Below, piece by piece: positions 1 to 64,000 of a stretch of 64,000 bases of DNA. Each line of letters begins with the position of its first letter. The first letter of the stretch is position 1. Source of the stretch: an uncultured Victivallaceae bacterium (GTDB lineage: Bacteria; Verrucomicrobiota; Lentisphaeria; Victivallales; Victivallaceae); the NCBI GenBank assembly GCA_944392655.1, contig CALXXL010000006.1, positions 62,001 to 126,000 of the forward strand, written 5' to 3'. The notes under the pieces were generated by a model. That model ran no database searches. It had not been told where the DNA came from and was given only the letters and a program-made list of their open reading frames with translations. The translations under genes were made by a program, and so were the position numbers.

Positions 1-957
1 GTATGAAGCGAACATAATAATTATACTGAGCAAAAGATATTTAACCAGATTATTGCGCCGCGGCTTGTACTCTTTGGCGGCGAAGACGATATACCGGTTA
101 AAAGAGTAGTTGCATCCGATAGAAATAATTCTGGCGAAAATCACCGACCACAATAAAACCGGCATTGCGGTATGCGGCAGAATAACCTTGCAGAAGAGCG
201 CGAAGAGCCCCCAGTCGATCACCGCCGAACATATACTGCTGATAAAAAAAAGCATCATCTGGCGTATAGTTTTCTCAAAGATAACTTTATATACTTTAAC
301 CGAATCCTTAAGCGGATCGAAATGGGTTCCCCGGTTATCGTTGAGATAGATAGTAGAAATTTTCTCTTCAATAAACTCGATCTGCGCCTCTTTCCCGGCG
401 ACGAGCATCGAAGTTTCGAATTCAAACCTCTCTCCTTTCAAAGGCAGGATCTGTTTCAAAAACCATCTTGGTATTCCCCGCAGCCCGGTCTGGGTATCTG
501 AAATAGGTGCGCCGATAGCCCACTTAAGGATGGTGCGGGTAATTTTATTGCCGACCCGGCTGCGTAATGGAACATCTTTCCTGGAAAAATCCCTTACGCC
601 CAGTATCAGTGCTTCCGGAGAATGGCGCAGCCGTTCGACGCACTTGATGATATCCTCCGGTGCATGCTGGCCGTCGCCGTCGGCAGTAACCACGCCGATG
701 CCATCCGGAAAGTAATTGAGGTAGTAGTTGAATGCGGTCTTAAGCGCCCTGCCCTTGCCGAGATTGACATGATGCTGAAGCAATGTAACCTGCGGCATAG
801 CTTCTATGGTATTGAATATAGTTTTGCACTCCGGCTTGCTGCCGTCGTTGACTACTACAATCGGTATTTCTGGAGCCAGATCAACAATTTTCCGCAACAG
901 AGAGATGATACTTTCATCCGGGTTGCATGATGGAATAATTACTGCTATATTGTCCAT
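1..957 (-). CDS. GT2 glycosyltransferase with GtrA-like membrane domain (3' end cut by window edge)
   Basis: A reading frame open from an ATG at 957 to the left edge (319 codons visible, no stop). The N-terminal part is a GT-A fold typical of DPM1-like glycosyltransferases: an early VVVNDGS motif and the metal-binding TADGDGQH motif, which transfer a sugar from a nucleotide donor to a polyprenyl phosphate. From about residue 240 it becomes hydrophobic (MMLFFISSICSAV, then NRYIVFAAKEY), matching GtrA-type four-helix flippase domains. The fusion suggests it makes and translocates a lipid-linked sugar at the inner membrane. The C-terminal end lies outside the window, so the full helix count is unknown. 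It is separated from the upstream gene by a strong bidirectional hairpin terminator. The family call is confident; the sugar is unknown. Confidence 0.85.
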   Translation of the reverse strand, partial: MDNIAVIIPSCNPDESIISLLRKIVDLAPEIPIVVVNDGSKPECKTIFNTIEAMPQVTLLQHHVNLGKGRALKTAFNYYLNYFPDGIGVVTADGDGQHAPEDIIKCVERLRHSPEALILGVRDFSRKDVPLRSRVGNKITRTILKWAIGAPISDTQTGLRGIPRWFLKQILPLKGERFEFETSMLVAGKEAQIEFIEEKISTIYLNDNRGTHFDPLKDSVKVYKVIFEKTIRQMMLFFISSICSAVIDWGLFALFCKVILPHTAMPVLLWSVIFARIISIGCNYSFNRYIVFAAKEYKPRRNNLVKYLLLSIIIMFASY

Positions 958-1042
958 TAGTTCCCGCAAATTGCATTATTTGTATTTATGAAATAAAATA
1001 ACGCCATAAAAATCCAAAGTCAAGAAGAAATTGTCACGCCAT

Positions 1043-1077
1043 AAAAAAAGGCCGGGATTTTTGCCCGGTCTTTTTTT
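1043..1077. terminator. Bidirectional rho-independent terminator
   Basis: GGCCGGG at 1050-1056 pairs with CCCGGTC at 1064-1070 (one G-T wobble). The stem is flanked by seven A on the left and a run of T on the right, so it can terminate either strand. It lies downstream of the membrane coiled-coil gene. Confidence 0.85.
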
Positions 1078-1089
1078 TATGGTATATGA

Positions 1090-2307
1090 TTACTTATTTT
1101 CGGATGCGGATTGAATAACGGTGATATTTCCGCCTACCGGTTCAATAACCGCCGGAGTTTCCACCTCCTCCCGAGGGGTGGGTTCGGCATTATTCATATC
1201 ATTTTCAGTCGTCTGCGTGGCGGCATCCTGATTATTGGAGAGCGCCTCGAGTTTCTTCATCGCTTCGGCGAGTTCAGCGCGAACAGCGGCCAACTCATCG
1301 GCCTGGTTGGAGTTGAGTTTGCCGAGTTTATCATTTTCGGTGGAAAGGGAGTTGTTAACCAAAGTAAGTTCATCGAGCTGTTTCTGCAGATTTTCCGCCT
1401 TGCTTTTTTCAGCGTTCAACTCTCCTGAAAGTTGTTTTTCTTTTTCGCGGATCGCCTCGAGCTGTCTGGTGTGTTCCTCCTGGAGGAGTTTGGTTTCGCT
1501 TTCGAGTCTTCCGGTCATAGCCTTCTGAAGTTCGTCAAACTGGTTTTTGGCGGATTTGCGCTGTTCGAGCATTTCGCCCCGCAGAGTAACTATTTCCTTC
1601 TGCTGTTCGTTGGCCTGTTCTTCGAGTTTAAATATCAGTGCGTCGAGCTGATTTTTCTGTTCCGCATTAAAATTCTCCACTCCGTTGCGTACCTCTTTAA
1701 GGAGTGCCTGTTCTGCCGCGGTAAATTTCTCGGTAATAGCGGCGGCATTGGCGGCGTTTTGTTCCGCCGCGCTCTTATTGGCGTCCTGAACGGTGAGCAT
1801 AAGTTTAGCGCCGAGCAATACAGATATGACTCCGGCAACCAGAACTATTAGCAAAAGCAGAACCACCGGCCATAAGATACGCCTGGTGCTGCGTGTGATT
1901 GCGTTGCGCTGATTCTCTTCCGCCCGGTTGACAAACTGTACGAGAGATTTGATCTCCTCGATATTGACCATCTGAAAATTTTTGTTTTCGTCATTGTTTT
2001 CCATATTTGAACACTCGCTTTCTGTTTTAATTTCGCTGTTGTCCTTATTACTATCCTGATGCAGATCTGGTTGAACCGGATACTTCTGCATTAAGTACTG
2101 CTCTATATCGTAAAAGGCGGTATTTCCGGCGCGCATACTGGCAATTTCGCGCAAAATCTCCAGGGATTTATCGGTATACACCTTTCTTTTGCCGTGAATT
2201 TCAAATTCTATATAGTGACCGTACCTGGCCAGATAATCATTGATCGTGGTTCTCGGGACGTTCAACTTTTCGCCCAGATCAGACACGCTGTAAAAACTTT
2301 TGCTCAT
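1090..2307 (-). CDS. Membrane-anchored MerR-like HTH protein with long coiled coil
   Basis: 405 residues with an unusual architecture. Residues 1-75 read as a MerR-type winged helix (SVSDLGEKLNVPRTTINDYL, then a basic wing HGKRKVYT). An acidic, low-complexity linker follows (about 80-110), then a single transmembrane helix at about 144-166 (ILWPVVLLLLIVLVAGVISV) preceded by the basic RSTRR. Residues 175-357 form a long Ala/Glu/Lys/Gln-rich coiled coil, and the tail is Pro/Glu-rich. The positive-inside rule puts the HTH in the cytoplasm and the coiled coil in the periplasm. Its ATG overlaps the ribF stop by 4 nt, so the two are translationally coupled. It could be a membrane-tethered DNA-binding protein, RacA-like in concept, or a transmembrane regulator. 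I recognise the parts but no characterised family for the whole. Confidence 0.75.
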   Translation of the reverse strand: MSKSFYSVSDLGEKLNVPRTTINDYLARYGHYIEFEIHGKRKVYTDKSLEILREIASMRAGNTAFYDIEQYLMQKYPVQPDLHQDSNKDNSEIKTESECSNMENNDENKNFQMVNIEEIKSLVQFVNRAEENQRNAITRSTRRILWPVVLLLLIVLVAGVISVLLGAKLMLTVQDANKSAAEQNAANAAAITEKFTAAEQALLKEVRNGVENFNAEQKNQLDALIFKLEEQANEQQKEIVTLRGEMLEQRKSAKNQFDELQKAMTGRLESETKLLQEEHTRQLEAIREKEKQLSGELNAEKSKAENLQKQLDELTLVNNSLSTENDKLGKLNSNQADELAAVRAELAEAMKKLEALSNNQDAATQTTENDMNNAEPTPREEVETPAVIEPVGGNITVIQSASENK

Positions 2308-3260
2308 TCCACACCCAAAACGCTTTTAATAGCCTTGATATCATACGCTATTTGTCTTTTAAGTTCCGCGAGAGAACCGAAACACCGTTCTTCGCGGATA
2401 AACTGTTTAAGTTCAACGATAATATTTTTGTGATACAAATCTCCGGAATAGTTGAGCAGATGAACCTCAATCCTCCGATCTTTAACGCCCAGATATCTGA
2501 CCGTAGGCGTTATTCCGATATTCAACGCGCCGCAGAAGCATTCGCCGCCGAATTTCACTCTGGCTGCGTACACGCCATCCGGCGGCAATACGCCGTATTC
2601 GACCATCAAATTGGCGGTCGGGTGTTCGAGATCGGTTCCGGCCAGATTCAATCCGTGGACAACGGTTCCGGATAATTCCGGGGCGTGGCCGAGCAACTGC
2701 TCCGCCGCGGCCAGCTGCCCGGAACATATAAGATTTCTGATTCTGCTGGAAGAGATCACCTCACCCTCGCACATCATCTCCTCTACCGGCCGGAACTGGA
2801 TACCTCTGGTGGCGGCGAATGCGGCTAAAGTCTTCTGATCTCCTGCCGCGCCGGAGCCGAAGCGCCACTTTTCGCCGACACATATCCCGGTAATTTCCGG
2901 AGTATCGTTATCGAATACGCAATTAAGGAAAGCATTGGGCGACAATCCGGCCAAAGCCTGGGAAAACGGCAGTATCACCACCTCTTTTGCGCCAGATTCT
3001 TTAAGCAGCTGTACCCGTCTTTCGGGCGACACCAGCAATGGCGGGGCATGATCCGGAGCGACCACGCTCTTGGGATGCGGATGAAAAGAGAGAACGACTG
3101 GGGTAGACTCATTTCCGGCCATCTCCACCAGACTCCGGACGATTTTCCGGTGACCTGCGTGAACGCCGTCAAAGACGCCAACCGCCACAGCTGCCCGTTT
3201 AATTCCCCTTCCGGCCAATGTGCTCAATTCGCCGGCGATAATATGCGGTGATCCGCTCAT
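2304..3260 (-). CDS. ribF: Bifunctional riboflavin kinase / FAD synthetase
   Basis: 318 residues, the usual RibF length. The N-terminal adenylyltransferase half has GVFDGVHAGHRKI (HxGH-type nucleotide site) and later SSSRIRNLICSGQ. The C-terminal flavokinase half carries the PTAN core, GVYAARVKF and a late EVHLLNYSGDLY segment. It phosphorylates riboflavin to FMN and adenylates FMN to FAD in the cytoplasm. One oddity is the loop before PTAN: it reads LAGTDLEHPTAN, where most RibF proteins have a G-R-x-(I/L)-G-F-PTAN loop, so the kinase P-loop-like segment is divergent. It is the first gene of a two-gene unit with the membrane coiled-coil protein, and divergent from coaD across 121 bp. Confidence 0.9.
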   Translation of the reverse strand: MSGSPHIIAGELSTLAGRGIKRAAVAVGVFDGVHAGHRKIVRSLVEMAGNESTPVVLSFHPHPKSVVAPDHAPPLLVSPERRVQLLKESGAKEVVILPFSQALAGLSPNAFLNCVFDNDTPEITGICVGEKWRFGSGAAGDQKTLAAFAATRGIQFRPVEEMMCEGEVISSSRIRNLICSGQLAAAEQLLGHAPELSGTVVHGLNLAGTDLEHPTANLMVEYGVLPPDGVYAARVKFGGECFCGALNIGITPTVRYLGVKDRRIEVHLLNYSGDLYHKNIIVELKQFIREERCFGSLAELKRQIAYDIKAIKSVLGVE

Positions 3261-3282
3261 TTAAATATTCTGCTCCTGAAAA

Positions 3283-3310
3283 TTGCATTGTTGTGAAATG
3301 AAGTTATATT
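3283..3310 (+). promoter_or_regulatory. Candidate promoter of coaD
   Basis: TTGCAT (3283-3288), a 16-bp spacer, then TATATT (3305-3310), about 70 bp upstream of the coaD ATG. Confidence 0.5.
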
Positions 3311-3381
3311 AAAATATAAAAAATTCAAATCCGGCATTAAAAAATTACGTTTTTTTTACTGTATTGGAGTAATTGTTATTT

Positions 3382-3873
3382 ATGCGTACAGTATTGTATC
3401 CTGGCAGTTTTGATCCATTAACCAACGGTCATCTGGATCTTATAGACCGTGCGGTAAAATTATTCGACAAAGTACTGGTTGCCGTGGCGGTCAATTCGGA
3501 CAAATCCCCGCTTTTTTCGATGGATGAACGTGTACAGTTGATCAAAGAAGTCTGTGCACATTATCATAAAGTTGAGGTGGTATCGTTCACTGGTCTGCTG
3601 GTTGAAGCGGTAGTGATGTATCAGGCGGACGCGGTATTAAGAGGGCTGCGTGCGTTCTCGGACTTTGAATATGAGTTGCAGATGGCGTTTATGAACCGTT
3701 CATTGAACAAGAACTGTGAAACGATCTTCATGATGCCGAACGAGCGCAACAGTTATGTAAGTTCGCGTATGGTAAAAGAGGTAGCCCGGCTGGGCGGTAA
3801 TTTTGCCCAGTATGTACCGGAACGGGTCAAGGATGCGATACAGAAGAAGTTAACCGCCGGGGAGGTGTCATAA
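3382..3873 (+). CDS. coaD: Phosphopantetheine adenylyltransferase
   Basis: 163 residues from the ATG at 3382. A TTG start at 3373 is in frame but sits only 3 nt from the GGAG at 3366-3369, so the ATG is preferred. The enzyme makes dephospho-CoA from 4'-phosphopantetheine and ATP, the penultimate step of CoA synthesis. The diagnostic nucleotidyltransferase motif YPGSFDPLTNGH is at residues 6-17, and the C-terminal phosphopantetheine/ATP-binding segment NERNSYVSSRMVKEVA is intact. Length and motifs are canonical. The DUF177 gene follows after 4 nt, indicating co-transcription, an arrangement common in many bacteria. Confidence 0.96.
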   Translation: MRTVLYPGSFDPLTNGHLDLIDRAVKLFDKVLVAVAVNSDKSPLFSMDERVQLIKEVCAHYHKVEVVSFTGLLVEAVVMYQADAVLRGLRAFSDFEYELQMAFMNRSLNKNCETIFMMPNERNSYVSSRMVKEVARLGGNFAQYVPERVKDAIQKKLTAGEVS

Positions 3874-3877
3874 GATC

Positions 3878-4387
3878 ATGAAGAGCAAATATCCTCAATT
3901 CAAATTATCTCTGGCTTTGCTGGAAAAGGAGCCGTTAAAACTTTCGGGGAAGCTGCCGCCGGAATTTCTGGAATTGGAGCCGGACGGAATGATCGAGAGC
4001 ATTTCCGATATAGATTATAAGCTGGAGGCGCAGATGATCTCCGGCAAAGTTCTGGTAAAAGGCGGTTTTGAGTTATCGCTTGGCGGCAGTTGCGGTCGCT
4101 GTCTTGAGGCAGTGACGATCGATCTGCCGATTGATTTTGAGCTCTTTTACGATGAAATATCTGAAAATGATGAAGAGTTGGATATCACGGATGATCTGCG
4201 GGCGGAGATTCTGCTGGAACTTCCTACGAACATCCTGTGTTCGGAAGATTGCAAAGGGCTTTGTCCTCACTGTGGAGTAAATCTGAACGAAAGCACATGC
4301 AACTGCGGTGAAGCGCCGGAAGCGATTCCCTCGCTGTCCGGTGATGATTCGCCGTGGTCGGCGCTGGATCAGTTGAACAAGAAATAG
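3878..4387 (+). CDS. DUF177 / YceD-family protein
   Basis: 169 residues with a strong GGAGG (3861-3865) ahead of the ATG. The central SCGRCLEAV and the C-terminal cysteine cluster (LCSEDCKGLCPHCGVNL, then CNCGE) are hallmarks of the DUF177/YceD family, which in other bacteria is linked to 23S rRNA and ribosomal protein L32 biogenesis. The paired Cys motifs suggest a zinc site. It ends in SPWSALDQLNKK, a typical DUF177 tail. The family normally sits directly upstream of rpmF (L32), but no rpmF reading frame is visible in the 134 bp before rubrerythrin. It is co-transcribed with coaD. Confidence 0.88.
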   Translation: MKSKYPQFKLSLALLEKEPLKLSGKLPPEFLELEPDGMIESISDIDYKLEAQMISGKVLVKGGFELSLGGSCGRCLEAVTIDLPIDFELFYDEISENDEELDITDDLRAEILLELPTNILCSEDCKGLCPHCGVNLNESTCNCGEAPEAIPSLSGDDSPWSALDQLNKK

Positions 4388-4445
4388 TTTTGCTCAGCAT
4401 AAAAGTAGATACGCAATAAAAAACGATGTTTTTTTTGATTGTTGC

Positions 4446-4473
4446 TTGACTTTTATTTTTTAGGAATTATTAT
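4446..4473 (+). promoter_or_regulatory. Promoter of rubrerythrin
   Basis: TTGACT (4446-4451) preceded by GC, a 16-bp spacer, and TATTAT (4468-4473). It lies within an A+T-rich gap 48 bp before the start codon. Confidence 0.65.
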
Positions 4474-4521
4474 TAATTATTGGAAATTCTGAACAACCAA
4501 CCAACAATAAGGAGAATAACG

Positions 4522-5058
4522 ATGAGCGATTTCAAGAATTCCAAAACAGCGGCCAACTTAGCGTATGCGTTTGCCGGTGAATCCCAGGCCCGTAACAAAT
4601 ACACCTACTTTGCCGGAGTAGCGCGCAAGGAAGGTTATGAACAGATTGCGGCGATTTTCGAACAGACAGCCAACAATGAAAAAGAACATGCCAAAGTATG
4701 GTTCAAAGAGCTCGGCTGGCTGGGCAACACTCCGGAAAACCTGGTAGCTGCGGCTGCCGGTGAACACGAAGAGTGGACCGAAATGTACAAAAACTTTGCG
4801 GAAGAAGCGTACAAGGAAGGTTACGATCAGATTGCCCGTAAGTTTGAACGTGTTGCTTTGATTGAAAAGCGTCATGAAGAACGCTACAAGGCGTTGCTGG
4901 CGAACATCGAATCCGGCAAAGTATTCAGCCGCACTCCCGCGGTATTGTGGGAATGCCGCAACTGCGGTTTCGTCTTTGAAGGAGAAAAAGCTCCGGAAAT
5001 CTGCCCGGTCTGCAGTCATCCGAAATCCTTCTTTGAAATTGAAGGCGACAACTATTAA
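4522..5058 (+). CDS. Rubrerythrin
   Basis: 178 residues from the ATG at 4522, chosen over an in-frame upstream start at 4480 because AAGGAG (4509-4514) lies 7 nt before it. The N-terminal ferritin-like four-helix domain contains the Glu/His diiron ligands (FAGESQARNKYTYFA, NEKEHAKVWF, EEAYKEGYDQIA, IEKRHEERY). The C-terminal rubredoxin domain has CRNCGFVF and CPVC for one iron. In anaerobes this cytoplasmic enzyme reduces hydrogen peroxide with electrons from rubredoxin or NADH pathways. It is monocistronic, with its own promoter and terminator. Length and both domains are standard. Confidence 0.96.
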   Translation: MSDFKNSKTAANLAYAFAGESQARNKYTYFAGVARKEGYEQIAAIFEQTANNEKEHAKVWFKELGWLGNTPENLVAAAAGEHEEWTEMYKNFAEEAYKEGYDQIARKFERVALIEKRHEERYKALLANIESGKVFSRTPAVLWECRNCGFVFEGEKAPEICPVCSHPKSFFEIEGDNY

Positions 5059-5068
5059 TTGACGTTAT

Positions 5069-5111
5069 AAAAAAACGCGGCCGGCTGAAAAGCCGCACCG
5101 CGTTTTTTTTT
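5069..5111. terminator. Rho-independent terminator after rubrerythrin
   Basis: CGCGG/CCGCG and CGGCT/AGCCG stems around a GAAA loop (5076-5102), flanked by an A run and a run of nine T. It can also act on the converging RND gene. Confidence 0.85.
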
Positions 5112-5149
5112 AGTCTTGCGATCCGGAGTTTCTGCTCCGGATCTTTTTT

Positions 5150-8100
5150 TTACCAGTGACGGAATATCAGTTTTTTAACATATTCGCGCAGATACTGGAA
5201 AGTAGCGAAGAGCCCCGGCACCAGACATATACCGAAGCATGTCGCAGCGATCATTCCCCAGAAGGTTGTCTGACCGATTGCGACACGGCTGCCGGCGCCT
5301 GCTCCGGTGGCGATAACCATCGGGAACACGCCGATAACGAAGCTCAAAGCCGTCATCAGCACTGCGCGGTAACGCATTCCAGCGCCAGCCACCGCGGAGT
5401 CCTCAACGGATTTTCCATCCTCGCGTTCCTGCTTGGCGAATTCCACGATCAGGATGGCATTCTTGGCGGACAGCCCGATCAGCATTACGAGTCCGAGCTG
5501 AGCGTAGATACTTAAATCCATATCTCTGGCGAGCAGTCCTGCCATTGCCCCAGCGGTAGCCACCGATACTGACAGGATAACCGATACCGGCACAGTCCAG
5601 CTTTCATACTGACCGACCAGGAACAGGTAGGCGAATATCAGCGACAAAGTAAGCAGATATACGATTTTCCCTTCATTGCCGCGTTCCTGATAACTCATAT
5701 CCACCCATGATATGCGGTAATCTTTCGGCAGTTTAGTATCGGCGATCTCCTGAATCTTATTCATAAGCGCTCCGGTACTGTAACCGGGTGCGGCCTTGGC
5801 CTGAATCTTTGCCGAGGAGAACTGGTCGAATCGGGTCAGAACGCGCGGTCCGACGATACGCCGGATAGTCGCCAGCGAGCTCAAAGGCACCATTTCGCCC
5901 TGATTATTCTGAATATACAGATCTTCGATATTGTCAATCGTGCTGCGGAACTCCGGCAGCGCCTGAATTTTCACGCGGAAAGACTTGCCGTAGAGGTTGA
6001 AGTCGTTGATATATGCCGATGCGAGTTTCGTCTGCAAGGTAGAGAAAATTCTTGATACCGGCACATCCATGGAGATTGCCTTTTCGCGGTCGAGTTCGAG
6101 ATACAACTGCGGGGTTGACGCGTCGAACGCGGTGTAAGCGAGCTGACACTCTGCGGTTTCAGGTGAATTGAGCATAGCCAGCATTCCTCTGGTAGTAGCG
6201 GCCAGATCCTGAATATTCTGATTTCCGGTAGCCTGAAGCATGAAGCTGACGTCGTTTGTCGCGCCCAGCCCCATAATTGCCGGCGGCTGGAACATATTGA
6301 TACTGGCGGCGGGGATAGAATAACAGCGTTTCATTGCTTCGGCATATATACTGTCGATAGAAGTTTCGACGGTAGTGCGGTATTCCCAGTCGTCAAGTAC
6401 GATAATCCCGAGTCCGAGGTTCTCGCCGGAACCGCCGATAAAGCTGAATCCGGCCACCGTAAGCACCTTGTCGACGCCTGGGATATCAGAAATCCGGTCA
6501 GTGATATCCAAAACCACATCGCTGGTTCGTTCCAATGTTGCGCCTGACGGCAACTGAACGGCGCAGAAGAGAGCGCCTTTATCTTCAGCCGGCAGGAAAG
6601 CGGTTGGAGTCTTCTGATATAACCAGTAGTTAAGGAAAAGGACTCCGGCGAAAATAATCAGAGTCAAAATCAGCCGGCGAACCAGGAAGCGTGATATACT
6701 CATATATCCGCGTTTGGAGACGTCGAGTACTTTGTTAAACGGTGCAAAAATTTTGGGTGTCGACTCATGATTTTTAAGTATAGTTGCGCACAATGCCGGG
6801 CTGAGAGTAAGTGCATTCACCGCGGAAAGCACCAATGCGATACACATAGTTACGGCGAACTGCATATAGATGGTTCCGACCATCCCGCCATAGAATGCCA
6901 GCGGCACATAAACCGCCAGTGTTACAAGAGTTGTTGCGATAATAGCGCCGGTAATCTGCCGCATACCTTTGCTGGTGGCGGCTTTCGGGTCGAGTTTCTC
7001 GTCTTGAATCAGTCGTGTAACGTTTTCGACCACCACGATTGCGTCGTCAACCACCGATCCGATAACGAGGATCAGCGCGAACATGGTCAGCACGTTGGCG
7101 GAATATCCGAGCGGCTGGAAGAAGATGAACGTACCGATAAGCGATACCGGAATAGTAAGAGTCGGGATCAGCGTAGCGCGCCAGTCCTGCAAAAATAGAT
7201 AGGTAATTGCCACCACAAGGATAAAAGTGAGGATAAGCGTCATAACGATCTCCTCCATTGTGGCACGGATGAACTTGGTTGGGTCGTACCCGATCTCGTA
7301 TGACATACCTTCCGGGAATGTCACGGAATAGTTTTCGAGCATTTCATTAACGCTGTCGATAACTTTGATAGCGTTGGCCTCGCTGTTACGGTATAGAGAG
7401 AGCCCGATACACGGTTCCCCGTTCATATATGCGAGTCCGGAGTATAAGTCTGATCCGAGTTCAACATTGGCGATATCCTTAATCCGGACCTGCCCGCCCT
7501 GTTCGCCGGTTTTAACGATAATGTTGCCGAACTCTTCCGGAGTCTGCAAACGGCCCAGGGTATTAAGTTTGTATTGAACTACGTGGTTACTCATTTCCGC
7601 GCCGACGCTGCCGGTAGCGGCCTGAATATTCTGGCTCTGAATAGCCGCGGCGACGTCGTCGGTGGTAACGTTAAGAGCGGTCATTTTAAGTGGATCCATC
7701 CATACGCGCATAGAGTAGTCGTATCCGCCCATAACCTCGGCTTTGGCGACGCCGTCGATACGGGCGACCGCGTCGGCGATATTGATTTTCACATAGTTAC
7801 TGAGCTCAAGTACGCTCATTTTTTCCGGATCGGCCTTAAAGGTATAGAATGCGAGGATGTCGCTGGACTGCTGCCGTACGTCGATACCGAGGTCGATAAC
7901 CTCCTGAGGCAGCATAGGTTCAGCGCGTTTAACGGCGTTCTGAACGTTAACCTGGGCGATATCCTTATCGGAACCGGATTTAAAAGTCAGAGTCAAAGTA
8001 TAGTTACCGCTGTTGTCGGAGTCGCTGGAGAAGTAGATACAGTCCTCCACGCCGTTGACTTTGGACTCGATCGGTGCGGCGACAGTTTCAGCGATAACCT

Positions 8101-8266
8101 CGCTGCTTGCGCCGGGATAACTTGCGGTAACCTGAATCTGCGGCGGGGCGATTTCCGGGTATTCCGCCACCGGCACCCGCATAAGGCAGATAGCGCCGGC
8201 GAGGACGGTAATCACCGATATAACGATGGCCAGTCTTGGCCGTTGAATAAAAATATCGGAAAACAT
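5150..8266 (-). CDS. RND multidrug efflux permease (AcrB/HAE1 type)
   Basis: 1038 residues from the ATG at 8266, one base after the adaptor's stop and with GGAG 10 nt upstream. A start at 8296 inside the adaptor is less likely. It is a full-length inner-membrane trimeric pump subunit: an N-terminal helix ([19 protein letters not shown]), two large periplasmic loops and 12 membrane helices. The proton-relay pair falls at D407-D408 ([16 protein letters not shown]), exactly the AcrB numbering, and the relay lysine is K935 ([11 protein letters not shown]). It should export hydrophobic drugs or bile-like compounds together with the adaptor. The operon has no outer-membrane TolC-type gene, so it must borrow one. 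It is probably repressed by the MarR protein. Confidence 0.95.
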
Positions 8267-8267
8267 C

Positions 8268-9374
8268 TTACTTATTCTCCAGTGTAACGGGTTCAACGGT
8301 CATACCGGAAGCCATAATTTTGTGAGTTCCGTCGACCACAATAGTTTCGCCGATAGCGAGCCCTTCGCTGACGGTAATTTTATCGCCCACGGTATATCCG
8401 GTCTTGATATTGCGGCGTTCAGCCTTTTTATCATTACCGATTACAAATACGTATACGCCGTCTGCGTCATTAAGCAGAGCGGAAACCGGGACCGCCGGGG
8501 TTTTGGCATCGGCTTTTTCGGTAACAGTAACAGTAACGTATCCTCCTGGAACGAGTTTACCGTCAGGATTGGCAAAGCTGAACCATACGTCGATGGTATC
8601 GGTGCTTTTATCGATCACGTTATCGATAAGTCCGATTTCCCATGGTGCGGAATATTCGGTTCCGTCGCTGAGGAACACTTTAAGTTCAACGTTATCTTCG
8701 TTGGTCTGTTTCTGTTTCCACCAGAGGAAATCGCGTCCGCTGAACGGAATTCTTATATATATGGGGTCGAGCATAACGATCTTATTGAGAGCCGGGCTCT
8801 GTGCGGTAACGTAGTTGCCTTCGGTAACGCTGGTTTTACCGATTCTTCCGGTAATTGGAGCGTATATAGTGGTATAAGAGAGTTCGTTTTCAGCGTTCAT
8901 AAGTTCGGCCTCGGCGGCGGCGACTTTAGCTTTGCCGAGTTCGAGCAGTCTTACAGCCTCGTCCTTATCGGCGATAGCGGCGACCTGCCTGGCAGTAAGG
9001 GCGTCTTTTCTGGCGAAGTTATCTTCGGCGTATTTCAATTCGGCCTTCATCTGATCGAGGTTTGCCTTGGCGGCCATTGCCTGAGCTTTATATGTGGTAT
9101 CTTCGATCTCTATAAGTTTATCGCCTTTTTTAACGATATCGCCCTCTTTGTAGTTGATGGTTTTCAGGAAACCGCTGACTCGCGGCTGCAGATCGACCTC
9201 TTCAATCGGTTCAATGTATCCGACGTTGCGTTTAGAGCTGCCCTGTTCTATACCGCCGACCTGGGCGACTGCCACCATTGGCGGCGTTGACTGCGGACCT
9301 TGAGCCATAAGGTTGAAGTTCACGGCGGTCAATGCCGCGCAAACAGAGGAGAAAATAATCTTTTTTGTGTTCAT
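8268..9374 (-). CDS. RND periplasmic adaptor (membrane fusion protein, AcrA-like)
   Basis: 368 residues from the ATG at 9374, four nt after the marR stop. The AGG inside the marR stop region serves as RBS; the in-frame ATG at 9389 overlaps marR. The signal peptide is [20 protein letters not shown], with cleavage likely near MAQG. A barrel-sandwich (lipoyl-like) half follows ([28 protein letters not shown]), then a helical hairpin (about 85-150), the second lipoyl half ([19 protein letters not shown]) and beta-barrel segments. It bridges the RND permease to an outer-membrane channel. There is no lipobox, so it is probably soluble. It is the middle gene of the marR-adaptor-RND unit. Confidence 0.93.
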
Positions 9375-9378
9375 AATA

Positions 9379-9834
9379 TTATACCTCATAACTATTTATA
9401 GATTCCTCGATTAAAGTGCTTGCCTTAATGCATGCATTTTTCTCATCTTCAGAGAGCTGATTCAGCGCCCGGTCGAAGAGAAACTTAAAATGTTCGGTTA
9501 ATTTCTTTCTCAATTCAACCAGATTCTGAGATGGCAGAATACATACAGCTCTGCGGTTATTTGGATTGATCTGCCGCAGAAGTATCCCATTGCGCACCAG
9601 CAGATCCACTGCGGTGCTGGTAGCGCCCGGCGTAATCCCCAGATAATCGGCGACATTTCGCAGGGTCGGCCCTTCCGGCTGCTGTTCCACCAGTTTTATA
9701 ACCGCCTGAATTACTTTCATCTGTGCAATAGTAATATCGTTAGCCATTCCGTGAAACTGCGAAGCGAACATTTTAATTGCCTGATCCTTCATCCGGTCAG
9801 TACACTCAATGCAAACCTCCCAGAATTCAGCCAT
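9379..9834 (-). CDS. MarR-family transcriptional regulator
   Basis: 151 residues with the winged-helix core LRNVADYLGITPGATSTAVDLLVRNGILLRQINPNNRRAVCIL (about 60-110) and flanking dimerisation helices, typical of MarR/SlyA repressors that respond to phenolic or hydrophobic ligands. As first gene of an efflux operon, with a 24-bp inverted repeat just upstream of its -35 box, it is probably an autorepressor of the pump. The ligand cannot be read from sequence. Length is normal for the family. Confidence 0.92.
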   Translation of the reverse strand: MAEFWEVCIECTDRMKDQAIKMFASQFHGMANDITIAQMKVIQAVIKLVEQQPEGPTLRNVADYLGITPGATSTAVDLLVRNGILLRQINPNNRRAVCILPSQNLVELRKKLTEHFKFLFDRALNQLSEDEKNACIKASTLIEESINSYEV

Positions 9835-9885
9835 AATTCAACACTCCCTCTTCTTTAAATTTAGGTTTTTTGTATAATGTCGTAT

Positions 9886-9913
9886 AATATATACCCTGAT
9901 CAATAATTTTCAA
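9886..9913 (-). promoter_or_regulatory. Promoter of the marR-RND operon
   Basis: On the minus strand, TTGAAA (9908-9913), a 16-bp spacer, and TATATT (9886-9891), about 50 bp upstream of the marR ATG. Confidence 0.55.
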
Positions 9914-9918
9914 TCACA

Positions 9919-9942
9919 AATAGTTTGATTGGCAAAACTATT
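9919..9942. promoter_or_regulatory. Candidate MarR operator (inverted repeat)
   Basis: AATAGTTT and AAACTATT form perfect 8-bp arms around an 8-bp centre. The spacing and sequence resemble operators of several MarR-family proteins (for example FabT-like TTTGAT/ATCAAA sites). It lies immediately upstream of the marR -35 box. Confidence 0.6.
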
Positions 9943-10000
9943 TTTTCAGGCAAATTAATTTTCACAGCTTGATTTTTCACTTTTCCGTGTTACCCGGCTA

Positions 10001-10029
10001 TTGTCTGGTGGAGGTATCCGGTTTATAGT
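10001..10029 (+). promoter_or_regulatory. Candidate promoter of the sialidase-like gene
   Basis: TTGTCT (10001-10006), a 17-bp spacer, and TATAGT (10024-10029), 44 bp before the ATG. Confidence 0.5.
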
Positions 10030-10073
10030 ATATGGAATAAATTACAAAAAAATTCTTTTTATGGGGGTGATAT

Positions 10074-11849
10074 ATGGGTAAAGCAGTTATTTCCGGGCTA
10101 TTCCGGAAGATATGGGCGCCGGTGACGACCGGGCGTCCGGCGCATTCGCCGCATCTGGACATGATGATGCTTGATAATGGCGAGCTGCGCAGTTACGGCA
10201 GCCGGATTTTCGGTGATGGCGACTATATTCAGATTGTGCGCAAGAGTTTTGACTACGGCATAAGCTGGCAGGAGGAGCTTGCGGATCCGGCCACTCCGGG
10301 AGCGTCGGTAAAGAGTCCGTGGTCGGGGGATTATATTACCTTGCGGAATCAATTCTGCTATCCGGAGAATCCGGCGAGAATAGATGAGATTTCAGCGTCT
10401 CCTGCGATGTCGCGCAAACGGGAAAAGGGTGTATGGCTGTTCCGTTCGGAGTCCGGGCCGGACGGTCCGTTTTCGATGGAGCGGCTGTTTGAGGAGCCGT
10501 TTCACATTCAGCGTCAACCGCTGGCATTGAAGCGATGGCAAAGATGGCTGGTAGCGGCGGAAGAGCGGATTGAGAATAAAGTTTATCCGGTGGTGCTGCT
10601 TTCGGATGATGACGGCCGCACCTGGCGTAAAAAAGTTCTGCCGGCGCCGCCTTGTCACACGCAGGCTTATCCGCACAAGGGGTTGAGGTGGCGTTACTGC
10701 GGCTGTGAGCCGGTGGTGGCGGAATATGCGGACGGGCATCTTGAGATGCTTCTGCGCACGTCAACCGACTTCCATTATCACTGTTACTCTTATGATGGTG
10801 GCGAGAGCTGGGGAGAGATGACGCCGTCGCCGTTCTACAGTGTTGCCACGATGCCGAATCTGCTGTCGCTGTCGGATGGGCGGATGCTGGCGGTATGGAA
10901 CAACACCACGCCATTACCGGAGCTGGATCACGAGTTACAGCCGGAACTTCCTGCCTACGAACGTGACGGTAGCTGGGAAGATGTATTCACCAACCGCGAC
11001 GCCCTGCATGCGGCGATCTCCGAAGATCAGGGCAAAAGCTGGATTGGATTCCGGGAGCTGGTTCTGAATGAGCGGCGCAACGATGCGGATTTCCGCACCT
11101 CCGGCGGCAATTATGCCAGTCTGGACAAGAGTGTGCACCAGAATCAGGTATTTGAACTTCCGGAAAACAAGATTCTGGTCGGTTACGGCCAGCACCCGTT
11201 TTGTGAAGGTATTCTGCTGTTTGACCTTGGTTTTCTGTATGAGAAGAGCCGGAGCGATGATTTCCGCCACGGTCTGGTAAACTGGTCGGTACACCAGTAC
11301 CGCAAGAGTCTCTCCGGCGGCTACCGTTATGCGGGGCACTGTTCCTGGAACCGCTGTCCGGGAGCCTCTCTGGTACCGGCGCCCGACGGCTCATTGCGTG
11401 AGATGCTGCAAATTGCGCGTCATCCGGATGCGCGTTTGATGTACGAAAAAGAGGGAGCGGTGTGGAACTTCCCGGCCTCTCTGAGCGGCCGTATCACTCT
11501 GAAACTGCTCTTACAGCCCGGCAGTGCCGGGATACGGATTTCGCTTCTGGACCGTTGGATGAATCCGGTGGATGAGTATGTTAAAGAGGCGGCTGCGTTC
11601 TCGCTTACGCTGGATGCGGTGGGAAGAGTGGATGCAACTCAAATGGTAAAACCCGGAGTTGAATCAACGCTTGTACTGGAGTATGACCAGACTGCGGGAA
11701 AAATCCGTTACACCTGCGGGGAAAATTCCGGAGAATCGCCGCTGCTGAACAAACTATCAGGCATGATAAGTTACATTCATCTCCAGTCGCTGGCAGAGAG
11801 TGCCGATCCTTACGGGGTCTTGCTGGCGGGAATAGAGATGAATGGTTAA
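10074..11849 (+). CDS. Asp-box (BNR) sialidase-like protein, no signal peptide
   Basis: 591 residues with a GGGGGTGA RBS region. Four Asp-box motifs of the S-x-D-x-G-x-x-W type are readable: SFDYGISW (58-65), SDDDGRTW (177-184), SYDGGESW (239-246) and SEDQGKSW (316-323). Their spacing fits a six-bladed beta-propeller of the sialidase/neuraminidase fold. After about residue 400 a beta-rich C-terminal region follows, possibly a lectin-like jelly roll. I could not identify a full arginine triad, so sialidase activity itself is uncertain; other Asp-box proteins act on different glycans. There is no signal peptide, so it is probably cytoplasmic and would act on imported oligosaccharides. It is a single-gene unit. 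Confidence 0.75.
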   Translation: MGKAVISGLFRKIWAPVTTGRPAHSPHLDMMMLDNGELRSYGSRIFGDGDYIQIVRKSFDYGISWQEELADPATPGASVKSPWSGDYITLRNQFCYPENPARIDEISASPAMSRKREKGVWLFRSESGPDGPFSMERLFEEPFHIQRQPLALKRWQRWLVAAEERIENKVYPVVLLSDDDGRTWRKKVLPAPPCHTQAYPHKGLRWRYCGCEPVVAEYADGHLEMLLRTSTDFHYHCYSYDGGESWGEMTPSPFYSVATMPNLLSLSDGRMLAVWNNTTPLPELDHELQPELPAYERDGSWEDVFTNRDALHAAISEDQGKSWIGFRELVLNERRNDADFRTSGGNYASLDKSVHQNQVFELPENKILVGYGQHPFCEGILLFDLGFLYEKSRSDDFRHGLVNWSVHQYRKSLSGGYRYAGHCSWNRCPGASLVPAPDGSLREMLQIARHPDARLMYEKEGAVWNFPASLSGRITLKLLLQPGSAGIRISLLDRWMNPVDEYVKEAAAFSLTLDAVGRVDATQMVKPGVESTLVLEYDQTAGKIRYTCGENSGESPLLNKLSGMISYIHLQSLAESADPYGVLLAGIEMNG

Positions 11850-11852
11850 CCT

Positions 11853-11882
11853 CTCAGGGGGGGGACTTCCCCTCCCCTGGAG
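11853..11882. other. G-run stem-loop after the sialidase-like gene
   Basis: CTCAGGGG followed by more G (a G8 run at 11857-11864) can fold on CCCCTCCCCTGGAG (11869-11882). It is GC-rich and strong but has no T tract, so it would be an atypical terminator or an mRNA 3'-end stabiliser. Confidence 0.4.
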
Positions 11883-11924
11883 TCGTATGACGGATCAGAT
11901 TATCCGCGTTTTACTGAACACTTT

Positions 11925-12272
11925 CTATTTAAGCAGCTGAGCGTTTTCAAGAATTTTCAATCCGGCGGAACATGCGGGGCAGTCACACCACTTGCCGCCT
12001 GCGGCTTTAACCTCGCGGGCGTGGTCGGCGATGGCTTTTGCCTTTTCCGCGCCGAACAGCTCGATTCCGCGCGGCGAACTGAAGAATTCGATAACGTGAT
12101 CGATCGGGGCGATATCGGCCTTAATTTCAGCAATCAGCGCTTCAGCCGCGCTCTTTTCACTATTTGACCCGATCGCATTCAGCCACTTCTGTCCCGCCTC
12201 TTTCAACTCCTGACAGCAGGAAGGAGCGGCGATCATCGTTTTTACGGTTACAATAAGTTCATCTCTGTTCAT
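11925..12272 (-). CDS. Small conserved protein with C-terminal CDCPAC motif
   Basis: 115 residues, no signal peptide or membrane helix, predicted mostly helical. Notable are an early APSCCQELKEAGQKWL segment, a central acidic DIAPIDHVIEFF, and the C-terminal KWCDCPACSAGLKILE, which could bind a metal or form disulphides. From memory it resembles a small protein family common in anaerobic Firmicutes, sometimes labelled 'Hsp90-like' in databases without functional proof; it shares nothing with true Hsp90. It is transcribed alone, converging on the sialidase-like gene. The reading frame is solid; the function is unknown. Confidence 0.75.
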   Translation of the reverse strand: MNRDELIVTVKTMIAAPSCCQELKEAGQKWLNAIGSNSEKSAAEALIAEIKADIAPIDHVIEFFSSPRGIELFGAEKAKAIADHAREVKAAGGKWCDCPACSAGLKILENAQLLK

Positions 12273-12386
12273 TTTTCATCTCCATGGTTTGATAATCATA
12301 TTAAAAATCCGCCATTACCTGAAGCAATTTAACCGTATTTCATGCAAAATGCAAATATATACATGACATTCAGCTATTTTGCCAAT

Positions 12387-12415
12387 TTGCAATTCCGGGG
12401 ATAACAATATACATT
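12387..12415 (+). promoter_or_regulatory. Candidate promoter of the lemA-TPM operon
   Basis: TTGCAA (12387-12392), a 17-bp spacer and TACATT (12410-12415), with AAGGAG further on at the start of lemA. Confidence 0.5.
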
Positions 12416-12447
12416 AGCGTCAAAGCTAAACCCAAGGAGCTGTATAG

Positions 12448-13020
12448 ATGAAAAAGGTCTGGTTATTTGTGATAATTATTGCGGTCATAATTGTTGCGGT
12501 GCTGTGGTTCACGGTAAGTGTGCGCAACAGTTTGATTGCCATGGATGAATCGGTAAATGCGAACTGGAGTCAGATCGAGGCGCAGCTCCAGCGCCGTGCG
12601 GATCTGATCCCCAACCTGGTATCGGCGGTCAAAGGCTATGCGGTACACGAAGAGAAAATTTTCACCGAAGTGGCGGATGCCCGTGCCCGTCTTCTTGGAG
12701 CCGATGGTGCGCAGGCGAAAGCCGAAGCCAGCGACGAATTGAGCAATGCACTAGGCCGGCTCATGGCGATCGCTGAAAGCTATCCTGAGCTGAAGGCAGA
12801 TATCAGCTTTGTCCGTCTTCAGGATGAGCTTGCCGGCACGGAAAACCGTATTGCGGTAGCCCGTACGCGTTTCAACGATGCGGTGCGCAGTTACAATGCG
12901 GCGATCCGGCAGTTCCCAGGCTCGCTGTTTGCCGGAGGTATGGGGTTAACCATGCGGGAATATTTTGAATCGTCCACAGGCCGGACTGCATTGGAACAGA
13001 CTCCGGAATTTAAGTTTTAA
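12448..13020 (+). CDS. LemA family protein
   Basis: 190 residues with an N-terminal membrane anchor (VWLFVIIIAVIIVAVLWFTV) and then the LemA helical bundle. Family signatures are NANWSQIEAQLQRRADLIPNL (about 32-52), the KGYAVHEEKIFTEVADARA segment and AESYPELKADISF. It continues through the late VARTRFNDAVRSYNAAIRQFPGSLFA to a short tail. LemA proteins are membrane-anchored with the bulk of the protein on one side; their molecular role is poorly defined. The next gene, a TPM-domain protein 15 nt downstream, is the family's usual partner. An AAGGAG RBS precedes the ATG. Confidence 0.95.
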   Translation: MKKVWLFVIIIAVIIVAVLWFTVSVRNSLIAMDESVNANWSQIEAQLQRRADLIPNLVSAVKGYAVHEEKIFTEVADARARLLGADGAQAKAEASDELSNALGRLMAIAESYPELKADISFVRLQDELAGTENRIAVARTRFNDAVRSYNAAIRQFPGSLFAGGMGLTMREYFESSTGRTALEQTPEFKF

Positions 13021-13035
13021 GGAATAGTTGAAAAC

Positions 13036-13746
13036 ATGAAACGTTTTCTGATTACATTATTTGCCGGGCTGGTTCTTCCGGTTATGCTTTTGGGGTCAGA
13101 CTTCATTGTCCCGGAGCTGACCGGCCGGGTGGTTGACCAGAGCAAAACTCTGAACGCCAAAGAGAAGCGCCGGATTGAATCAGCGATTCTGCAGCTGGAA
13201 TCCGCCACCGGCGGTCAAATGGTGGTAGTATTTTTAAACAGCATCGGCAATACGCCGATTGAAGAGGTTGGCATCATGCTGGGCAACACCTGGCAGATCG
13301 GGCACAAGGGGCGGGACAACGGTGCGATTTTAATCGTGGTACCGGATGACCGTCAAATGCGGCTGGAGATCGGTTACGGCTGGGAGGGGCCGGTGAATGA
13401 TGCGCGTGCCGGAGATATAATCCGCGGCTTACAGGATTTCTTCCGTGCGGAAGATTATGCCGGCGGCGCGGTTTACGCGGTCAACAAGGTGCAGGAGTTC
13501 GTCACAGGCGAGGCGCCGGAGGGGATGGAGGAACCGCCGGAATCAGCTAAAGAGCCGTGGTATGAAGATAGCACAATACTTACCTTTATTGGTATTATTA
13601 TATTTATTATTCTGTCGTTTATTCCGAACAGAGACGGCTTCCACGGCAGTGGTGGCCGATTTGGCGGTGGCTTTCGCGGTGGCGGCGGTTTCTTCCGTGG
13701 TGGCGGCGGCCGATTTGGCGGCGGCGGTGCTTCGGGACGTTGGTAA
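13036..13746 (+). CDS. TPM-domain (YgcG-like) membrane protein with Gly-rich tail
   Basis: 236 residues: a signal peptide (MKRFLITLFAGLVLPVMLLG), then a TPM domain from about residue 30 to 155 (GRVVDQSKTLNAKEKRRIES, QMVVVFLNSI, RDNGAILIVVPDDRQMRLEIGYG). A membrane helix follows at about 183-200 (ILTFIGIIIFIILSFI), and the tail is low-complexity and rich in Gly, Phe and Arg (about 205-236). TPM domains have been linked to photosystem repair phosphatases in plants, and in bacteria they accompany LemA. The Gly/Phe-rich C terminus is characteristic of YgcG-type proteins. It forms an operon with lemA. Confidence 0.93.
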   Translation: MKRFLITLFAGLVLPVMLLGSDFIVPELTGRVVDQSKTLNAKEKRRIESAILQLESATGGQMVVVFLNSIGNTPIEEVGIMLGNTWQIGHKGRDNGAILIVVPDDRQMRLEIGYGWEGPVNDARAGDIIRGLQDFFRAEDYAGGAVYAVNKVQEFVTGEAPEGMEEPPESAKEPWYEDSTILTFIGIIIFIILSFIPNRDGFHGSGGRFGGGFRGGGGFFRGGGGRFGGGGASGRW

Positions 13747-13795
13747 AACCGCGACTGACGAGTACAAAAAAATCTCAGGTTTGGTATTTTTCCGG

Positions 13796-14899
13796 TTATT
13801 TCGGTCTACCGCGCACCCCGCCAGTAAATACTGCGAGTCCGATAACGATAAACAGTAATGGATTCCATAGCCATTGCAATTCCTCTGATATTTGCAACCT
13901 CCGGTCAATAATCGCCTGTTGGGGCTTATCGGGATTGACCCAGCAGTAGATGGATGCGTCGGCAGGCTTCTGCTGAATAATACGCAGTATATCATCTTCC
14001 AATGAAGCGGAATGAGTTTCATATCCGACGCCATACCTGTCGCATTGATAATACTGCCCGTCATACATATATTCATATTTAATATCTATGCTGTAAAGCT
14101 TTTCTCCGGCCTGTTCTTCTGCGGTCTCTGATTGAATCCTGCATTTGATAACAGTTGCCGGAGTTCTCACCCAGTTTTTAGCGGCGAAATAAGTTGTTAA
14201 AGGAAAAAGGAACAAGCTCCACAAGAGTAGTGATCCCATAAAGATGCACCCCAATCCTACCCATATCCATTCCCAGCGGCGTTTACGCCGGAGAGGTGTG
14301 GTCGACTTCCGGGACAATCCCCATACTGGTACGCCTAGCTGTTCAGCTAATTTTCCGGTATCGATCTCGATTTCATTTCTGCCGTAATGATCGAGCACAT
14401 TAATTCTGGAGCCGTCATATTTTACGATATTAAGCTCATAACTGTAATATCCCTGTCTTTCCACCTCATCCCGGCAGCGTTCTTTAATTATTTGCAGAGC
14501 GGCGATTTCAGACAAGAGAACCCGCTGCATGCACCCCCATTTTATCCGGCGGAAGGTTATATGCAACTCTTTCCTGAAATAATATCCGCTCTGCCAGTCA
14601 AATGTTGCCGGAAAGAAACATGACGATATATTCAACATTCCCATTATCAGCAAAAATCCGCCACACATGAACCAGTACCACACTCCGGACCATATCCCGG
14701 TAAATATTATGATTGTACCGAAAGTCAGCATAATTAAGCCAACACTCTTCCCCGCGATCCCTTCCCGGAATATCCAGCGATCCGGGCGGGAATCATCCAA
14801 TCTGGCGGTTATATGGCTGTTGCCTCCCGGCTCAAGCGGCTCATTGGAGATGCGTTCCCGCAGTTCCGCCAATTCCTGTTCAGATAACTTCATAAGCAC
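13796..14899 (-). CDS. DUF3592-type membrane protein, intact copy
   Basis: 367 residues. A charged N terminus (SEQELAELRERISNEPLEPG) ends in DRWIFREG. Two membrane helices follow (about 50-95), then a soluble domain with REELHITFRRIKWG- and YELNIVKYDGSRINVLDHYG-like strands. A third and fourth hydrophobic segment frame a DUF3592-like beta domain (ATVIKCRIQSETAEE, IDIKYEYMYDGQYYQCDRYG, CWVNPDKPQQAII), and a final helix precedes the end. The WVNP(D/N)xPxxA motif is characteristic of DUF3592. Function is unknown. Its upstream neighbour is a paralogue of almost identical layout that carries a premature stop. The two genes are 7 nt apart and probably co-transcribed. Confidence 0.8.
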   Translation of the reverse strand: MLMKLSEQELAELRERISNEPLEPGGNSHITARLDDSRPDRWIFREGIAGKSVGLIMLTFGTIIIFTGIWSGVWYWFMCGGFLLIMGMLNISSCFFPATFDWQSGYYFRKELHITFRRIKWGCMQRVLLSEIAALQIIKERCRDEVERQGYYSYELNIVKYDGSRINVLDHYGRNEIEIDTGKLAEQLGVPVWGLSRKSTTPLRRKRRWEWIWVGLGCIFMGSLLLWSLFLFPLTTYFAAKNWVRTPATVIKCRIQSETAEEQAGEKLYSIDIKYEYMYDGQYYQCDRYGVGYETHSASLEDDILRIIQQKPADASIYCWVNPDKPQQAIIDRRLQISEELQWLWNPLLFIVIGLAVFTGGVRGRPK

Positions 14900-14906
14900 T
14901 CCCGTT

Positions 14907-16019
14907 TCAGTTCTGTTCTCTTCTGGGGTGTCCTATCCCCGACGCTATAATGCTTATTCCGGCAAAAATAAACATAACCGGGAACCCTGCCCATGTCAGG
15001 AATCGTTGAGTTATCAAATTCCGCTCAAGTATCGCCTCATTTGGATTATCCGGATTAACCCAGCAATAAGTTGATTTGCCATACGGATATTTTTGAACCG
15101 CCTGTCGCATTTCATTCACGCCGGCATTTGAATATCCGCCGGAGTCGGCGACATCATAACGGCTTCCCCGGTACATTCTGTTCTCATACCAGTATTCATA
15201 TATAATGTTAGCTCGATAAACCGTACTACCACCATTACCGGAACTGCGTGACATTTTCGAGTCAAACTGGCTGGATATAATGGTTGCCGGCGTTATCACC
15301 CAACTCTGACTGGCAAGATATCGTTTTACCGGTAAAATTGTTACCCACCACAGTATTGCCGCGCCGACACAAACAAATATCAAACCGAACGCAAGCGCCA
15401 CCAATTTTCCTTTACGCGCCCCACCGTAGTTTTCCCAAGCCTCCTGCGGGCACCCCCAGATCGGCACGCCGAGTCCATCCGCCAGTTTCCCGGCATTATA
15501 TCCCAGGTCGTCAATATCGTAATATGTAGTCAAATTAATTCTGGTTCCGTCATATTCGACGATATTAAGTTCATAAGTATAATTAACAATTTTGTCTTTA
15601 CTGCGATTACGTTTTTTAATAACCTGCAACGTGGCGATATCATCCAGTCCACACTTGTCGCATCCGAAATTTATCACACCGCTGGCCGTCCTCCGCAGAC
15701 GCCAGTGAACATAGCATCCCTTTTTAAAATCGAATGTCTGCGCAGAACAATCCTTCAGCATCATAGATATACTGCCTACAAGAAGTGTTCCGCCCATAAT
15801 TCCGACAAGTATTTCCGCCCCCATCAGCCATGAAGTTATCAGCATTACCGCGTAGATCGCAGCCGCAATTATCATCATTTAAAAAATTATACTCTTCCGG
15901 AATATCCAACGCTCCGGATTGGAGGTATCCAGCTGACACATTGAAGTTTTTAGTTCGTAAGACGGCATCGGCTCCTGCGAAACCTGATTCTGCAAAGCGG
16001 TCAAATCATCATAATCCAT
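14907..16019 (-). pseudogene. DUF3592 paralogue interrupted by an in-frame TAA
   Basis: Read through, this is a 370-codon frame from the ATG at 16019 (AAGGAA 7 nt upstream), matching the 367-residue neighbour in length and order. Its N terminus (DDLTALQNQVSQEPMP, then NPERWIFRKSIIF) aligns with the neighbour's ERISNEPLEP and RPDRWIFREG. At codon 47 (15879-15881) a TAA stops translation. It is followed at once, in the same frame, by ATG ATG at 15878, so a 323-residue product lacking the N terminus could still be made. The rest is intact: DUF3592 motif CWVNPDNPNEAIL, hydrophobic segments and YELNIVEYDGTRINL. It may be a nonsense pseudogene, a reinitiated two-part gene or a sequencing error. Confidence 0.7.
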
Positions 16020-16078
16020 GGTTAATTCCTTCGCACCAAAAATATTGAAAAAATCATGCACCTTTATTTTAATGAATA

Positions 16079-16106
16079 ACTATAATATTATGGCAAAAAA
16101 TGTCAA
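16079..16106 (-). promoter_or_regulatory. Promoter of the DUF3592 pair
   Basis: On the minus strand, TTGACA (16101-16106), a 16-bp spacer, and TATAGT (16079-16084). It has a near-consensus -35 and lies 59 bp before the ATG at 16019. Confidence 0.65.
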
Positions 16107-16188
16107 GATAAAATTTTTCCGCATAAAACATTTTCCATTCATAAATCAAGCCTGTAAACGGGTTTTATAACAAGGATGAGCATTTTGA

Positions 16189-16217
16189 TTGACAAAATGG
16201 TAAATCAGTGCTAATTT
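16189..16217 (+). promoter_or_regulatory. Promoter of the symporter gene
   Basis: TTGACA (16189-16194), a 17-bp spacer, and TAATTT (16212-16217), 59 bp before the TTG at 16277. Confidence 0.6.
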
Positions 16218-16276
16218 TAATTTATATACTTTTTGCCGGGATAAATTGTGAATTCCGATAAACGGAGCAGCAATCA

Positions 16277-17584
16277 TTGTCTAACATCACATTCCATGGC
16301 AACAGCCATGAGACTATTACTGAAAAAGAGCAGATCATGAAAGATAGTAAAAAGAGAGCCGGCTTTAACGGCAAACAGTTTGCAATTTGGCTATTGGCCC
16401 TGGTGCTGGGTGGAATATTGGGAACCCTTAACATCGGTTGGCTGAATGAATTCTTCAATTTCATCGCCTCAGTCTATACGCGGCTGTTTCAGTTTGTCTC
16501 GGTACCGACAATTGCATTGGCGGTAACGACCACTCTGGCGCTGCTTGGCGCCCGGAAAAATACCGGTAGAATTTTTCTGCATACAATCATGTATACTCTG
16601 CTTACCACGGCAGCGGCGGCGCTGGTGGGACTTCTGCTGTTCAAGATTATCGAACCCGGCAATCTCCCGCTGGATGTAATTGAGCAGGGCTCTGCCACCG
16701 TCCCGGAAAATCTGGGTACGATTTCCTATTACAATCACATACTTTCTGTAATTCCGAACAATATTCTTGCGCCGTTATCATCAGGCAATGTATTAAGTAT
16801 TTTACTGGTGTCGGTTGCGGTGGGATTGGTTCTGGCGCAGAAGAAAGATTCCGAAAACATTCAGATACTGCTGAAAGGTATTATCGGGATGCAGGAGGTG
16901 CTGTTTGCGCTGATCAAAGGTCTGGTCTGGACGTTGCCGCTTGGTATTGTAGCATTTGCTGCGCAGCTTTCGGCGCAGGTATCGGCGGGATTTATCATTG
17001 GTTCACTGGGCAAATATGTAGCGGTGGTACTGGGTGGCAATTTAATTCAATTTTTCATTATTCTGCCTCTGTTTCTGCTGGTACGCGGCATAAATCCTTT
17101 AAAGGTATTCCGCTGTATGCTGCCGGCGGTGCTGATGGCGCTTTTCACCAAGAGTTCAGCGGCGACCTTGCCGGTAACGGTGGAATCGGCGGAAAACAAT
17201 TTAAAAGCCCGGAAAGAGGTAGCGCGTTTTGTCCTGCCGATCTGCTGTACCATTAATATGAATGGCTGTGCCGCCTTTATTCTGGTGACCTCGCTGTTTG
17301 TCATGCAGAATGGCGGGTGGGAACCGAGTGCGGCGACTCTTTTGCTGTGGTTTTTCATTTCGATCGTCTCGGCGATTGGCAATGCGGGGGTGCCGATGGG
17401 GTGTTATTTCCTGACGCTATCGTTAATGTCCGGCATACAGGCGCCAATAGGCATTCTTGGCATTATTCTGCCGATTTACACGATTATCGACATGATTGAA
17501 ACGGCGGAAAATGTCTGGTCAGACTCCTGTGTTTGTGCGATGGTAGACAAAACGTTGTCATCGTCACAGGAACCTTCAGCCTGA
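16277..17584 (+). CDS. Dicarboxylate/amino acid:cation symporter (DAACS family)
   Basis: 435 residues from a TTG at 16277 with GGAG 9 nt upstream; an ATG at 16337 (MKDSKKRAGF) is the alternative start. It is an integral membrane protein of the GltP/DctA/SstT type. Hairpin 1 is Ser-rich (LFTKSSAATLPVTVES). The TM7 signature appears as NMNGCAAFILVTS, where the family usually has NMDGT. Hairpin 2 reads GNAGVPMGCYFLTLS. These elements bind substrate and sodium. The Asp-to-Asn change in the NMDG motif may alter cation coupling or substrate. It likely imports an acidic or small neutral amino acid or a dicarboxylate. It is monocistronic, with its own promoter. Confidence 0.9.
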   Translation: MSNITFHGNSHETITEKEQIMKDSKKRAGFNGKQFAIWLLALVLGGILGTLNIGWLNEFFNFIASVYTRLFQFVSVPTIALAVTTTLALLGARKNTGRIFLHTIMYTLLTTAAAALVGLLLFKIIEPGNLPLDVIEQGSATVPENLGTISYYNHILSVIPNNILAPLSSGNVLSILLVSVAVGLVLAQKKDSENIQILLKGIIGMQEVLFALIKGLVWTLPLGIVAFAAQLSAQVSAGFIIGSLGKYVAVVLGGNLIQFFIILPLFLLVRGINPLKVFRCMLPAVLMALFTKSSAATLPVTVESAENNLKARKEVARFVLPICCTINMNGCAAFILVTSLFVMQNGGWEPSAATLLLWFFISIVSAIGNAGVPMGCYFLTLSLMSGIQAPIGILGIILPIYTIIDMIETAENVWSDSCVCAMVDKTLSSSQEPSA

Positions 17585-17591
17585 ATCTGCC

Positions 17592-17650
17592 CTCCGGCTG
17601 TTGTTTACAGGATAAAAACATACGCCTTAATTTTATCCTGTAAGCCGGAG
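17592..17650. other. Long bulged hairpin downstream of the symporter
   Basis: CTCCGGC (17592-17598) and TTACAGGATAAAA (17605-17617) pair perfectly with TTTTATCCTGTAA and GCCGGAG (17631-17650). That gives 20 bp in total, with a 6-nt bulge on the left arm and a 13-nt loop. No T tract follows on the plus strand. It may be an atypical terminator, an mRNA stabiliser or a small palindromic repeat element. The rest of 17651-17833 shows nothing coding. Confidence 0.55.
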
Positions 17651-17833
17651 TCACCGTAAAAATCTCAACTGCCTTGACTGGCTGAAATTATTACATATAA
17701 TACCGATCGGCATTGCCGATATCCATATATTTACCGGCAAATGAAAACGCCCGGACATAAATTCAAAGACAGTCTTTTAACAATTCAACTGCCGCAACTT
17801 CACCGCTTACCGATAAATGGTATTTTACAATAC

Positions 17834-17862
17834 AAAAAAAGCCGACCGGAATACCGATCGGC
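17834..17862 (-). terminator. Terminator of tRNA-Pro
   Basis: GCCGACCGG and CCGATCGGC (17841-17862) form a stem with one mismatch. On the minus strand it is followed by seven T (17834-17840). It sits 16 nt past the tRNA 3' end. Confidence 0.75.
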
Positions 17863-17877
17863 ATAAAACCCGAAAAA

Positions 17878-17955
17878 TGGTCGGGGTAGAGGGATTTGAA
17901 CTCTCGACCTTCACACCCCCAGTGTGACGCGCTAACCAGGCTGCGCTATACCCCG
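17878..17955 (-). tRNA. tRNA-Pro (anticodon GGG)
   Basis: On the minus strand the acceptor arms CGGGGTA and TACCCCG pair, with discriminator A and an encoded CCA at 17878-17880. The D-arm is AGCGC-AGCCTGGTTA-GCGC. The anticodon stem TCACA/TGTGA encloses the loop CTGGGGG, whose positions 34-36 read GGG. The T-arm contains GTTCAAATC. All four arms are present, giving proline specificity for CCC/CCU codons. Confidence 0.96.
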
Positions 17956-17965
17956 AGCTTTTTAT

Positions 17966-17993
17966 AATATACACAATATGAGCTGAAAATCAA
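17966..17993 (-). promoter_or_regulatory. Candidate promoter of tRNA-Pro
   Basis: On the minus strand, TTGATT (17988-17993), a 16-bp spacer and TATATT (17966-17971). It would give a leader of only a few nucleotides. Confidence 0.4.
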
Positions 17994-18038
17994 ATTGTTC
18001 TGCTATAAAAATAGAGCTTTATTTCCGGCTCGGTAATT

Positions 18039-19178
18039 TTATTTTAAGATATCCCCGATATGTTCAAGGTCAAAATCGAAATCCGGGAACCGCTCCAGAA
18101 AATCAGTCAGACACATAGTGGAAGCGCAGCTTGGTCTTGAACCGTCATTATACTGCTGAACCACGGCAGGACATGAACCAACGCACCAGCGGTTGAAGCG
18201 GCACTCGCGGCACTTGTCATAATCAGTAATCGGCTTATGCCTCAAAGCTCTGAGCTCATTCAAAAACTGTGCAGATTGCCACACATCTTTGAGTTTATCT
18301 CTGTTGATATAACCGAGAACTTTATCCGGGAACGACGTACATGGCACGATACCGCCATCTGGTCTCACGCCCAGTCTGGTATAAACGCCGCCGCATGTGG
18401 CATGGCATCCGCCTCCCCGGATATTACGGTTCTCCTTTTCCGCCCATAGCATTTTACGCCATGTGTTCCAAACGCCCATAGGCACAGACACTGCTCCGAT
18501 TCTCTTGCCGGGGTACTTGCTCATCACGCGGCGATGCTCCATTATGGACTGTGCCACATCGTCGATGGTCAATTCAATCTGAAACGGGTTTTTGCTGTTG
18601 GATTCATTGACAACGGCGCCTCCGGTAGCGAAGAAATCCAATCCGAGGTCATTAAAAATAAAATCCGCCGTCTCCTCCAGATGACCGATATTATGATGGC
18701 TGATAGTGACTCTCGGATATACCGGGACATGGTATTTAATCAGATTTCTGATTCCGCGCACTGCGGCCTGAAAAGTCCCCTTCCCCCGTCCGGCATCATT
18801 AATTTCGCCTATTCCGTCGAGAGACACCTGCACCTTTCCGCGTCCGATATCCGCCAATTCTCTGGCGTGCGCTTCAGTAATCATCGTTCCGTTGGAAAGG
18901 ATAGTATAACGGATATTAGATTCGGCCACCTTCCGGCAAATAGTCATAAAATCCGGTCTGGAGAATGGTTCTCCGCCGGACAAAGAGACCTCTAAAACGG
19001 AAAGTGACTGCAATTCCTCGATGAATTGCAGCCACTCTTCAGTTGGGAGGTCTTTACAATACTCTGTTACGCTATCAAAATGAAAGCAATAGACACAGCG
19101 TAAATTGCACTTACTTGTCAGTTCAAGTATTAAACTTACCGGAGCCTGTAACAGAGGAGTACTGTTTACGCTCCCCAT
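18039..19178 (-). CDS. Radical SAM/SPASM peptide maturase
   Basis: 379 residues. The radical SAM cluster is CNLRCVYC (Cys24, 28, 31), which binds a 4Fe-4S that cleaves S-adenosylmethionine. SLSGGEP (about 66-72) is the SAM-binding glycine motif. The C-terminal third is Cys-rich (GGGCHATCGG, VPCTSFPD, then CRECRFNRWCVGSCPAV and two further Cys), a SPASM domain holding auxiliary Fe-S clusters. SPASM enzymes of this size typically modify ribosomal peptides, forming C-S or C-C links or epimerising residues. Just upstream, 9 nt away, a 46-residue peptide gene is in place as the obvious substrate. AAGGA precedes the ATG. No separate RRE/PqqD gene, protease or exporter is adjacent. The alternative, an anaerobic sulfatase maturase, is less likely: no sulfatase is in the window. 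Confidence 0.88.
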   Translation of the reverse strand: MGSVNSTPLLQAPVSLILELTSKCNLRCVYCFHFDSVTEYCKDLPTEEWLQFIEELQSLSVLEVSLSGGEPFSRPDFMTICRKVAESNIRYTILSNGTMITEAHARELADIGRGKVQVSLDGIGEINDAGRGKGTFQAAVRGIRNLIKYHVPVYPRVTISHHNIGHLEETADFIFNDLGLDFFATGGAVVNESNSKNPFQIELTIDDVAQSIMEHRRVMSKYPGKRIGAVSVPMGVWNTWRKMLWAEKENRNIRGGGCHATCGGVYTRLGVRPDGGIVPCTSFPDKVLGYINRDKLKDVWQSAQFLNELRALRHKPITDYDKCRECRFNRWCVGSCPAVVQQYNDGSRPSCASTMCLTDFLERFPDFDFDLEHIGDILK

Positions 19179-19187
19179 ATAAAATCC

Positions 19188-19328
19188 TTACGGAAGGACT
19201 TCAACGCTACCGTGATCGCAGGTGCCGGGAATAATTTCAGATGTTGCGCCTTCCAACAAAAATTCCGCGCCCCAGCCGGAGAATTTTTCCAAACTCGGTT
19301 TCTGATACTTCATAATTTTTTCTTCCAT
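19188..19328 (-). CDS. Putative RiPP precursor peptide, 46 residues
   Basis: A short reading frame starting with ATG at 19328, GGAG 8 nt upstream, stop at 19188-19190. The N terminus is MEEKIMKYQKPSLEKFS, whose Lys-Tyr-x-Lys-Pro-x-(L/V)-E pattern is common in leaders of peptides modified by radical SAM/SPASM enzymes. The central part is SGWGAEFLLEGATSEIIPG. The presumed core end is TCDHGSVEVLP, with a single Cys at residue 37, a His at 39 and no further Cys. There is no signal peptide. Position and spacing (9 nt before the radical SAM start, same strong promoter) support it as substrate. The modification site is unknown; candidates are Trp19, the Phe residues, Cys37, and the Asp-His or Thr near the C terminus. 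Confidence 0.75.
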   Translation of the reverse strand: MEEKIMKYQKPSLEKFSGWGAEFLLEGATSEIIPGTCDHGSVEVLP

Positions 19329-19390
19329 TTTTTGTTCTCCAAGTTAAAATGTCTTAGGAAAATTAAGGTTCATATCTCATACTACGGCTT

Positions 19391-19419
19391 AAAATACATC
19401 ACTAATTTTGAATAGTCAA
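19391..19419 (-). promoter_or_regulatory. Promoter of the peptide/radical SAM cassette
   Basis: On the minus strand, TTGACT (19414-19419) preceded by GC, a 17-bp spacer and TATTTT (19391-19396), about 60 bp before the precursor ATG. The surrounding 19329-19568 is A+T-rich and otherwise empty. Confidence 0.65.
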
Positions 19420-19568
19420 GCCCATTTTGAAAAATTTTTATACTTTTTCCTTCCTTTCTCATGAAATGTTGAGTTTTAATTTTATAAATGTTTAAAAATA
19501 ATCAAGTTACAACAATAAAGCAAAATTATTTCCTGTCAAAAAAATCTCTATCTCCCTATTTTTTTATG

Positions 19569-22376
19569 TTATTTAGCGCTTATTCCGAGTAAATACAGTG
19601 AATCCATGGCTTCGGTTGAGGCAAATGAAATGCTTTTCACGATTTTATCCGGCTGTGGATTTTTCCAGGTAAAAAACCAACTGTGATAAAGTTTGCCGTT
19701 TCCTTCCCATTCCAGAGAATTTCCGGTAGAGAGATGATAATTGAATTCATCGTCAATAGCGGAAAGCTGCCATGTATATTTAAGTGGCTCCTGAATGGTT
19801 GTGCCGTCCTCATACTCAATGGTCATATTTGCGATAGTGGCGAACTTGGCTGGGGCCACGTCTACAACAGCAGCCAGCACATAAAGTTCATTACACTTGA
19901 GGTTCAGCGGCATTTTGACGGTTTCCGGGAACATGGGGTTAAGACGTGATTTAACGGCGGCTACGAGGGGGGCGCCATCTTTTTCAGCGATTTTAAACTT
20001 AACCAATCCGGTATTTACCGTACCGGTAGGAATGGAATCCATGCCGTATGTATCACCGGAGAGGAATGGATTATTTTCTTCGGAGATTTTCAAATTTGCC
20101 ACTGGAGTCATATCGATCAACTTTACTTCTCCGGCGGTTGGATTATCCTGCCAGTTGCAAACCATATCGCACAGGACTCTTGCCGGATCGTATTTATTGA
20201 CGGCGTCATTAGCGTTCCATGTCCATACGCCGGTACGGACATAAGGGGTAAGCTGCCAGAAGCCGTTATGAGTAACAATCTTATTGCCGTTGTAGCCGCA
20301 CCAGATAGTCTGGAGGAGGCCGAATCCGCCCTGTTTCAGGCAGAACTTGGTCAGGTTTTCGATATTATTATCTTCATGCCATGATGCGCCGATCAGCGGG
20401 AATCCCTCATTACGCAATGCGGTGATATCCGGGAAATCGACCGGTCTGCCGTCATACCGCCATGCCGCCATAGTGATATCTTTAGGAAGTTTTTTGCGTA
20501 CTTCGGCGAGGTTATGCGGAGCGCCGCCTGCGCCGTTTTCAGTACTTTCTTCCGGGGTGACGAGCAAGTCGTGCCACATCATAATTTTCATATTATGTTT
20601 ATTGGCGTAGTTATAATACCACATAATATCGTCGTAGAGAATTTTCTGAATTCCCAATTTTTTATTTTCGGGTCTGGCGGGGAATTCTGCTTTGGGGTGG
20701 AATACCTCGTCGTGTCCGATATGGAGATATTTGGGATATCCGCTGGCTTCGATGACCTCATCCAGAGCTTTTTCGATATATGGATAGAGTCTCGGGTTGG
20801 AGACGTTGTATGCGTATGGGTAATTCACATCTTCGGCGAGGTCGAGATTTTTAAAGTTGCCGTTTTCGTCTTTGGGGAACATCCATCCGCAGTGACCGAA
20901 GGTCTGGAAGAGCGGCACCACATCGATATAGTTATCCTGACACCATTTTACGAGGTTGATATAATCTTCCTTGCTCATGCCCCATGGCTGATGAACGTCG
21001 CTGGTGGCGTCCCATTTTACATATTCCACTTCCGGCACAATGGTATTGTACTTAAGGGGAGCGAGGACATCATCGACCATTCTGGTATGGAATATATGGG
21101 AATAATCGTCCACGAGGAACATAGCGGCGCGGAAGGACATATCCGGCCAGTCTTCGATCTTAATTTCGGCGATTTTACCGTCCCGGAAGATACCGCGCAA
21201 AGTCTGCATGGCATAGAATGCGCCGCGTGGGGTTTTGCTGATTACGGATATTGAATCCGGTTTAACGTCGAGATAATATCCCTCTTCGTTCTCCACCGGA
21301 GCCTGTTCGGTGATTTCTATTTTCAACGCGGCGTTGTCGGTGCTGGCCAATTCGGCATCGACGCCCATTTTAGCCCATACGCGAGCCACGGCTCTGGCAA
21401 GACGGTCGATTTCCGTATCGTTGCCATCCAGTCCGGCAATGGAGAAGCTGATTTTTTCTGCGGGGACAAAGAATCCGCCCTCGCCCGGCATGGGCTGAAC
21501 CATTTTCTTCGGCACCGGCAGCAACGGCATATCCGGGGCATAAGTGGTAACTCCGGCGGGATCGACTTCAACAGCAAGCGGCGTATCGGTTCCGTCGGTT
21601 TCGGGTACGGCGATTTTGAGATCGTCATTGATATCGAACTGAATTTCGATTACGCTGCGGAATGGTTTGCCGTAATCGAGAGTGGTTTGATATCCGAACC
21701 AGAATCCTTTTTTATCGGCAAAAGTCAAGGTACGGCGGTCGCCGATATTGAATGCCGGCCCCTCTTTAAGTTCGACAGAGAGTTCGCCGAGGGCGGTTTT
21801 AAATTCGATTTCCCTGACTTTTTCATACATAAGCCACGGTGAATTCGGTGCCGGTTCTTTTTCGAAAATCTTACCTTTTATTTCGGTACCGTCTTCGAGT
21901 TTTCCCTCATATTCAGCGCCGACCAGCAAACTGTACGGTACAGCGAATGCGCTGTACTCGAATACGCTGGGGATATCGGCGGTAGCTTCGCAGTCGAGGG
22001 TAACGAGGGCGGTATCTCCGGTAACGACGCATGAATACTCGTTGAGTTTAAATTCATGAGTTCCGTTGCCCTGAAGCATGGAGACCTTGTATCCGCCTTC
22101 GACCTCTTCTCTTGGTCCCGGGCGTCCGTCCTCCATGCTGTAGAAGCGCCGGGTACGCCATGGTGGTTCAATTGCCATAATATTACTGGTATACGACAAT
22201 CCTGCGATTGGGCTGGCGAGAGTCAATCCGGGATTTCCGGTCATTTTTGCGACCAGTGTATCTTCCAGTGCGTTACTCCTGCTGTTGTCTGCGGCATCCC
22301 CCGCGTATCCAGAAATGGAGGAGGCGGCGGCGATGACGCACATCAGAGATTTTGCGAGCAGCGACTTCATTCCCAT
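19569..22376 (-). CDS. Secreted GH20-like beta-hexosaminidase-family protein (copy A)
   Basis: 935 residues with an AAAGGA RBS 6 nt before the ATG and a signal peptide (KSLLAKSLMCVIAAASSISG). About 250 residues of an unassigned beta-domain precede the GH20b-type alpha/beta domain, which begins near PVPKKMV. The GH20 TIM-barrel follows. The catalytic Asp-Glu pair falls at D556-E557 in HIGHDEVF, and substrate-wall motifs include FQTFGHCGW and MMWHDLLV. Canonical GH20 enzymes have H-x-G-G-D-E; here the second Gly is His. After the barrel comes a C-terminal beta-sandwich ending LYLLGISAK. GH20 removes terminal HexNAc by substrate-assisted catalysis. It lies 39 nt downstream of a paralogue, so the pair is probably an operon. 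Confidence 0.85.
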   Translation of the reverse strand: MGMKSLLAKSLMCVIAAASSISGYAGDAADNSRSNALEDTLVAKMTGNPGLTLASPIAGLSYTSNIMAIEPPWRTRRFYSMEDGRPGPREEVEGGYKVSMLQGNGTHEFKLNEYSCVVTGDTALVTLDCEATADIPSVFEYSAFAVPYSLLVGAEYEGKLEDGTEIKGKIFEKEPAPNSPWLMYEKVREIEFKTALGELSVELKEGPAFNIGDRRTLTFADKKGFWFGYQTTLDYGKPFRSVIEIQFDINDDLKIAVPETDGTDTPLAVEVDPAGVTTYAPDMPLLPVPKKMVQPMPGEGGFFVPAEKISFSIAGLDGNDTEIDRLARAVARVWAKMGVDAELASTDNAALKIEITEQAPVENEEGYYLDVKPDSISVISKTPRGAFYAMQTLRGIFRDGKIAEIKIEDWPDMSFRAAMFLVDDYSHIFHTRMVDDVLAPLKYNTIVPEVEYVKWDATSDVHQPWGMSKEDYINLVKWCQDNYIDVVPLFQTFGHCGWMFPKDENGNFKNLDLAEDVNYPYAYNVSNPRLYPYIEKALDEVIEASGYPKYLHIGHDEVFHPKAEFPARPENKKLGIQKILYDDIMWYYNYANKHNMKIMMWHDLLVTPEESTENGAGGAPHNLAEVRKKLPKDITMAAWRYDGRPVDFPDITALRNEGFPLIGASWHEDNNIENLTKFCLKQGGFGLLQTIWCGYNGNKIVTHNGFWQLTPYVRTGVWTWNANDAVNKYDPARVLCDMVCNWQDNPTAGEVKLIDMTPVANLKISEENNPFLSGDTYGMDSIPTGTVNTGLVKFKIAEKDGAPLVAAVKSRLNPMFPETVKMPLNLKCNELYVLAAVVDVAPAKFATIANMTIEYEDGTTIQEPLKYTWQLSAIDDEFNYHLSTGNSLEWEGNGKLYHSWFFTWKNPQPDKIVKSISFASTEAMDSLYLLGISAK

Positions 22377-22415
22377 TACAAATCCTTTCTTAAATTAATT
22401 GTTATATATTAAAGA

Positions 22416-25190
22416 TTAAAATCCGCTTATACCGAAGAGATAATACGGCTGTCCCGAGCTTTTAAGAACGATCCGGGAGATAATTTTACCCGGCTGCGGG
22501 TTGTTCCAAACAGAGTACCACACCTTTGAAATTTCTCCGTCGAATGGCAGTTCTATGGCATTGCCGGTGCTGAGGTAATAGTTGTAATCTGCGCCCGGCA
22601 CTCCGACTTCCATTCCATATTTTACAGGATATTCCACCGTTGAACCGTCTTTATAATATATAGTATAGGAAGCGATATTGGAATAGAGAGGCGGTATACT
22701 GCCAATTGATGAATGGAGGAAGAACAATTTTTCCGCCTTCAGGTTCAGATTTTCCAGTGCAATTTCCTCCGGGAAACCGGGATTGATGGAAGATTTGACG
22801 GCGGCTGCGGCGGTATATCCATTTTTTCCGGCGACATCGAACAGCACATTACCGCACCGTTTTTCTCCACATCCAAGCGCGTCAAGTCCGTATGTAATAC
22901 CGGAGAGGAACGGATTATTCGCGCCGGTTATGCTCAAATTGGCAATGCCGTTTATATCGAGAGTAAATCCGTCATGTTTTTCCTCCGGTTTAGCGTTCTC
23001 ATGGAGATCGCAGAAAACCTTTGCCGCGTTGAGATTCTCATTTGCCCTGCTGCTGACATTCCATGACCAGCATCCGGACCGCACATAAGGTGCCATCTGG
23101 TGGAACCAGTAGTAGTAATTATCTTTATTCGGGGTATAAATCCATGTTGTTGAAAGCATCCCCATAGCATTCTGTTCTCTGGCAAACCGGGTAAAATTCT
23201 CCACGTTGTTGGTTGCGTACCATGATGCGCCGATCACGGGGAACCCATCCTGAGCCAGCGCCTTCATATCGTCAAAGGTTTCGAAGTCGCCGGAGTAGCG
23301 CCACACGGTAAAGATAATATCTTTGGGTAATTTTTTGCGCAGTTCGGCGGTAAAATGCGGAGCGCCGCCGGAGCCGTTTTCCGGGCTTTCCTCTTTAGTG
23401 ACAAAGATATCCTGCCACAGCATCAGCTGCATATTGTGTTTTCCGGCGTAATTATAACACCACATGATATGGTCGTACACCACATTTTGAACGCCTTTGC
23501 GTGCAGTCTCCTTGCGATACGGGAATTGCCCGAAAAGGAAGAGTTCGTCCAGGCCTACGTGGAAGAATCTGGTTTGTCCGAACACCTCCACCACCTCATC
23601 GAATAATCTTTCAAGCATCGGGTAGAGATTCGGGTGCGAGGTATTGAATGCGAACGGCAGCGAGTGGCATGAATTATTGAAATATAATGGATAGTTTGGA
23701 TCCTCCGCCATATCGAGATTCTTTCCTCCCTCAAACAGCCATGGCACATGGCTGAGGGTCTGAAATAGCGGAGTAACCTCAATAAAATTTTCGTCGGCGG
23801 TCTGAAGCAGCTGTTTAAGCTGTTCTTTGGACATGGCGTTGGGGATGTGCAATCCTTTAGTGGTATCCCATGCCACATATTCGCACTCCAGGAGGATATG
23901 ATTCATTTTCATGGGGGCGAGAACGTTTTCGATCATGAACGAATAGTGTTCCAGAGCGTCGGCATCCATATGAGCGGCATGAATACCGCGTATATCCATA
24001 TCCGGCCAGTCGCGAACTTCGCAGAATGGCAGAGATCCGCCATCTGAACAGCTGTCAGCGAGAGCCGCAACGGTCTGAAGCGCGTAGAATGCGCCGCGGG
24101 CGGAGTTGGCGGCGATGGTCAAACCATCTTCATTGATCTTCATGGCATATCCTTCGGGATGCTGTGGAGCGGCCAGTCCGTTTTCTGGACTTCCGCCGAC
24201 AGTTATCTGCATTTTAGCGCCGCCATTGCCGGTCAATCCCAGCCGTTCAGCTGCCCGTTCAAGTTTAGCTGCGTCCTGCTCCGACAAGGCGTTGCTGCCG
24301 GCAAACTCCGGTCCGGCAAAATTTCCGGTTAAAACTCCGTCAGCATAACGTATCACCTTAGGAGCCGGCAGCAGCGGCCGTCCGATCCTCCGGGAAGAGA
24401 AAAGCTTTTTTTTCTGAACGGCATTCACCTTACCGTCGCCATACTCCGGAGCGGCGATTTTCAGCTCAGGGTTAATGGTGTATGAAAAATTGACCACACT
24501 TTTAACTGGTACACCCTTAACCATATCGCCGTCGTTGCCGATCCAGTAACAGCGCATATTTTCGAAAGGCACGCCGCGGCGGTCGGCGACAGTAAAGGGT
24601 TTACCTTCAACGACGTCGAATTGAAAAGTCCCGTAGTTGTTTGATGCGGAAAACTTCACTGCATCTTTAACCAGGTATACAATTTCAGTTGAACTGCCGA
24701 AGCTGACCGGCACGGATCCGGATACGATCTTACCATCGGCGGTTTCCGCGGTGAACTCAGCTCCGGCGAGCAGGTTTTCCGGCAGGACAAAGATGGTATA
24801 TTCCATAAATGTGGGCAGCTCCTTCAACAGTTCCATATCCAGGGTCATCACGCCGGAGTTGCCGTTGAATTTCACAGAATACTCTTTAAAATTGATTTCG
24901 TCGAACTTGCCGTCCTGGATAATTCTTCCGCCGTTGGAGTTGATTTCGCACCGTATTGGATCGATCATGGTATAGAACCGGTTTGCGCGCCATGGCGGTT
25001 CGCATGCGATAACCTTGGAAAACACGGAAATATCGAAGAGTTGGTTACTGATTTTAAATCCGTTGCTGTCGGCGGCAACGCTCAACTGAGCCCTGCTGCT
25101 GTTTTGAGACACACAACCTGTGGTTATCACCAAAAGAGAGACAACGGCAAATATCCACTGCAGTTTATCTTTAAAAAAACTCATAATCAT
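22416..25190 (-). CDS. GH20-like lipoprotein (copy B)
   Basis: 924 residues. The N terminus ends in a lipobox (FAVVSLLVITTGC), so it is probably a lipoprotein. Layout matches copy A: a long beta-domain starting with VIACEPPWRANRFYTM, a GH20b-like domain (near PLLPAPKVIRY), a TIM barrel and a C-terminal sandwich ending PYYLFGISGF. The catalytic pair is D548-E549 in HVGLDELF, where H-x-G-L-D-E replaces H-x-G-G-D-E. The barrel has FQTLSHVPW, LMLWQDIFV and the Trp-rich HQMAPYVRSGCWSW. The start could be the ATG at 25184, six nt later. Copy A is secreted and copy B anchored, suggesting complementary sites of action on a HexNAc-containing glycan. Confidence 0.83.
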   Translation of the reverse strand: MIMSFFKDKLQWIFAVVSLLVITTGCVSQNSSRAQLSVAADSNGFKISNQLFDISVFSKVIACEPPWRANRFYTMIDPIRCEINSNGGRIIQDGKFDEINFKEYSVKFNGNSGVMTLDMELLKELPTFMEYTIFVLPENLLAGAEFTAETADGKIVSGSVPVSFGSSTEIVYLVKDAVKFSASNNYGTFQFDVVEGKPFTVADRRGVPFENMRCYWIGNDGDMVKGVPVKSVVNFSYTINPELKIAAPEYGDGKVNAVQKKKLFSSRRIGRPLLPAPKVIRYADGVLTGNFAGPEFAGSNALSEQDAAKLERAAERLGLTGNGGAKMQITVGGSPENGLAAPQHPEGYAMKINEDGLTIAANSARGAFYALQTVAALADSCSDGGSLPFCEVRDWPDMDIRGIHAAHMDADALEHYSFMIENVLAPMKMNHILLECEYVAWDTTKGLHIPNAMSKEQLKQLLQTADENFIEVTPLFQTLSHVPWLFEGGKNLDMAEDPNYPLYFNNSCHSLPFAFNTSHPNLYPMLERLFDEVVEVFGQTRFFHVGLDELFLFGQFPYRKETARKGVQNVVYDHIMWCYNYAGKHNMQLMLWQDIFVTKEESPENGSGGAPHFTAELRKKLPKDIIFTVWRYSGDFETFDDMKALAQDGFPVIGASWYATNNVENFTRFAREQNAMGMLSTTWIYTPNKDNYYYWFHQMAPYVRSGCWSWNVSSRANENLNAAKVFCDLHENAKPEEKHDGFTLDINGIANLSITGANNPFLSGITYGLDALGCGEKRCGNVLFDVAGKNGYTAAAAVKSSINPGFPEEIALENLNLKAEKLFFLHSSIGSIPPLYSNIASYTIYYKDGSTVEYPVKYGMEVGVPGADYNYYLSTGNAIELPFDGEISKVWYSVWNNPQPGKIISRIVLKSSGQPYYLFGISGF

Positions 25191-25297
25191 ATTCCAATCC
25201 GTTATATAGCTGAAGCGAACAGTTTATACTTATGAGAGAAGATAAACGCACTTTTGTTTTTTTCCACTCTTTTAACTGATTATTTTACGGAAAAAAA

Positions 25298-26296
25298 CTA
25301 TTTTTGCAATTGAGAAAGGATCTTGCGGTAAAAATTATCTGATGCGTCTTTGGCATAATATGGATAACGCTTCCGCAGTTCCGGATCGCATCCCCGCGGG
25401 ATATGCTGGAAGCGCTTGTAGAGCCACAGATAGTGTTCCGGGTAGCGCCGTATATACTCCTGCGAGATATCCATAAGTTCCTGCAACACCTCTTTTTCGT
25501 CTTTATACTCTTCGAACGGCTTGCTCAGCTTCTCGGCATGAGCGGTAATGACGCCGTTTTCGTGACGTACGCTGGTACCGTAGATAATAACAGCGGGGAT
25601 GGAGTTTTTATCGCAATAAGCCTTGAGTACGGCCGGAGCGCTGCTGCTTGGCACAGGCAGGCCGAAAAAATTGACAAAAACGCCGCCGTTGCGCACTCTG
25701 GTATTCTGGTCGATGAGAGTCCCGACGCCGAATCCGTTATGGAGAGCCTTCAGACACGCTCTCATTGCGCCCTTGGTCTGAATAATCTGCAATCCGTCCT
25801 CCTGTTCGCGTCCGAGCTTATTAAGCAGGCGGTTAAGGTACGGGTTGCTGACCGGTTTGGCGATAGCGACCATTCTGACTCCGGCGTAGTGAGGGGCCAT
25901 AAGTCCCGAGCCCTCCCATGAACCGAGGTGTGGATTGACAAAGATTATCCGTTCATTGTTAGCCACATGATTTTTCAGCATGGAGAGGACCGGTTCCGGT
26001 ATAACGGTATACTTTTCGATGCGTTTTTTTCTGCCGCTCATCCACAGAAATTCGGTCATATTGAATGCGACGTTAAAAAAACTTTTCAACGCGATTCTCC
26101 GCACCTCCTCCGGTTTAAGTTCCGGGAAAGCCACTTTAATATTGGCGCATGCTATTTTCATCGCCTCCGGCCATAGAGCCATTCCCCAGCCGCCGAGTCT
26201 GGCGAGCATTTTCACTGCGCAGTGCGGCAGAATGCGAACCATTCCGAGAGCCGCTCTAACGACGATATATTCAAGGAAGTACCTGATTTTTTTCAT
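25298..26296 (-). CDS. LpxL/HtrB-type lipid A acyltransferase
   Basis: 332 residues. The N-terminal part is amphipathic or membrane-associated (VRAALGMVRILPH). The catalytic H-x4-D/E motif reads NPHLGSWEGSG (about residue 120), with later blocks typical of LpxL/HtrB enzymes (QNTRVRNGGVFVNFFGLPVPSSSAPA, and YLWLYKRFQ near the C terminus). They transfer a secondary acyl chain onto the lipid A disaccharide at the inner membrane. It is the last gene of a tightly packed minus-strand operon that includes a GT4 glycosyltransferase, which suits envelope glycolipid assembly. Length matches the family. Confidence 0.92.
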   Translation of the reverse strand: MKKIRYFLEYIVVRAALGMVRILPHCAVKMLARLGGWGMALWPEAMKIACANIKVAFPELKPEEVRRIALKSFFNVAFNMTEFLWMSGRKKRIEKYTVIPEPVLSMLKNHVANNERIIFVNPHLGSWEGSGLMAPHYAGVRMVAIAKPVSNPYLNRLLNKLGREQEDGLQIIQTKGAMRACLKALHNGFGVGTLIDQNTRVRNGGVFVNFFGLPVPSSSAPAVLKAYCDKNSIPAVIIYGTSVRHENGVITAHAEKLSKPFEEYKDEKEVLQELMDISQEYIRRYPEHYLWLYKRFQHIPRGCDPELRKRYPYYAKDASDNFYRKILSQLQK

Positions 26297-26304
26297 AATT
26301 CCGC

Positions 26305-27201
26305 TTACTCTCCGCTGCGCAGTTTTCTCCGTCTTTTAGGCGGAATATGCAGTTTTACGTCGTTATCCTGAGTAACTACCACGCCGTTGGCGAATAGTAC
26401 CTGTTCCATTGCTGCTCTTGCGATATTTAAAGCGAGATTATTGCGTCCGGCGGGCGACACCTCCTCCTGCCGGACGGCAGGCAGCACTTCAATGCACTTG
26501 AAATCGCCGGTCACATACCACAATCCCCATCCCGGGGCGAGTTCATGCGGAGCGATCATATTTTCCGGCACGGCGAGATAGAGCCAGTCGGCGACTCCGG
26601 CGCGCCGGATGCTTTCGAGCCGGCTGCCGCGGTATAGAGCATGGTGGTTTTTCTCGATTTTATCGAGCAGTTTCAAGTAGGGATAAAGTCTGCTTGCGCG
26701 GTAATCGAAGGCGGAATTATGTTCATCGTCAAAGAGGTCGCTGACGATTTTGAGTTCCGGTTCATCGCGCCGGATATCGGCCTCCATCCGGATCTTCTCC
26801 TGTTCGAGCGAATCGAGTTTTTCGAGCAGAGCCTGATTATTGCCGCACATGGGCAAACACTCTGCTCTATCGGTAAAGATCTCGACTACAATAGTTTCAG
26901 CCGGTTCGTTCCACTTTTTTCTTTCTGTACCGTCATAGAATGCGGCGGCAGCTCCGGTAATCATTCTCCGGCGGAATACCGGCACCTGACAGGCGAGAGC
27001 AGAGGGATTTTTAAGTGCGAGTCTTCCGAGTACAGCGGCGCACATATCGCTGTAAGCGATATTTTTATCCGGACTTGCGGCGTTGGAATTTATCTTTTCT
27101 GGCACATCTGTTCCGGATTCCGTCCCGTCACCGGCAGCCTGCGGCAGCTCCGGCTGAACCGGAATATCCTCATCCCAGAATGAAAGTTGAACGATACTCA
27201 T
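26305..27201 (-). CDS. Unrecognised cytoplasmic protein between GT4 and LpxL-type genes
   Basis: 298 residues, start overlapping the GT4 stop by 4 nt (ATGA). The N-terminal 50 residues are Pro/Asp/Glu-rich and probably disordered. An alpha/beta region follows with CQVPVFRRRM, TIVVEIFTDRAECLPM and a helical EKLDSLEQEKIRMEA segment. The later GVADWLYLAVPENM and ELAPGWGLWYVTGD resemble the end of some PDDEXK-fold nuclease-like families (MmcB-type), which is only a weak resemblance; the usual catalytic D/E-x-K pair is not clear. The C terminus is basic (IPPKRRRKLRSGE). No signal peptide. Function unknown. Confidence 0.65.
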   Translation of the reverse strand: MSIVQLSFWDEDIPVQPELPQAAGDGTESGTDVPEKINSNAASPDKNIAYSDMCAAVLGRLALKNPSALACQVPVFRRRMITGAAAAFYDGTERKKWNEPAETIVVEIFTDRAECLPMCGNNQALLEKLDSLEQEKIRMEADIRRDEPELKIVSDLFDDEHNSAFDYRASRLYPYLKLLDKIEKNHHALYRGSRLESIRRAGVADWLYLAVPENMIAPHELAPGWGLWYVTGDFKCIEVLPAVRQEEVSPAGRNNLALNIARAAMEQVLFANGVVVTQDNDVKLHIPPKRRRKLRSGE

Positions 27202-28385
27202 AACTTGGCCTCTTTTTCCTCAAGTATCTGTTTCAGTAAGATAGCCTGATTAAAGTATTTTTCCACAAAAGAATGTGCCTGAACGCCCATTTTTTCGCGT
27301 TTTTCCTTTGAATTGATAAGAATTTCGAGAGCGCCGGCCAAAGTTTCCGGATCCTTAGGCGGCACTCCGATACCGGTAATTCCGTCTTCGAACGCCTCGT
27401 TTGCTCCCGGCACGTTTGCTACCACGGCGGGGATTCCCAGTGCCTGAGTTTCGATCACCACATTGGGGAGACCTTCGCGGTAGCTTGGAAACGCCAGTAC
27501 ATTGAAAGTGCTGAGATATTGCGGCATCTCCTCATACGGGATATATTCGCCCTCCTCTTTTCGCGGAACAATCATCACCCGGTCGGATTTTCCGGCAAAA
27601 TCGCGCTGTTGCTGGGGAATCGTGTCAAAAAAATCGCGATCCCCGACGAGCAGCAGCAGAATATCCGGATATTTTCCGGCCAACTTTTCGAATGCTTTCA
27701 AAAGCTCGCCGCATCCTTTATCGCGGCGGATGGATCCGGCGAATCCGATAACAATTTTATCCATGCCTATTCCGAGTTTCTGCCGGATTTTCCGATTCCA
27801 CTCCTCCCGTCTTGAGCAGTCAAACACGGTCATATCCACGCCCTTGCTGCCGCCGTGTCCGATAATCACCCCTTTCCGTGCCGGGAACAGGCGGTCTCTG
27901 ACCGCCATTTCAAGATTTCCCCGGGAGACGCAAACCACCTGGGTTGAACACTTGCATGCGATAATATCCGGAACTTTGAGCAGGAACCGCTTGATGCCTC
28001 CGGCGGCGGAGTAGCGCAATCCTCCGAGCTGATAGTAGCGGAACTTAATTCCTGCGGCTCTGGCGGCTATAGCGGAATAGAATGCGGCGTTGGGCATAAA
28101 GTACTGGACAAAGTTGAATTTCTCGCGTCTGAACAGCATAAAGAGTTTAAATGGAAACTTTACAGCGTCAATCAGCGAAGCCCGGCGGCGCATAGCGAAT
28201 GGAATAAACCTGACATTGGGCTGACTATCAGCGAGTTTGCGCAATCTTTTATCCTCGCTTGCGGCCAGAGTCACCTGCCATCCGTGTTCGGCGAGGAACT
28301 TCGCCTGCGGCCAGATGAACAGAGCCAGACACTTTCCGGTAGTAGCCACATAACATATGGAGCGTTTATTCCGGTTGTCGTTCAC
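27198..28385 (-). CDS. GT4-type glycosyltransferase
   Basis: 395 residues of the GT-B fold. The N-terminal domain has a GxW-type opening (FLAEHGWQVTLAAS) and a central YYQLGGLRYSA region. The C-terminal domain contains IGFAGSIRRDKGCGELLKAF, the nucleotide-sugar E-x7-E segment around FPSYREGLPNVVIETQALGIP, and PKDPETLAGALEILI. It transfers a sugar from an activated donor to an acceptor, probably a cell-surface polymer or lipid. Sugar specificity cannot be read. It is 5 nt downstream of pcnB and overlaps the next gene by 4 nt. The cytoplasmic-face location is inferred from the family. Confidence 0.9.
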   Translation of the reverse strand: MNDNRNKRSICYVATTGKCLALFIWPQAKFLAEHGWQVTLAASEDKRLRKLADSQPNVRFIPFAMRRRASLIDAVKFPFKLFMLFRREKFNFVQYFMPNAAFYSAIAARAAGIKFRYYQLGGLRYSAAGGIKRFLLKVPDIIACKCSTQVVCVSRGNLEMAVRDRLFPARKGVIIGHGGSKGVDMTVFDCSRREEWNRKIRQKLGIGMDKIVIGFAGSIRRDKGCGELLKAFEKLAGKYPDILLLLVGDRDFFDTIPQQQRDFAGKSDRVMIVPRKEEGEYIPYEEMPQYLSTFNVLAFPSYREGLPNVVIETQALGIPAVVANVPGANEAFEDGITGIGVPPKDPETLAGALEILINSKEKREKMGVQAHSFVEKYFNQAILLKQILEEKEAKL

Positions 28386-28390
28386 TGGTT

Positions 28391-29677
28391 TTATTCCCCT
28401 GTATTTTCAGGTGAAGCAGCCTGAATTCCGGTGTTATTATCTTTTCTGCGTCTGGAACGGTATGGGCGTCTTCTTCTGCATCGGCTGCGTGCTGATGAGT
28501 TGTCGCAGCTGCCGGGGTTTTCCCATTTTTCGATCAGGTCGGAGCGGTGCCACCAGAGTTCATTCTGGATATAGAGCAACTCTCTTGCGTGCGGCAGGAT
28601 TCGTGCTTTAACGCGTGTTTTATCGCTGTAATTAAACATGACCGGCTGGTTAAGCAGCATTCCGGTGCTGGCGGCGGTAACGCGTTTTATCAGGTTATGC
28701 GGGGAGAATATTGTCCGGATAACGCTGTTGATAATCTCCGGAGTATCCTGATTATTCTGCCACAATTCCCCCTCGCCGGTTGCGCCGTGCATATCAGCGA
28801 CGAGAGGCAGAGCCATGGCGGCGACGGCGACGGATACGCTGCCGCGGTAACGTCCGGAAAGGACTCTCCGGTTGCGGCATTCGAGCATTGCCATTGCGCG
28901 CTGAATTGGAGCCGACTCCCAGTTGCGGTCGATATAAGGGAGGAAATAGTATAAAAAACCGTATTGCCGGAAAGCGCGTATAATTCCGGAAGAGTAAGCA
29001 GATATAAGGATCTTTTCGAGTTCCAGCGCCATGCGTGAAGGAGCGGCGAGCTGAATGAGTTGGATGGAATCGCGCAGAGCCTTTTCGGTTTCCGGTGCGA
29101 GTTTGAATCCATATTGTCCGACGAGTTTAAGTGCTCGGAGCAGCCTGACCGGATCCTCTTCGAATCTCTCGTGTCCGTCGCCGATAATTCTAACCACCTG
29201 GTCCTGAATATCGGCGAGTCCCATTCCGGTATAATCGATAAGTTTATCGGCCACGGGGTCATAAAAAAGGGCGTTCACGGTAAAATCGCGGCGGAAAGCG
29301 TCCTCTTTTGAGGTGCCGAAATCGTTATCTTCGAACAGCATCTTATCGGGCACGAAGCCGCGTGCGGAGAGCTTATCCGGTACCGCGCCGGTGGATGCCG
29401 GCCGACGGCGGAATGTAGAGATTTCGATAATATCGCCATCGCACATCAAATGAACCAGCCGGAATCTTTTGCCGATAATTCTGGCCGCTCTCCGGCCGAA
29501 CACATTGCGTATCTCCTGAGGAGTTGCGGCGGTGGATATATCGTAATCCTTGGGAGGCCGTCCCAGTAAAAGGTCGCGCACCGCGCCGCCAACGATATAA
29601 GTTTCATATCCTGCGTTCTGCAGCTGCCGGACAATATTTTTTATTCTCTCATCGGTCTTGGCTAGCAGATCAGTCAT
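28391..29677 (-). CDS. pcnB: Poly(A) polymerase / CCA-adding-type nucleotidyltransferase
   Basis: 428 residues. The N-terminal class II nucleotidyltransferase palm has VGGAVRDLLLGRPPKDYDISTAA (GG and DYD metal ligands). The block RRAARIIGKRFRLVHL with IEISTFRR is closer to PcnB poly(A) polymerases than to CCA-adding enzymes. The template-binding segment EDPVRLLRALKLVGQYGF follows, then a helical region. It ends with a very basic tail (RSRCRRRRPYRSRRR), which PcnB uses for RNA contact. It overlaps nadB by 8 nt. Most likely it adds 3' poly(A) to RNAs for decay; a CCA role cannot be excluded. Confidence 0.88.
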   Translation of the reverse strand: MTDLLAKTDERIKNIVRQLQNAGYETYIVGGAVRDLLLGRPPKDYDISTAATPQEIRNVFGRRAARIIGKRFRLVHLMCDGDIIEISTFRRRPASTGAVPDKLSARGFVPDKMLFEDNDFGTSKEDAFRRDFTVNALFYDPVADKLIDYTGMGLADIQDQVVRIIGDGHERFEEDPVRLLRALKLVGQYGFKLAPETEKALRDSIQLIQLAAPSRMALELEKILISAYSSGIIRAFRQYGFLYYFLPYIDRNWESAPIQRAMAMLECRNRRVLSGRYRGSVSVAVAAMALPLVADMHGATGEGELWQNNQDTPEIINSVIRTIFSPHNLIKRVTAASTGMLLNQPVMFNYSDKTRVKARILPHARELLYIQNELWWHRSDLIEKWENPGSCDNSSARSRCRRRRPYRSRRRKDNNTGIQAASPENTGE

Positions 29678-31328
29678 AATACTTGAGGTTCCGTTGGACG
29701 ATGGTATCGACGCCGTTCATCTCTGATTCCAGCACGGGGTAATCGGCGTTATAGTGGAGACCGCGGCTCTCCTTACGGGCGAGCGAACAGTCGATAATGA
29801 GTTCGGCGGTAGTCGCGATATTGCGCAGGTCAAGCAGATCCGGAGTAACGTGAAAATCCCAGTAATATTTTTCGATCTCCTTGCGGATGAGCTTAATTCT
29901 TGCCTTGGCGCGTTCGAGCCGTTTAGTAGTGCGGAATATGCCGACATAGTCCCACATAAAGCGCCGTATTTCCTCCCAGTTATGGGTAATAACCACGAGT
30001 TCGTCGGAATTGGTAGCGTTGCCGCAGCTCCATGGCGGGACCATAAAATCCATTGCAGTCTCTTTAAGTTTAGGCAGTACGTTTTCGATATGCTTGGCAG
30101 AGAGTTCCGCCACGACCAGAGCTTCGAGCAGGCTGTTGCTGGCCAGACGGTTGGCGCCGTGCAAACCGGTGCATGCGCACTCTCCTGCGGCATATAATCC
30201 GGGGATACCGGTATAGCCGTTTACGTCGGTAAGCACGCCTCCGCACACATAGTGTTCAGCGGGAACGACTGGTATAAGGTCTTTAGCCATATTTATGCCG
30301 ACTTCGAGGCATTTAGCGAAGATATTTGGGAATCTGCGTTTGAGTTCCTCTTCGGACTTATGGCGGATATCGAGGTAAACGCACTCCTGTCCGGTACGTT
30401 TCATTTCGTTATCGATAGCTCTTGCCACCACGTCGCGCGGAGCGAGCGATTCCATGCGGTGATACTTGTGCATAAATTCGCGGTATGATCCGTCGGGGCA
30501 CCTGACTTTAAGGACCGCGCCCTCGCCGCGAACGGCCTCGCTGATGAGGAAGGAGCGGACATTGTAGTCATAAAGTATAGTCGGGTGGAACTGAATAAAT
30601 TCCATATTGGCGATTTTTGCGCCGGCGCGGAATCCCATTGCTTCGCCGTCGCCGCATGCAATATCGGGGTTGCTGGAGTAGAGATAGACTTTGCCGGCGC
30701 CGCCGCATGCCAAGGTAGTGGTATAAGCGCGGAAAGTTTTAACTTTCTGAGTAACGGTATCGAGTGCATACGCGCCGAGGCAGCGGTTATCCTCCATATT
30801 ACCGTGCCGTCTTGCCATAATAAGGTCGATGGCGTAGTGATATTCGAGCATGGTGATATTGGGGTGTTTGCGGCATGCCTCAACGAGAGTGCGTTCGATA
30901 TCCTGTCCGGTGATATCTCCGGCGTGCAGGACGCGTCTTTCGGTGTGACCTCCCTCGCGTCCGAGGTCGAAATTATCGGTATGATCGGAGAACCCCAGTT
31001 CGCCTCTGGTGGTAAAGTGAACGCCTCTGGCGATCAGTCTTTTAACTGCTTCCGGGCCGGATTCGACGATTGTTCTGACTACATCTTCATGACAAAGCCC
31101 GGCTCCGGCGTTCAACGTATCCTGTACATGAGCGTCGAAAGAGTCTTCCGGGGTCATAACACATGCGATACCGCCCTGCGCGCGACGTGTACTGCCCTCT
31201 TCGGCGTCGCGCTTGGAAAGGACGGCGACTTTGCCTCCTGCGTCGGCGAGCTGAAGAGCGCTGCCGAGGCCGGCCAGACCGCTGCCTATAATAAGGTGGT
31301 CAAAATCAAAGACCTCTTGCTGATTCAT
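29670..31328 (-). CDS. nadB: L-aspartate oxidase
   Basis: 552 residues. The FAD dinucleotide-binding motif is at the N terminus (HLIIGSGLAGLGSALQLADA). The fumarate reductase/aspartate oxidase fold contains STRRAQGGIA, IANMEFIQFHPT and the C-terminal flavin contact GLHGANRLASNSLLEALV. It oxidises L-aspartate to iminoaspartate, the first step of de novo NAD synthesis; anaerobes use fumarate as acceptor. nadA and nadC are not in the window. It is first gene of the operon running down to the LpxL-type acyltransferase, divergent from lnt across 108 bp. Confidence 0.95.
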   Translation of the reverse strand: MNQQEVFDFDHLIIGSGLAGLGSALQLADAGGKVAVLSKRDAEEGSTRRAQGGIACVMTPEDSFDAHVQDTLNAGAGLCHEDVVRTIVESGPEAVKRLIARGVHFTTRGELGFSDHTDNFDLGREGGHTERRVLHAGDITGQDIERTLVEACRKHPNITMLEYHYAIDLIMARRHGNMEDNRCLGAYALDTVTQKVKTFRAYTTTLACGGAGKVYLYSSNPDIACGDGEAMGFRAGAKIANMEFIQFHPTILYDYNVRSFLISEAVRGEGAVLKVRCPDGSYREFMHKYHRMESLAPRDVVARAIDNEMKRTGQECVYLDIRHKSEEELKRRFPNIFAKCLEVGINMAKDLIPVVPAEHYVCGGVLTDVNGYTGIPGLYAAGECACTGLHGANRLASNSLLEALVVAELSAKHIENVLPKLKETAMDFMVPPWSCGNATNSDELVVITHNWEEIRRFMWDYVGIFRTTKRLERAKARIKLIRKEIEKYYWDFHVTPDLLDLRNIATTAELIIDCSLARKESRGLHYNADYPVLESEMNGVDTIVQRNLKYYD

Positions 31329-31436
31329 TTTTACAGAAAAACCCTTTCACGAATTTTACAAAATCCACAACACAGTATAAATTACACTCGTTTAGTGATT
31401 TTTTCAACTTTTCAACGTAAAAGTAAGCGGTCAAAA

Positions 31437-33191
31437 ATGATATTGCACAGGTTAAATAAAGACTCTGGAGCCGGTGTTCCGGAGAACGAAGTATGGCGTA
31501 TAAGCCGGTGGCGGAAAGTATCAACCGGATTGTTGATGGTGGTCTGCGGGCTGTTGTCGAGTGCGGCGCTGCCGCCGTTAAACTGGTCCTGTCTGGCGTT
31601 CATTGCGTTTGTTCCGCTGCTGCTTGTAACCATGTATGCGAGGATGAGTTACGCCTGGTGGAGCGGAGTATTGTTCGGCTGGGCGTGGGGATTTACGGCG
31701 TTTCATTTTCTGGATGAGATACAGGGTTCGTTCGGGGTGATACCCTATATTCTGGCAACGGTGCTGTCGCTTTATTTTGGTGTTTTTGCAATGGTGCTGT
31801 CGCGTTTCAATTGTTATATCCGCTGCGGGCGGCGCGAGCGTGAGATGAGCTTCAGCGAGCGTGCGGCCGATCCGCCGCGCTGTGGCTGGCTGAACGATCT
31901 TGCGTTTGCGGTGCTGGGTTCGGCGCTCTATTTAATGGTTGAATGGGGGCGTGCCTGGGCATTGCCGTGGAACTTTCTGGCGGTAACGCAGTATCGTATA
32001 CCGGAACTGCTGCAACTGGCGTCAATCGGGGGGAGTTATCTGGTTGGCTTTACGATAATCTTCGTCAACTTCGCCTTGGCAGTCAGTGTGGACAATGCCT
32101 ACCGTGACTTTCAATCGGGGCGCAAGCGCCGTCTGCCGTGGCTGTTTCTGCTGGGCTGTGCATTGATTGCGGGGAGCGGTTTTTACGGGATGCACCGGAT
32201 GCGTAGTTTTGAATATAAGGAGACGCTTCCGGTAAAATTCGGTTTGATACAGTGCAACATCTCGCAGCGCCGTTCGGCGACGGTTGAAGAAGGAATTGAG
32301 GCACTGAAGATCAACTTTTCGCTGTTGAAAGAGCTGATGTCGGGGGAGGAAAAGCCGGACATTGTATTTTTCCCTGAGTCCGCCACGCCGATTCCTTACA
32401 GTGATTCTTCCGGCAGTGCGCAGTTATTGCGGGCGCAGCTGTTCTACGCCCTTATGACCTACAATACGCCGCTGCTTTTCGGTGCGATTGATATAGAGGA
32501 AGATCCGTCAGGCGAAAGTGATTTTCTCACCTTCAACCGTGCGATGCTGTTTCATCCGGATCACACGGGTTATGCGGAAAAGTTTGACAAAATCCACCGG
32601 GTTCCGTTCGGGGAGTATGTGCCGTTCCGTGATTTTCTGCCGGAATTTGTCATCCGGATAATCGACATGCACCGGGATCTGACTCCGGGGAGTGATTTTA
32701 CTCCGTTGAATCTCCTGCCCGGGGTAAGAGCCGGTGTAAGCATCTGTTTTGAAGATGTCTTTCCTTACATTGCGCGGCGGGAGGCGCAGCTGGGGGCGAA
32801 TCTGCTTGCGGTGATTACGAATGACGCCTGGTATCCGGAGAGTGCGGAACCGGAGCAGCACTATGCAAATTGCATAATGCGTACGATAGAGAGCGGTCTG
32901 CCGATGGTCCGCTGCGGCAATAACTCAGCGAGCGTAGTAATCTCTCCGGTGGGGATAGCGGTGGATGGAGTGTTGCGCAATGCGGATGGCACGGTGGATT
33001 TTCTGAGCAAAGAGCGCATTGCCGGGGTAGTTAAATGCGATGTGCCGTTAAATCCGGAACCGACTGTTTTTCTGCGTTTCGGCGACTGGTTTATCTACCT
33101 GATGGCGGTTCTGTCACTGGCTGGGTGTATCTGGTGGCTGAGCGAGTGGAGTCATGACCGGCGGGAACTGGCGAAGCACTTGAACAATTGA
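31437..33191 (+). CDS. lnt: Apolipoprotein N-acyltransferase
   Basis: 584 residues from the ATG at 31437; the open frame extends far upstream but that part is antisense to nadB. Six or so N-terminal membrane helices (STGLLMVVCGLLSSAAL onward) precede the periplasmic carbon-nitrogen hydrolase domain. The catalytic Glu is E314 (FFPESATP), the Lys is in AEKFDKIHRVPFGEYVPF, and the nucleophilic Cys is in AGVSICFEDVFP. It transfers a third acyl chain to the N-terminal Cys of lipoproteins in the inner membrane. A C-terminal helix anchors the end. The RBS is weak. Its 3' end is close to the HIT gene, so the two are probably one transcript. Confidence 0.93.
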   Translation: MILHRLNKDSGAGVPENEVWRISRWRKVSTGLLMVVCGLLSSAALPPLNWSCLAFIAFVPLLLVTMYARMSYAWWSGVLFGWAWGFTAFHFLDEIQGSFGVIPYILATVLSLYFGVFAMVLSRFNCYIRCGRREREMSFSERAADPPRCGWLNDLAFAVLGSALYLMVEWGRAWALPWNFLAVTQYRIPELLQLASIGGSYLVGFTIIFVNFALAVSVDNAYRDFQSGRKRRLPWLFLLGCALIAGSGFYGMHRMRSFEYKETLPVKFGLIQCNISQRRSATVEEGIEALKINFSLLKELMSGEEKPDIVFFPESATPIPYSDSSGSAQLLRAQLFYALMTYNTPLLFGAIDIEEDPSGESDFLTFNRAMLFHPDHTGYAEKFDKIHRVPFGEYVPFRDFLPEFVIRIIDMHRDLTPGSDFTPLNLLPGVRAGVSICFEDVFPYIARREAQLGANLLAVITNDAWYPESAEPEQHYANCIMRTIESGLPMVRCGNNSASVVISPVGIAVDGVLRNADGTVDFLSKERIAGVVKCDVPLNPEPTVFLRFGDWFIYLMAVLSLAGCIWWLSEWSHDRRELAKHLNN

Positions 33192-33205
33192 TTTGGAGGA
33201 GCGAG

Positions 33206-33703
33206 ATGGAGGGCAAGCGACCGTTATGGGCGCCCTGGCGGGTGGAATACATCCGCAATCTGGGCAGTCCCGACTGTTTTCTGTGCGGCAATACGGAGGA
33301 AAATCCGGAAAAGCCGGAGAATGAGCTTATTCTGTACCGCGGGCGCAGTTGTTATGCAATGCTGAACCGTTATCCTTATAATTCCGGTCATATTCTGGTG
33401 GTACCGTACCGTCATGTCGGGGATTTAACTCTTTTGACGGCGGATGAGCGCTATGAGTTGATGGATTTAATCTGCAAAGCGGAGCAGGTGCTGAAAAAGA
33501 GTCTTGAGCCGGATGCGTTCAATGTGGGGTTCAATCTTGGCAAAGCAGCGGGAGCCGGGTTGGCGGAACATCTTCACTGCCACGTTGTGCCCCGCTGGAA
33601 TGGCGACACCAATTTTCTGCCGGTGCTGGCGGATGTGCGCTGCCTGCCTCAGGCGCTGAGTGAAACTGCGGAGCTGCTGCGTGAAGCGCCGGAATGGGAA
33701 TAA
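33206..33703 (+). CDS. HIT-family hydrolase (Ap4A-type)
   Basis: 165 residues from the ATG at 33206, preferred over a TTG at 33188 because GGAGGA lies 5 nt upstream. The histidine triad is HLHCHVVPRW (His-x-His-x-His), where the middle-to-last His carry out nucleotidyl transfer. An N-terminal CFLCG pair may bind zinc, as in some HIT phosphorylases. Other landmarks are YPYNSGHILVVPYRHVGDL and NVGFNLGKAAGAGL. These enzymes hydrolyse or phosphorylyse dinucleoside polyphosphates or AMP-linked compounds. It lies 14 nt after the lnt stop. Confidence 0.9.
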   Translation: MEGKRPLWAPWRVEYIRNLGSPDCFLCGNTEENPEKPENELILYRGRSCYAMLNRYPYNSGHILVVPYRHVGDLTLLTADERYELMDLICKAEQVLKKSLEPDAFNVGFNLGKAAGAGLAEHLHCHVVPRWNGDTNFLPVLADVRCLPQALSETAELLREAPEWE

Positions 33704-33728
33704 AGGTTGTAAATTACCGTTCTTCTGC

Positions 33729-33757
33729 TTGACATCCGCCTTAAAGGGGGTTAAAGT
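33729..33757 (+). promoter_or_regulatory. Promoter of the PIG-L/sialate esterase operon
   Basis: TTGACA (33729-33734), preceded by GC, a 17-bp spacer and TAAAGT (33752-33757). It lies 46 bp before the PIG-L ATG. Confidence 0.6.
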
Positions 33758-33802
33758 TTACACAAAAAAATTCCGGACAAAACAATCAGGAGTTATATAA
33801 AA

Positions 33803-34498
33803 ATGGAAAACATCATTTTTTCGTCGGCGCATCCGGATGACATCACCGGTTCAGCGGGAACCATGCTGAGACTGAAGAACCGCTACAAGATCCACATGGT
33901 GGATATGACGCGTGGCGAAAGCGGCATGCTGCGTGAAAAGGTCTCGTTTGACGAATGCGCGGCGATCCGTACGGCGGAAGAGGAAGCAGTGGCGAAGATG
34001 TTGAATGCCGACCTGCATTTTCTTGGAGAGAAAGATATTTTCGGAGAAGGTTTTGCGGGGCGTGAGGTGTGCGAACGTGCGGCTAAGCTGATAGAAGAGT
34101 TAAAGCCCCGTGCGATATTTCTGAACTGGCCGCTGGATGTGCATATAGACCATGTAATGTCGAATGCAATTATCTTCAAAGCGCTGGACATCGCCACCAA
34201 GCGTTCCGGTTACGACACGGAGCTCTACTTCCACGAACACACCGTGCAGACCAAGGGCTTCAATCCGGACTGTTTTGCGGACATAACCGATGTATTTGAA
34301 GAGCGCAACAAGCTTATCCGTCTCTACAAATGCCAGAACCGCAATGACTTTCTAGTCACCTGCAAAACGCTTGACGCCCGTTTCCGCGGCAGCCGTTGCA
34401 ATGTAATGTATGCGGAAGCGTTTGTTGCCTTTTATCCGGAAAAGCTGCGTACGCGTCCGACGATATTTGACGAGCTTGCGGCGGAAAAGCGCGGCTGA
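33803..34498 (+). CDS. PIG-L (LmbE-like) deacetylase
   Basis: 231 residues with an AGGAG RBS. The zinc-binding AHPDD motif is at about residue 9-13 (SSAHPDDITGSAG) and the second ligand site is DVHIDHVM. The family removes N-acetyl groups from GlcNAc-containing substrates, for example GlcNAc-malate in bacillithiol synthesis or other small glycosides. The GlcNAc/substrate loop MTRGESGMLR and the late YFHEHTVQTKGF fit the BshB1/LmbE type. No signal peptide, so cytoplasmic. It is first gene of an operon with a sialate esterase 16 nt downstream, suggesting use on imported amino sugars. Other PIG-L substrates remain possible. Confidence 0.88.
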   Translation: MENIIFSSAHPDDITGSAGTMLRLKNRYKIHMVDMTRGESGMLREKVSFDECAAIRTAEEEAVAKMLNADLHFLGEKDIFGEGFAGREVCERAAKLIEELKPRAIFLNWPLDVHIDHVMSNAIIFKALDIATKRSGYDTELYFHEHTVQTKGFNPDCFADITDVFEERNKLIRLYKCQNRNDFLVTCKTLDARFRGSRCNVMYAEAFVAFYPEKLRTRPTIFDELAAEKRG

Positions 34499-34514
34499 TC
34501 AGGTGGAGTGAGCT

Positions 34515-36524
34515 ATGAAACTTGCAACGCTTTTTTCTGCTGGAGCGGTTCTTCAGCGCGGGAAAACGATTCCCGTCTGGGGGGAGAGCGCCCCGGACTG
34601 TGTAATTATTGGTGAGCTGGGTGGAAACATCACATTTGGCGCCACGTCATCGAGCGGCAGATTCCGGCTCTACTTTCCGCCCATGGAGGCGGGCGGGCCT
34701 TATACCATCAAGGTAACGAACCGCGATACCGGCGAAGAGCTGGAAGTTGGGGATATCTATATTGGAGAGGTATGGCTGGCGTCCGGGCAGTCGAATATGG
34801 AATTTCCGTTAAAGAGCACCCCCCGCCAGCACCGTGAATTTCTGGATCTGTTAAAGATAGAGTGTCCAGATCTGCACGTACTCACAGTTCCTCGGCGTGC
34901 ATCCGGGGTGGAGCAGGATGATTTTCCGGGTGGCTGGGAGAAGCTGAATGTGGATAATGCCGGAGAATTTTCTGCGGTAGCGCTGTGGTTTGGGCGTCAC
35001 ATCTGGCAGGAGCTTGGCATACCGGTCGGGATAATAGACTCCTACTGGGGTGGTACATTTATTGAAGCCTGGACGAGTCGTGAAGCGTTGCAGTATGATG
35101 AAGAAACCCGCGGTCTGCTTGCGGAGCGTGACCGCTGTTTTGCGGACGAGTCCTCCTGGGCGCAGTTGAATCACTCCAATTTAAACATGCTGTCGGAAGA
35201 TGCGGTTCTTTACGCCTACAGCCACATGGACACCGGCAACCGCGGAGTGGAGTCGGGCTGGGCAGATCCCGGTTATGATGACAGTGCGTGGAAGCGGGTA
35301 AAACTGCCGTGCTGGTGGATAGCTGAAAAACTTGGTGGTAATGGAGCGGCGTGGATTCGTCTGAATGTATCTGTTCCGGAGTCCTGGGCTGGCAGAGATC
35401 TGGTGCTAGATCTTGGCGGTATAGACAAGCACGACATCACCTACTTCAACGGGGTGGAAGTCGGGCGTACCGGCAGCGGCTTTGACAAGCTCTACTGGGA
35501 GACGCTCCGCAGTTACCGTATTCCGGGTAATCTGGTAAAATCCGGAATAAATCTGATTGCGGTGCGTTGTTTCTCCTTTGCCTTTGGTGCGGGATTTGGC
35601 GGCAAAGCGGAAGATTACCGCCTGCGTCTGGCGGATTCGTCTGAGCAGCTGGACATCGGCGGTGTCGAATGGCGTTTCAATATGGAATACGACATGGGGC
35701 TGATACTTCAGGATTATTACAGTAAAGAGTATTGCGGGCCGAACCAGCACAATACGCCCACAGTTCTGTTTGAAGGCATGATCAAGCCGTTAATCCCGTA
35801 TGGTCTGCGCGGAGTCCTCTGGTATCAGGGAGAGACGAATGCGCGTACGGTGGAACTGGCGTCAAAATACAGCCGGGGGATGAAGCGGCTGATAAGAGAC
35901 TGGCGTTACCGCTGGGGGGAAAGCGACCTGCCGTTTATAATGGTGCAGTTGGCGAACTACCGTGAATGTCTTGGCTACGATGAATCCAGTGCCTGGGCGG
36001 TACTGCGCAATGAGCAGGACATTGCCGAGCGTGAAACGGCCAATCTTTTCATGACCACGGCGATAGACATTGGAGAAGCGTCTGACATACATCCGCAGGA
36101 CAAGCGCAGTGTGGGCGAGCGTCTTGCGTCGGTAGCATTGCGTGAGATTTACGGTTGCGGGGAGCTGGCGGCCTATGGTCCCCGTTTCCGCTCGGTTGCG
36201 ATAAATGGTTCTGAAGTGATGGTGGAATTTGACCATGCGGACGGACTTTATGCGGCGGGGGAAGTTCTGCGCGGCTTCTATGTTGCCGGCAGTGACAGGA
36301 AATTTCATCCGGCACATGCGGAAATCGTTGGCAATACCGTACGTCTGTTTGCGCCTGACGGCGTAAAGCCGGAAGCGGTGCGTTACGCCTGGGCGGACAA
36401 TCCGGACGGCAATCTGTACAATGGTGCTGGGTTGCCGGCGTTTCCGTTCCGGAGTGACAGCTGGCCATATTATAATATATTATTGACATTTAAGGAAGGG
36501 AGATGGGAGCTATGGGGATATTAA
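34515..36524 (+). CDS. Sialate O-acetylesterase (SASA family)
   Basis: 669 residues. The SGNH-type nucleophile is S93 in GQSNMEF, and the Asp/His end of the triad is D524/H526 in SDIHPQDKRS. Also present are GVLWYQGETNA and the inserted galactose-binding-like domain at about 230-390 (DPGYDDSAWKRVKLPCWW, IRLNVSVPESW) that many of these enzymes carry. It removes 9-O-acetyl groups from sialic acids so that they can be catabolised. There is no signal peptide (MKLATLFSAGAVLQRGK), hence probably cytoplasmic. The gene overlaps the next by 22 nt, tying both translationally. The C terminus ends at LTFKEGRWELWGY, slightly extended past the usual end. Confidence 0.9.
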   Translation: MKLATLFSAGAVLQRGKTIPVWGESAPDCVIIGELGGNITFGATSSSGRFRLYFPPMEAGGPYTIKVTNRDTGEELEVGDIYIGEVWLASGQSNMEFPLKSTPRQHREFLDLLKIECPDLHVLTVPRRASGVEQDDFPGGWEKLNVDNAGEFSAVALWFGRHIWQELGIPVGIIDSYWGGTFIEAWTSREALQYDEETRGLLAERDRCFADESSWAQLNHSNLNMLSEDAVLYAYSHMDTGNRGVESGWADPGYDDSAWKRVKLPCWWIAEKLGGNGAAWIRLNVSVPESWAGRDLVLDLGGIDKHDITYFNGVEVGRTGSGFDKLYWETLRSYRIPGNLVKSGINLIAVRCFSFAFGAGFGGKAEDYRLRLADSSEQLDIGGVEWRFNMEYDMGLILQDYYSKEYCGPNQHNTPTVLFEGMIKPLIPYGLRGVLWYQGETNARTVELASKYSRGMKRLIRDWRYRWGESDLPFIMVQLANYRECLGYDESSAWAVLRNEQDIAERETANLFMTTAIDIGEASDIHPQDKRSVGERLASVALREIYGCGELAAYGPRFRSVAINGSEVMVEFDHADGLYAAGEVLRGFYVAGSDRKFHPAHAEIVGNTVRLFAPDGVKPEAVRYAWADNPDGNLYNGAGLPAFPFRSDSWPYYNILLTFKEGRWELWGY

Positions 36525-38695
36525 GAGGAGTGCTGTTATCGGCGGGATTATTTTTGTGCGCCGCGCTTTACGGGGATGTGCCGGAGACGCTGTTTAACGG
36601 ATTGTGGGAGGTGCGCAATCTCGGCAATGGCGAAGGAGTGGTGGATTTCTGGGACTCCAGTTCCGGGGAATCGACAGCGGTATTATTCACGCCAAGTGAC
36701 CAGAGCTGGCTGTTTCTGGTGCGCAACTGCTGGAAAGAGGAGTTGGCGGATGCGGAGACGCTCTATTTTTCGGTTGAAGTGATGACGAACCGTCCGGCGA
36801 AGATCAAGACGGTAATCTCGGAGAATGCGGAATGGGGTGGTTTGACCTTCAAAGTATCCTACGGAGGGATGAGCAAGCCCTACCGTTGGGAGCGGGTAAT
36901 AACGTCGATGAAGCGGAGTGACATGTCCGGTTATCTCTCATTCGGGGTAGGCATGGAGTACACGAATGCGGGAGTCTGGCTTGCGGTGCGCAATCCGGAG
37001 ATAACGACGGAGCCGCCGCCGGCAGAGGTATTATCGTCGGACGAACTCCTCATACCGGAAAGTTATGAAGAGCATGACATCATCTCCACGGTTCGCACAA
37101 TAAATTCGATCAAGCGTGTTTCTGCTGCGGATCCGGAAAAATTTGCGGCGGAAGGTGTTGCGGCGGACATAGCAGAGCTTACCCGTCTCATTGCAGAGCC
37201 TTCGCTGGAGAAAGACACTCGCGGCCGCGAGTGTCACACGAGTGAATTTTTCCGCAAGGGTTCGGATATTGCGTCCCGTTACAATGAACCTGCTTTGACG
37301 ATTGCCGCCATGCCGCAGGATACAGAGTATCACCGCGGCACAGCAGTCACGGACGATTTTGACGGAACGTCTCTGACGTTGCCGGTAAACGGCGAGGATG
37401 GCATTCTCTATCTGCTCCGCAACAACAGTGCTGCTACTGAAACGCTTCATATTACGGTAACCGGGGATATGGCGCAGTATGCCAAAGCCTATCAATTGCT
37501 GGAGATAGACGGTTATCCGGACTATCCGGTGGAGTTGAAGGAGGACAATTTTGTCCGTATCGGTCCGGATGAAACAATCGGGGTGCTGGTCTACTTAAAG
37601 ACCGCCGGTGCCACTCCCGGTGTACTGAAAGGTTCGGTGGAATTCAAGCCCTACAACTACAATATTCCCACCCGCAGTGAAGAGTTGAATCTTACGGTAT
37701 CGGAGATGGTGCTGCCGGAGACGGTCTACCCGTTAAAGACTTTTCACTGGGATTACAATGACGCCAAGGATCTGGAGAAGACCCGTTTTATGGCGGCGAA
37801 CCGGATCAACACCTTTCACATCACGAATCTTCCGAAGCCGGTACCCGGTTTAAGCAGTACCGCGCCCTACTTCATTGAGTTGACAGATATGGTGGATGGA
37901 GATCTGGACGCCTCGTTCAAGAATCTTCTCGACTCGTTGCGCAATATCCGCACCGCGATGGACGGCAAGCCGTTTTATCTTCTGATCGAGGTATGGTATG
38001 CCCGTGATCATGGAGGCTGGCATGAAGAATACAATCCCTGGCTGGATCGTCTGGTACAAGTGTTGGAGAACGAGGGTTTGAGTTACGACGACTGGTATCT
38101 GGAAATATATGATGAGACATTATGTCCGGAGTTTTTGGAATCATGCAAAAAGATTCACGAGCACAATCCGAACATTCAGATATTCTCCGACTATCTTCCC
38201 AAAGACAACCAAGAGCTGATTGACGCCTATCTTCCCCATCTTGCGGTCTGGTGTCCCCAGGGCTGGCAGTTTGGGGAGAACCACGATGAAGAGATTGAAT
38301 ACGTGCGTGCGAACCGCAAATCGGAGATGTGGTTTTACGACTGCAATCCGTCGCCCGCCACGCCTCCGCGCTATTTCCGCTGCCAGCCGCTGATATCTGC
38401 GGCGTGGGATCTGGATGGCAGCTGTTACTGGACCAGTTGTTACAGTACGGAGCCGGACAAGACGTGGAAATACACCTTCAGTTTCTTCTACAAGACGGCC
38501 GACGGTCTGGTACCTTCGCGCCGCTGGCTCCTGTGGCAGACAGGCTTGAGCGACTATTTAATGTTCAAGGAGGCGTTAAAGCGTGAAGATCTGCGTGAAC
38601 CGGCGCAAAAGTTCCTGGAAGATTTCAAAGAGAAGCCGATCAACAATCTTCTTGGCGGCAAGGTGCTTGAATGGCGTAATGCCAATTTGAAGTAA
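36503..38695 (+). CDS. Secreted DUF4091 domain protein
   Basis: 730 residues. The signal peptide MGILRGVLLSAGLFLCAALYG starts at the second ATG (36512); the ATG at 36503 is chosen since AAGGAAGGG lies just upstream. An N-terminal beta-region (30-270) leads to a TIM-barrel-like part with FHWDYNDAKDLEKTR, FYLLIEVWYARDHG and YLEIYDETL. It ends in the DUF4091 region (ISAAWDLDGSCYW, SRRWLLWQTGLSDYLMFKEA). DUF4091 accompanies glycoside-hydrolase-like proteins; no activity has been assigned with certainty. It is the last gene of the unit with PIG-L and the sialate esterase, implying a related glycan. Confidence 0.82.
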   Translation: MGAMGILRGVLLSAGLFLCAALYGDVPETLFNGLWEVRNLGNGEGVVDFWDSSSGESTAVLFTPSDQSWLFLVRNCWKEELADAETLYFSVEVMTNRPAKIKTVISENAEWGGLTFKVSYGGMSKPYRWERVITSMKRSDMSGYLSFGVGMEYTNAGVWLAVRNPEITTEPPPAEVLSSDELLIPESYEEHDIISTVRTINSIKRVSAADPEKFAAEGVAADIAELTRLIAEPSLEKDTRGRECHTSEFFRKGSDIASRYNEPALTIAAMPQDTEYHRGTAVTDDFDGTSLTLPVNGEDGILYLLRNNSAATETLHITVTGDMAQYAKAYQLLEIDGYPDYPVELKEDNFVRIGPDETIGVLVYLKTAGATPGVLKGSVEFKPYNYNIPTRSEELNLTVSEMVLPETVYPLKTFHWDYNDAKDLEKTRFMAANRINTFHITNLPKPVPGLSSTAPYFIELTDMVDGDLDASFKNLLDSLRNIRTAMDGKPFYLLIEVWYARDHGGWHEEYNPWLDRLVQVLENEGLSYDDWYLEIYDETLCPEFLESCKKIHEHNPNIQIFSDYLPKDNQELIDAYLPHLAVWCPQGWQFGENHDEEIEYVRANRKSEMWFYDCNPSPATPPRYFRCQPLISAAWDLDGSCYWTSCYSTEPDKTWKYTFSFFYKTADGLVPSRRWLLWQTGLSDYLMFKEALKREDLREPAQKFLEDFKEKPINNLLGGKVLEWRNANLK

Positions 38696-38711
38696 AGAAT
38701 TGAAAGGCGTG

Positions 38712-38744
38712 AAACCTCTCCGGTGCATCCGGAGGGGTTTTTTT
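38712..38744. terminator. Terminator between DUF4091 and MATE genes
   Basis: ACCTCTCCGG (38714-38723) pairs with CCGGAGGGGT (38729-38738) around a TGCAT loop (one G-T wobble), followed by seven T on the plus strand. The MATE stop codon lies in the T tract. Confidence 0.85.
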
Positions 38745-40113
38745 ATATTCTGCTGTCCCGTATGCGGGTATGGGATACGTTAAAAGTCCCCTGTTCCTCG
38801 CGCATAGTTTTAAAATAGATAATTGCGAGCATAATGGCAGCGCCCCACCATGCGCCGATATTGGCGAAACACGCGCCGAAGAACCCGAAATTAGCGATAA
38901 GATAGAATGCGGTAAAGCTCCGGCAGAACAGCTCAACAATTCCCGAAGCGAGCACGGCGAAAGCTCTTCCCATCGCCTGCAGTGAATTGCGCAGGATAAA
39001 GAGCATAGCCAGTACGGAATAGAACACGGCATTGAATGTAAGGAACCACCCTGATTCGCGCAGCAGTTCCGGATCAGCGTCTTTAAAGAACATCATGGTA
39101 ATCTGGCGGTTGAAGATAATGATCATGATTCCGCCGATAATGCTGACGGTGACGGAGAGTTTAATACACTGTTTGATACCGAGTATAATGCGGTCCATTC
39201 TTCCTGCGCCGTAATTCTGGGCGACGTATGTAGAGAGCGCGATACTGAAAGCGAGGAACGGCTGAATTGCCAGCTGGTCGGCGCGGCATGCGGCGGTATA
39301 TGCGGCGATGGTGACTTCGCCCAGGGTATTGAGCTGAGACTGCAGGATGATAGATCCGATCGCGATGATGAGGAACTGAGTTCCCATTGGGACTGCGACC
39401 CTCAAATGTTCCCATGCGAATTTCGGGTCGAGCCGCCATGCCTGAGGCGAAAGGGTCATAATATGGCGGAAGTGTTTTCTGGCATATATAAAGCACCAGA
39501 CTCCGGCGACGAGTTGAGAGACGACGGTAGCCCATGCTGCTCCTGCGACGCCCATTTTAAAAGTCAGAATGAATACGAAGTCGAGGATGATATTGAGACC
39601 GGAAGCCACCACGAGGAATATGAGAGGAGTTTTGCTGTCGCCCAGAGCCCGCAGGATGGAAGCGACTCCGTTGTAGAGGATAAAAGCGCCGCATCCCCAG
39701 AAGAGCGCGGCGATATACTTTTCTGAATCGTTGAAAATCTCTTTGGGTGTATTCATCATTTTCAGCATAGGATCGACGAACCATATACAGAACACGGTAA
39801 TTACGACCCACATAATGAGGCTCAATTCAGCGATCGTTGCGATAGAGTGTTTAACCCCCTTCTGGTCGCCTGCGCCGAATCTCTGAGCTGTAATTACGGC
39901 GAATCCGCTGGTCAGGCCGTAAATTCCCCCGATCATCATAAAAGCGAGCGAACCGGTAGCGCCGACTGCGGCGAGAGCGTTGGCGCCGAGAGTTTTTCCG
40001 ACAATAATTGTATCAGCCATAAGATAGAGCTGTTGAAAAACGTTTCCGCACAATAGCGGTATAGAAAACATCACCAGCAGTTTAAGGGGATTGCCGGAAG
40101 TCATATCTTTCAT
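38743..40113 (-). CDS. MATE-family efflux transporter
   Basis: 456 residues, 12 predicted membrane helices in two homologous halves. The first half starts LLVMFSIPLLCGNVFQQLYLMADTIIVGKTLGANALAAVG and the second has VAVPMGTQFLIIAIGSIILQSQ and AAYTAACRADQLAIQPF. These are the usual MATE blocks, which export drugs or metabolites in exchange for Na+ or H+. The N terminus is MKDMTSGNPLKLL, a common opening in this family. The operon status is single gene, with no regulator next to it. Confidence 0.93.
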   Translation of the reverse strand: MKDMTSGNPLKLLVMFSIPLLCGNVFQQLYLMADTIIVGKTLGANALAAVGATGSLAFMMIGGIYGLTSGFAVITAQRFGAGDQKGVKHSIATIAELSLIMWVVITVFCIWFVDPMLKMMNTPKEIFNDSEKYIAALFWGCGAFILYNGVASILRALGDSKTPLIFLVVASGLNIILDFVFILTFKMGVAGAAWATVVSQLVAGVWCFIYARKHFRHIMTLSPQAWRLDPKFAWEHLRVAVPMGTQFLIIAIGSIILQSQLNTLGEVTIAAYTAACRADQLAIQPFLAFSIALSTYVAQNYGAGRMDRIILGIKQCIKLSVTVSIIGGIMIIIFNRQITMMFFKDADPELLRESGWFLTFNAVFYSVLAMLFILRNSLQAMGRAFAVLASGIVELFCRSFTAFYLIANFGFFGACFANIGAWWGAAIMLAIIYFKTMREEQGTFNVSHTRIRDSRI

Positions 40114-40232
40114 ATTGAGAACCTCCTCTAGCCGTCGTTCTGTAAAATTTGCCGTTTAATTTAGTTGGTTTTTGTCAAAAAGCAATCGGCCTGGGAATCA
40201 AAATACAAACATTCAGTTGCGATTGCAACTAT

Positions 40233-42683
40233 CTATTTTTTCTCGAGTTCGCGTTTAAGAGCGGCCTTGGTTTTAGTGGTAGGCATAGCATTTTCGGGGT
40301 GCTCCGGCCAAACATGTTTAGGGTAACGCCCCTTCATCTCCTTCATAACGATCGGCCAGTTGCCTGTCCAGAATCCGGGCAGATCGGTAGTAACCTGAAC
40401 CGGCCGCATAGCCGGAGAGAGCAGTTCAATAATTAACGGGGTATGCTCTTTACCGACGGTAGGGTGGATTTGGCATCCGTAGAACTCCTGAATTCTGGCT
40501 GAAATTCTGGGTGTATCGCCGGAGTAATCGATTTTCAGTGCCGAACCTGCGGGGGTAACGAATCTCTCGGGATAATCCCGGTTAAGCGCTTCAAATTTAC
40601 TCCAGGATATATAGTTGATCATAATCTGATAAAGATCGAGTTTTTTAATCTGGGCGATAGAGTTCAGGCCGTCGAGATATGGAGCCAGCCATGATTCAAG
40701 GTTGCGGGTCAGCGTCTCTCCGTCAAGCGAGGGATAATCGCCGTTATTCTGTCTGTGGGCAAATCCGGTACGATGGATAAGCGCCTCCAGCTGGGGGGAA
40801 AACTCCAGAACTGCCAACCCGTTTTTGCGGATCGCGTCAATCAGCAGCGCAGTACACTTCTGCCGGTCGGGATTTTTCATAGGGACGGAGGCAAGCACCA
40901 CAGCGCCCATGCACTCTTCGGAAACGGCATATACGGCGGCCTTCTCCTGATCGAAGAATATTTTCTCACGGTGAGTAAAGAGCTGCGGTGCGCACTCTTT
41001 AAGCTGCTCCAGCGTTATTGCTGCACCGCGCCGGACGAGACCATTTTCGCTGGAGTCATCGACTTCGGCGGCGATAATAAATTCATTTCCCCGCAACCGG
41101 CTTTCCCGGTTGAGTCTCACGCCGCGACCGCCGGAGAGGAGAAAGAGTTCGCTGTTATTTTTCCTTGCCTTTCCGGCGCGGTCGGGATAGGCGAAGGCGA
41201 GGATTCTGCCGCAGTCGGCCGGATTTTGTTCAACCATTCTGACTTTCATCAACTGCAACAGCTGATTGCGCAAGTCGCGAATGCGTCCGGCAGAGTATCC
41301 TCCGGAGCGGCTGGAATAAATCTGCTCACCCAGGTCGTCATTATCGGATATACAGCGTGATTCAAGTATAGCGGCAACTTCACATGCGAGAGGTACGAGA
41401 CCGATTTCGGCGGCGCGCACCATCATAATTCCGAGCCGGGGATGCAGCGGGAGTTCAACGGCCCGTCGTCCGCAGGCGGTCAGTGCGCCGTCTGGAGAGA
41501 TGATATTCAATCCGGCGAGCAGTTCTCCTGCGGCTTTCAACGCGGGAGCAGGCGGATTATCCAGCCACATAAGCTCTTCCGGTTTTGCGCCCCACGCGGC
41601 GAGTTCCAGGGTAAATCTGGCCAGATCGGCGTCGAGAATTTCAGGTGGATCGAATTGCAACATCGCGGTATTTTCCGCTTCGCTCCATAAGCGGATGCAT
41701 ATCCCCTCTTCGGTACGACCCGCCCTGCCCCGTCTCTGATTGGCGGAAGCCCGGGAGATTCTTACGGTTTCGAGGCGCGACATTCCGCTTACCGGCGAAA
41801 AGCGCATTTTTTTCTGGAGACCGGAGTCGACAACTATTCTCACCCCCTCAATAGTCAAACTGGTTTCGGCGAGATTGGTAGCGACGACGATTTTTCTTCT
41901 TCCAGGTTCCGCCGGGGCGATCGCCCGCTCCTGTTCGCCGCCTGACAATGCGCCGTAAAGAGGGAAAACATCGGTATCCTGGGGGAGATATTCGTGTAAA
42001 AACTCACATGCCCGGCCGATTTCGGCGGCGCCGGGCAAAAAGATCAGGGCGGATCCCGGTTCTTCGCGCATGATATTGAGAGCGGCTCTGGCGGCGGCGA
42101 ACGGTGCATCTTCCGTAGCCGGCCGTGGCTGATACAGAGTTTTGACCTGATACATACGTTCATGCGCCTCAATAAAAGGAGCGTTGAATTTTTCTGCGGC
42201 GGCACGACCGTCCATAGTAGCGGACATGATAAGAATCTTCAAATCCGGGCGCAGAGATTTCCGCACATCGAAGGTCAAAGCCAGCGAGAGATCGGTAATC
42301 AGGGAGCGTTCATGAAACTCGTCAAATATTACGATTCCCGCCTGAGTCAATTCCGGGTCATGCTGAAGCATCCGGATCAGAATTCCCTCGGTAACGACCT
42401 CTATTTCAGTTCCCGGCACTGTTTCGTTACGGATGCGCCACCCCACGCTCCGGCCGACTTTTTCGTGCATATTCCATGCGATTCTGGCGGCCACGGTTTT
42501 AGCGGCGGCTCTTCTGGGTTCGAGGATAATAATTTTTTTACCATTGGCCAGTTTAATAAGTTCCGGCGGCAGGGCGGTACTTTTACCGGTGCCTGGCGGA
42601 GCGGTAAGCACAGCGATTCCGTGTCCGTCCAGAGCCTCGGTCAATTGCGGCAGGATATCGAGAACGGGCAGTTTTTCTATCAT
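40233..42683 (-). CDS. hrpB: ATP-dependent helicase HrpB
   Basis: 816 residues. Walker A is APPGTGKSTALPPELI (about 29-44), motif II is VIFDEFHERS, motif III SATMDG, and motif VI QRRGRAGR. The HA2/winged-helix region and the HrpB-specific C-terminal domain follow. It is a cytoplasmic DEAH-box helicase of unknown substrate in most bacteria, needed for RNA or protein secretion-linked processes in some. The start ATG overlaps the MFS stop by 1 nt (TAATG), so they are translationally coupled. Confidence 0.94.
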   Translation of the reverse strand: MIEKLPVLDILPQLTEALDGHGIAVLTAPPGTGKSTALPPELIKLANGKKIIILEPRRAAAKTVAARIAWNMHEKVGRSVGWRIRNETVPGTEIEVVTEGILIRMLQHDPELTQAGIVIFDEFHERSLITDLSLALTFDVRKSLRPDLKILIMSATMDGRAAAEKFNAPFIEAHERMYQVKTLYQPRPATEDAPFAAARAALNIMREEPGSALIFLPGAAEIGRACEFLHEYLPQDTDVFPLYGALSGGEQERAIAPAEPGRRKIVVATNLAETSLTIEGVRIVVDSGLQKKMRFSPVSGMSRLETVRISRASANQRRGRAGRTEEGICIRLWSEAENTAMLQFDPPEILDADLARFTLELAAWGAKPEELMWLDNPPAPALKAAGELLAGLNIISPDGALTACGRRAVELPLHPRLGIMMVRAAEIGLVPLACEVAAILESRCISDNDDLGEQIYSSRSGGYSAGRIRDLRNQLLQLMKVRMVEQNPADCGRILAFAYPDRAGKARKNNSELFLLSGGRGVRLNRESRLRGNEFIIAAEVDDSSENGLVRRGAAITLEQLKECAPQLFTHREKIFFDQEKAAVYAVSEECMGAVVLASVPMKNPDRQKCTALLIDAIRKNGLAVLEFSPQLEALIHRTGFAHRQNNGDYPSLDGETLTRNLESWLAPYLDGLNSIAQIKKLDLYQIMINYISWSKFEALNRDYPERFVTPAGSALKIDYSGDTPRISARIQEFYGCQIHPTVGKEHTPLIIELLSPAMRPVQVTTDLPGFWTGNWPIVMKEMKGRYPKHVWPEHPENAMPTTKTKAALKRELEKK

Positions 42684-44062
42684 TATTCTGCTTTCGCCGG
42701 AGCTTTTAATCTAAACATCACAGGCAGAGTTGCCAGATATCCGGCAGCGGCGATAAACGCCATTATATTGAAAGGTTTGAAAGGAGTTCCGGCGAGCCAG
42801 GACCAATTTTCGAGGACGCCGTAAAAGTATCCGCTTATAATTCCGGTAATTGCGCCGCACACGCCGGTTCCGGCATATATAATAGCAATGCCCATGCCCT
42901 GAATGTTCTTATCGCGCTGGGTGGTGATAAGCGACTCTCTGGATGCGGCGAGTCCGATAGTGGTAAAACCGGTAATCATAAATATAGGCAGAGCGCCGAG
43001 GAATCCGTGCGGCAGCCACTCGCCGCCGATCTGCCACAAAGGATTTCCCGGGGTCATAATACCCCACCATAAAGCCAACACAGCTAAGATAAAGGTGCAA
43101 AGTCCGAGGATAAACTGTCTGCTGTATTTAAGCCCCATTCTGCGGATAATGCCTGCGGAGAAGAATCCGGTAAGAGTGCTTATTGCCAGCAGTACCTGCT
43201 GGGATGTTATCTGCATATTGATCTCTTTCTGCAAATAGATATATAGGAATGCCCCGGTAAAACCTGCGGCTACCGCCTGCATTCCGAAGAAGATAATCAG
43301 CGGCCGCAGTTCTCTGCTTTTAAAGACCGCCTTAAGCTGTTCAGCCGGATTATCTTTGCTGGTTTTTGGGAAAGGATTTGTATCCGGGATATCCACCTGC
43401 ATGGCAGAGGAACACAATCCGAATATCATTCCGAGGAACAGCATAATTGAGTAGCTGAGATTACACCCGGTACCGAGAGATTGAAGCAGCACGCCAGCCA
43501 GCACGGTAGATATGGTACTGTAGAGCAGATAATTGGCATTGCGTTTACTCCAGAATCCGGTGCTTGCTCTTCTGGGGACAAAATCGGCGTGCCATGTCAG
43601 TCCGATTGGTCCGATCATGCTGGAAGCGATAACCGACATTGCCATAATCGTGATGAATGCCATAACGCCGTACGGCTGAGGGATCTGGTTGAAAAATAGT
43701 ACGAGAACCCCGAGCAATCCGTATGCGAGGAACTGGCATGTCGAACAGAATCCCCAGAATTTCACCCGGTGAAAGAACCGCTCCTGGATTACGAGTCCGA
43801 CAATCTGCATAGGCAGGAACACCTGAGCCAGCGAGTTAACTATTCCGATCTGGAAATTGGAGAAATCCAGCTGCCGTTCCAGGGCGGACATTATAGGCAG
43901 TCCTGCGCAAGCGCCGTAAAAACTCCAGAGTATACCAGCCTGGATGGAACAAGTCATCCCGGCGCGTATTTCGGCGGTGGAATAGCGCACCTGATCGTTG
44001 CGGTTACGTCGATGCAGCGCGTTATTTTCAAACGGTCGGATTCTGCGTTTCAAGATAAACAT
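42683..44062 (-). CDS. Major facilitator superfamily transporter
   Basis: 459 residues, about 12 membrane helices from residue 40 on (IQAGILWSFYGACAGLPIMS, the second loop LVIQERFFHRVKFWGF). The long basic N terminus (MFILKRRIRPFENNALHRRNRNDQ) is poorly conserved and the real start may be the Met near residue 36. Helix 11-12 includes GVCGAITGIISGYFYGVLEN. The substrate is not readable; MFS members of this subtype move sugars or other small solutes. It sits 54 nt downstream of trpS and is followed directly by hrpB. Confidence 0.85.
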   Translation of the reverse strand: MFILKRRIRPFENNALHRRNRNDQVRYSTAEIRAGMTCSIQAGILWSFYGACAGLPIMSALERQLDFSNFQIGIVNSLAQVFLPMQIVGLVIQERFFHRVKFWGFCSTCQFLAYGLLGVLVLFFNQIPQPYGVMAFITIMAMSVIASSMIGPIGLTWHADFVPRRASTGFWSKRNANYLLYSTISTVLAGVLLQSLGTGCNLSYSIMLFLGMIFGLCSSAMQVDIPDTNPFPKTSKDNPAEQLKAVFKSRELRPLIIFFGMQAVAAGFTGAFLYIYLQKEINMQITSQQVLLAISTLTGFFSAGIIRRMGLKYSRQFILGLCTFILAVLALWWGIMTPGNPLWQIGGEWLPHGFLGALPIFMITGFTTIGLAASRESLITTQRDKNIQGMGIAIIYAGTGVCGAITGIISGYFYGVLENWSWLAGTPFKPFNIMAFIAAAGYLATLPVMFRLKAPAKAE

Positions 44063-44115
44063 CCGTTTTTTAATTACCGGTTTTATTCAGAATCGTGGGT
44101 ATTCGGCCGGTATTT

Positions 44116-45078
44116 TCATGCCAGTCCGACAGCTTCGCGAACCTTCTTTAACGTTTTTTCTGCTTCTGCGGCGGCCTTTTCGGCGCCTTTTTTAAGGATG
44201 CTCTCAACGTACCCCAGATCTTTAGCGAGTTCATCGCGTCTGGCGCGCATGGGGGCAAAGAACTCCTGCATTTTATCGAACAGGGCCAATTTTGCGTGTC
44301 CGTACCCGTAGTTACCGTTGCGGTAATTGGCGCGCATAGTTTCGAGTTCTTCGGGGGAAGCGAAGAGTTTGTAAAGGGCGACCACGTTGCAGGAGTCTGG
44401 GTCTTTGGGTTCTTCGAGTCCCTTGGAGTCGGTAACGATGCTCATAACGGCCTGCTTAATCTTCTTGGGGCTGCCGAAAATCGGGATGGTATTGTTGTAG
44501 CTTTTGGACATTTTCTGCCCGTCGATTCCCGGCACCACGGCCACGTTATCCGAGGTCAGCGGTTCAGGGATGGTAAATATTTCGCCGTACTGGTTATTGA
44601 ATTTGATAGCGATATCGCGGGTAATTTCGAGGTGCTGTTTCTGGTCCTTGCCCACTGGTACGAGATTGCTCTGATAAAGCAGAATATCTGCGGCCATGAG
44701 AACGGGGTAAGTAAACAGTCCCATATTGGGGGCGAACCCTTTGGCGAGTTTATCCTTGTAGCTGTGAGCCCGTTCCATGAATCCGACGGGAGTAACGTTG
44801 CTGAGATACCATGAAAGTTCGGTCACCTGCGGCACATCGCTCTGGCGGAAGAAGACGGTTTTCCCGGTATCGAGTCCGCATGCGAGCCAGTCGAGGGCGA
44901 GGTTGATAATATTTTCGCGCAGTGCTTTCGGGTCGTTGCTGGTGGTAAGGGCGTGGAAATCGGCGATAAAGAGGAACGTTTCGCCTTTGGCCTGCAAATC
45001 GATGGATGACCGGATAGCGCCGAAGTAGTTTCCGAGGTGCGGCGTTCCGGATGGCTGAATTCCGGTAAGTATTCTCAT
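44116..45078 (-). CDS. trpS: Tryptophanyl-tRNA synthetase
   Basis: 320 residues from the ATG at 45078 (AGGA 10 nt upstream); an earlier in-frame start at 45087 is a TTG. The class I HIGH-type motif reads TGIQPSGTPHLGNYFG, and KMSKS appears as GQKMSKSYNNTI. Further signs are YLSNVTPVGFMERAHSYKDK and MAADILLYQSNLVPVGKDQKQHLE, the tryptophan/ATP-binding segments. It charges tRNA-Trp. Length is normal. MFS and hrpB follow and may be co-transcribed. Confidence 0.96.
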   Translation of the reverse strand: MRILTGIQPSGTPHLGNYFGAIRSSIDLQAKGETFLFIADFHALTTSNDPKALRENIINLALDWLACGLDTGKTVFFRQSDVPQVTELSWYLSNVTPVGFMERAHSYKDKLAKGFAPNMGLFTYPVLMAADILLYQSNLVPVGKDQKQHLEITRDIAIKFNNQYGEIFTIPEPLTSDNVAVVPGIDGQKMSKSYNNTIPIFGSPKKIKQAVMSIVTDSKGLEEPKDPDSCNVVALYKLFASPEELETMRANYRNGNYGYGHAKLALFDKMQEFFAPMRARRDELAKDLGYVESILKKGAEKAAAEAEKTLKKVREAVGLA

Positions 45079-45117
45079 ATTAAGCAATTCCTGTGATAAA
45101 ATTAAAATTTGGTGAAT

Positions 45118-45146
45118 AAGATATCACGGGAAAAGGCGGTTTGCAA
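45118..45146 (-). promoter_or_regulatory. Candidate promoter of trpS
   Basis: On the minus strand, TTGCAA (45141-45146), a 17-bp spacer, and TATCTT (45118-45123). Confidence 0.5.
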
Positions 45147-45197
45147 AAGCTAAAAGTATTTTATGTAAAAAAAACCGTTTTTATTTACGCATCCGGC

Positions 45198-45226
45198 TTG
45201 TCTGAATAGCGACCACCAGTTAAAAT
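45198..45226 (+). promoter_or_regulatory. Candidate promoter of the glycosidase-like gene at 45278
   Basis: TTGTCT (45198-45203), a 17-bp spacer and TAAAAT (45221-45226), 51 bp before the GTG start. Confidence 0.5.
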
Positions 45227-45277
45227 ATACGTGAATAGTTTTATTATTAATGGATATAGATATGAAAGGAGTTTACC

Positions 45278-46729
45278 GTGATTAAGCATCTCTTGACCAT
45301 TGCTGTTTTATTTGCCGCACTACCGTTCACTGCAACTGCGGCGGATGAGGAGGTTGACCTGAAACGGCAGCTGCTGACGGCATCTGCTGCCCACATTGAT
45401 CCATTGTTCGGCTACTATCACAACCGTTCAGCTGAGAGTATTGCGTGGGAGCTGGAGGTAAACAAATATAATGCGGCCTACTGTTTTGCGGTAACGCCGG
45501 CAGCGTGCAGTCATGAATTGACCGAAGCGTTGCATGCGCACAATATATCTGCGGTGCTGATCACGTTTCCCAGCTGGATCTATCTGTCGGATGAGGATAT
45601 GGACCGTTATCTGCCGGAGGAATGGCGTTCCTGGCTCATGGAGTTCACGAATCCGGAAGCGAAGAAGTGGAAATTCATCAGTTACGTTTATCCGGAATAC
45701 AATGAATGGTATGCCGGCTATCTTGCGAACCTGGTCAAAGAGTATGGTTATGATGGTGTTACGATGCTGGAGATGATGTACCCGGTATACGATGGTTTAA
45801 AACACAATCCGCCGGAATTCGGTGATATCAGCGAAGGTTTCCGTCAAGCCTTTGAGCGGGAAACCGGCTATGCCGTACTGCCTGACTTTACGAATCCCGA
45901 CTCACCTGACTACTATAAGAACAATCCGGTGCTGATGGATGAATTTCTTAAATTCCGCACGGAAAGCATCACCAACTTTTACGGTTACATAATGAATCGG
46001 GTTCGTGAAGTCAATCCCGGGGTCATAATAATCTCCTGGGCGCTGGGGGTCTCTGAACCTGATGGAGAGGATAAGATCCGTTTTTACAACGGCAGTGACA
46101 CCTACAGTCTGGTTGAACGGGTTCAGCCGGACATTCACATAATCCAGACGCACTGGCCGGACTGGACGAATCCGCAGCTTCCGCCGGACTACGTCAAACG
46201 CTACCAGCCTTTCATCGATGCGGCGCGATCAGCCTGTCCGGGGGTAAAGGTCGGGGTGCAGAGTGATTACGGCTCTCTGCCGCAGATGCGCCGTAATCTT
46301 GAGTGGGTAAAAGCGCACCGGTCAGCGTGTGATGAAGTGCTGGACAACTTTCTGGTCTATGAATTCAGTCTGCGGGATGAAGTTTATTCGGAAGCTCCGG
46401 TATTAAAAACCGCGTATATTGACGGTTCCGGCGCTGTTCTTACGCTGGTATTTGACCAGCGTATCGCGGCTGACTCCGGCGATCTTATGACCGGGCGTAT
46501 AATAAAAGGTGCCGCCGACTACACCGTATTGTCCGGTGTGGTCGACGGCAACCTGCTGAAGCTCACCTTAACCGCCCTCCCCTCCTCGGGGGAAAGCCTG
46601 ACGGTTCCGGTCGGTGGCATTGCCGATGATCCGTCGGTGCGTCTGCCGCTGAGCCAGCATGAGCCGAAGCCCAACGGCAGGGTGAACCGCATTCCGGCGG
46701 ATCAGAATACCACGCTCACCTTGCCGTAA
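45278..46729 (+). CDS. Secreted TIM-barrel-like protein with C-terminal beta domain
   Basis: 483 residues from a GTG preceded by AAAGGAG. Signal peptide IKHLLTIAVLFAALPFTATAA. Residues 40-340 look like a (beta/alpha)8 hydrolase-type fold, with acidic residues on strand ends: FISYVYPEYNEWYAGYL, YDGVTMLEMMYP, and VIIISWALGVSE. The C-terminal ~110 residues (LTLVFDQRIAADSGDL, LLKLTLTALPSSGESLTVPV) form a beta-sandwich resembling SwmB/CBM-type domains. I do not recognise a named family; the nearest idea is a GH-like hydrolase acting on polysaccharides. It converges on a second unassigned secreted protein with only 6 nt between the stops. Confidence 0.7.
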   Translation: MIKHLLTIAVLFAALPFTATAADEEVDLKRQLLTASAAHIDPLFGYYHNRSAESIAWELEVNKYNAAYCFAVTPAACSHELTEALHAHNISAVLITFPSWIYLSDEDMDRYLPEEWRSWLMEFTNPEAKKWKFISYVYPEYNEWYAGYLANLVKEYGYDGVTMLEMMYPVYDGLKHNPPEFGDISEGFRQAFERETGYAVLPDFTNPDSPDYYKNNPVLMDEFLKFRTESITNFYGYIMNRVREVNPGVIIISWALGVSEPDGEDKIRFYNGSDTYSLVERVQPDIHIIQTHWPDWTNPQLPPDYVKRYQPFIDAARSACPGVKVGVQSDYGSLPQMRRNLEWVKAHRSACDEVLDNFLVYEFSLRDEVYSEAPVLKTAYIDGSGAVLTLVFDQRIAADSGDLMTGRIIKGAADYTVLSGVVDGNLLKLTLTALPSSGESLTVPVGGIADDPSVRLPLSQHEPKPNGRVNRIPADQNTTLTLP

Positions 46730-46735
46730 CGGTTC

Positions 46736-48493
46736 TCACTTCACCACTACAGCCTTATAAGAGTAAGGCTCGAGTTTAACGGTAAGGCTGCGTCCTTTGC
46801 CGCACACCTCTCCGGTAGCGAGATCGGTCATACTCTGCATTTCGGCCGTAAACGCTATGCGGGTATTGGCGTTTTTATCGGTAGGATTCAGGATAACGAC
46901 GAGTGTTTCTCCTTTAGAATTTTTATAAGCGTACACATTGCCCTGATTCTGAGCGGGAGAAATTCTTGCGTCGAGTTGCACTTCCTCAGCTGAATCGATA
47001 AAATCGGCGGTCAGGTTGACGAACCGGTTGTAGATATCGATAGCGGCGAGAGCGCCTCCATCGAGCACCGCGCCATACCAGATATGGATGCCGTTGCCTC
47101 CGGTTGCGAGGAAGGCGGAGATAAGCCGCATGGCGAAGACTTTAACTTCGAGTCTCGGCACCGGAACGCCTTGAGTCAGGAATCCCTCCATATACATTTC
47201 AGCGGGGAGCAGATCTGCTTTCCCTCTGGTGGTATTGGCGGTATGTCTCAGGATTGCGAGATCGCCGAAATATCCTGTGCCGGCGGCGTCCATACCTGAA
47301 TTTGCCATAGACTTCCAGTCCACGGCATAAGAACGGCGTGTGGTATCCTTGTAAACGCCGTCGTCATATTCATATCCGGAGTATACTTCAAAAGTCATCC
47401 CCGGGAATTTCTCTTTAACCACCTTATTGGCGAGTGTTGCGAGAGCGAGTGACTGATCGCAGTTATATTTAATCCATTCATCGGCATACTCTTTAGCGAT
47501 GTCTTCCGGGTTGCGTTTTTCCTGAGGGACATTGTATAATTCGCCGAATTTATTCAAGCTGTATCCGGTCAAATCGCCGACGATTTTTTCGCCTTTGAAA
47601 GCGCCGCGTTCCGCGTCATAAATAACCACGTCGAATTTCTTACCGGTGGTAAGGAAATCGATATAGTGTTTAAGGAACACCTCCATTACTTCGGGGTGAT
47701 CAAGGAGCCATGCGTTGTCATAGACGATATCGTCGCGTCCGGCGAGTTCTTCCGGCAGGCCGTTTTTCTCGAAATATGCGCCGATGCGTTCGCCGAAGAA
47801 TGCGGTCCCGTGGATGGTATTGAACTCATCCTGGAAATCGACCACAGACTTTCTGCCGGGGATCTCTTCGCGCATCTCATAAAAGCGGTTGGCGCCGGCC
47901 TTGACGAGAGCGTTCATATAGGTTGGCAGATACTGTTCTTCGAGCCCCTGGAAGTTCCATATAACGAGTGGTTTTTTGGACTGTTCTCCGGAGAGTTCCG
48001 GCCAGATTACCAGTCTTGAAATAACTGTTGTCTTCATTTTTTCGCCGAAGATGGTAATATGCATGGGATATTTTCCCGGTTTCACATCACCTACCCTCAC
48101 CACCATGGGGAGCCAGTTCTGCGGCTGATGGGTAAAAGCGTCGCGTCCGAACGTCATCGTAACCTTATTTCCGTCCTGCACAATGCTTGTCGGGTAGGCG
48201 GTAAGTTCCGGGAACGGCAGGGCGTAGATGCTGGGTTTATCCGGGTTGACCCATGCTTGCGGGATGCCGATAATTTCGACATTTGCCGGCAGGTTGATAT
48301 CCACTCTTTCAATAGTTCCCAGATTGGGAGCCGGTATAACTTCGAGGAAAGCCAGCTGTTCCAGATTGGCGACCATATTGGCGTTTTCCAGCCGTGGCCA
48401 GAAGCGGACAATGGTATTATTGTCAGCGCCGAATCCGATGGCGGCGACCGTCATTGCCGCAAACAGCAGAAGAGTCTTTAATTTTCTGGACAT
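46736..48493 (-). CDS. Secreted glycosidase-like protein, unassigned
   Basis: 585 residues with a signal peptide (KLKTLLLFAAMTVAAIGFG). The N-terminal 150 residues are beta-rich (VRFWPRLENANMVANL, PMHITIFGEKMKTTVISRL). A TIM-barrel-like centre follows (FQGLEEQYLPTYMNALVKAGANRFYEM, FDVVIYDAERGAFKG, MTFEVYSGYEYDDG), then a final beta-sandwich typical of GH42/GH-clan-A C-terminal domains (VYAYKNSKGETLVVILNPTD, MTDLATGEVCGKGRSLTVKLEPYSYKAV). The EVYSGYE and YDAERG segments hold candidate acid residues. I cannot assign a GH family. The next gene on the same strand is the DUF4434 protein 38 nt upstream, so they may form one operon. Confidence 0.7.
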   Translation of the reverse strand: MSRKLKTLLLFAAMTVAAIGFGADNNTIVRFWPRLENANMVANLEQLAFLEVIPAPNLGTIERVDINLPANVEIIGIPQAWVNPDKPSIYALPFPELTAYPTSIVQDGNKVTMTFGRDAFTHQPQNWLPMVVRVGDVKPGKYPMHITIFGEKMKTTVISRLVIWPELSGEQSKKPLVIWNFQGLEEQYLPTYMNALVKAGANRFYEMREEIPGRKSVVDFQDEFNTIHGTAFFGERIGAYFEKNGLPEELAGRDDIVYDNAWLLDHPEVMEVFLKHYIDFLTTGKKFDVVIYDAERGAFKGEKIVGDLTGYSLNKFGELYNVPQEKRNPEDIAKEYADEWIKYNCDQSLALATLANKVVKEKFPGMTFEVYSGYEYDDGVYKDTTRRSYAVDWKSMANSGMDAAGTGYFGDLAILRHTANTTRGKADLLPAEMYMEGFLTQGVPVPRLEVKVFAMRLISAFLATGGNGIHIWYGAVLDGGALAAIDIYNRFVNLTADFIDSAEEVQLDARISPAQNQGNVYAYKNSKGETLVVILNPTDKNANTRIAFTAEMQSMTDLATGEVCGKGRSLTVKLEPYSYKAVVVK

Positions 48494-48531
48494 AGATACT
48501 CCTTTTGTTTAATTATATTGTAATTAATGGA

Positions 48532-49461
48532 TTATTTACCGAACAAAGCGTTATACAGTTCCTCTGCGCCCGGCTGAGCCTTATAAGCGGCGCTGCCGGG
48601 TTTATTGATCAATCCGGGGTACTGATAGATCAATATTTTTTCGACCCATGGAGCTACGGCTTCGAGCTGTTTTTTAACCCGTTCCGGATCCGCCGGCAGG
48701 AGGGCAGAGCGGTAGGTATCGCCCTCAAAAGTAAACATCTCCACGTCGGCCCAGAAAGCCTTTCCGCCGACCTTATCGAATACCCGGCGCAGATTCTGGA
48801 AGAATTCCGGAGTACGGTCGGAGGTAGTTTTGCGTACGCCTACTTCGTCCTGCCATGCGAAGATATCAGCGTCGATTTCTTCGATCTGGCGGCAGAGGTG
48901 GTCATCCGCTTTAAGTATACATGTGCCGTATGGAGCGATGAGTACCGGTTTTTCCGGAGCGAGCGCGCGGAACAGTTCGCGTTCCCGTTTGACATAGGTA
49001 ATAAAATCGTCGGCGAAATACGGAGCTACCGCCGCCTCGTTGGGGAGATACCAACCGTAAAAGCTCTTATGATGTCCATATTTTTCGACCACTTCGCGGG
49101 TGCCGATTACGCGCCGCTCATGAATTTCCGGATCTCTGAACATCTCATTAGCGTCGTTCCATTTTCCGAAATAGTCATTGGGGACAAAAATCTTGACTCC
49201 GTGCTTATCGGCGGCGGAGAACAGAGCCTCCAGAGGATCCTGACATGCCATTTCAAAGCTGGGGAAATGTCTGCTTGGGAAAAAGGTTTTGACATCCTGT
49301 GCCACGCTTAAAAGGACCATATACTCCATGCCGGTCCCGGCGAATTCTGCGACCAGATTCTCCCATTGTTCAGCGGACATCTGCTGAAAGATTCCGTTCC
49401 AGTATTTACCTTCTTTGATGTTGTGATGCTGAAATTCGAACCAGCTTCCGGAAATTTTCAT
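48532..49461 (-). CDS. DUF4434-like TIM-barrel protein
   Basis: 309 residues from the ATG at 49461 (GGAGA 5 nt upstream, ATGA overlap with the MEMO stop); a longer frame to 49545 overlaps MEMO and is rejected. The start MKISGSWFEFQHHN followed by EQWENLVAEFAGTGMEYMVLLSV is like DUF4434, a predicted TIM barrel of glycosidase type. Candidate acid positions are in YGWYLPNEAAV and DIFAWQDEVGV. No signal peptide, so the protein may stay in the cytoplasm. It is in the same unit as MEMO and hisC. Confidence 0.75.
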   Translation of the reverse strand: MKISGSWFEFQHHNIKEGKYWNGIFQQMSAEQWENLVAEFAGTGMEYMVLLSVAQDVKTFFPSRHFPSFEMACQDPLEALFSAADKHGVKIFVPNDYFGKWNDANEMFRDPEIHERRVIGTREVVEKYGHHKSFYGWYLPNEAAVAPYFADDFITYVKRERELFRALAPEKPVLIAPYGTCILKADDHLCRQIEEIDADIFAWQDEVGVRKTTSDRTPEFFQNLRRVFDKVGGKAFWADVEMFTFEGDTYRSALLPADPERVKKQLEAVAPWVEKILIYQYPGLINKPGSAAYKAQPGAEELYNALFGK

Positions 49462-50354
49462 ATATTTTCTCCATAAAGTTTTAAGGTGCAATATCCGACG
49501 GCGTGGGAAAAATCCCCGGTAAGCTCGCCGGAATTGGTATAACATATAATACAGCCGCGTGAGTGGCGGTACTTCCTGTTAACAATGGCCATGGCGAGCA
49601 TAATTCCCGCCGCGCCGCATATAGTAGCTCCCGTGCGTTCGAGGAACTGCTGAAACTCTCCGACAACTCCAGAAGCGATCTTTTCCGCGCCTTCGAGGTC
49701 GAGTTTTTTCAGATTTCCGCGCACGTCACCGGTAAAAGGCAGATAATTAAAATCTCTGCCGTAGTGGGTAAAATCGCTGCTGATGACCATGAGATAATCA
49801 TCGGGGATAACTCCTGCGATTCTGTCGGCTATTATCTCTGCCAATTCTGCGCCGAACTGACCGGTTATGATGGGCACTACCGGCAGTTCGGGGAAGAACT
49901 CCTGAATCAGGGGCAGTTCCACCTCCATAGCGTGTTCCGATTTGAGTGGTATATCTGAGCGGTGGATCATGCGTCCGTCGGCCAGTGCGGCGATTTTATC
50001 CTGCAATGGAATATCGACATTGACGTCCCCCACCGGAGTCGCCAGCCGGGTATAAGTTCCTATTGCGATGCCGCTGAATCCGACGCGGTGTGATGGCGCC
50101 ACCAGTATAATTCCCTTATATTTTCCGTCTGCTGCGGCGGCGAATCCGGCGGCGGCGGTCACGCCTGAATATACATATCCGGCGTGCGGCACAATGATTG
50201 CCGCAGGTGGTGGAGTCGCCTCCTCCCCGGCTTTGGGGATCAGCATTTCCGCTTTCCGCCGCATTTCGAGCAGAGTTGCGGAGAGTTCCGCTGGATTGGC
50301 GGGATAAAAACTCCCGGCGACGGCGGGCATTCGGCGGTGTATGGGAGGATTCAC
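49458..50354 (-). CDS. amrB: MEMO / AmmeMemoRadiSam system protein B
   Basis: 298 residues. MEMO1-family landmarks are RMPAVAGSFYPANPAEL, IIVPHAGYVYSGVTAA and VISSDFTHYG. The family fold resembles class III extradiol dioxygenases; it is usually linked with AMMECR1 and a radical SAM protein (AmmeMemoRadiSam), neither of which is seen here. Function is undefined in bacteria; recent studies tie the system to iron/redox roles. Start overlaps hisC stop by 4 nt and its stop overlaps the DUF4434 start, so all three are coupled. Confidence 0.9.
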   Translation of the reverse strand: MNPPIHRRMPAVAGSFYPANPAELSATLLEMRRKAEMLIPKAGEEATPPPAAIIVPHAGYVYSGVTAAAGFAAAADGKYKGIILVAPSHRVGFSGIAIGTYTRLATPVGDVNVDIPLQDKIAALADGRMIHRSDIPLKSEHAMEVELPLIQEFFPELPVVPIITGQFGAELAEIIADRIAGVIPDDYLMVISSDFTHYGRDFNYLPFTGDVRGNLKKLDLEGAEKIASGVVGEFQQFLERTGATICGAAGIMLAMAIVNRKYRHSRGCIICYTNSGELTGDFSHAVGYCTLKLYGENI

Positions 50355-51412
50355 TGTAAATATTTCCTTGTGCAGTCGATAAGGGTATTGATCTCCTCCG
50401 GAGTTCCGACGGATATGCGGACATAACTTTTAGTTTTGTCGGCGGGGAAATAGCGGACAAAGATCAAATTCTTCTTAAGGTACTCAAAATATCTTTTTCC
50501 GTCGCCGTCCGGTGGAGCGGCGAATACGAAGTTGGTTTGTGATGGGACGACGGAGAAGTTGAGATTTTCCAGCTCCTCAGTCAGCCGTTTGCGCGACGCT
50601 TTAACCATTTCGACATGCTGTCTGAAATACTCCTGATCGCGCAAACTGGCGGCAGCTACGGCCTGGGTTATTGCGTCGAGGTTGTATGAATCCTTGAGTT
50701 TCATCAATCCGTCGATCAGTGTTTTGCTGGCGACGGCATATCCGGCGCGCATACCTGCCAGTGCATAGCTTTTTGACAGGGTGCGCATAACGATAACGTT
50801 GGGGTATTTGACGGCGAGCGGCATACAGCTGTCTCCGGCGAAATCGGCATAAGCCTCGTCAAAGAGTACGATTCCGTCGAATGTTTGAACGATTTTCTCC
50901 ATTTCGTTCAACGGGAATGAGTTTCCGGTAGGGGCGTTTGGTCTGGTAATAATGAAGAGATTTGCGCCGTTGGCGAGTTCCGCCGGATTTTCCGGCAGAG
51001 AGAAATCCCCGTCATGAAGTTCGACTTTGATAACCCTGGCCTCCTGCATGGCAGCGAGGTCAAAATAGAGGGAATATGTCGGGTACAGAGTAGCGACAGG
51101 CAGTTCTGGAGATGTAAAAGCGCGGAATACCATAGTAAGTATATCGTCGGATCCGTTTCCTGCGATTACATTTTCCACATTCACATTATTGAGTTGAGCG
51201 ATAACCGTTCTAAGCTCAGTTGCGGCGGGGTCGGGGTATCGCCTCAGGTTATTGAGGTCAAAGTTCTGCAAAACCCGGCCAACTTCGGGAGAAGGCAGAT
51301 ATGGATTTTCGTTGGTATTGATTTTGATAATATTTTTCTGGCGCGGCTGTTCGCCGGGCACATATCCCGCCATAGCGTCTACTGCGGGGCGGAAATAGCT
51401 TTTCCTATTCAT
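50351..51412 (-). CDS. hisC: Histidinol-phosphate aminotransferase
   Basis: 353 residues from the ATG at 51412 with AGGA upstream; a longer frame reaching 51592 is rejected because it crosses the mreB promoter. It is a fold-type I PLP aminotransferase: IKINTNENPYLPSP at the N terminus, VIAGNGSDDILTMVF, DEAYADFAGDS and the Schiff-base lysine in TLSKSYALAGMRAGYA. It converts imidazole-acetol phosphate plus Glu to histidinol phosphate, in the His pathway. Other related aminotransferases share this motif set, so the exact substrate is probable, not certain. It is the first gene of a three-gene operon and no other his gene is near. Confidence 0.9.
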   Translation of the reverse strand: MNRKSYFRPAVDAMAGYVPGEQPRQKNIIKINTNENPYLPSPEVGRVLQNFDLNNLRRYPDPAATELRTVIAQLNNVNVENVIAGNGSDDILTMVFRAFTSPELPVATLYPTYSLYFDLAAMQEARVIKVELHDGDFSLPENPAELANGANLFIITRPNAPTGNSFPLNEMEKIVQTFDGIVLFDEAYADFAGDSCMPLAVKYPNVIVMRTLSKSYALAGMRAGYAVASKTLIDGLMKLKDSYNLDAITQAVAAASLRDQEYFRQHVEMVKASRKRLTEELENLNFSVVPSQTNFVFAAPPDGDGKRYFEYLKKNLIFVRYFPADKTKSYVRISVGTPEEINTLIDCTRKYLQ

Positions 51413-51472
51413 ATATAAATTGTTCCTGTGTGAGTATAATTTCGTTATTTTTATTAAATATAACGCATAAAC

Positions 51473-51500
51473 TTGCATTTTGTAAATCGTGCTATATAAT
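51473..51500 (+). promoter_or_regulatory. Promoter of mreB
   Basis: TTGCAT (51473-51478), a 16-bp spacer and a perfect TATAAT (51495-51500), 46 bp before the start. Confidence 0.65.
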
Positions 51501-51545
51501 AAATTAAGATTTTTGTATAGTAAATATAGGAAATGGGGCTGAGCG

Positions 51546-52574
51546 ATGGTTTTTTTCAGTTTAGAGAGGATATTTTCGACCGATATCGGCATAGACCTTG
51601 GGACGGCGAACTGCCTGGTCTACGTCCGTGACCGGGGGATAGTGATAAACGAGCCGTCGGTGGTAGCGATAAAAGAGTCCACGAAAGAGGTAAAAGCGGT
51701 TGGTGATGATGCCAAGAAGATGCTTGGCCGTACGCCGATAAATTTAAAAGCGATCCGTCCGATGAAGGATGGGGTTATTGCGGACTTTGAAATTACCGAA
51801 GCGATGCTGAAGAGTTTTATAGCGAAAGCGCTGTCCTTGCAGCCGTGGCACTGCCGCTGGCTGAAGCCGCGTGTACTTGTTGCGGTACCGTCCGGTATTA
51901 CGGAAGTGGAAAAGCGTGCGGTGAAGGACAGTGCCAAGCGTGCCGGAGCGCGCCAGGTGGAGTTGGTGGAAGAGCCGATGGCGGCGGCGATCGGGGTTGG
52001 ATTGCCGGTAACGGAGCCTGCGGCGAGTATGATAGTAGACATAGGCGGCGGTACGACGGAAGTAGCGGTAATATCGCTTACTGGTATAGTAGCGGCGAAG
52101 AGCGTACGGGTTGGCGGCGACGAATTGGATTTAGCGATTATCCAGCACATGAAGCGGGTATATAATCTTATGGTTGGTGAGCGCACGAGTGAACGGATCA
52201 AGATTGAGATTGGCTCGGCGTATCCGGTACGGGATCAGCAGACGCTGGAAGTACGCGGTCGTGACCTGGTATCCGGGATGCCGAAGACGGTGCGTATTTC
52301 GGCGGAAGAGATCCGTGTAGCGTTGCAGGAGCCGATTACAACGATTATCGAAGCGGTGCGTTCAACGCTGGAGCGGTGTCCGCCGGAGTTGTCAGCGGAC
52401 CTGATTGAGCGTGGGATAATGCTGGCCGGCGGCGGTGCGATGCTGTGCGGGCTGGATCAGCTGCTTACGGAAGAGACGGGGCTGCCGGTATTTGTTGCGG
52501 AGGAGCCGCTGAATGCGGTGGCGAACGGTGCCGGGATCATCCTTCAGGAGATGGTTGACCGCAACATGCTGTAA
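51546..52574 (+). CDS. mreB: Rod shape-determining protein MreB
   Basis: 342 residues. Actin-fold phosphate motifs are intact: phosphate 1 [15 protein letters not shown], connect 1 [19 protein letters not shown], phosphate 2 [17 protein letters not shown], and adenosine [14 protein letters not shown]. It polymerises under the inner membrane to guide peptidoglycan synthesis; its amphipathic N terminus ([12 protein letters not shown]) binds membrane. A strong terminator follows directly, so mreC and mreD are not co-transcribed. The mRNA is monocistronic. Confidence 0.97.
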
Positions 52575-52599
52575 GCTCAATTTTTACTGTATTATACTT

Positions 52600-52635
52600 T
52601 ATGCCGCTGTATTGTTTTGCAGCGGCATATTTTTT
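52600..52635 (+). terminator. Terminator of mreB
   Basis: TATGCCGCTG (52600-52609) and CAGCGGCATA (52620-52629) form a perfect 10-bp stem, followed by six T. Confidence 0.9.
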
Positions 52636-52769
52636 ATACCAATAATATATTCGTACGCCTGGAAATCATGTATTAACAATAAACTTAAAATATCATTTTG
52701 CCGTAATTGCCTTTCTGTTATGCTCTTGCCATAATAAATCAATAGATAGATTATTTTATAGCGATGCAC

Positions 52770-52797
52770 TTGAATTATATTCTGCCCATGCTATTAT
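52770..52797 (+). promoter_or_regulatory. Candidate promoter of the anchored envelope protein gene
   Basis: TTGAAT (52770-52775), a 16-bp spacer and TATTAT (52792-52797). The rest of 52636-52841 is A+T-rich with nothing else seen. Confidence 0.5.
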
Positions 52798-52841
52798 AGT
52801 GATTAGTTACACTAATAAACCGTCAACCGGGAGAATATATT

Positions 52842-53660
52842 ATGCAAAAACTATCGAATACATTATTCTACGCCGTCATATGTATTTTAATGTTCGCGGG
52901 AGTTCAACCGGTTTACGGGGAAAAGACGCCGGAAGAGATTCTGCATGAAGCGATGCAATTTTTCAGCCATGTGAGTTTTTCTGCCGATAGTTGCAATGAC
53001 GATGGCCGTGTATCTCAGAAACGCTATACTAAGGTTAATCCCGATGGCAGCCGCTGGACTAGATTACAGGGGCTAGAAGACGATGGTATGTATACCATTA
53101 CGAACGACAGCGGTACATACAGTGTATTCGGCAATACGGCAGTAAAAGAGCCGCCCCGCAAATTGCCGCCGGTAAAGAGATCGCCGGACGGAAAACCGCG
53201 AAAAACAACTCTCACCATTGCAGATGGCGAGTGGAATGGGAAGTCTTGCCATATAATTACTGAAACTGTGGAGCTGTCCGACTATAAGACCGTCTATTAT
53301 ATTGGAAAAGAGGATAACTTTATCTATTCAAGAAAGAGGTTTGATATTGAAAGCGGCGAATTATTTTCTTCCATGAACTACGTTAATGTGGTATTGAACC
53401 CCGATTTACCGGATGATCTTTTTATGCTCCCTGAGAATGCGGTCATAAAGACCCTGGCGAATTCTCAGGAAGAGACCGAGATGATAATTGAGGCGCTTAA
53501 TCCGCCTTCCGTGTCAGCCACGCTTGATGCTGCGCAGTTGGATAAACCGATGCCGGTGAGCAAGCTCATCTACATAGTTGCAACGGTTTTTGTTGCGCTC
53601 GGCTTGATTCTGGTGGCAGTAATAATCATCCGCCGCCGCAGATCATCAAACGCCCGGTAA
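52842..53660 (+). CDS. Secreted, C-terminally anchored protein, LolA-like core
   Basis: 272 residues. Signal peptide (NTLFYAVICILMFAGVQPVYG), a beta-rich region from 30 to 225 (GKSCHIITETVELSDYKTVYYIG, FIYSRKRFDIESGELFSSMNYVNVVLNPDLPDDLFMLP) that resembles the outer-membrane lipoprotein-sorting/DUF2092 half-barrel, and a C-terminal membrane helix at about 239-262 (KLIYIVATVFVALGLILVAVIII) followed by RRRRSSNAR. The likely topology is periplasmic core with basic tail inside. Function unknown. The GGGAG RBS precedes the ATG. Confidence 0.7.
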   Translation: MQKLSNTLFYAVICILMFAGVQPVYGEKTPEEILHEAMQFFSHVSFSADSCNDDGRVSQKRYTKVNPDGSRWTRLQGLEDDGMYTITNDSGTYSVFGNTAVKEPPRKLPPVKRSPDGKPRKTTLTIADGEWNGKSCHIITETVELSDYKTVYYIGKEDNFIYSRKRFDIESGELFSSMNYVNVVLNPDLPDDLFMLPENAVIKTLANSQEETEMIIEALNPPSVSATLDAAQLDKPMPVSKLIYIVATVFVALGLILVAVIIIRRRRSSNAR

Positions 53661-53748
53661 GTGTAATTGACACATAATTTTTCATCTGCCGGGCAAATTA
53701 CTCAGTCATGCAGTTAAATTTTTAAATATTTTCTATATTTTCAGTAAA

Positions 53749-53776
53749 TTGAAGAAAATATTTCCACTTTTATAAC
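53749..53776 (+). promoter_or_regulatory. Candidate promoter of the FAD oxidoreductase gene
   Basis: TTGAAG (53749-53754), a 16-bp spacer and TATAAC (53771-53776), 127 bp before the start. Confidence 0.4.
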
Positions 53777-53902
53777 GTATATAGTATTGGTGGCAATAAA
53801 ATCGCTTACAGACTGGGAGGGGGCATTTGCATAGTTCTGTAAAGCGTATTATATTTCCACCTCTTTTTTTTATATTTGAAAAAATAACGGAAAGGAAGAT
53901 CA

Positions 53903-55942
53903 ATGCTCAAGCAATCATTAAGAGCGCTGTTTGCTGCCGGCACCGTCTTCACTGCGTTATGCGGTGCCTCGGGAGCAGATTATCAGGCGGATGTAGTAAT
54001 TTACGGCGGCAGTTCCGGTGGTATTACGGCGGCGCTGGCGGCGGCGCGTAACGGCAAGAGCGTCATTGTTGTTGAGCCCTCGGCGCACATAGGCGGGATG
54101 ACCACCTCCGGTCTGGGTCAGGTGGACATTATGCGCAAGGAGTCGCTTGGCGGCATTACGCTGGAATACTTCAAGCGCAATGCGGCAGAGGTGGAGAACA
54201 GCCGTATGTACTGGGTAACCCCGAAAGCCGGGGAACAGACCTTTTTAAATATGGTCAATGAAGAAGATGGCATTACACTTCTTCGTTCGAGCCGGCTCAA
54301 AGAGGGCGAAGGTGCGGTAACCAAAGATGGCAGCCGGATTGAATCCATCACGCTTGAGAATGGCGACCGTGTCAGCGGCAAGATCTTCATTGATGGCAGT
54401 TACGAAGGCGATCTGCTGGCGGCGGCTGGGATTTCCTATATTGTCGGGCGTGAATCTTCGGCGCAGTATGGTGAATCCGGGGCTGGGATCCGGCCTTCGC
54501 TTGAGCTGCCCTATGCAGATGCGTATGATGAAAATGGGGAGTTATATCCGGATCTGGTAGAAGATGTGCCGGGCAAGGTGGGCGATGCAGATCCCAACAC
54601 GCAGGCTTATAACTTCCGTCTCTGCATGACGACTGATCCGGAGAACCGCATAGCGGCGGTCAAGCCGGAGAATTATGACCGCAATGACTACCACAATTTG
54701 CTTAAGATGGTGCAGGCGCAACCAAACAAGCAGTGGACTTTTAATGACATCATCTCCTACTGGGGTCTGCTTTCCGGTGGTACGAAGGCGGACATCAACA
54801 ACCGCGGAGATTTCTCGTCGGACATGATCAATCACAGTCACAACTGGGCGGAAGCGAGTTATGCTGAACGGGATGAGATTTACAAGCGTCACAAAGATTA
54901 CACCATGGGGTTGCTGTATTTCATCTGCAATGATCCGGAACTCCCGGAATGCCTGCGTGAAGACTCGTCGAAATGGGGTCTTGCGGCGGATGAATTTACC
55001 GACAACGGCAACTGGCCGCATCTATTGTATGTGCGTGAAGCCCGTCGTATGATAGGCGATTACGTAATGGTTCAGAGCGACGGTTACGAGAACAATCTGA
55101 AAGACGACTCCATCGGTATTGGCTCCTATATGCTTGATTCGCACGCGGTGCGTAAATTTGTTGCACCGGACGGCAAAGTATATATTGAAGGCTTCATAAG
55201 TGCGTTTGACGGCAACCGCAAAGTGGCGGTTCGTCCTTATGAAATTCCCTACCGTGCGATTCTGCCGAAGGCTGAAGAGTGTGAAAACTTAATGAGCGTC
55301 ATCTGTCTTTCGGCCTCGCATGTAATCTACTGTTCATTGCGTATGGAGCCGGTATTCATGACGGTGGGCGAAGCGGCTGGAGTTGCGGCGGCGATGGCGA
55401 TAGATGGAGCGATCCCGGTGCAGGAGGTCAATGTACCTGCGCTTCAGGCGAACCTGGAATCAGCCGGTGGTATACTGCATTATCCCGGTGGCAACCGTTT
55501 CCCGTTAAAGCATGAGCTCAACGGCATTCTGCTGGACAACCGCGATGCGGAATTGAGCGGTAACTGGTATTTTGGTGAAGTAGGCAATCCGATGGTGGAC
55601 GGCAACTTTGCCAGTTCAGTCTGTTCAGAGAACAACGTGGTCAGCGCCCGTTTTACAACGGAGATACCAGCGGACGGCCGCTACACTGTAAATGCGGTAA
55701 TTCCGCGTTCGATAAGCTGGGGCAACGACATGCCGATAGAGCTGCTGGTCAATGGCGAGCCGGTGAGCAAATATATCATCAAGCTCAATGACGTTGGAGC
55801 GATGTTTGAAGAGCTTGCGTCGCTGGAGTTGAAAAAAGGCGACAAAGTTGAATTTTTCATCACCTCCGGTGGTAAGAAGATGTACTGTGTGGTGGACTGC
55901 TTCCAGCTGCTGCCGGAAGGAGTTGAACCCTACGCGAAATAA
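53903..55942 (+). CDS. Secreted FAD-dependent oxidoreductase with C-terminal beta domain
   Basis: 679 residues with AAAGGAAG RBS. A signal peptide (KQSLRALFAAGTVFTALCGASG) precedes the dinucleotide-binding motif DVVIYGGSSGGITAALAAARNGKSVIVVEP, followed by HIGGMTTSGLGQVD, both typical of the PF12831 FAD oxidoreductase group. A FADGSY-like DGSYEGDLLAAAGI and a second flavin site SVICLSASHVIYCSLRMEP follow. The last ~130 residues (SARFTTEIPADGRYTVNAVIP, DKVEFFITSGGKKMYCVVDCF) are a beta-sandwich like golvesin/xanthan lyase C-terminal domains. Such proteins are common in PVC bacteria and are thought to act on glycans or secondary metabolites; the substrate is unknown. Monocistronic. Confidence 0.85.
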   Translation: MLKQSLRALFAAGTVFTALCGASGADYQADVVIYGGSSGGITAALAAARNGKSVIVVEPSAHIGGMTTSGLGQVDIMRKESLGGITLEYFKRNAAEVENSRMYWVTPKAGEQTFLNMVNEEDGITLLRSSRLKEGEGAVTKDGSRIESITLENGDRVSGKIFIDGSYEGDLLAAAGISYIVGRESSAQYGESGAGIRPSLELPYADAYDENGELYPDLVEDVPGKVGDADPNTQAYNFRLCMTTDPENRIAAVKPENYDRNDYHNLLKMVQAQPNKQWTFNDIISYWGLLSGGTKADINNRGDFSSDMINHSHNWAEASYAERDEIYKRHKDYTMGLLYFICNDPELPECLREDSSKWGLAADEFTDNGNWPHLLYVREARRMIGDYVMVQSDGYENNLKDDSIGIGSYMLDSHAVRKFVAPDGKVYIEGFISAFDGNRKVAVRPYEIPYRAILPKAEECENLMSVICLSASHVIYCSLRMEPVFMTVGEAAGVAAAMAIDGAIPVQEVNVPALQANLESAGGILHYPGGNRFPLKHELNGILLDNRDAELSGNWYFGEVGNPMVDGNFASSVCSENNVVSARFTTEIPADGRYTVNAVIPRSISWGNDMPIELLVNGEPVSKYIIKLNDVGAMFEELASLELKKGDKVEFFITSGGKKMYCVVDCFQLLPEGVEPYAK

Positions 55943-55970
55943 GGCTTATAGCCAACTGCAATAATAATAG

Positions 55971-56003
55971 AAAATCGCTCCGGTTTTCCGGAGCGCTTTT
56001 TTT
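55971..56003. terminator. Terminator after the FAD oxidoreductase
   Basis: CGCTCCGG (55976-55983) pairs with CCGGAGCG (55988-55995) around TTTT, followed by a T run; flanking A's let it also serve the opposing GNAT gene. Confidence 0.85.
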
Positions 56004-56025
56004 ATTTTAACTTGTCCTATCGATT

Positions 56026-56796
56026 CTATTGGTTTAAAGCGTCGATTTCCCTTGTTCTTTTGCAAGTCAGCTGAACCCATGCCGGTTTAAATCCGCTTTT
56101 TAACGCGTTCCGTACAGATTTTATATTAGACCATGCTGAACAATAAAATGGTACTTTGCCTCTATTTATGATCTCGTTAGCCAACCTTCTTGTTATTGCG
56201 GTCGCAACGCCTTGCCTCCGGTACAGTGGCAATACGTCGAGCCCAATTTGCCACATTGAGTCACAGTCAGCCGATCCACCGGCGAGAGCGATCAAATTAC
56301 CGTTATCATAAGCTCCAACGGCTATGACATCCAGTTCTTTTCTTTTCTCACACAATGCATTGCCCCACAGAGGGCTATACAACCTGCTAAAATCCTTTGG
56401 CATTAAAACTCTAATTTCATATGGACATGTAACAGGTATTTTAATAGCATCTGCATCCGGCAGGAAATATTCCGCCATAAAACATACATTTATATTTAAC
56501 GGTTGCAACCTATTCATTAACCAATGAAGATTTGGGGTTTCAAAGCAATGTTCGACCTTAAATAGATTAATATATGAGCTCACAATCTCAGTAAGTTCTT
56601 CTGAAATTGAAGCGACAATATTCACGCCATAAGAAGTAAGATCGCATAAAAACGGCAAATCCAGATATTTTCTTGCACATTGGTTTGGTCTAGAAATAAC
56701 GATCTTATTATCATCCGCTAAAAAATCCTCCGGCTTGCATCCACTGTCCACAGCGGACTGCCGCATAGCGACTTGTAAAATCTCCTCATTAGTCAT
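56026..56796 (-). CDS. GNAT-family N-acetyltransferase
   Basis: 256 residues. The C-terminal half is a GNAT fold with the acetyl-CoA loop LPLYRRQGVATAITRRL (R/Q-x-x-G-x-A) and FYCSAWSNIKSVRNALKSGFKPAW. The N-terminal half (EILQVAMRQSAVDSGCKPEDFLA, SYGVNIVASISEEL, CFETPNLHWLMNRL, FMAEYFLPD) matches, from memory, a family widespread in Clostridia. The gene is visibly more A+T-rich than its neighbours, so horizontal transfer is plausible. Substrate unknown. It lies 93 nt upstream of the pyruvate kinase stop on the minus strand. Confidence 0.85.
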   Translation of the reverse strand: MTNEEILQVAMRQSAVDSGCKPEDFLADDNKIVISRPNQCARKYLDLPFLCDLTSYGVNIVASISEELTEIVSSYINLFKVEHCFETPNLHWLMNRLQPLNINVCFMAEYFLPDADAIKIPVTCPYEIRVLMPKDFSRLYSPLWGNALCEKRKELDVIAVGAYDNGNLIALAGGSADCDSMWQIGLDVLPLYRRQGVATAITRRLANEIINRGKVPFYCSAWSNIKSVRNALKSGFKPAWVQLTCKRTREIDALNQ

Positions 56797-56889
56797 TATC
56801 GTGAAAAATCATTTATTAAAAAATTGCTATAAATCCCCTACCGTCAGTCAAGAACTGTTGAAGTTACTTCAAATAATATTGCCATAATT

Positions 56890-58317
56890 TTATTCAGGCA
56901 TTGCCGCTCCCGCGGCAATAAGGTCACGTATTCTTGAGATACAGCAAAAGTTATTACTGTTATCAACGCCTGGAGGGAAAGTTCCGATACAGGCCACCTG
57001 ATCCTCTGGAATAAGTTCGCCCTGCGCAACAAGTTCTGTAATCAGCGGTTTAAAGACCTCATTCGGGATGGTTTTATATTGATGATAATAAGCATATACG
57101 CCGTAAGAAAGAGCCAACTGTCTGGCGATAGTCCGGTTATGGCATGAGAAATATAGAGGAGCCTGTCCGCGGTAAGCGGCGGCGATGCGTGCCGACTTAC
57201 CCGATTCGGTCAATCCGATAATCGCCTTAATTGGCAGTCTCTGCTGTGATTCGACCATAAACCTGACGATATCCTGTCTCACCGGATTATCATCATGACA
57301 CATCTGGCCGCACGCGATAAACAGCTTCTGCTCTCCGGCTTCGACCTGCCGGATAATATTGGCCATCATTTTAACAGCCTCAAGCGGATATCTACCTGCG
57401 CTGGTCTCTCCGGAGAGCATAACTGCGTCGGTTCCGTCATAAACTGCGTTGGCCACGTCGCTGACTTCGGCTCTGGTGGGTCTCGGGTGTTCGATCATGG
57501 ATTGCAGCATCTGAGTAGCGGTAATCACCGGCTTGCAGTATTTTCTGCAAGTGCATATCATGCGTTTCTGAATTTCCGGAACCTCGGCGAGCGGAATTTC
57601 GACGCCAAGGTCGCCGCGTGCCACCATAATACCGTCGGCGGCTTCGGCGATTTCGTCGAGATTTTCAACGCCCTGGCGGTTTTCGATTTTGGCGATGATT
57701 CCGATTTTGGAGTTTGCGCTGTTCAACAGCTCCCGTACCGCGAGGACGTCCTCTTTGGAGCGGACAAAGCTGTGAGCGATAAAGTCGAGTTCATTTTCTA
57801 CTGCAAAGTTGATAAACTCCACGTCTCTGGTGGAGAGGGACGGCAGCGGCAGCGCGACTGCCGGCACGTTGACCGATTTTCTGCTTTTAAGGGTACCGTC
57901 GTTGAGCGCCTCGCACTCCAATACCCGGTTCTGTTTGGCGAGGACCATAAGTTCCAGTTCACCGTCATCGATAAGAATGCGTTTTCCCGGTTCGACGAAA
58001 TCGGAAAAATCGTCATAATTAACCTTAACCAGTCCTGAGTCATGAATACCAGAGATGGATATCCGGTCGCCCGAGTGCAATTCAAGCGGCGGTTCGACGA
58101 CTGCGGTGCGGACCTCCGGACCTTTGGTATCGATCATGATTGCGATTTTATCGGAAACGGCGCGGATATTGCTGACGGTTTTCGCCGCCTCTTCCAGACT
58201 CATATGCGCGGTATTAAGCCTGGCCACATCCATACCGGCTTCATATAGTTTTCCGAGGAATTCCGGGGTGCAGTTAAGCGACGATATTGTCGCTACAATT
58301 TTAGTTCGCTTAGGCAT
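56890..58317 (-). CDS. pyk: Pyruvate kinase
   Basis: 475 residues from the ATG at 58317 (GAGG 5 nt upstream); the frame extends to 58503 but that part overlaps the esterase gene. Barrel motifs are MIDTKGPEVRT, MVARGDLGVEIP and the catalytic block ITATQMLQSMIEHPRPTRAEVSDVANAVYDG, followed by DAVMLSGETSAGRYP. A B domain (about 70-160) and the C-terminal allosteric domain complete it. It converts phosphoenolpyruvate and ADP to pyruvate and ATP. Its length is normal for type II bacterial PK. Confidence 0.96.
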   Translation of the reverse strand: MPKRTKIVATISSLNCTPEFLGKLYEAGMDVARLNTAHMSLEEAAKTVSNIRAVSDKIAIMIDTKGPEVRTAVVEPPLELHSGDRISISGIHDSGLVKVNYDDFSDFVEPGKRILIDDGELELMVLAKQNRVLECEALNDGTLKSRKSVNVPAVALPLPSLSTRDVEFINFAVENELDFIAHSFVRSKEDVLAVRELLNSANSKIGIIAKIENRQGVENLDEIAEAADGIMVARGDLGVEIPLAEVPEIQKRMICTCRKYCKPVITATQMLQSMIEHPRPTRAEVSDVANAVYDGTDAVMLSGETSAGRYPLEAVKMMANIIRQVEAGEQKLFIACGQMCHDDNPVRQDIVRFMVESQQRLPIKAIIGLTESGKSARIAAAYRGQAPLYFSCHNRTIARQLALSYGVYAYYHQYKTIPNEVFKPLITELVAQGELIPEDQVACIGTFPPGVDNSNNFCCISRIRDLIAAGAAMPE

Positions 58318-58357
58318 ATTGTCCTCTCCGTAAAAGCAGATTTCCTTTTTTTTCAGA

Positions 58358-59140
58358 TCAAAACCCGTTCCGCTGTAAAAACGCGGCGGCCAGTTCCGGC
58401 CATATTCTGGCGGAATAATCTGGAGCCAGTCCCAGTCCGTGCCGTCCTTCCGGGAAGACATGGAGCTCGACCGGACGGTTGCATTCCCGCATTGCCTTGA
58501 CAAACATGAGGGAATTTTCCACCGGCACGGTATCGTCCTCGGCGGTATGCCACAGGAATGCCGGTGGAGTATCTTTTGAGACGCGTTTTTCCAAACTGAG
58601 ATACTCTTTCAGTTCTCCGTCGTTGCCGGCGAGAGCTTCAAACGACTGTTGATGCCCGTAGACGCCTGAGCTGATCACCGGATAACACAGAACCAGTGCA
58701 TCCGGAGCGTGGTCCATATTATCGGCCGGATCGTTGGCGATCACCTCGATATTGCGGTACAAAGTTCCGGAACATGCGGCGAGGTGTCCTCCGGCGGAGA
58801 AACCGAGTACAGCGATTTTACCGGAGAACGCATTAGCTGTATGAGCGATCAGTCTCAACATCTGTACAGCTCTCAAGGTATCGAGGAGAGCGTCCGGATA
58901 TTTTCTTGGCGCCACGCGATACTGCAATACGGCGGAATGAAGCCCCAACTGGTTGAATTTTTCCGCCACCGGAGCGCCCTCATGATCGGCGCGGAGGATA
59001 TATCCGCCGCCTGGGAGAACCAGTACCAATCCGGCATCTGGTTTATCATCAAGCAGAAAGAGTTCGAGATACGGTTCAAAATCGCCGTTAACGGCGGTAT
59101 TTTTCTTCCACAGAGGCAGTCGGTTATTTGTCTGACTCAT
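58358..59140 (-). CDS. Alpha/beta-hydrolase esterase
   Basis: 260 residues. The oxyanion hole segment is LVLPGGGYI; the nucleophilic Ser is in GFSAGGHLAAC (about residue 118); acid HTAEDDTVPVENS and His FPEGRHGLGL complete the triad. It is like the BD-FAE/acetyl xylan esterase-type hydrolases that deacylate glycans. No signal peptide, so it probably acts inside the cell. A 40-nt gap separates it from pyruvate kinase downstream, and PlsC-like is 33 nt upstream, so all three may be one transcript. Confidence 0.88.
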   Translation of the reverse strand: MSQTNNRLPLWKKNTAVNGDFEPYLELFLLDDKPDAGLVLVLPGGGYILRADHEGAPVAEKFNQLGLHSAVLQYRVAPRKYPDALLDTLRAVQMLRLIAHTANAFSGKIAVLGFSAGGHLAACSGTLYRNIEVIANDPADNMDHAPDALVLCYPVISSGVYGHQQSFEALAGNDGELKEYLSLEKRVSKDTPPAFLWHTAEDDTVPVENSLMFVKAMRECNRPVELHVFPEGRHGLGLAPDYSARIWPELAAAFLQRNGF

Positions 59141-59173
59141 TATAAATCATCCTGTTCTATTGTTTTTAATCCG

Positions 59174-59983
59174 TCAATTCTGTTTTTCCGGATAAATTTT
59201 GCGCCATTGTTCGAGGTTATTCTGAATAAAACTGATAACCTGCTGGAGTTCCTCTTTGCCGTTGCCGGCCACTTCGATTGGTTCGCCGAAGGTAAAGCAT
59301 ACGGCTCTGTTGCGGTGTATCGGGCCCATATCGCGCAAAATTTTTCCGTTGCCGATAAAATCGGTTTTGAGTGCGAATGGTAGAATGGGTACTCCGGCGG
59401 ACTTGGCGAGTTTCACGCCGATGGAGTTAAAATTCTCCGGATTGAACTGGCTGCTTCTGGTGGATTGCGGGAATAGGATAATCGATCTTCCGGCGGCGAG
59501 TGTCTCCCTGCCGAGTTTAAGCACCTGTTTAAAATCCTCTTTTGGATTGGTTCTGGTAACGGGAATTGCGCCCAAAGCGCGCATTATGTTACCGAAGAAC
59601 GGCACATCGAGGAGGGACTCTTTAATAACGAATGTAAAGTCGATTCTCGGTCTTATAATAGCGTGAAACAGAGCGGTTTCGAGCAGGCTCATATGATTCC
59701 CCATCAAAACCGCCGCCCTACCCTGGAGTTTATTGATATTATCGAGTCCGCGGATATGTATTTTTCCACCGCACCGTTCAACGAGGTTGATATTCATATT
59801 GGAATAGAACACCTGTTTATCGGCGGAGAGCAGTCCTTTTTTAGCGCACATTCCGGTGCGTACAAAAATGAGGAAATTATGGAAATAGAAGTAAGCTCTG
59901 GAGTTGAACAACATCCGGTCGGCGAGGCACTGCCGCCGTTCATCCGGGGTATCGTACGAGTCGTAAGGGAAAAGGTTCTGCAC
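59174..59983 (-). CDS. PlsC-like 1-acylglycerol-3-phosphate acyltransferase
   Basis: 269 residues. The acyltransferase motif I reads MGNHMSLLETALFH, an H-x4-E form instead of the usual H-x4-D. The second motif is VPFFGNIMRALGAIPVTRT, and motif III is FPQSTRSSQ, where the canonical version is F-P-E-G-T-R. Both changes keep the overall fold but replace a catalytic-type Asp and the EG pair. It could be a divergent PlsC or an acyltransferase with another acceptor. The N terminus is hydrophobic (YFYFHNFLIFV), suggesting membrane association. Followed by the esterase. Confidence 0.82.
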   Translation of the reverse strand: MQNLFPYDSYDTPDERRQCLADRMLFNSRAYFYFHNFLIFVRTGMCAKKGLLSADKQVFYSNMNINLVERCGGKIHIRGLDNINKLQGRAAVLMGNHMSLLETALFHAIIRPRIDFTFVIKESLLDVPFFGNIMRALGAIPVTRTNPKEDFKQVLKLGRETLAAGRSIILFPQSTRSSQFNPENFNSIGVKLAKSAGVPILPFALKTDFIGNGKILRDMGPIHRNRAVCFTFGEPIEVAGNGKEELQQVISFIQNNLEQWRKIYPEKQN

Positions 59984-60103
59984 TTGCTTGGCTCTCTTTT
60001 TTGAACTATATTTTTAATTATAAGAATTCAGAGAATAATTTAGCACTTTTATTGTGATTTACAACATACAAGTTTTTAAATCAAAAAACATTTGGTATAT
60101 GGC

Positions 60104-60131
60104 TTGACTATTTTGCAATTGCGTTTATATT
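60104..60131 (+). promoter_or_regulatory. Promoter of rpmE
   Basis: TTGACT (60104-60109) preceded by GC, a 16-bp spacer, and TATATT (60126-60131), 54 bp before the ATG. In the leader, TTGATTAA occurs twice. Confidence 0.6.
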
Positions 60132-60185
60132 AATTATTCCGTATGGTTGATTAACATTGATTAATATAGAAAGACGCGAAAAAAA

Positions 60186-60395
60186 ATGAAAAAAGACATC
60201 CATCCGAAGTATGGCGATGCCAAAGTGATCTGCGCTTGCGGCGAAGTATGGGAAGTAAAATCCACCCGTCCGGAGATCAAAGTAGGTATCTGCGCGAAGT
60301 GCCACCCGTTTTTCACGGGCAAGCAGAAATTTGTTGACACGGCGGGTCGTGTAGAACGCTTCCGTCAGCGTTACGGCAAAGTCGGCAATAAATAA
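60186..60395 (+). CDS. rpmE: 50S ribosomal protein L31
   Basis: 69 residues. It opens with [10 protein letters not shown] and has four cysteines at 16, 18, 36 and 39 (CACGE and CAKCHPF) expected to bind zinc (the C+ form of L31). It ends with the [22 protein letters not shown] stretch typical of bL31. The RBS is weak (AAAGACGCG). It has its own promoter and terminator. The zinc-type form implies it is the main, zinc-replete paralogue. Confidence 0.97.
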
Positions 60396-60409
60396 TTTGC
60401 ATATTTGTT

Positions 60410-60446
60410 AAGCCTGTCGAAGCTAGTGGTCGGCAGGCTTTTTTTT
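60410..60446 (+). terminator. Terminator of rpmE
   Basis: AAGCCTGTCG (60410-60419) pairs with CGGCAGGCTT (60431-60440), one G-T wobble, followed by a T run. Confidence 0.9.
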
Positions 60447-60487
60447 GGTATTACTGAGTGATTTATTCATTGGGAGGCAGGGAAGAT

Positions 60488-61579
60488 ATGACGCCTCAGG
60501 ACATAGAGCAACCGCTCCGCAACCTGCGTGAAAAGTTTCATGAATTGGAAAAAGCTCTGGCAGATCCCGGTATTTACGGTAAGGTAGCGGAGTTCAAAAA
60601 AATTTCGCGTGAGCACCGTCGTTTAGAGTCGCTGTTTACGAGTTATGACCGCTGGCTGGAAGCGATAGATCAGCGTCGTGAGAATCACGAATTACTATCG
60701 TCGGAGAGTGATGAAGATATGCGTGAGATGATCCAGAGTGATCTGGAATCGCTGGATCATACGATAGAGCAGTGCGAGCGTGATATCCGTTTTGCGCTGC
60801 TTCCGCCGGATCCGAATGATGGAAAGAACATCATAGTGGAGATCCATCCTGCGGCTGGTGGCGATGAATCGGCGCTGTTTGCCGGTGAGTTGCTGCGGCT
60901 GTATCTGCGTTATGCGGAAGTAAAAGGGTGGAAAGCGGAGATACTGGATCAGACTGCGAGTGACTTGGGGGGCATAAAGACGGTCTCCTTTTCGCTGTCC
61001 GGCGACGGGGTCTACTCGCGGATGAAGTACGAATCCGGGGTACACCGGGTACAGCGTATCCCGGTTACAGAGTCAGGCGGGCGTATTCACACCTCAACGG
61101 TCACGGTAGCGGTGCTGCCGGAAGCGGAGGAGGTCGAGCTTGACATCAATCCGGAAGATCTGCGGTTTGACGTATTCCGTTCTTCCGGTCCTGGAGGCCA
61201 GTGTGTAAACACGACGGACTCGGCGGTGCGGGTCACGCACATACCTACCGGTATAGCGGTAGCGAGCCAGCAGGAGAAGTCGCAGCACCGGAATAAAGAG
61301 ATTGCGTTGCGGATTCTCTATGCGCGTCTGCTTGAAGCGAAGCAACAGGAAGAGCAGGCCAAACAGGCGGCGGACAAGCGTTCGCAGGTAGGCACGGGGG
61401 ATCGCAGTGAACGTATCCGGACCTACAATTTTCCGCAGAACCGGGTAACGGATCACCGTTTCAACATTACGAACTACGCGTTAGGAGCGATTATGGAGGG
61501 TGATCTGGATGCGCTTTTAGAGCCGATAATTGCGATTGACTGCGAGCGGCGGCTTGAGGCGTTGAATCAGGCGGAATAG
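60488..61579 (+). CDS. prfA: Peptide chain release factor 1
   Basis: 363 residues from the ATG at 60488 (GGGAAG just upstream); an in-frame GTG at 60458 would add ten residues. The catalytic GGQ is in SSGPGGQCVNTTDSAV, and the stop-codon recognition tripeptide is PVT (RIPVTESGGRIHTS), the RF1-type PxT, so it reads UAA and UAG. Length matches RF1. It lacks prmC downstream. A terminator follows. Some RF1 neighbours (rpmE) are often linked to prfA, as here. Confidence 0.96.
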   Translation: MTPQDIEQPLRNLREKFHELEKALADPGIYGKVAEFKKISREHRRLESLFTSYDRWLEAIDQRRENHELLSSESDEDMREMIQSDLESLDHTIEQCERDIRFALLPPDPNDGKNIIVEIHPAAGGDESALFAGELLRLYLRYAEVKGWKAEILDQTASDLGGIKTVSFSLSGDGVYSRMKYESGVHRVQRIPVTESGGRIHTSTVTVAVLPEAEEVELDINPEDLRFDVFRSSGPGGQCVNTTDSAVRVTHIPTGIAVASQQEKSQHRNKEIALRILYARLLEAKQQEEQAKQAADKRSQVGTGDRSERIRTYNFPQNRVTDHRFNITNYALGAIMEGDLDALLEPIIAIDCERRLEALNQAE

Positions 61580-61604
61580 CAAGATCTGCGGCGACAGAAA
61601 ATTC

Positions 61605-61635
61605 AGGCGGAGTTATTTTTGACTCCGCCTTTTTT
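61605..61635 (+). terminator. Terminator of prfA
   Basis: AGGCGGAGT (61605-61613) pairs with ACTCCGCCT (61622-61630), followed by six T. Confidence 0.9.
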
Positions 61636-61727
61636 GTTATTTTTTCATACAAAGGTATTGTAATCGTCATTTTTGCCATTATCTTTACGGCTGATTTATA
61701 GATTCAAAGGGAATGGGTGGATCGATA

Positions 61728-63944
61728 ATGAAAAAGTTGTTAAAATTATTTCTGCTGCTGTTTGCGGTGGTGCTTTATGGAGAAGAAGCGGCAATAACTC
61801 TGCCTGACTGGGCGGTTGAGCTCCGCAAGGAACATCCGAGACTGCTGCTGAACAGTGATCAGCTTCCGGAGATCCGCGACTATGCGGCGACCGGGGGCAA
61901 AGGAGAGTTTGAACGGTTGCAAAAATACCTTGACAAGCCGTTCAACATGGATGAACTGGAACTTTATCCCGGCCGGATTTCATTCAATGCTAAAGGGAAA
62001 GCGGTACTTGCTCCCGGGGTAAACACGGGTGACAATGCGGTGCACAATCCGGGGATGAAGGAAGCGGCGGCGGCGGCGATGATTTATCTTATTACGGAGG
62101 ACAATGCGGATCTTGCGCGTGCGCTTGAGTATCTGCGCCATGCCAACCGATTTCTGCGTTACTGTCTGGATGTGGATATGGCGGTAGACTATCATACCGA
62201 CAACATTATAAACTTCATGTGTGCGTACGACTGGCTGTACAATCATCTTTCTGATGAAGAGAGAGTTTCGATCGGGAAAAACATTGCTGAATATGTGAAA
62301 GAGATGCAGCCGGACGGCCGGCTTAAGGTATTCAAAACAACTGGTGATATAGACACCGGTTTTTACGGTACTTACAGTTTAAAATTCCCGGCCGGCATAG
62401 TGCTTTACGGCAGTGGAGTAGATGAAGAACTCACGTTAAAATTCCTGAATGAAGGCTACAAGATTGCGACAGAAGCGATGCAATTCCGGGATGAAGTAGC
62501 GCAGGATGGTGGTTTGCTGGTAGCAGCCACGCCGACCTACTCATTCGGGGCGTACCCGTTGGCGACACATCTGTTTTTTCTGGCGAACCGTTCTGCGCTG
62601 AACCGTGATATCAGTATGGACTACCGTCATCTGCAAAATTTTGTCAACTGGTTTCTGTGGTCGACGATTCCGGATGGAGCCGGTGGTTTTTATCATTACG
62701 GGGCGGGCGATGTGGTGCACCGCACCAACCGCTTTGCGCTGGACATGATTTACGGTCATTTTGCCCAGATAGTCAACTTCTACCGTGACACGCTGCCGGA
62801 TGCGGCGCTCCGGGCGGAAGCGCTGCTGGCGGAACTGCCGGACAATCTGCGCAAATTCCATCAATGGCATCCATTCATGCCGCTACTGCTGACAAAGTTT
62901 GACCCGGAGTTAAAGCCTTCCACCACGATTGCTGAGTTGACGGCGTCAGACACGGCGTTTCATTTTCCCCGCTTCGGTTTAACATTCATGCGCAGCGGTT
63001 ACACGCCGGACTCCACCTTTGCGCTGTTCCGTGCGGGAGCGGAGAGTGACCAGCACCAGCATTATGATGAGAACAGTTTTATAATCTACCGTAAAGGCTT
63101 TCTGGCGATGGACACCGGCAACCGTGACATGGCGCAGCATCACACACACTATTACGCGCAAACAGTGGCGCACAATTCGATGCTGATCGACTATCCCGGT
63201 GAACCGATGCCCCCCTATTGGAAGACCTGGCCGGAATCGCAGAGTGCCAAATATGAAGATGAGCAGATCCGCTATAATGATGGCGGGCAATTTCACCGCC
63301 GCAGCGGCAAATGTTTGCATTTTGAAACGAGTCCGGAGTTCACCTGGGTTACCGGAGATGCGACAGAGTGTTACATTCCGCAGAAGTGCCGTCTGGCGCA
63401 GCGTGAATTTGTCTTTATTCCTCCGGAATTGTTTGTAGTGTACGACCGGGTGGAATCGACCAAACCCGAACTGCGCAAGCGTTGGCTTATTCATACACAG
63501 AACGAGCCGACAGCAGAGGATGGCGGCTGGTTTTCGGCGCGTAATGGAGGTGGTGAACTGCGCTGGCTGACAGTACTGCCGCACGATGCGCCGAAGGAGC
63601 TGATCGGTGGTCCCGGACGGCAGTTTTACACCGCCGGCCGCAACTTTCCGTTGCCGGATGGGGATAATGCCTTTGCCAAGCCGAATTTTCTCGGGGCATG
63701 GCGTCAGGAGGTAAGTGATGCCGGGGAGTTGCGGAGTGAATTTCTGCATGTACTGCAAGCGACTGATCCTCAAACTGCTTTCCCGCAGGTAAAAGAGTTG
63801 AACATTGCGGAACAGAGCGGAGTTGAGCTGACTCTGGATACCGGTGTCGTCTACCGGTTATTGTTCAACCGTACCGGGATTGGCGGCCGTATAATCAAAG
63901 AGGAGAATGGAGTGGAAAAGCTGAATAAGGAGATAAAGGAATAA
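61728..63944 (+). CDS. Secreted heparinase II/III-like polysaccharide lyase
   Basis: 738 residues from the ATG at 61728 (GGTGGA 7 nt upstream); a start at 61713 would place the RBS too close. Signal peptide KKLLKLFLLLFAVVLYG. The N-terminal (alpha/alpha) toroid covers about 20-400 (PRLLLNSDQLPEIRDY, DNIINFMCAYDWLYN, FYHYGAGDVVHRTNRF). The C-terminal beta-sheet domain has DQHQHYDENSFIIYRKG and AQTVAHNSMLIDYPGE, the candidate His/Tyr catalytic and metal residues. These lyases cleave uronic-acid polysaccharides by beta-elimination. Heparin is only the family name; the substrate is open. The next gene follows after 3 nt. Confidence 0.87.
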   Translation: MKKLLKLFLLLFAVVLYGEEAAITLPDWAVELRKEHPRLLLNSDQLPEIRDYAATGGKGEFERLQKYLDKPFNMDELELYPGRISFNAKGKAVLAPGVNTGDNAVHNPGMKEAAAAAMIYLITEDNADLARALEYLRHANRFLRYCLDVDMAVDYHTDNIINFMCAYDWLYNHLSDEERVSIGKNIAEYVKEMQPDGRLKVFKTTGDIDTGFYGTYSLKFPAGIVLYGSGVDEELTLKFLNEGYKIATEAMQFRDEVAQDGGLLVAATPTYSFGAYPLATHLFFLANRSALNRDISMDYRHLQNFVNWFLWSTIPDGAGGFYHYGAGDVVHRTNRFALDMIYGHFAQIVNFYRDTLPDAALRAEALLAELPDNLRKFHQWHPFMPLLLTKFDPELKPSTTIAELTASDTAFHFPRFGLTFMRSGYTPDSTFALFRAGAESDQHQHYDENSFIIYRKGFLAMDTGNRDMAQHHTHYYAQTVAHNSMLIDYPGEPMPPYWKTWPESQSAKYEDEQIRYNDGGQFHRRSGKCLHFETSPEFTWVTGDATECYIPQKCRLAQREFVFIPPELFVVYDRVESTKPELRKRWLIHTQNEPTAEDGGWFSARNGGGELRWLTVLPHDAPKELIGGPGRQFYTAGRNFPLPDGDNAFAKPNFLGAWRQEVSDAGELRSEFLHVLQATDPQTAFPQVKELNIAEQSGVELTLDTGVVYRLLFNRTGIGGRIIKEENGVEKLNKEIKE

Positions 63945-63947
63945 CCT

Positions 63948-64000
63948 ATGAAGAATCGCAAAGTTGTAACCGTATCGAGTCTGGGATTTCCGCAGCTTTC
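63948..64000 (+). CDS. Start of an unidentified gene (cut by window edge)
   Basis: An ATG at 63948 with AAGGA 7 nt upstream and 3 nt after the lyase stop. It is open to the edge for 17 codons, starting MKNRKVVTVSSLGFPQ. Too short to assign; coupled to the lyase, so probably in the same operon. Confidence 0.6.
   Translation, partial: MKNRKVVTVSSLGFPQL

What the first reader, a model, noticed from the sequence alone, without database searches (positions are those of the whole stretch)
18039..19419. Two-gene RiPP-like cassette: 46-residue peptide plus radical SAM/SPASM maturase
A short peptide gene with its own GGAG RBS lies 9 nt upstream of a radical SAM/SPASM enzyme, under a promoter with TTGACT-17-TATTTT. 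The peptide has a Lys-Tyr-x-Lys-Pro leader-like start and a one-Cys C-terminal end (TCDHGSVEVLP), so it does not match multi-Cys sactipeptide or six-Cys (SCIFF) precursors. No protease, exporter or RRE gene is linked. This makes it a candidate for an undescribed class, with a single modification or an Asp/His/Trp cross-link. The leader resemblance and the class are inference.
Basis: partly seen in the sequence, partly recalled or inferred. Interest (0 to 1): 0.82.

Follow-up and report, generated by a model that had tools for sequence, protein, structure and literature searches.

The report
Mini ScmE-type peptide-modifying gene pair
A tiny gene for a 46-residue peptide sits beside an enzyme that probably ties a ring in it through its one cysteine; the pair belongs to a family scattered through one bacterial family, and it is a trimmed-down, untested version of a peptide-making system so far known mainly as a database entry.

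Summary
A 46-codon gene (19188-19328, -) lies 9 nt before a radical SAM/SPASM gene (18039-19178, -). The peptide is real: the same genome has two more peptide+enzyme pairs and two orphan peptides, and about 30 homologues occur in the same bacterial family, in none of the other genomes sampled across the phylum. A duplicated homologous pair differs by 6 silent changes and 1 amino-acid change. The interpretation needs changing. The enzyme is closest to ScmE of the SynChlorMet cassette (302 bits, cut-off 400), outside the canonical ScmE clade. The leader YxxPxL is the published RRE-binding motif, shared with ScmA-type precursors. The missing parts are unlinked, not absent: RRE genes, an RRE+ABC exporter pair, a ScmC-like kinase and an SpI-like peptidase lie elsewhere in the genome. 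Across 15 genomes, core-Cys peptides occur only where a ScmE-like enzyme exists (11/11 vs 0/4), with contrasts within two genera. An Asp/Glu 5-6 residues after the Cys is enriched. Most likely product: one Cys-to-Asp/Glu-type thioether ring (-2 Da), ranthipeptide-like; chemistry not shown. Many relatives lie directly after giant AIDA-like surface-protein genes; the window copy does not. The proposed promoter is at chance level.

The parts
19188..19328 (-). Precursor peptide gene, 46 aa: MEEKIMKYQKPSLEKFSGWGAEFLLEGATSEIIPGTCDHGSVEVLP
   Evidence: ORF; homologues; purifying selection in a duplicated homologous pair
19257..19313 (-). Leader segment from about Met6 to Leu24 (MKYQKPSLEKFSGWGAEFL; YxxPxLxxFxGW); YxxPxL matches the published RRE-recognition motif
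   Evidence: alignments; PMC13381572
19191..19253 (-). Putative core from Glu26 (EGATSEIIPGTCDHGSVEVLP): EGAT junction, single Cys37, Glu43 six residues later
   Evidence: alignment; Cys/acid and Cys/enzyme statistics; the core boundary is inference
18039..19178 (-). ScmE-like radical SAM/SPASM maturase, 379 aa; CNLRCVYC, 7-Cys SPASM pattern C262-x12-G-x4-C280 / C323-x2-C326-x5-C332-x3-C336 / C356; no RRE domain
   Evidence: NCBIfam TIGR04250 5.8e-90, 302 bits vs cut-off 400; Pfam Radical_SAM and SPASM; tree
19391..19419 (-). Promoter-like site TTGACT-17-TATTTT (not above chance)

Best explanation
The two genes encode a RiPP precursor and its radical SAM/SPASM maturase, a reduced sister of the ScmA/ScmE pair of the SynChlorMet (Scm) system. 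Proposed mechanism: the YxxPxL leader is bound by a stand-alone PqqD-type RRE encoded elsewhere in the genome (contig C10 or C3), which presents the tail to the ScmE-like enzyme. The enzyme abstracts a hydrogen from an acceptor side chain and joins it to the sulfur of Cys37, most likely at Glu43 (or a neighbouring residue), giving one thioether ring and a loss of 2 Da. The unlinked SpI-like peptidase and MsbA-like ABC exporter would then remove the leader and export the product. Shown: gene pair, homologous family, shared leader, co-occurrence of core Cys with the enzyme, presence of the unlinked genes. Inferred: RRE binding, the bond, cleavage, export. The biological role is unknown.
For: Enzyme is ScmE-like with two paralogues in the genome, each after a YxxPxL peptide. 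Canonical Scm cassettes in other phyla and in relatives have precursors with the same leader type and, in those checked, ScmC/ScmD/ScmE/ScmF proteins above their cut-offs. RRE genes lie on C3, C10 and C14, one with a ScmC-like kinase and one with an ABC exporter; an SpI-like peptidase lies on C15, 31% identical over 108 aa to the one beside the Scm cassette in L050. Genomes with a ScmE-like enzyme have core-Cys peptides 11/11, genomes without 0/4; per peptide 30/33 vs 0/5, Fisher 1.1e-4. Asp/Glu at Cys+5/+6 in 23/28 tails vs 13.0 shuffled, p 5e-5. PapB joins Cys to Asp in CXnD, n=0-6, with -2 Da, and does not accept the reversed order (PMC9413430). YxxP is essential for RRE binding in LPP (PMC13381572).
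Against: No chemistry was measured. Tails are short and acidic and the peptides are related: without the three-Cys genus-15 group the acid enrichment is 12/17 vs 8.2, p 0.04. The acid position is not fixed (+5 to +7) and one enzyme-linked peptide (G033 C15) lacks it after its last Cys. The TIGR04250 cut-off, and for the unlinked parts the TIGR04248/04249 cut-offs, are not reached in this genome. Whether the unlinked RRE, exporter or peptidase serves this peptide is untested; those genes may serve other peptides.
Confidence: 0.62

Rival explanations
1. Sactipeptide-type product: the enzyme joins Cys37 to the alpha-carbon of another residue (for example Val42, Ser41 or an upstream residue) instead of an acidic side chain.
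For: PDB sequence search ranks the sactipeptide maturase SkfB first; the Cys/enzyme co-occurrence fits any thioether.
Against: Acidic residue after the Cys is enriched; no conserved hydrophobic acceptor at fixed spacing in the alignment.
Confidence: 0.15
2. Carbon-carbon cross-link in the Gly-Trp region (PqqE, streptide or WgkB type), with the Cys not involved.
For: Gly-Trp is kept in the window genus; the NCBIfam list for the enzyme includes WgkB and PqqE models.
Against: The Trp lies in the leader and is missing in several peptides of enzyme-bearing genomes (G033 C4, G095, genus-15 peptides), and Trp also occurs in Cys-free peptides of enzyme-less genomes (G024, G028); the Cys tracks the enzyme.
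Confidence: 0.1
3. The product is a processed cofactor or small metabolite cut from the peptide, as in PQQ or mycofactocin, not a secreted peptide.
For: Small precursor plus one SPASM enzyme with an RRE in trans resembles PqqA/PqqE/PqqD and mycofactocin.
Against: Tails vary between paralogues in one genome and relatives sit beside surface-protein genes, unlike a fixed cofactor precursor.
Confidence: 0.08
4. Non-functional remnant: the enzyme pair is a decaying copy.
For: One duplicated locus in the genome has a truncated enzyme (C1:57783) and one relative has a frameshifted enzyme (G001 C13).
Against: The window pair is intact with all cluster cysteines; the orthologue in G001 (56% identity) also keeps its peptide.
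Confidence: 0.05

Closest known systems
SynChlorMet (Scm) cassette: ScmA precursor (TIGR04252), ScmC (TIGR04249), ScmD (TIGR04248), ScmE (TIGR04250), ScmF (TIGR04251)
   Same: ScmE-like enzyme; YxxPx[LIV]-type leader followed by a Gly-containing junction and a Cys-containing core; ScmC-like and ScmD-like genes in the same genome
   Different: Below the ScmE cut-off and outside the ScmE clade; one Cys instead of repeated CxxG units; no ScmF; ScmC/ScmD unlinked; peptide not matched by TIGR04252
LPP (linear polyphosphorylated peptides), PMC13381572
   Same: YxxP leader; stand-alone RRE, HprK-like kinase, SpI-type peptidase and MsbA-like exporter exist in the genome
   Different: A radical SAM enzyme sits beside the precursor; the parts are scattered; LPP is described as restricted to Bacillota
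Ranthipeptides (PapA/PapB, freyrasin), PMC9413430
   Same: SPASM enzyme; Cys followed by Asp/Glu at short distance
   Different: Enzyme scores only 90 bits to the PapB model (cut-off 340); one Cys; longer spacing; different leader; chemistry not tested
PQQ (PqqA/PqqE/PqqD)
   Same: Short precursor, SPASM enzyme, PqqD-type RRE
   Different: No Glu/Tyr PqqA motif; PqqE model 98.5 bits vs cut-off 381

Membership tests
SynChlorMet (Scm) cassette | Radical SAM protein at or above TIGR04250 (ScmE) cut-off | tested here: not met
   302 bits vs 400; best of all NCBIfam models; beside but outside the ScmE clade, support 95/98
SynChlorMet (Scm) cassette | Precursor matching TIGR04252 (ScmA) | tested here: not met
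   no NCBIfam hit at E<=1
SynChlorMet (Scm) cassette | ScmD, ScmC and ScmF encoded in the same cluster | tested here: not met
   neighbours are tRNA-Pro, a dicarboxylate symporter and GH20 genes; ScmC/ScmD-like genes unlinked and under cut-off
SynChlorMet (Scm) cassette | YxxPx[LIV]-type leader as in the precursors of canonical cassettes | tested here: met
Ranthipeptide | SPASM maturase plus precursor with Cys before Asp/Glu | tested here: met
   C37-x5-E43
Ranthipeptide | Thioether from Cys to a non-alpha carbon | not testable with these tools
   needs mass spectrometry or NMR
Ranthipeptide | Enzyme above NF047865 (PapB) cut-off | tested here: not met
   90 bits vs 340
LPP | YxxPxV leader with RRE, HprK-like kinase, SpI peptidase and exporter in one cluster | tested here: not met
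   parts present but on different contigs

The most novel reading that the evidence does not exclude
A bacterial family runs a scattered RiPP system in which shared enzymes (RRE, kinase, exporter, peptidase, with ScmE-like enzymes in some genomes) mature many YxxPxL peptides in trans, most of them encoded directly after giant AIDA-like surface proteins, so that a modified peptide acts as a partner, cap or effector of a surface fibre; the window pair is a free-standing branch of it.
Probability: 0.25. Interest if true: 0.78.

Novelty: new variant of a known kind. Interest (0 to 1): 0.6.

Why it matters
The Scm system has database models, but I found no paper on it in the library searched. This two-gene form with one Cys is close to the smallest possible substrate for finding out what ScmE-type enzymes do. 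The finding also shows that missing neighbours in a RiPP locus can mean trans-acting parts, and the Cys/enzyme co-occurrence gives a testable prediction of the modified residue. The link of related peptides to giant surface proteins is, to my knowledge, undescribed.

Tried and rejected
Promoter claim: not above shuffled expectation. Direct homology of the peptide to curated families: none in NCBIfam; only a sub-threshold Pfam hit. Pfam annotation of the giant surface proteins: none that counts. Papers on SynChlorMet, ScmE, Lentisphaerota ranthipeptides or Victivallis radical SAM precursors: none held. Surface-protein link as an explanation of the window pair: rejected for this copy, since no such gene is adjacent; two further surface-protein genes in the genome have no peptide after them. 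Cys-x5-acid as a strict motif: rejected, spacing varies. Structure prediction was not run: the fold would not tell the chemistry.

Full report
OBSERVATION. Reading the minus strand, ORF 19188-19328 encodes MEEKIMKYQKPSLEKFSGWGAEFLLEGATSEIIPGTCDHGSVEVLP and, 9 nt later, ORF 18039-19178 encodes a 379-residue protein. The enzyme carries CNLRCVYC and a seven-cysteine SPASM pattern, with Pfam Radical_SAM at 1e-26 and SPASM at 8e-11. The neighbours are tRNA-Pro, a sodium:dicarboxylate symporter, two GH20-type hydrolases and a lipid A acyltransferase; nothing local looks like RiPP processing. The suggested promoter exists, but such matches are as frequent in shuffled sequence.

THE PEPTIDE IS REAL. 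The enzyme has two full-length close paralogues in the same genome. Each follows a short peptide with the same pattern, YxxPxLxxFxGW...EG...C. A peptide profile finds five members in this genome, two of them without an intact enzyme next door. The two copies on contig C1 are a duplication: their peptides differ at seven codons, six silently, as expected if the peptide is translated and selected. The sister species G001 has counterpart pairs; in one of them the tail SFxPPDPGCFLPGLExxCxExGxI is kept across species. In a wider search, 10 of 289 genomes drawn across the phylum have such peptides, all in the window's own family (family-level search).

FAMILY OF THE ENZYME. The best NCBIfam model is TIGR04250, ScmE of the SynChlorMet cassette, at 302 bits against a cut-off of 400. 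Loci from Anaerolineales, Nitrospirae, Chlorobiaceae and others hold canonical cassettes; the proteins scanned from two of them and from relatives pass the cut-offs for ScmC, ScmD, ScmE or ScmF. In a maximum-likelihood tree canonical ScmE proteins form a clade (95/98); the window enzyme pairs with its G001 orthologue (56% identity, support 100/99) outside it. The precursors of canonical cassettes share the YxxPx[LIV]-type leader and a Gly-containing junction, but their cores are repeats with many Cys. The window pair is therefore a sister, stripped-down form, not a member by the curated criteria.

MISSING PARTS ARE ELSEWHERE. The genome holds three PqqD-type RRE genes. On C10 one sits beside an ABC exporter; on C3 and C14 others sit behind a HprK/ScmC-like kinase and another YxxPx peptide. 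An SpI-like peptidase on C15 resembles the peptidase beside the canonical cassette in L050. In the Bacillota LPP family the set RRE, HprK-like kinase, SpI peptidase and MsbA-like exporter goes with YxxP-leader peptides, with Tyr and Pro essential for RRE binding (PMC13381572). In relatives the parts are linked in other ways: G033 has peptide-enzyme-ScmC-PqqD in a row, and G027 has a PqqD-enzyme-ScmC operon with its peptides on other contigs. Trans action is the economical reading, but it is not shown.

WHAT THE ENZYME ACTS ON. After seeing Cys-free peptides in two genomes without the enzyme, I predicted that a core Cys would track with a ScmE-like gene (notebook) and checked further genomes. 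Eleven genomes with the enzyme all have core-Cys peptides; four without (G024, G028, G034, G012) have none (Fisher 7e-4 by genome; 30/33 vs 0/5 by peptide, 1.1e-4). Two of the contrasts lie within one genus each (G033/G024 and G027/G034). The three Cys-free peptides in enzyme-bearing genomes (two in G019, one in G000) are not next to the enzyme. Asp or Glu follows the last Cys at +5 or +6 in 23 of 28 tails (13.0 expected by shuffling tails, p 5e-5), but only 12 of 17 (p 0.04) once the similar genus-15 peptides are left out. PapB, a ranthipeptide maturase, joins Cys to Asp in CXnD for n=0-6 with -2 Da and rejects the reverse order (PMC9413430). I therefore favour a single Cys37-Glu43-type thioether. 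That the enzyme depends on a core Cys is well supported; the partner residue and carbon are inference.

SURFACE-PROTEIN LINK. Many relatives, with or without the enzyme, lie directly downstream of genes for proteins of about 500-2000 residues rich in AIDA-like Gly-Gly repeats, with no Pfam match. The AIDA likeness is my own reading of the repeats, not a database hit. In the window genome four peptides do so, while three known surface-protein genes have none. The window pair, its G001 orthologue, the C3:181k pair and G019:964k do not. The link may point to a role but cannot be used for the window copy.

LIMITS. Genomes are draft assemblies; an enzyme may be missing from a genome called enzyme-less (86-99% complete). 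Counts are not corrected for shared ancestry. Peptides were found through their leader, so leader conservation is partly by selection; the Cys statistics are much less so.

Noticed in passing
L135:8293-8427, L141:6975-7127, L129-L131, L199, L202-L205: YxxPxL peptide genes directly downstream of giant AIDA-like, Gly-Gly-repeat surface-protein genes ending in a short hydrophobic tail (..LxLxKLA); several have a HprK/ScmC-like kinase and PqqD but no radical SAM gene.
   Followed up: partly
L186, L189, L191, L192-L195 (genomes G065, G027, G093): A three-Cys subgroup of peptides with tail SC[YF]xDC..DxICPxxxD; in G027 the radical SAM, PqqD and ScmC genes sit in one operon on another contig (L136).
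   Followed up: partly
L007:9565-10693 and 15784-15982 (G000 C1): Tandem duplication of surface protein + peptide + radical SAM; the second radical SAM is truncated after its first residues while its peptide is kept almost unchanged.
   Followed up: partly
L142:7659-8896 (G000 C3): Peptide MEYKSPQISELETQLYCDSEIGSSVDQPIDPGDQPWS directly before ScmC-like kinase and PqqD genes, after a pilin-like gene: a second kind of RiPP-like locus in the genome.
   Followed up: no
L197:376-1357 (G001 C13): ScmE-like radical SAM gene split by a frameshift beside an intact two-Cys peptide and a surface-protein gene.
   Followed up: no
L044:1271-1369 and L030:1165-1251: Small ORF MVGKGSARRPGDEKxYRENWEKIFGxK conserved upstream of the C3 pair in G000 and its G001 counterpart.
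   Followed up: no
window 19569-25190: Two adjacent GH20-family proteins of about 930 aa with modest catalytic-domain scores, next to the cassette.
   Followed up: no
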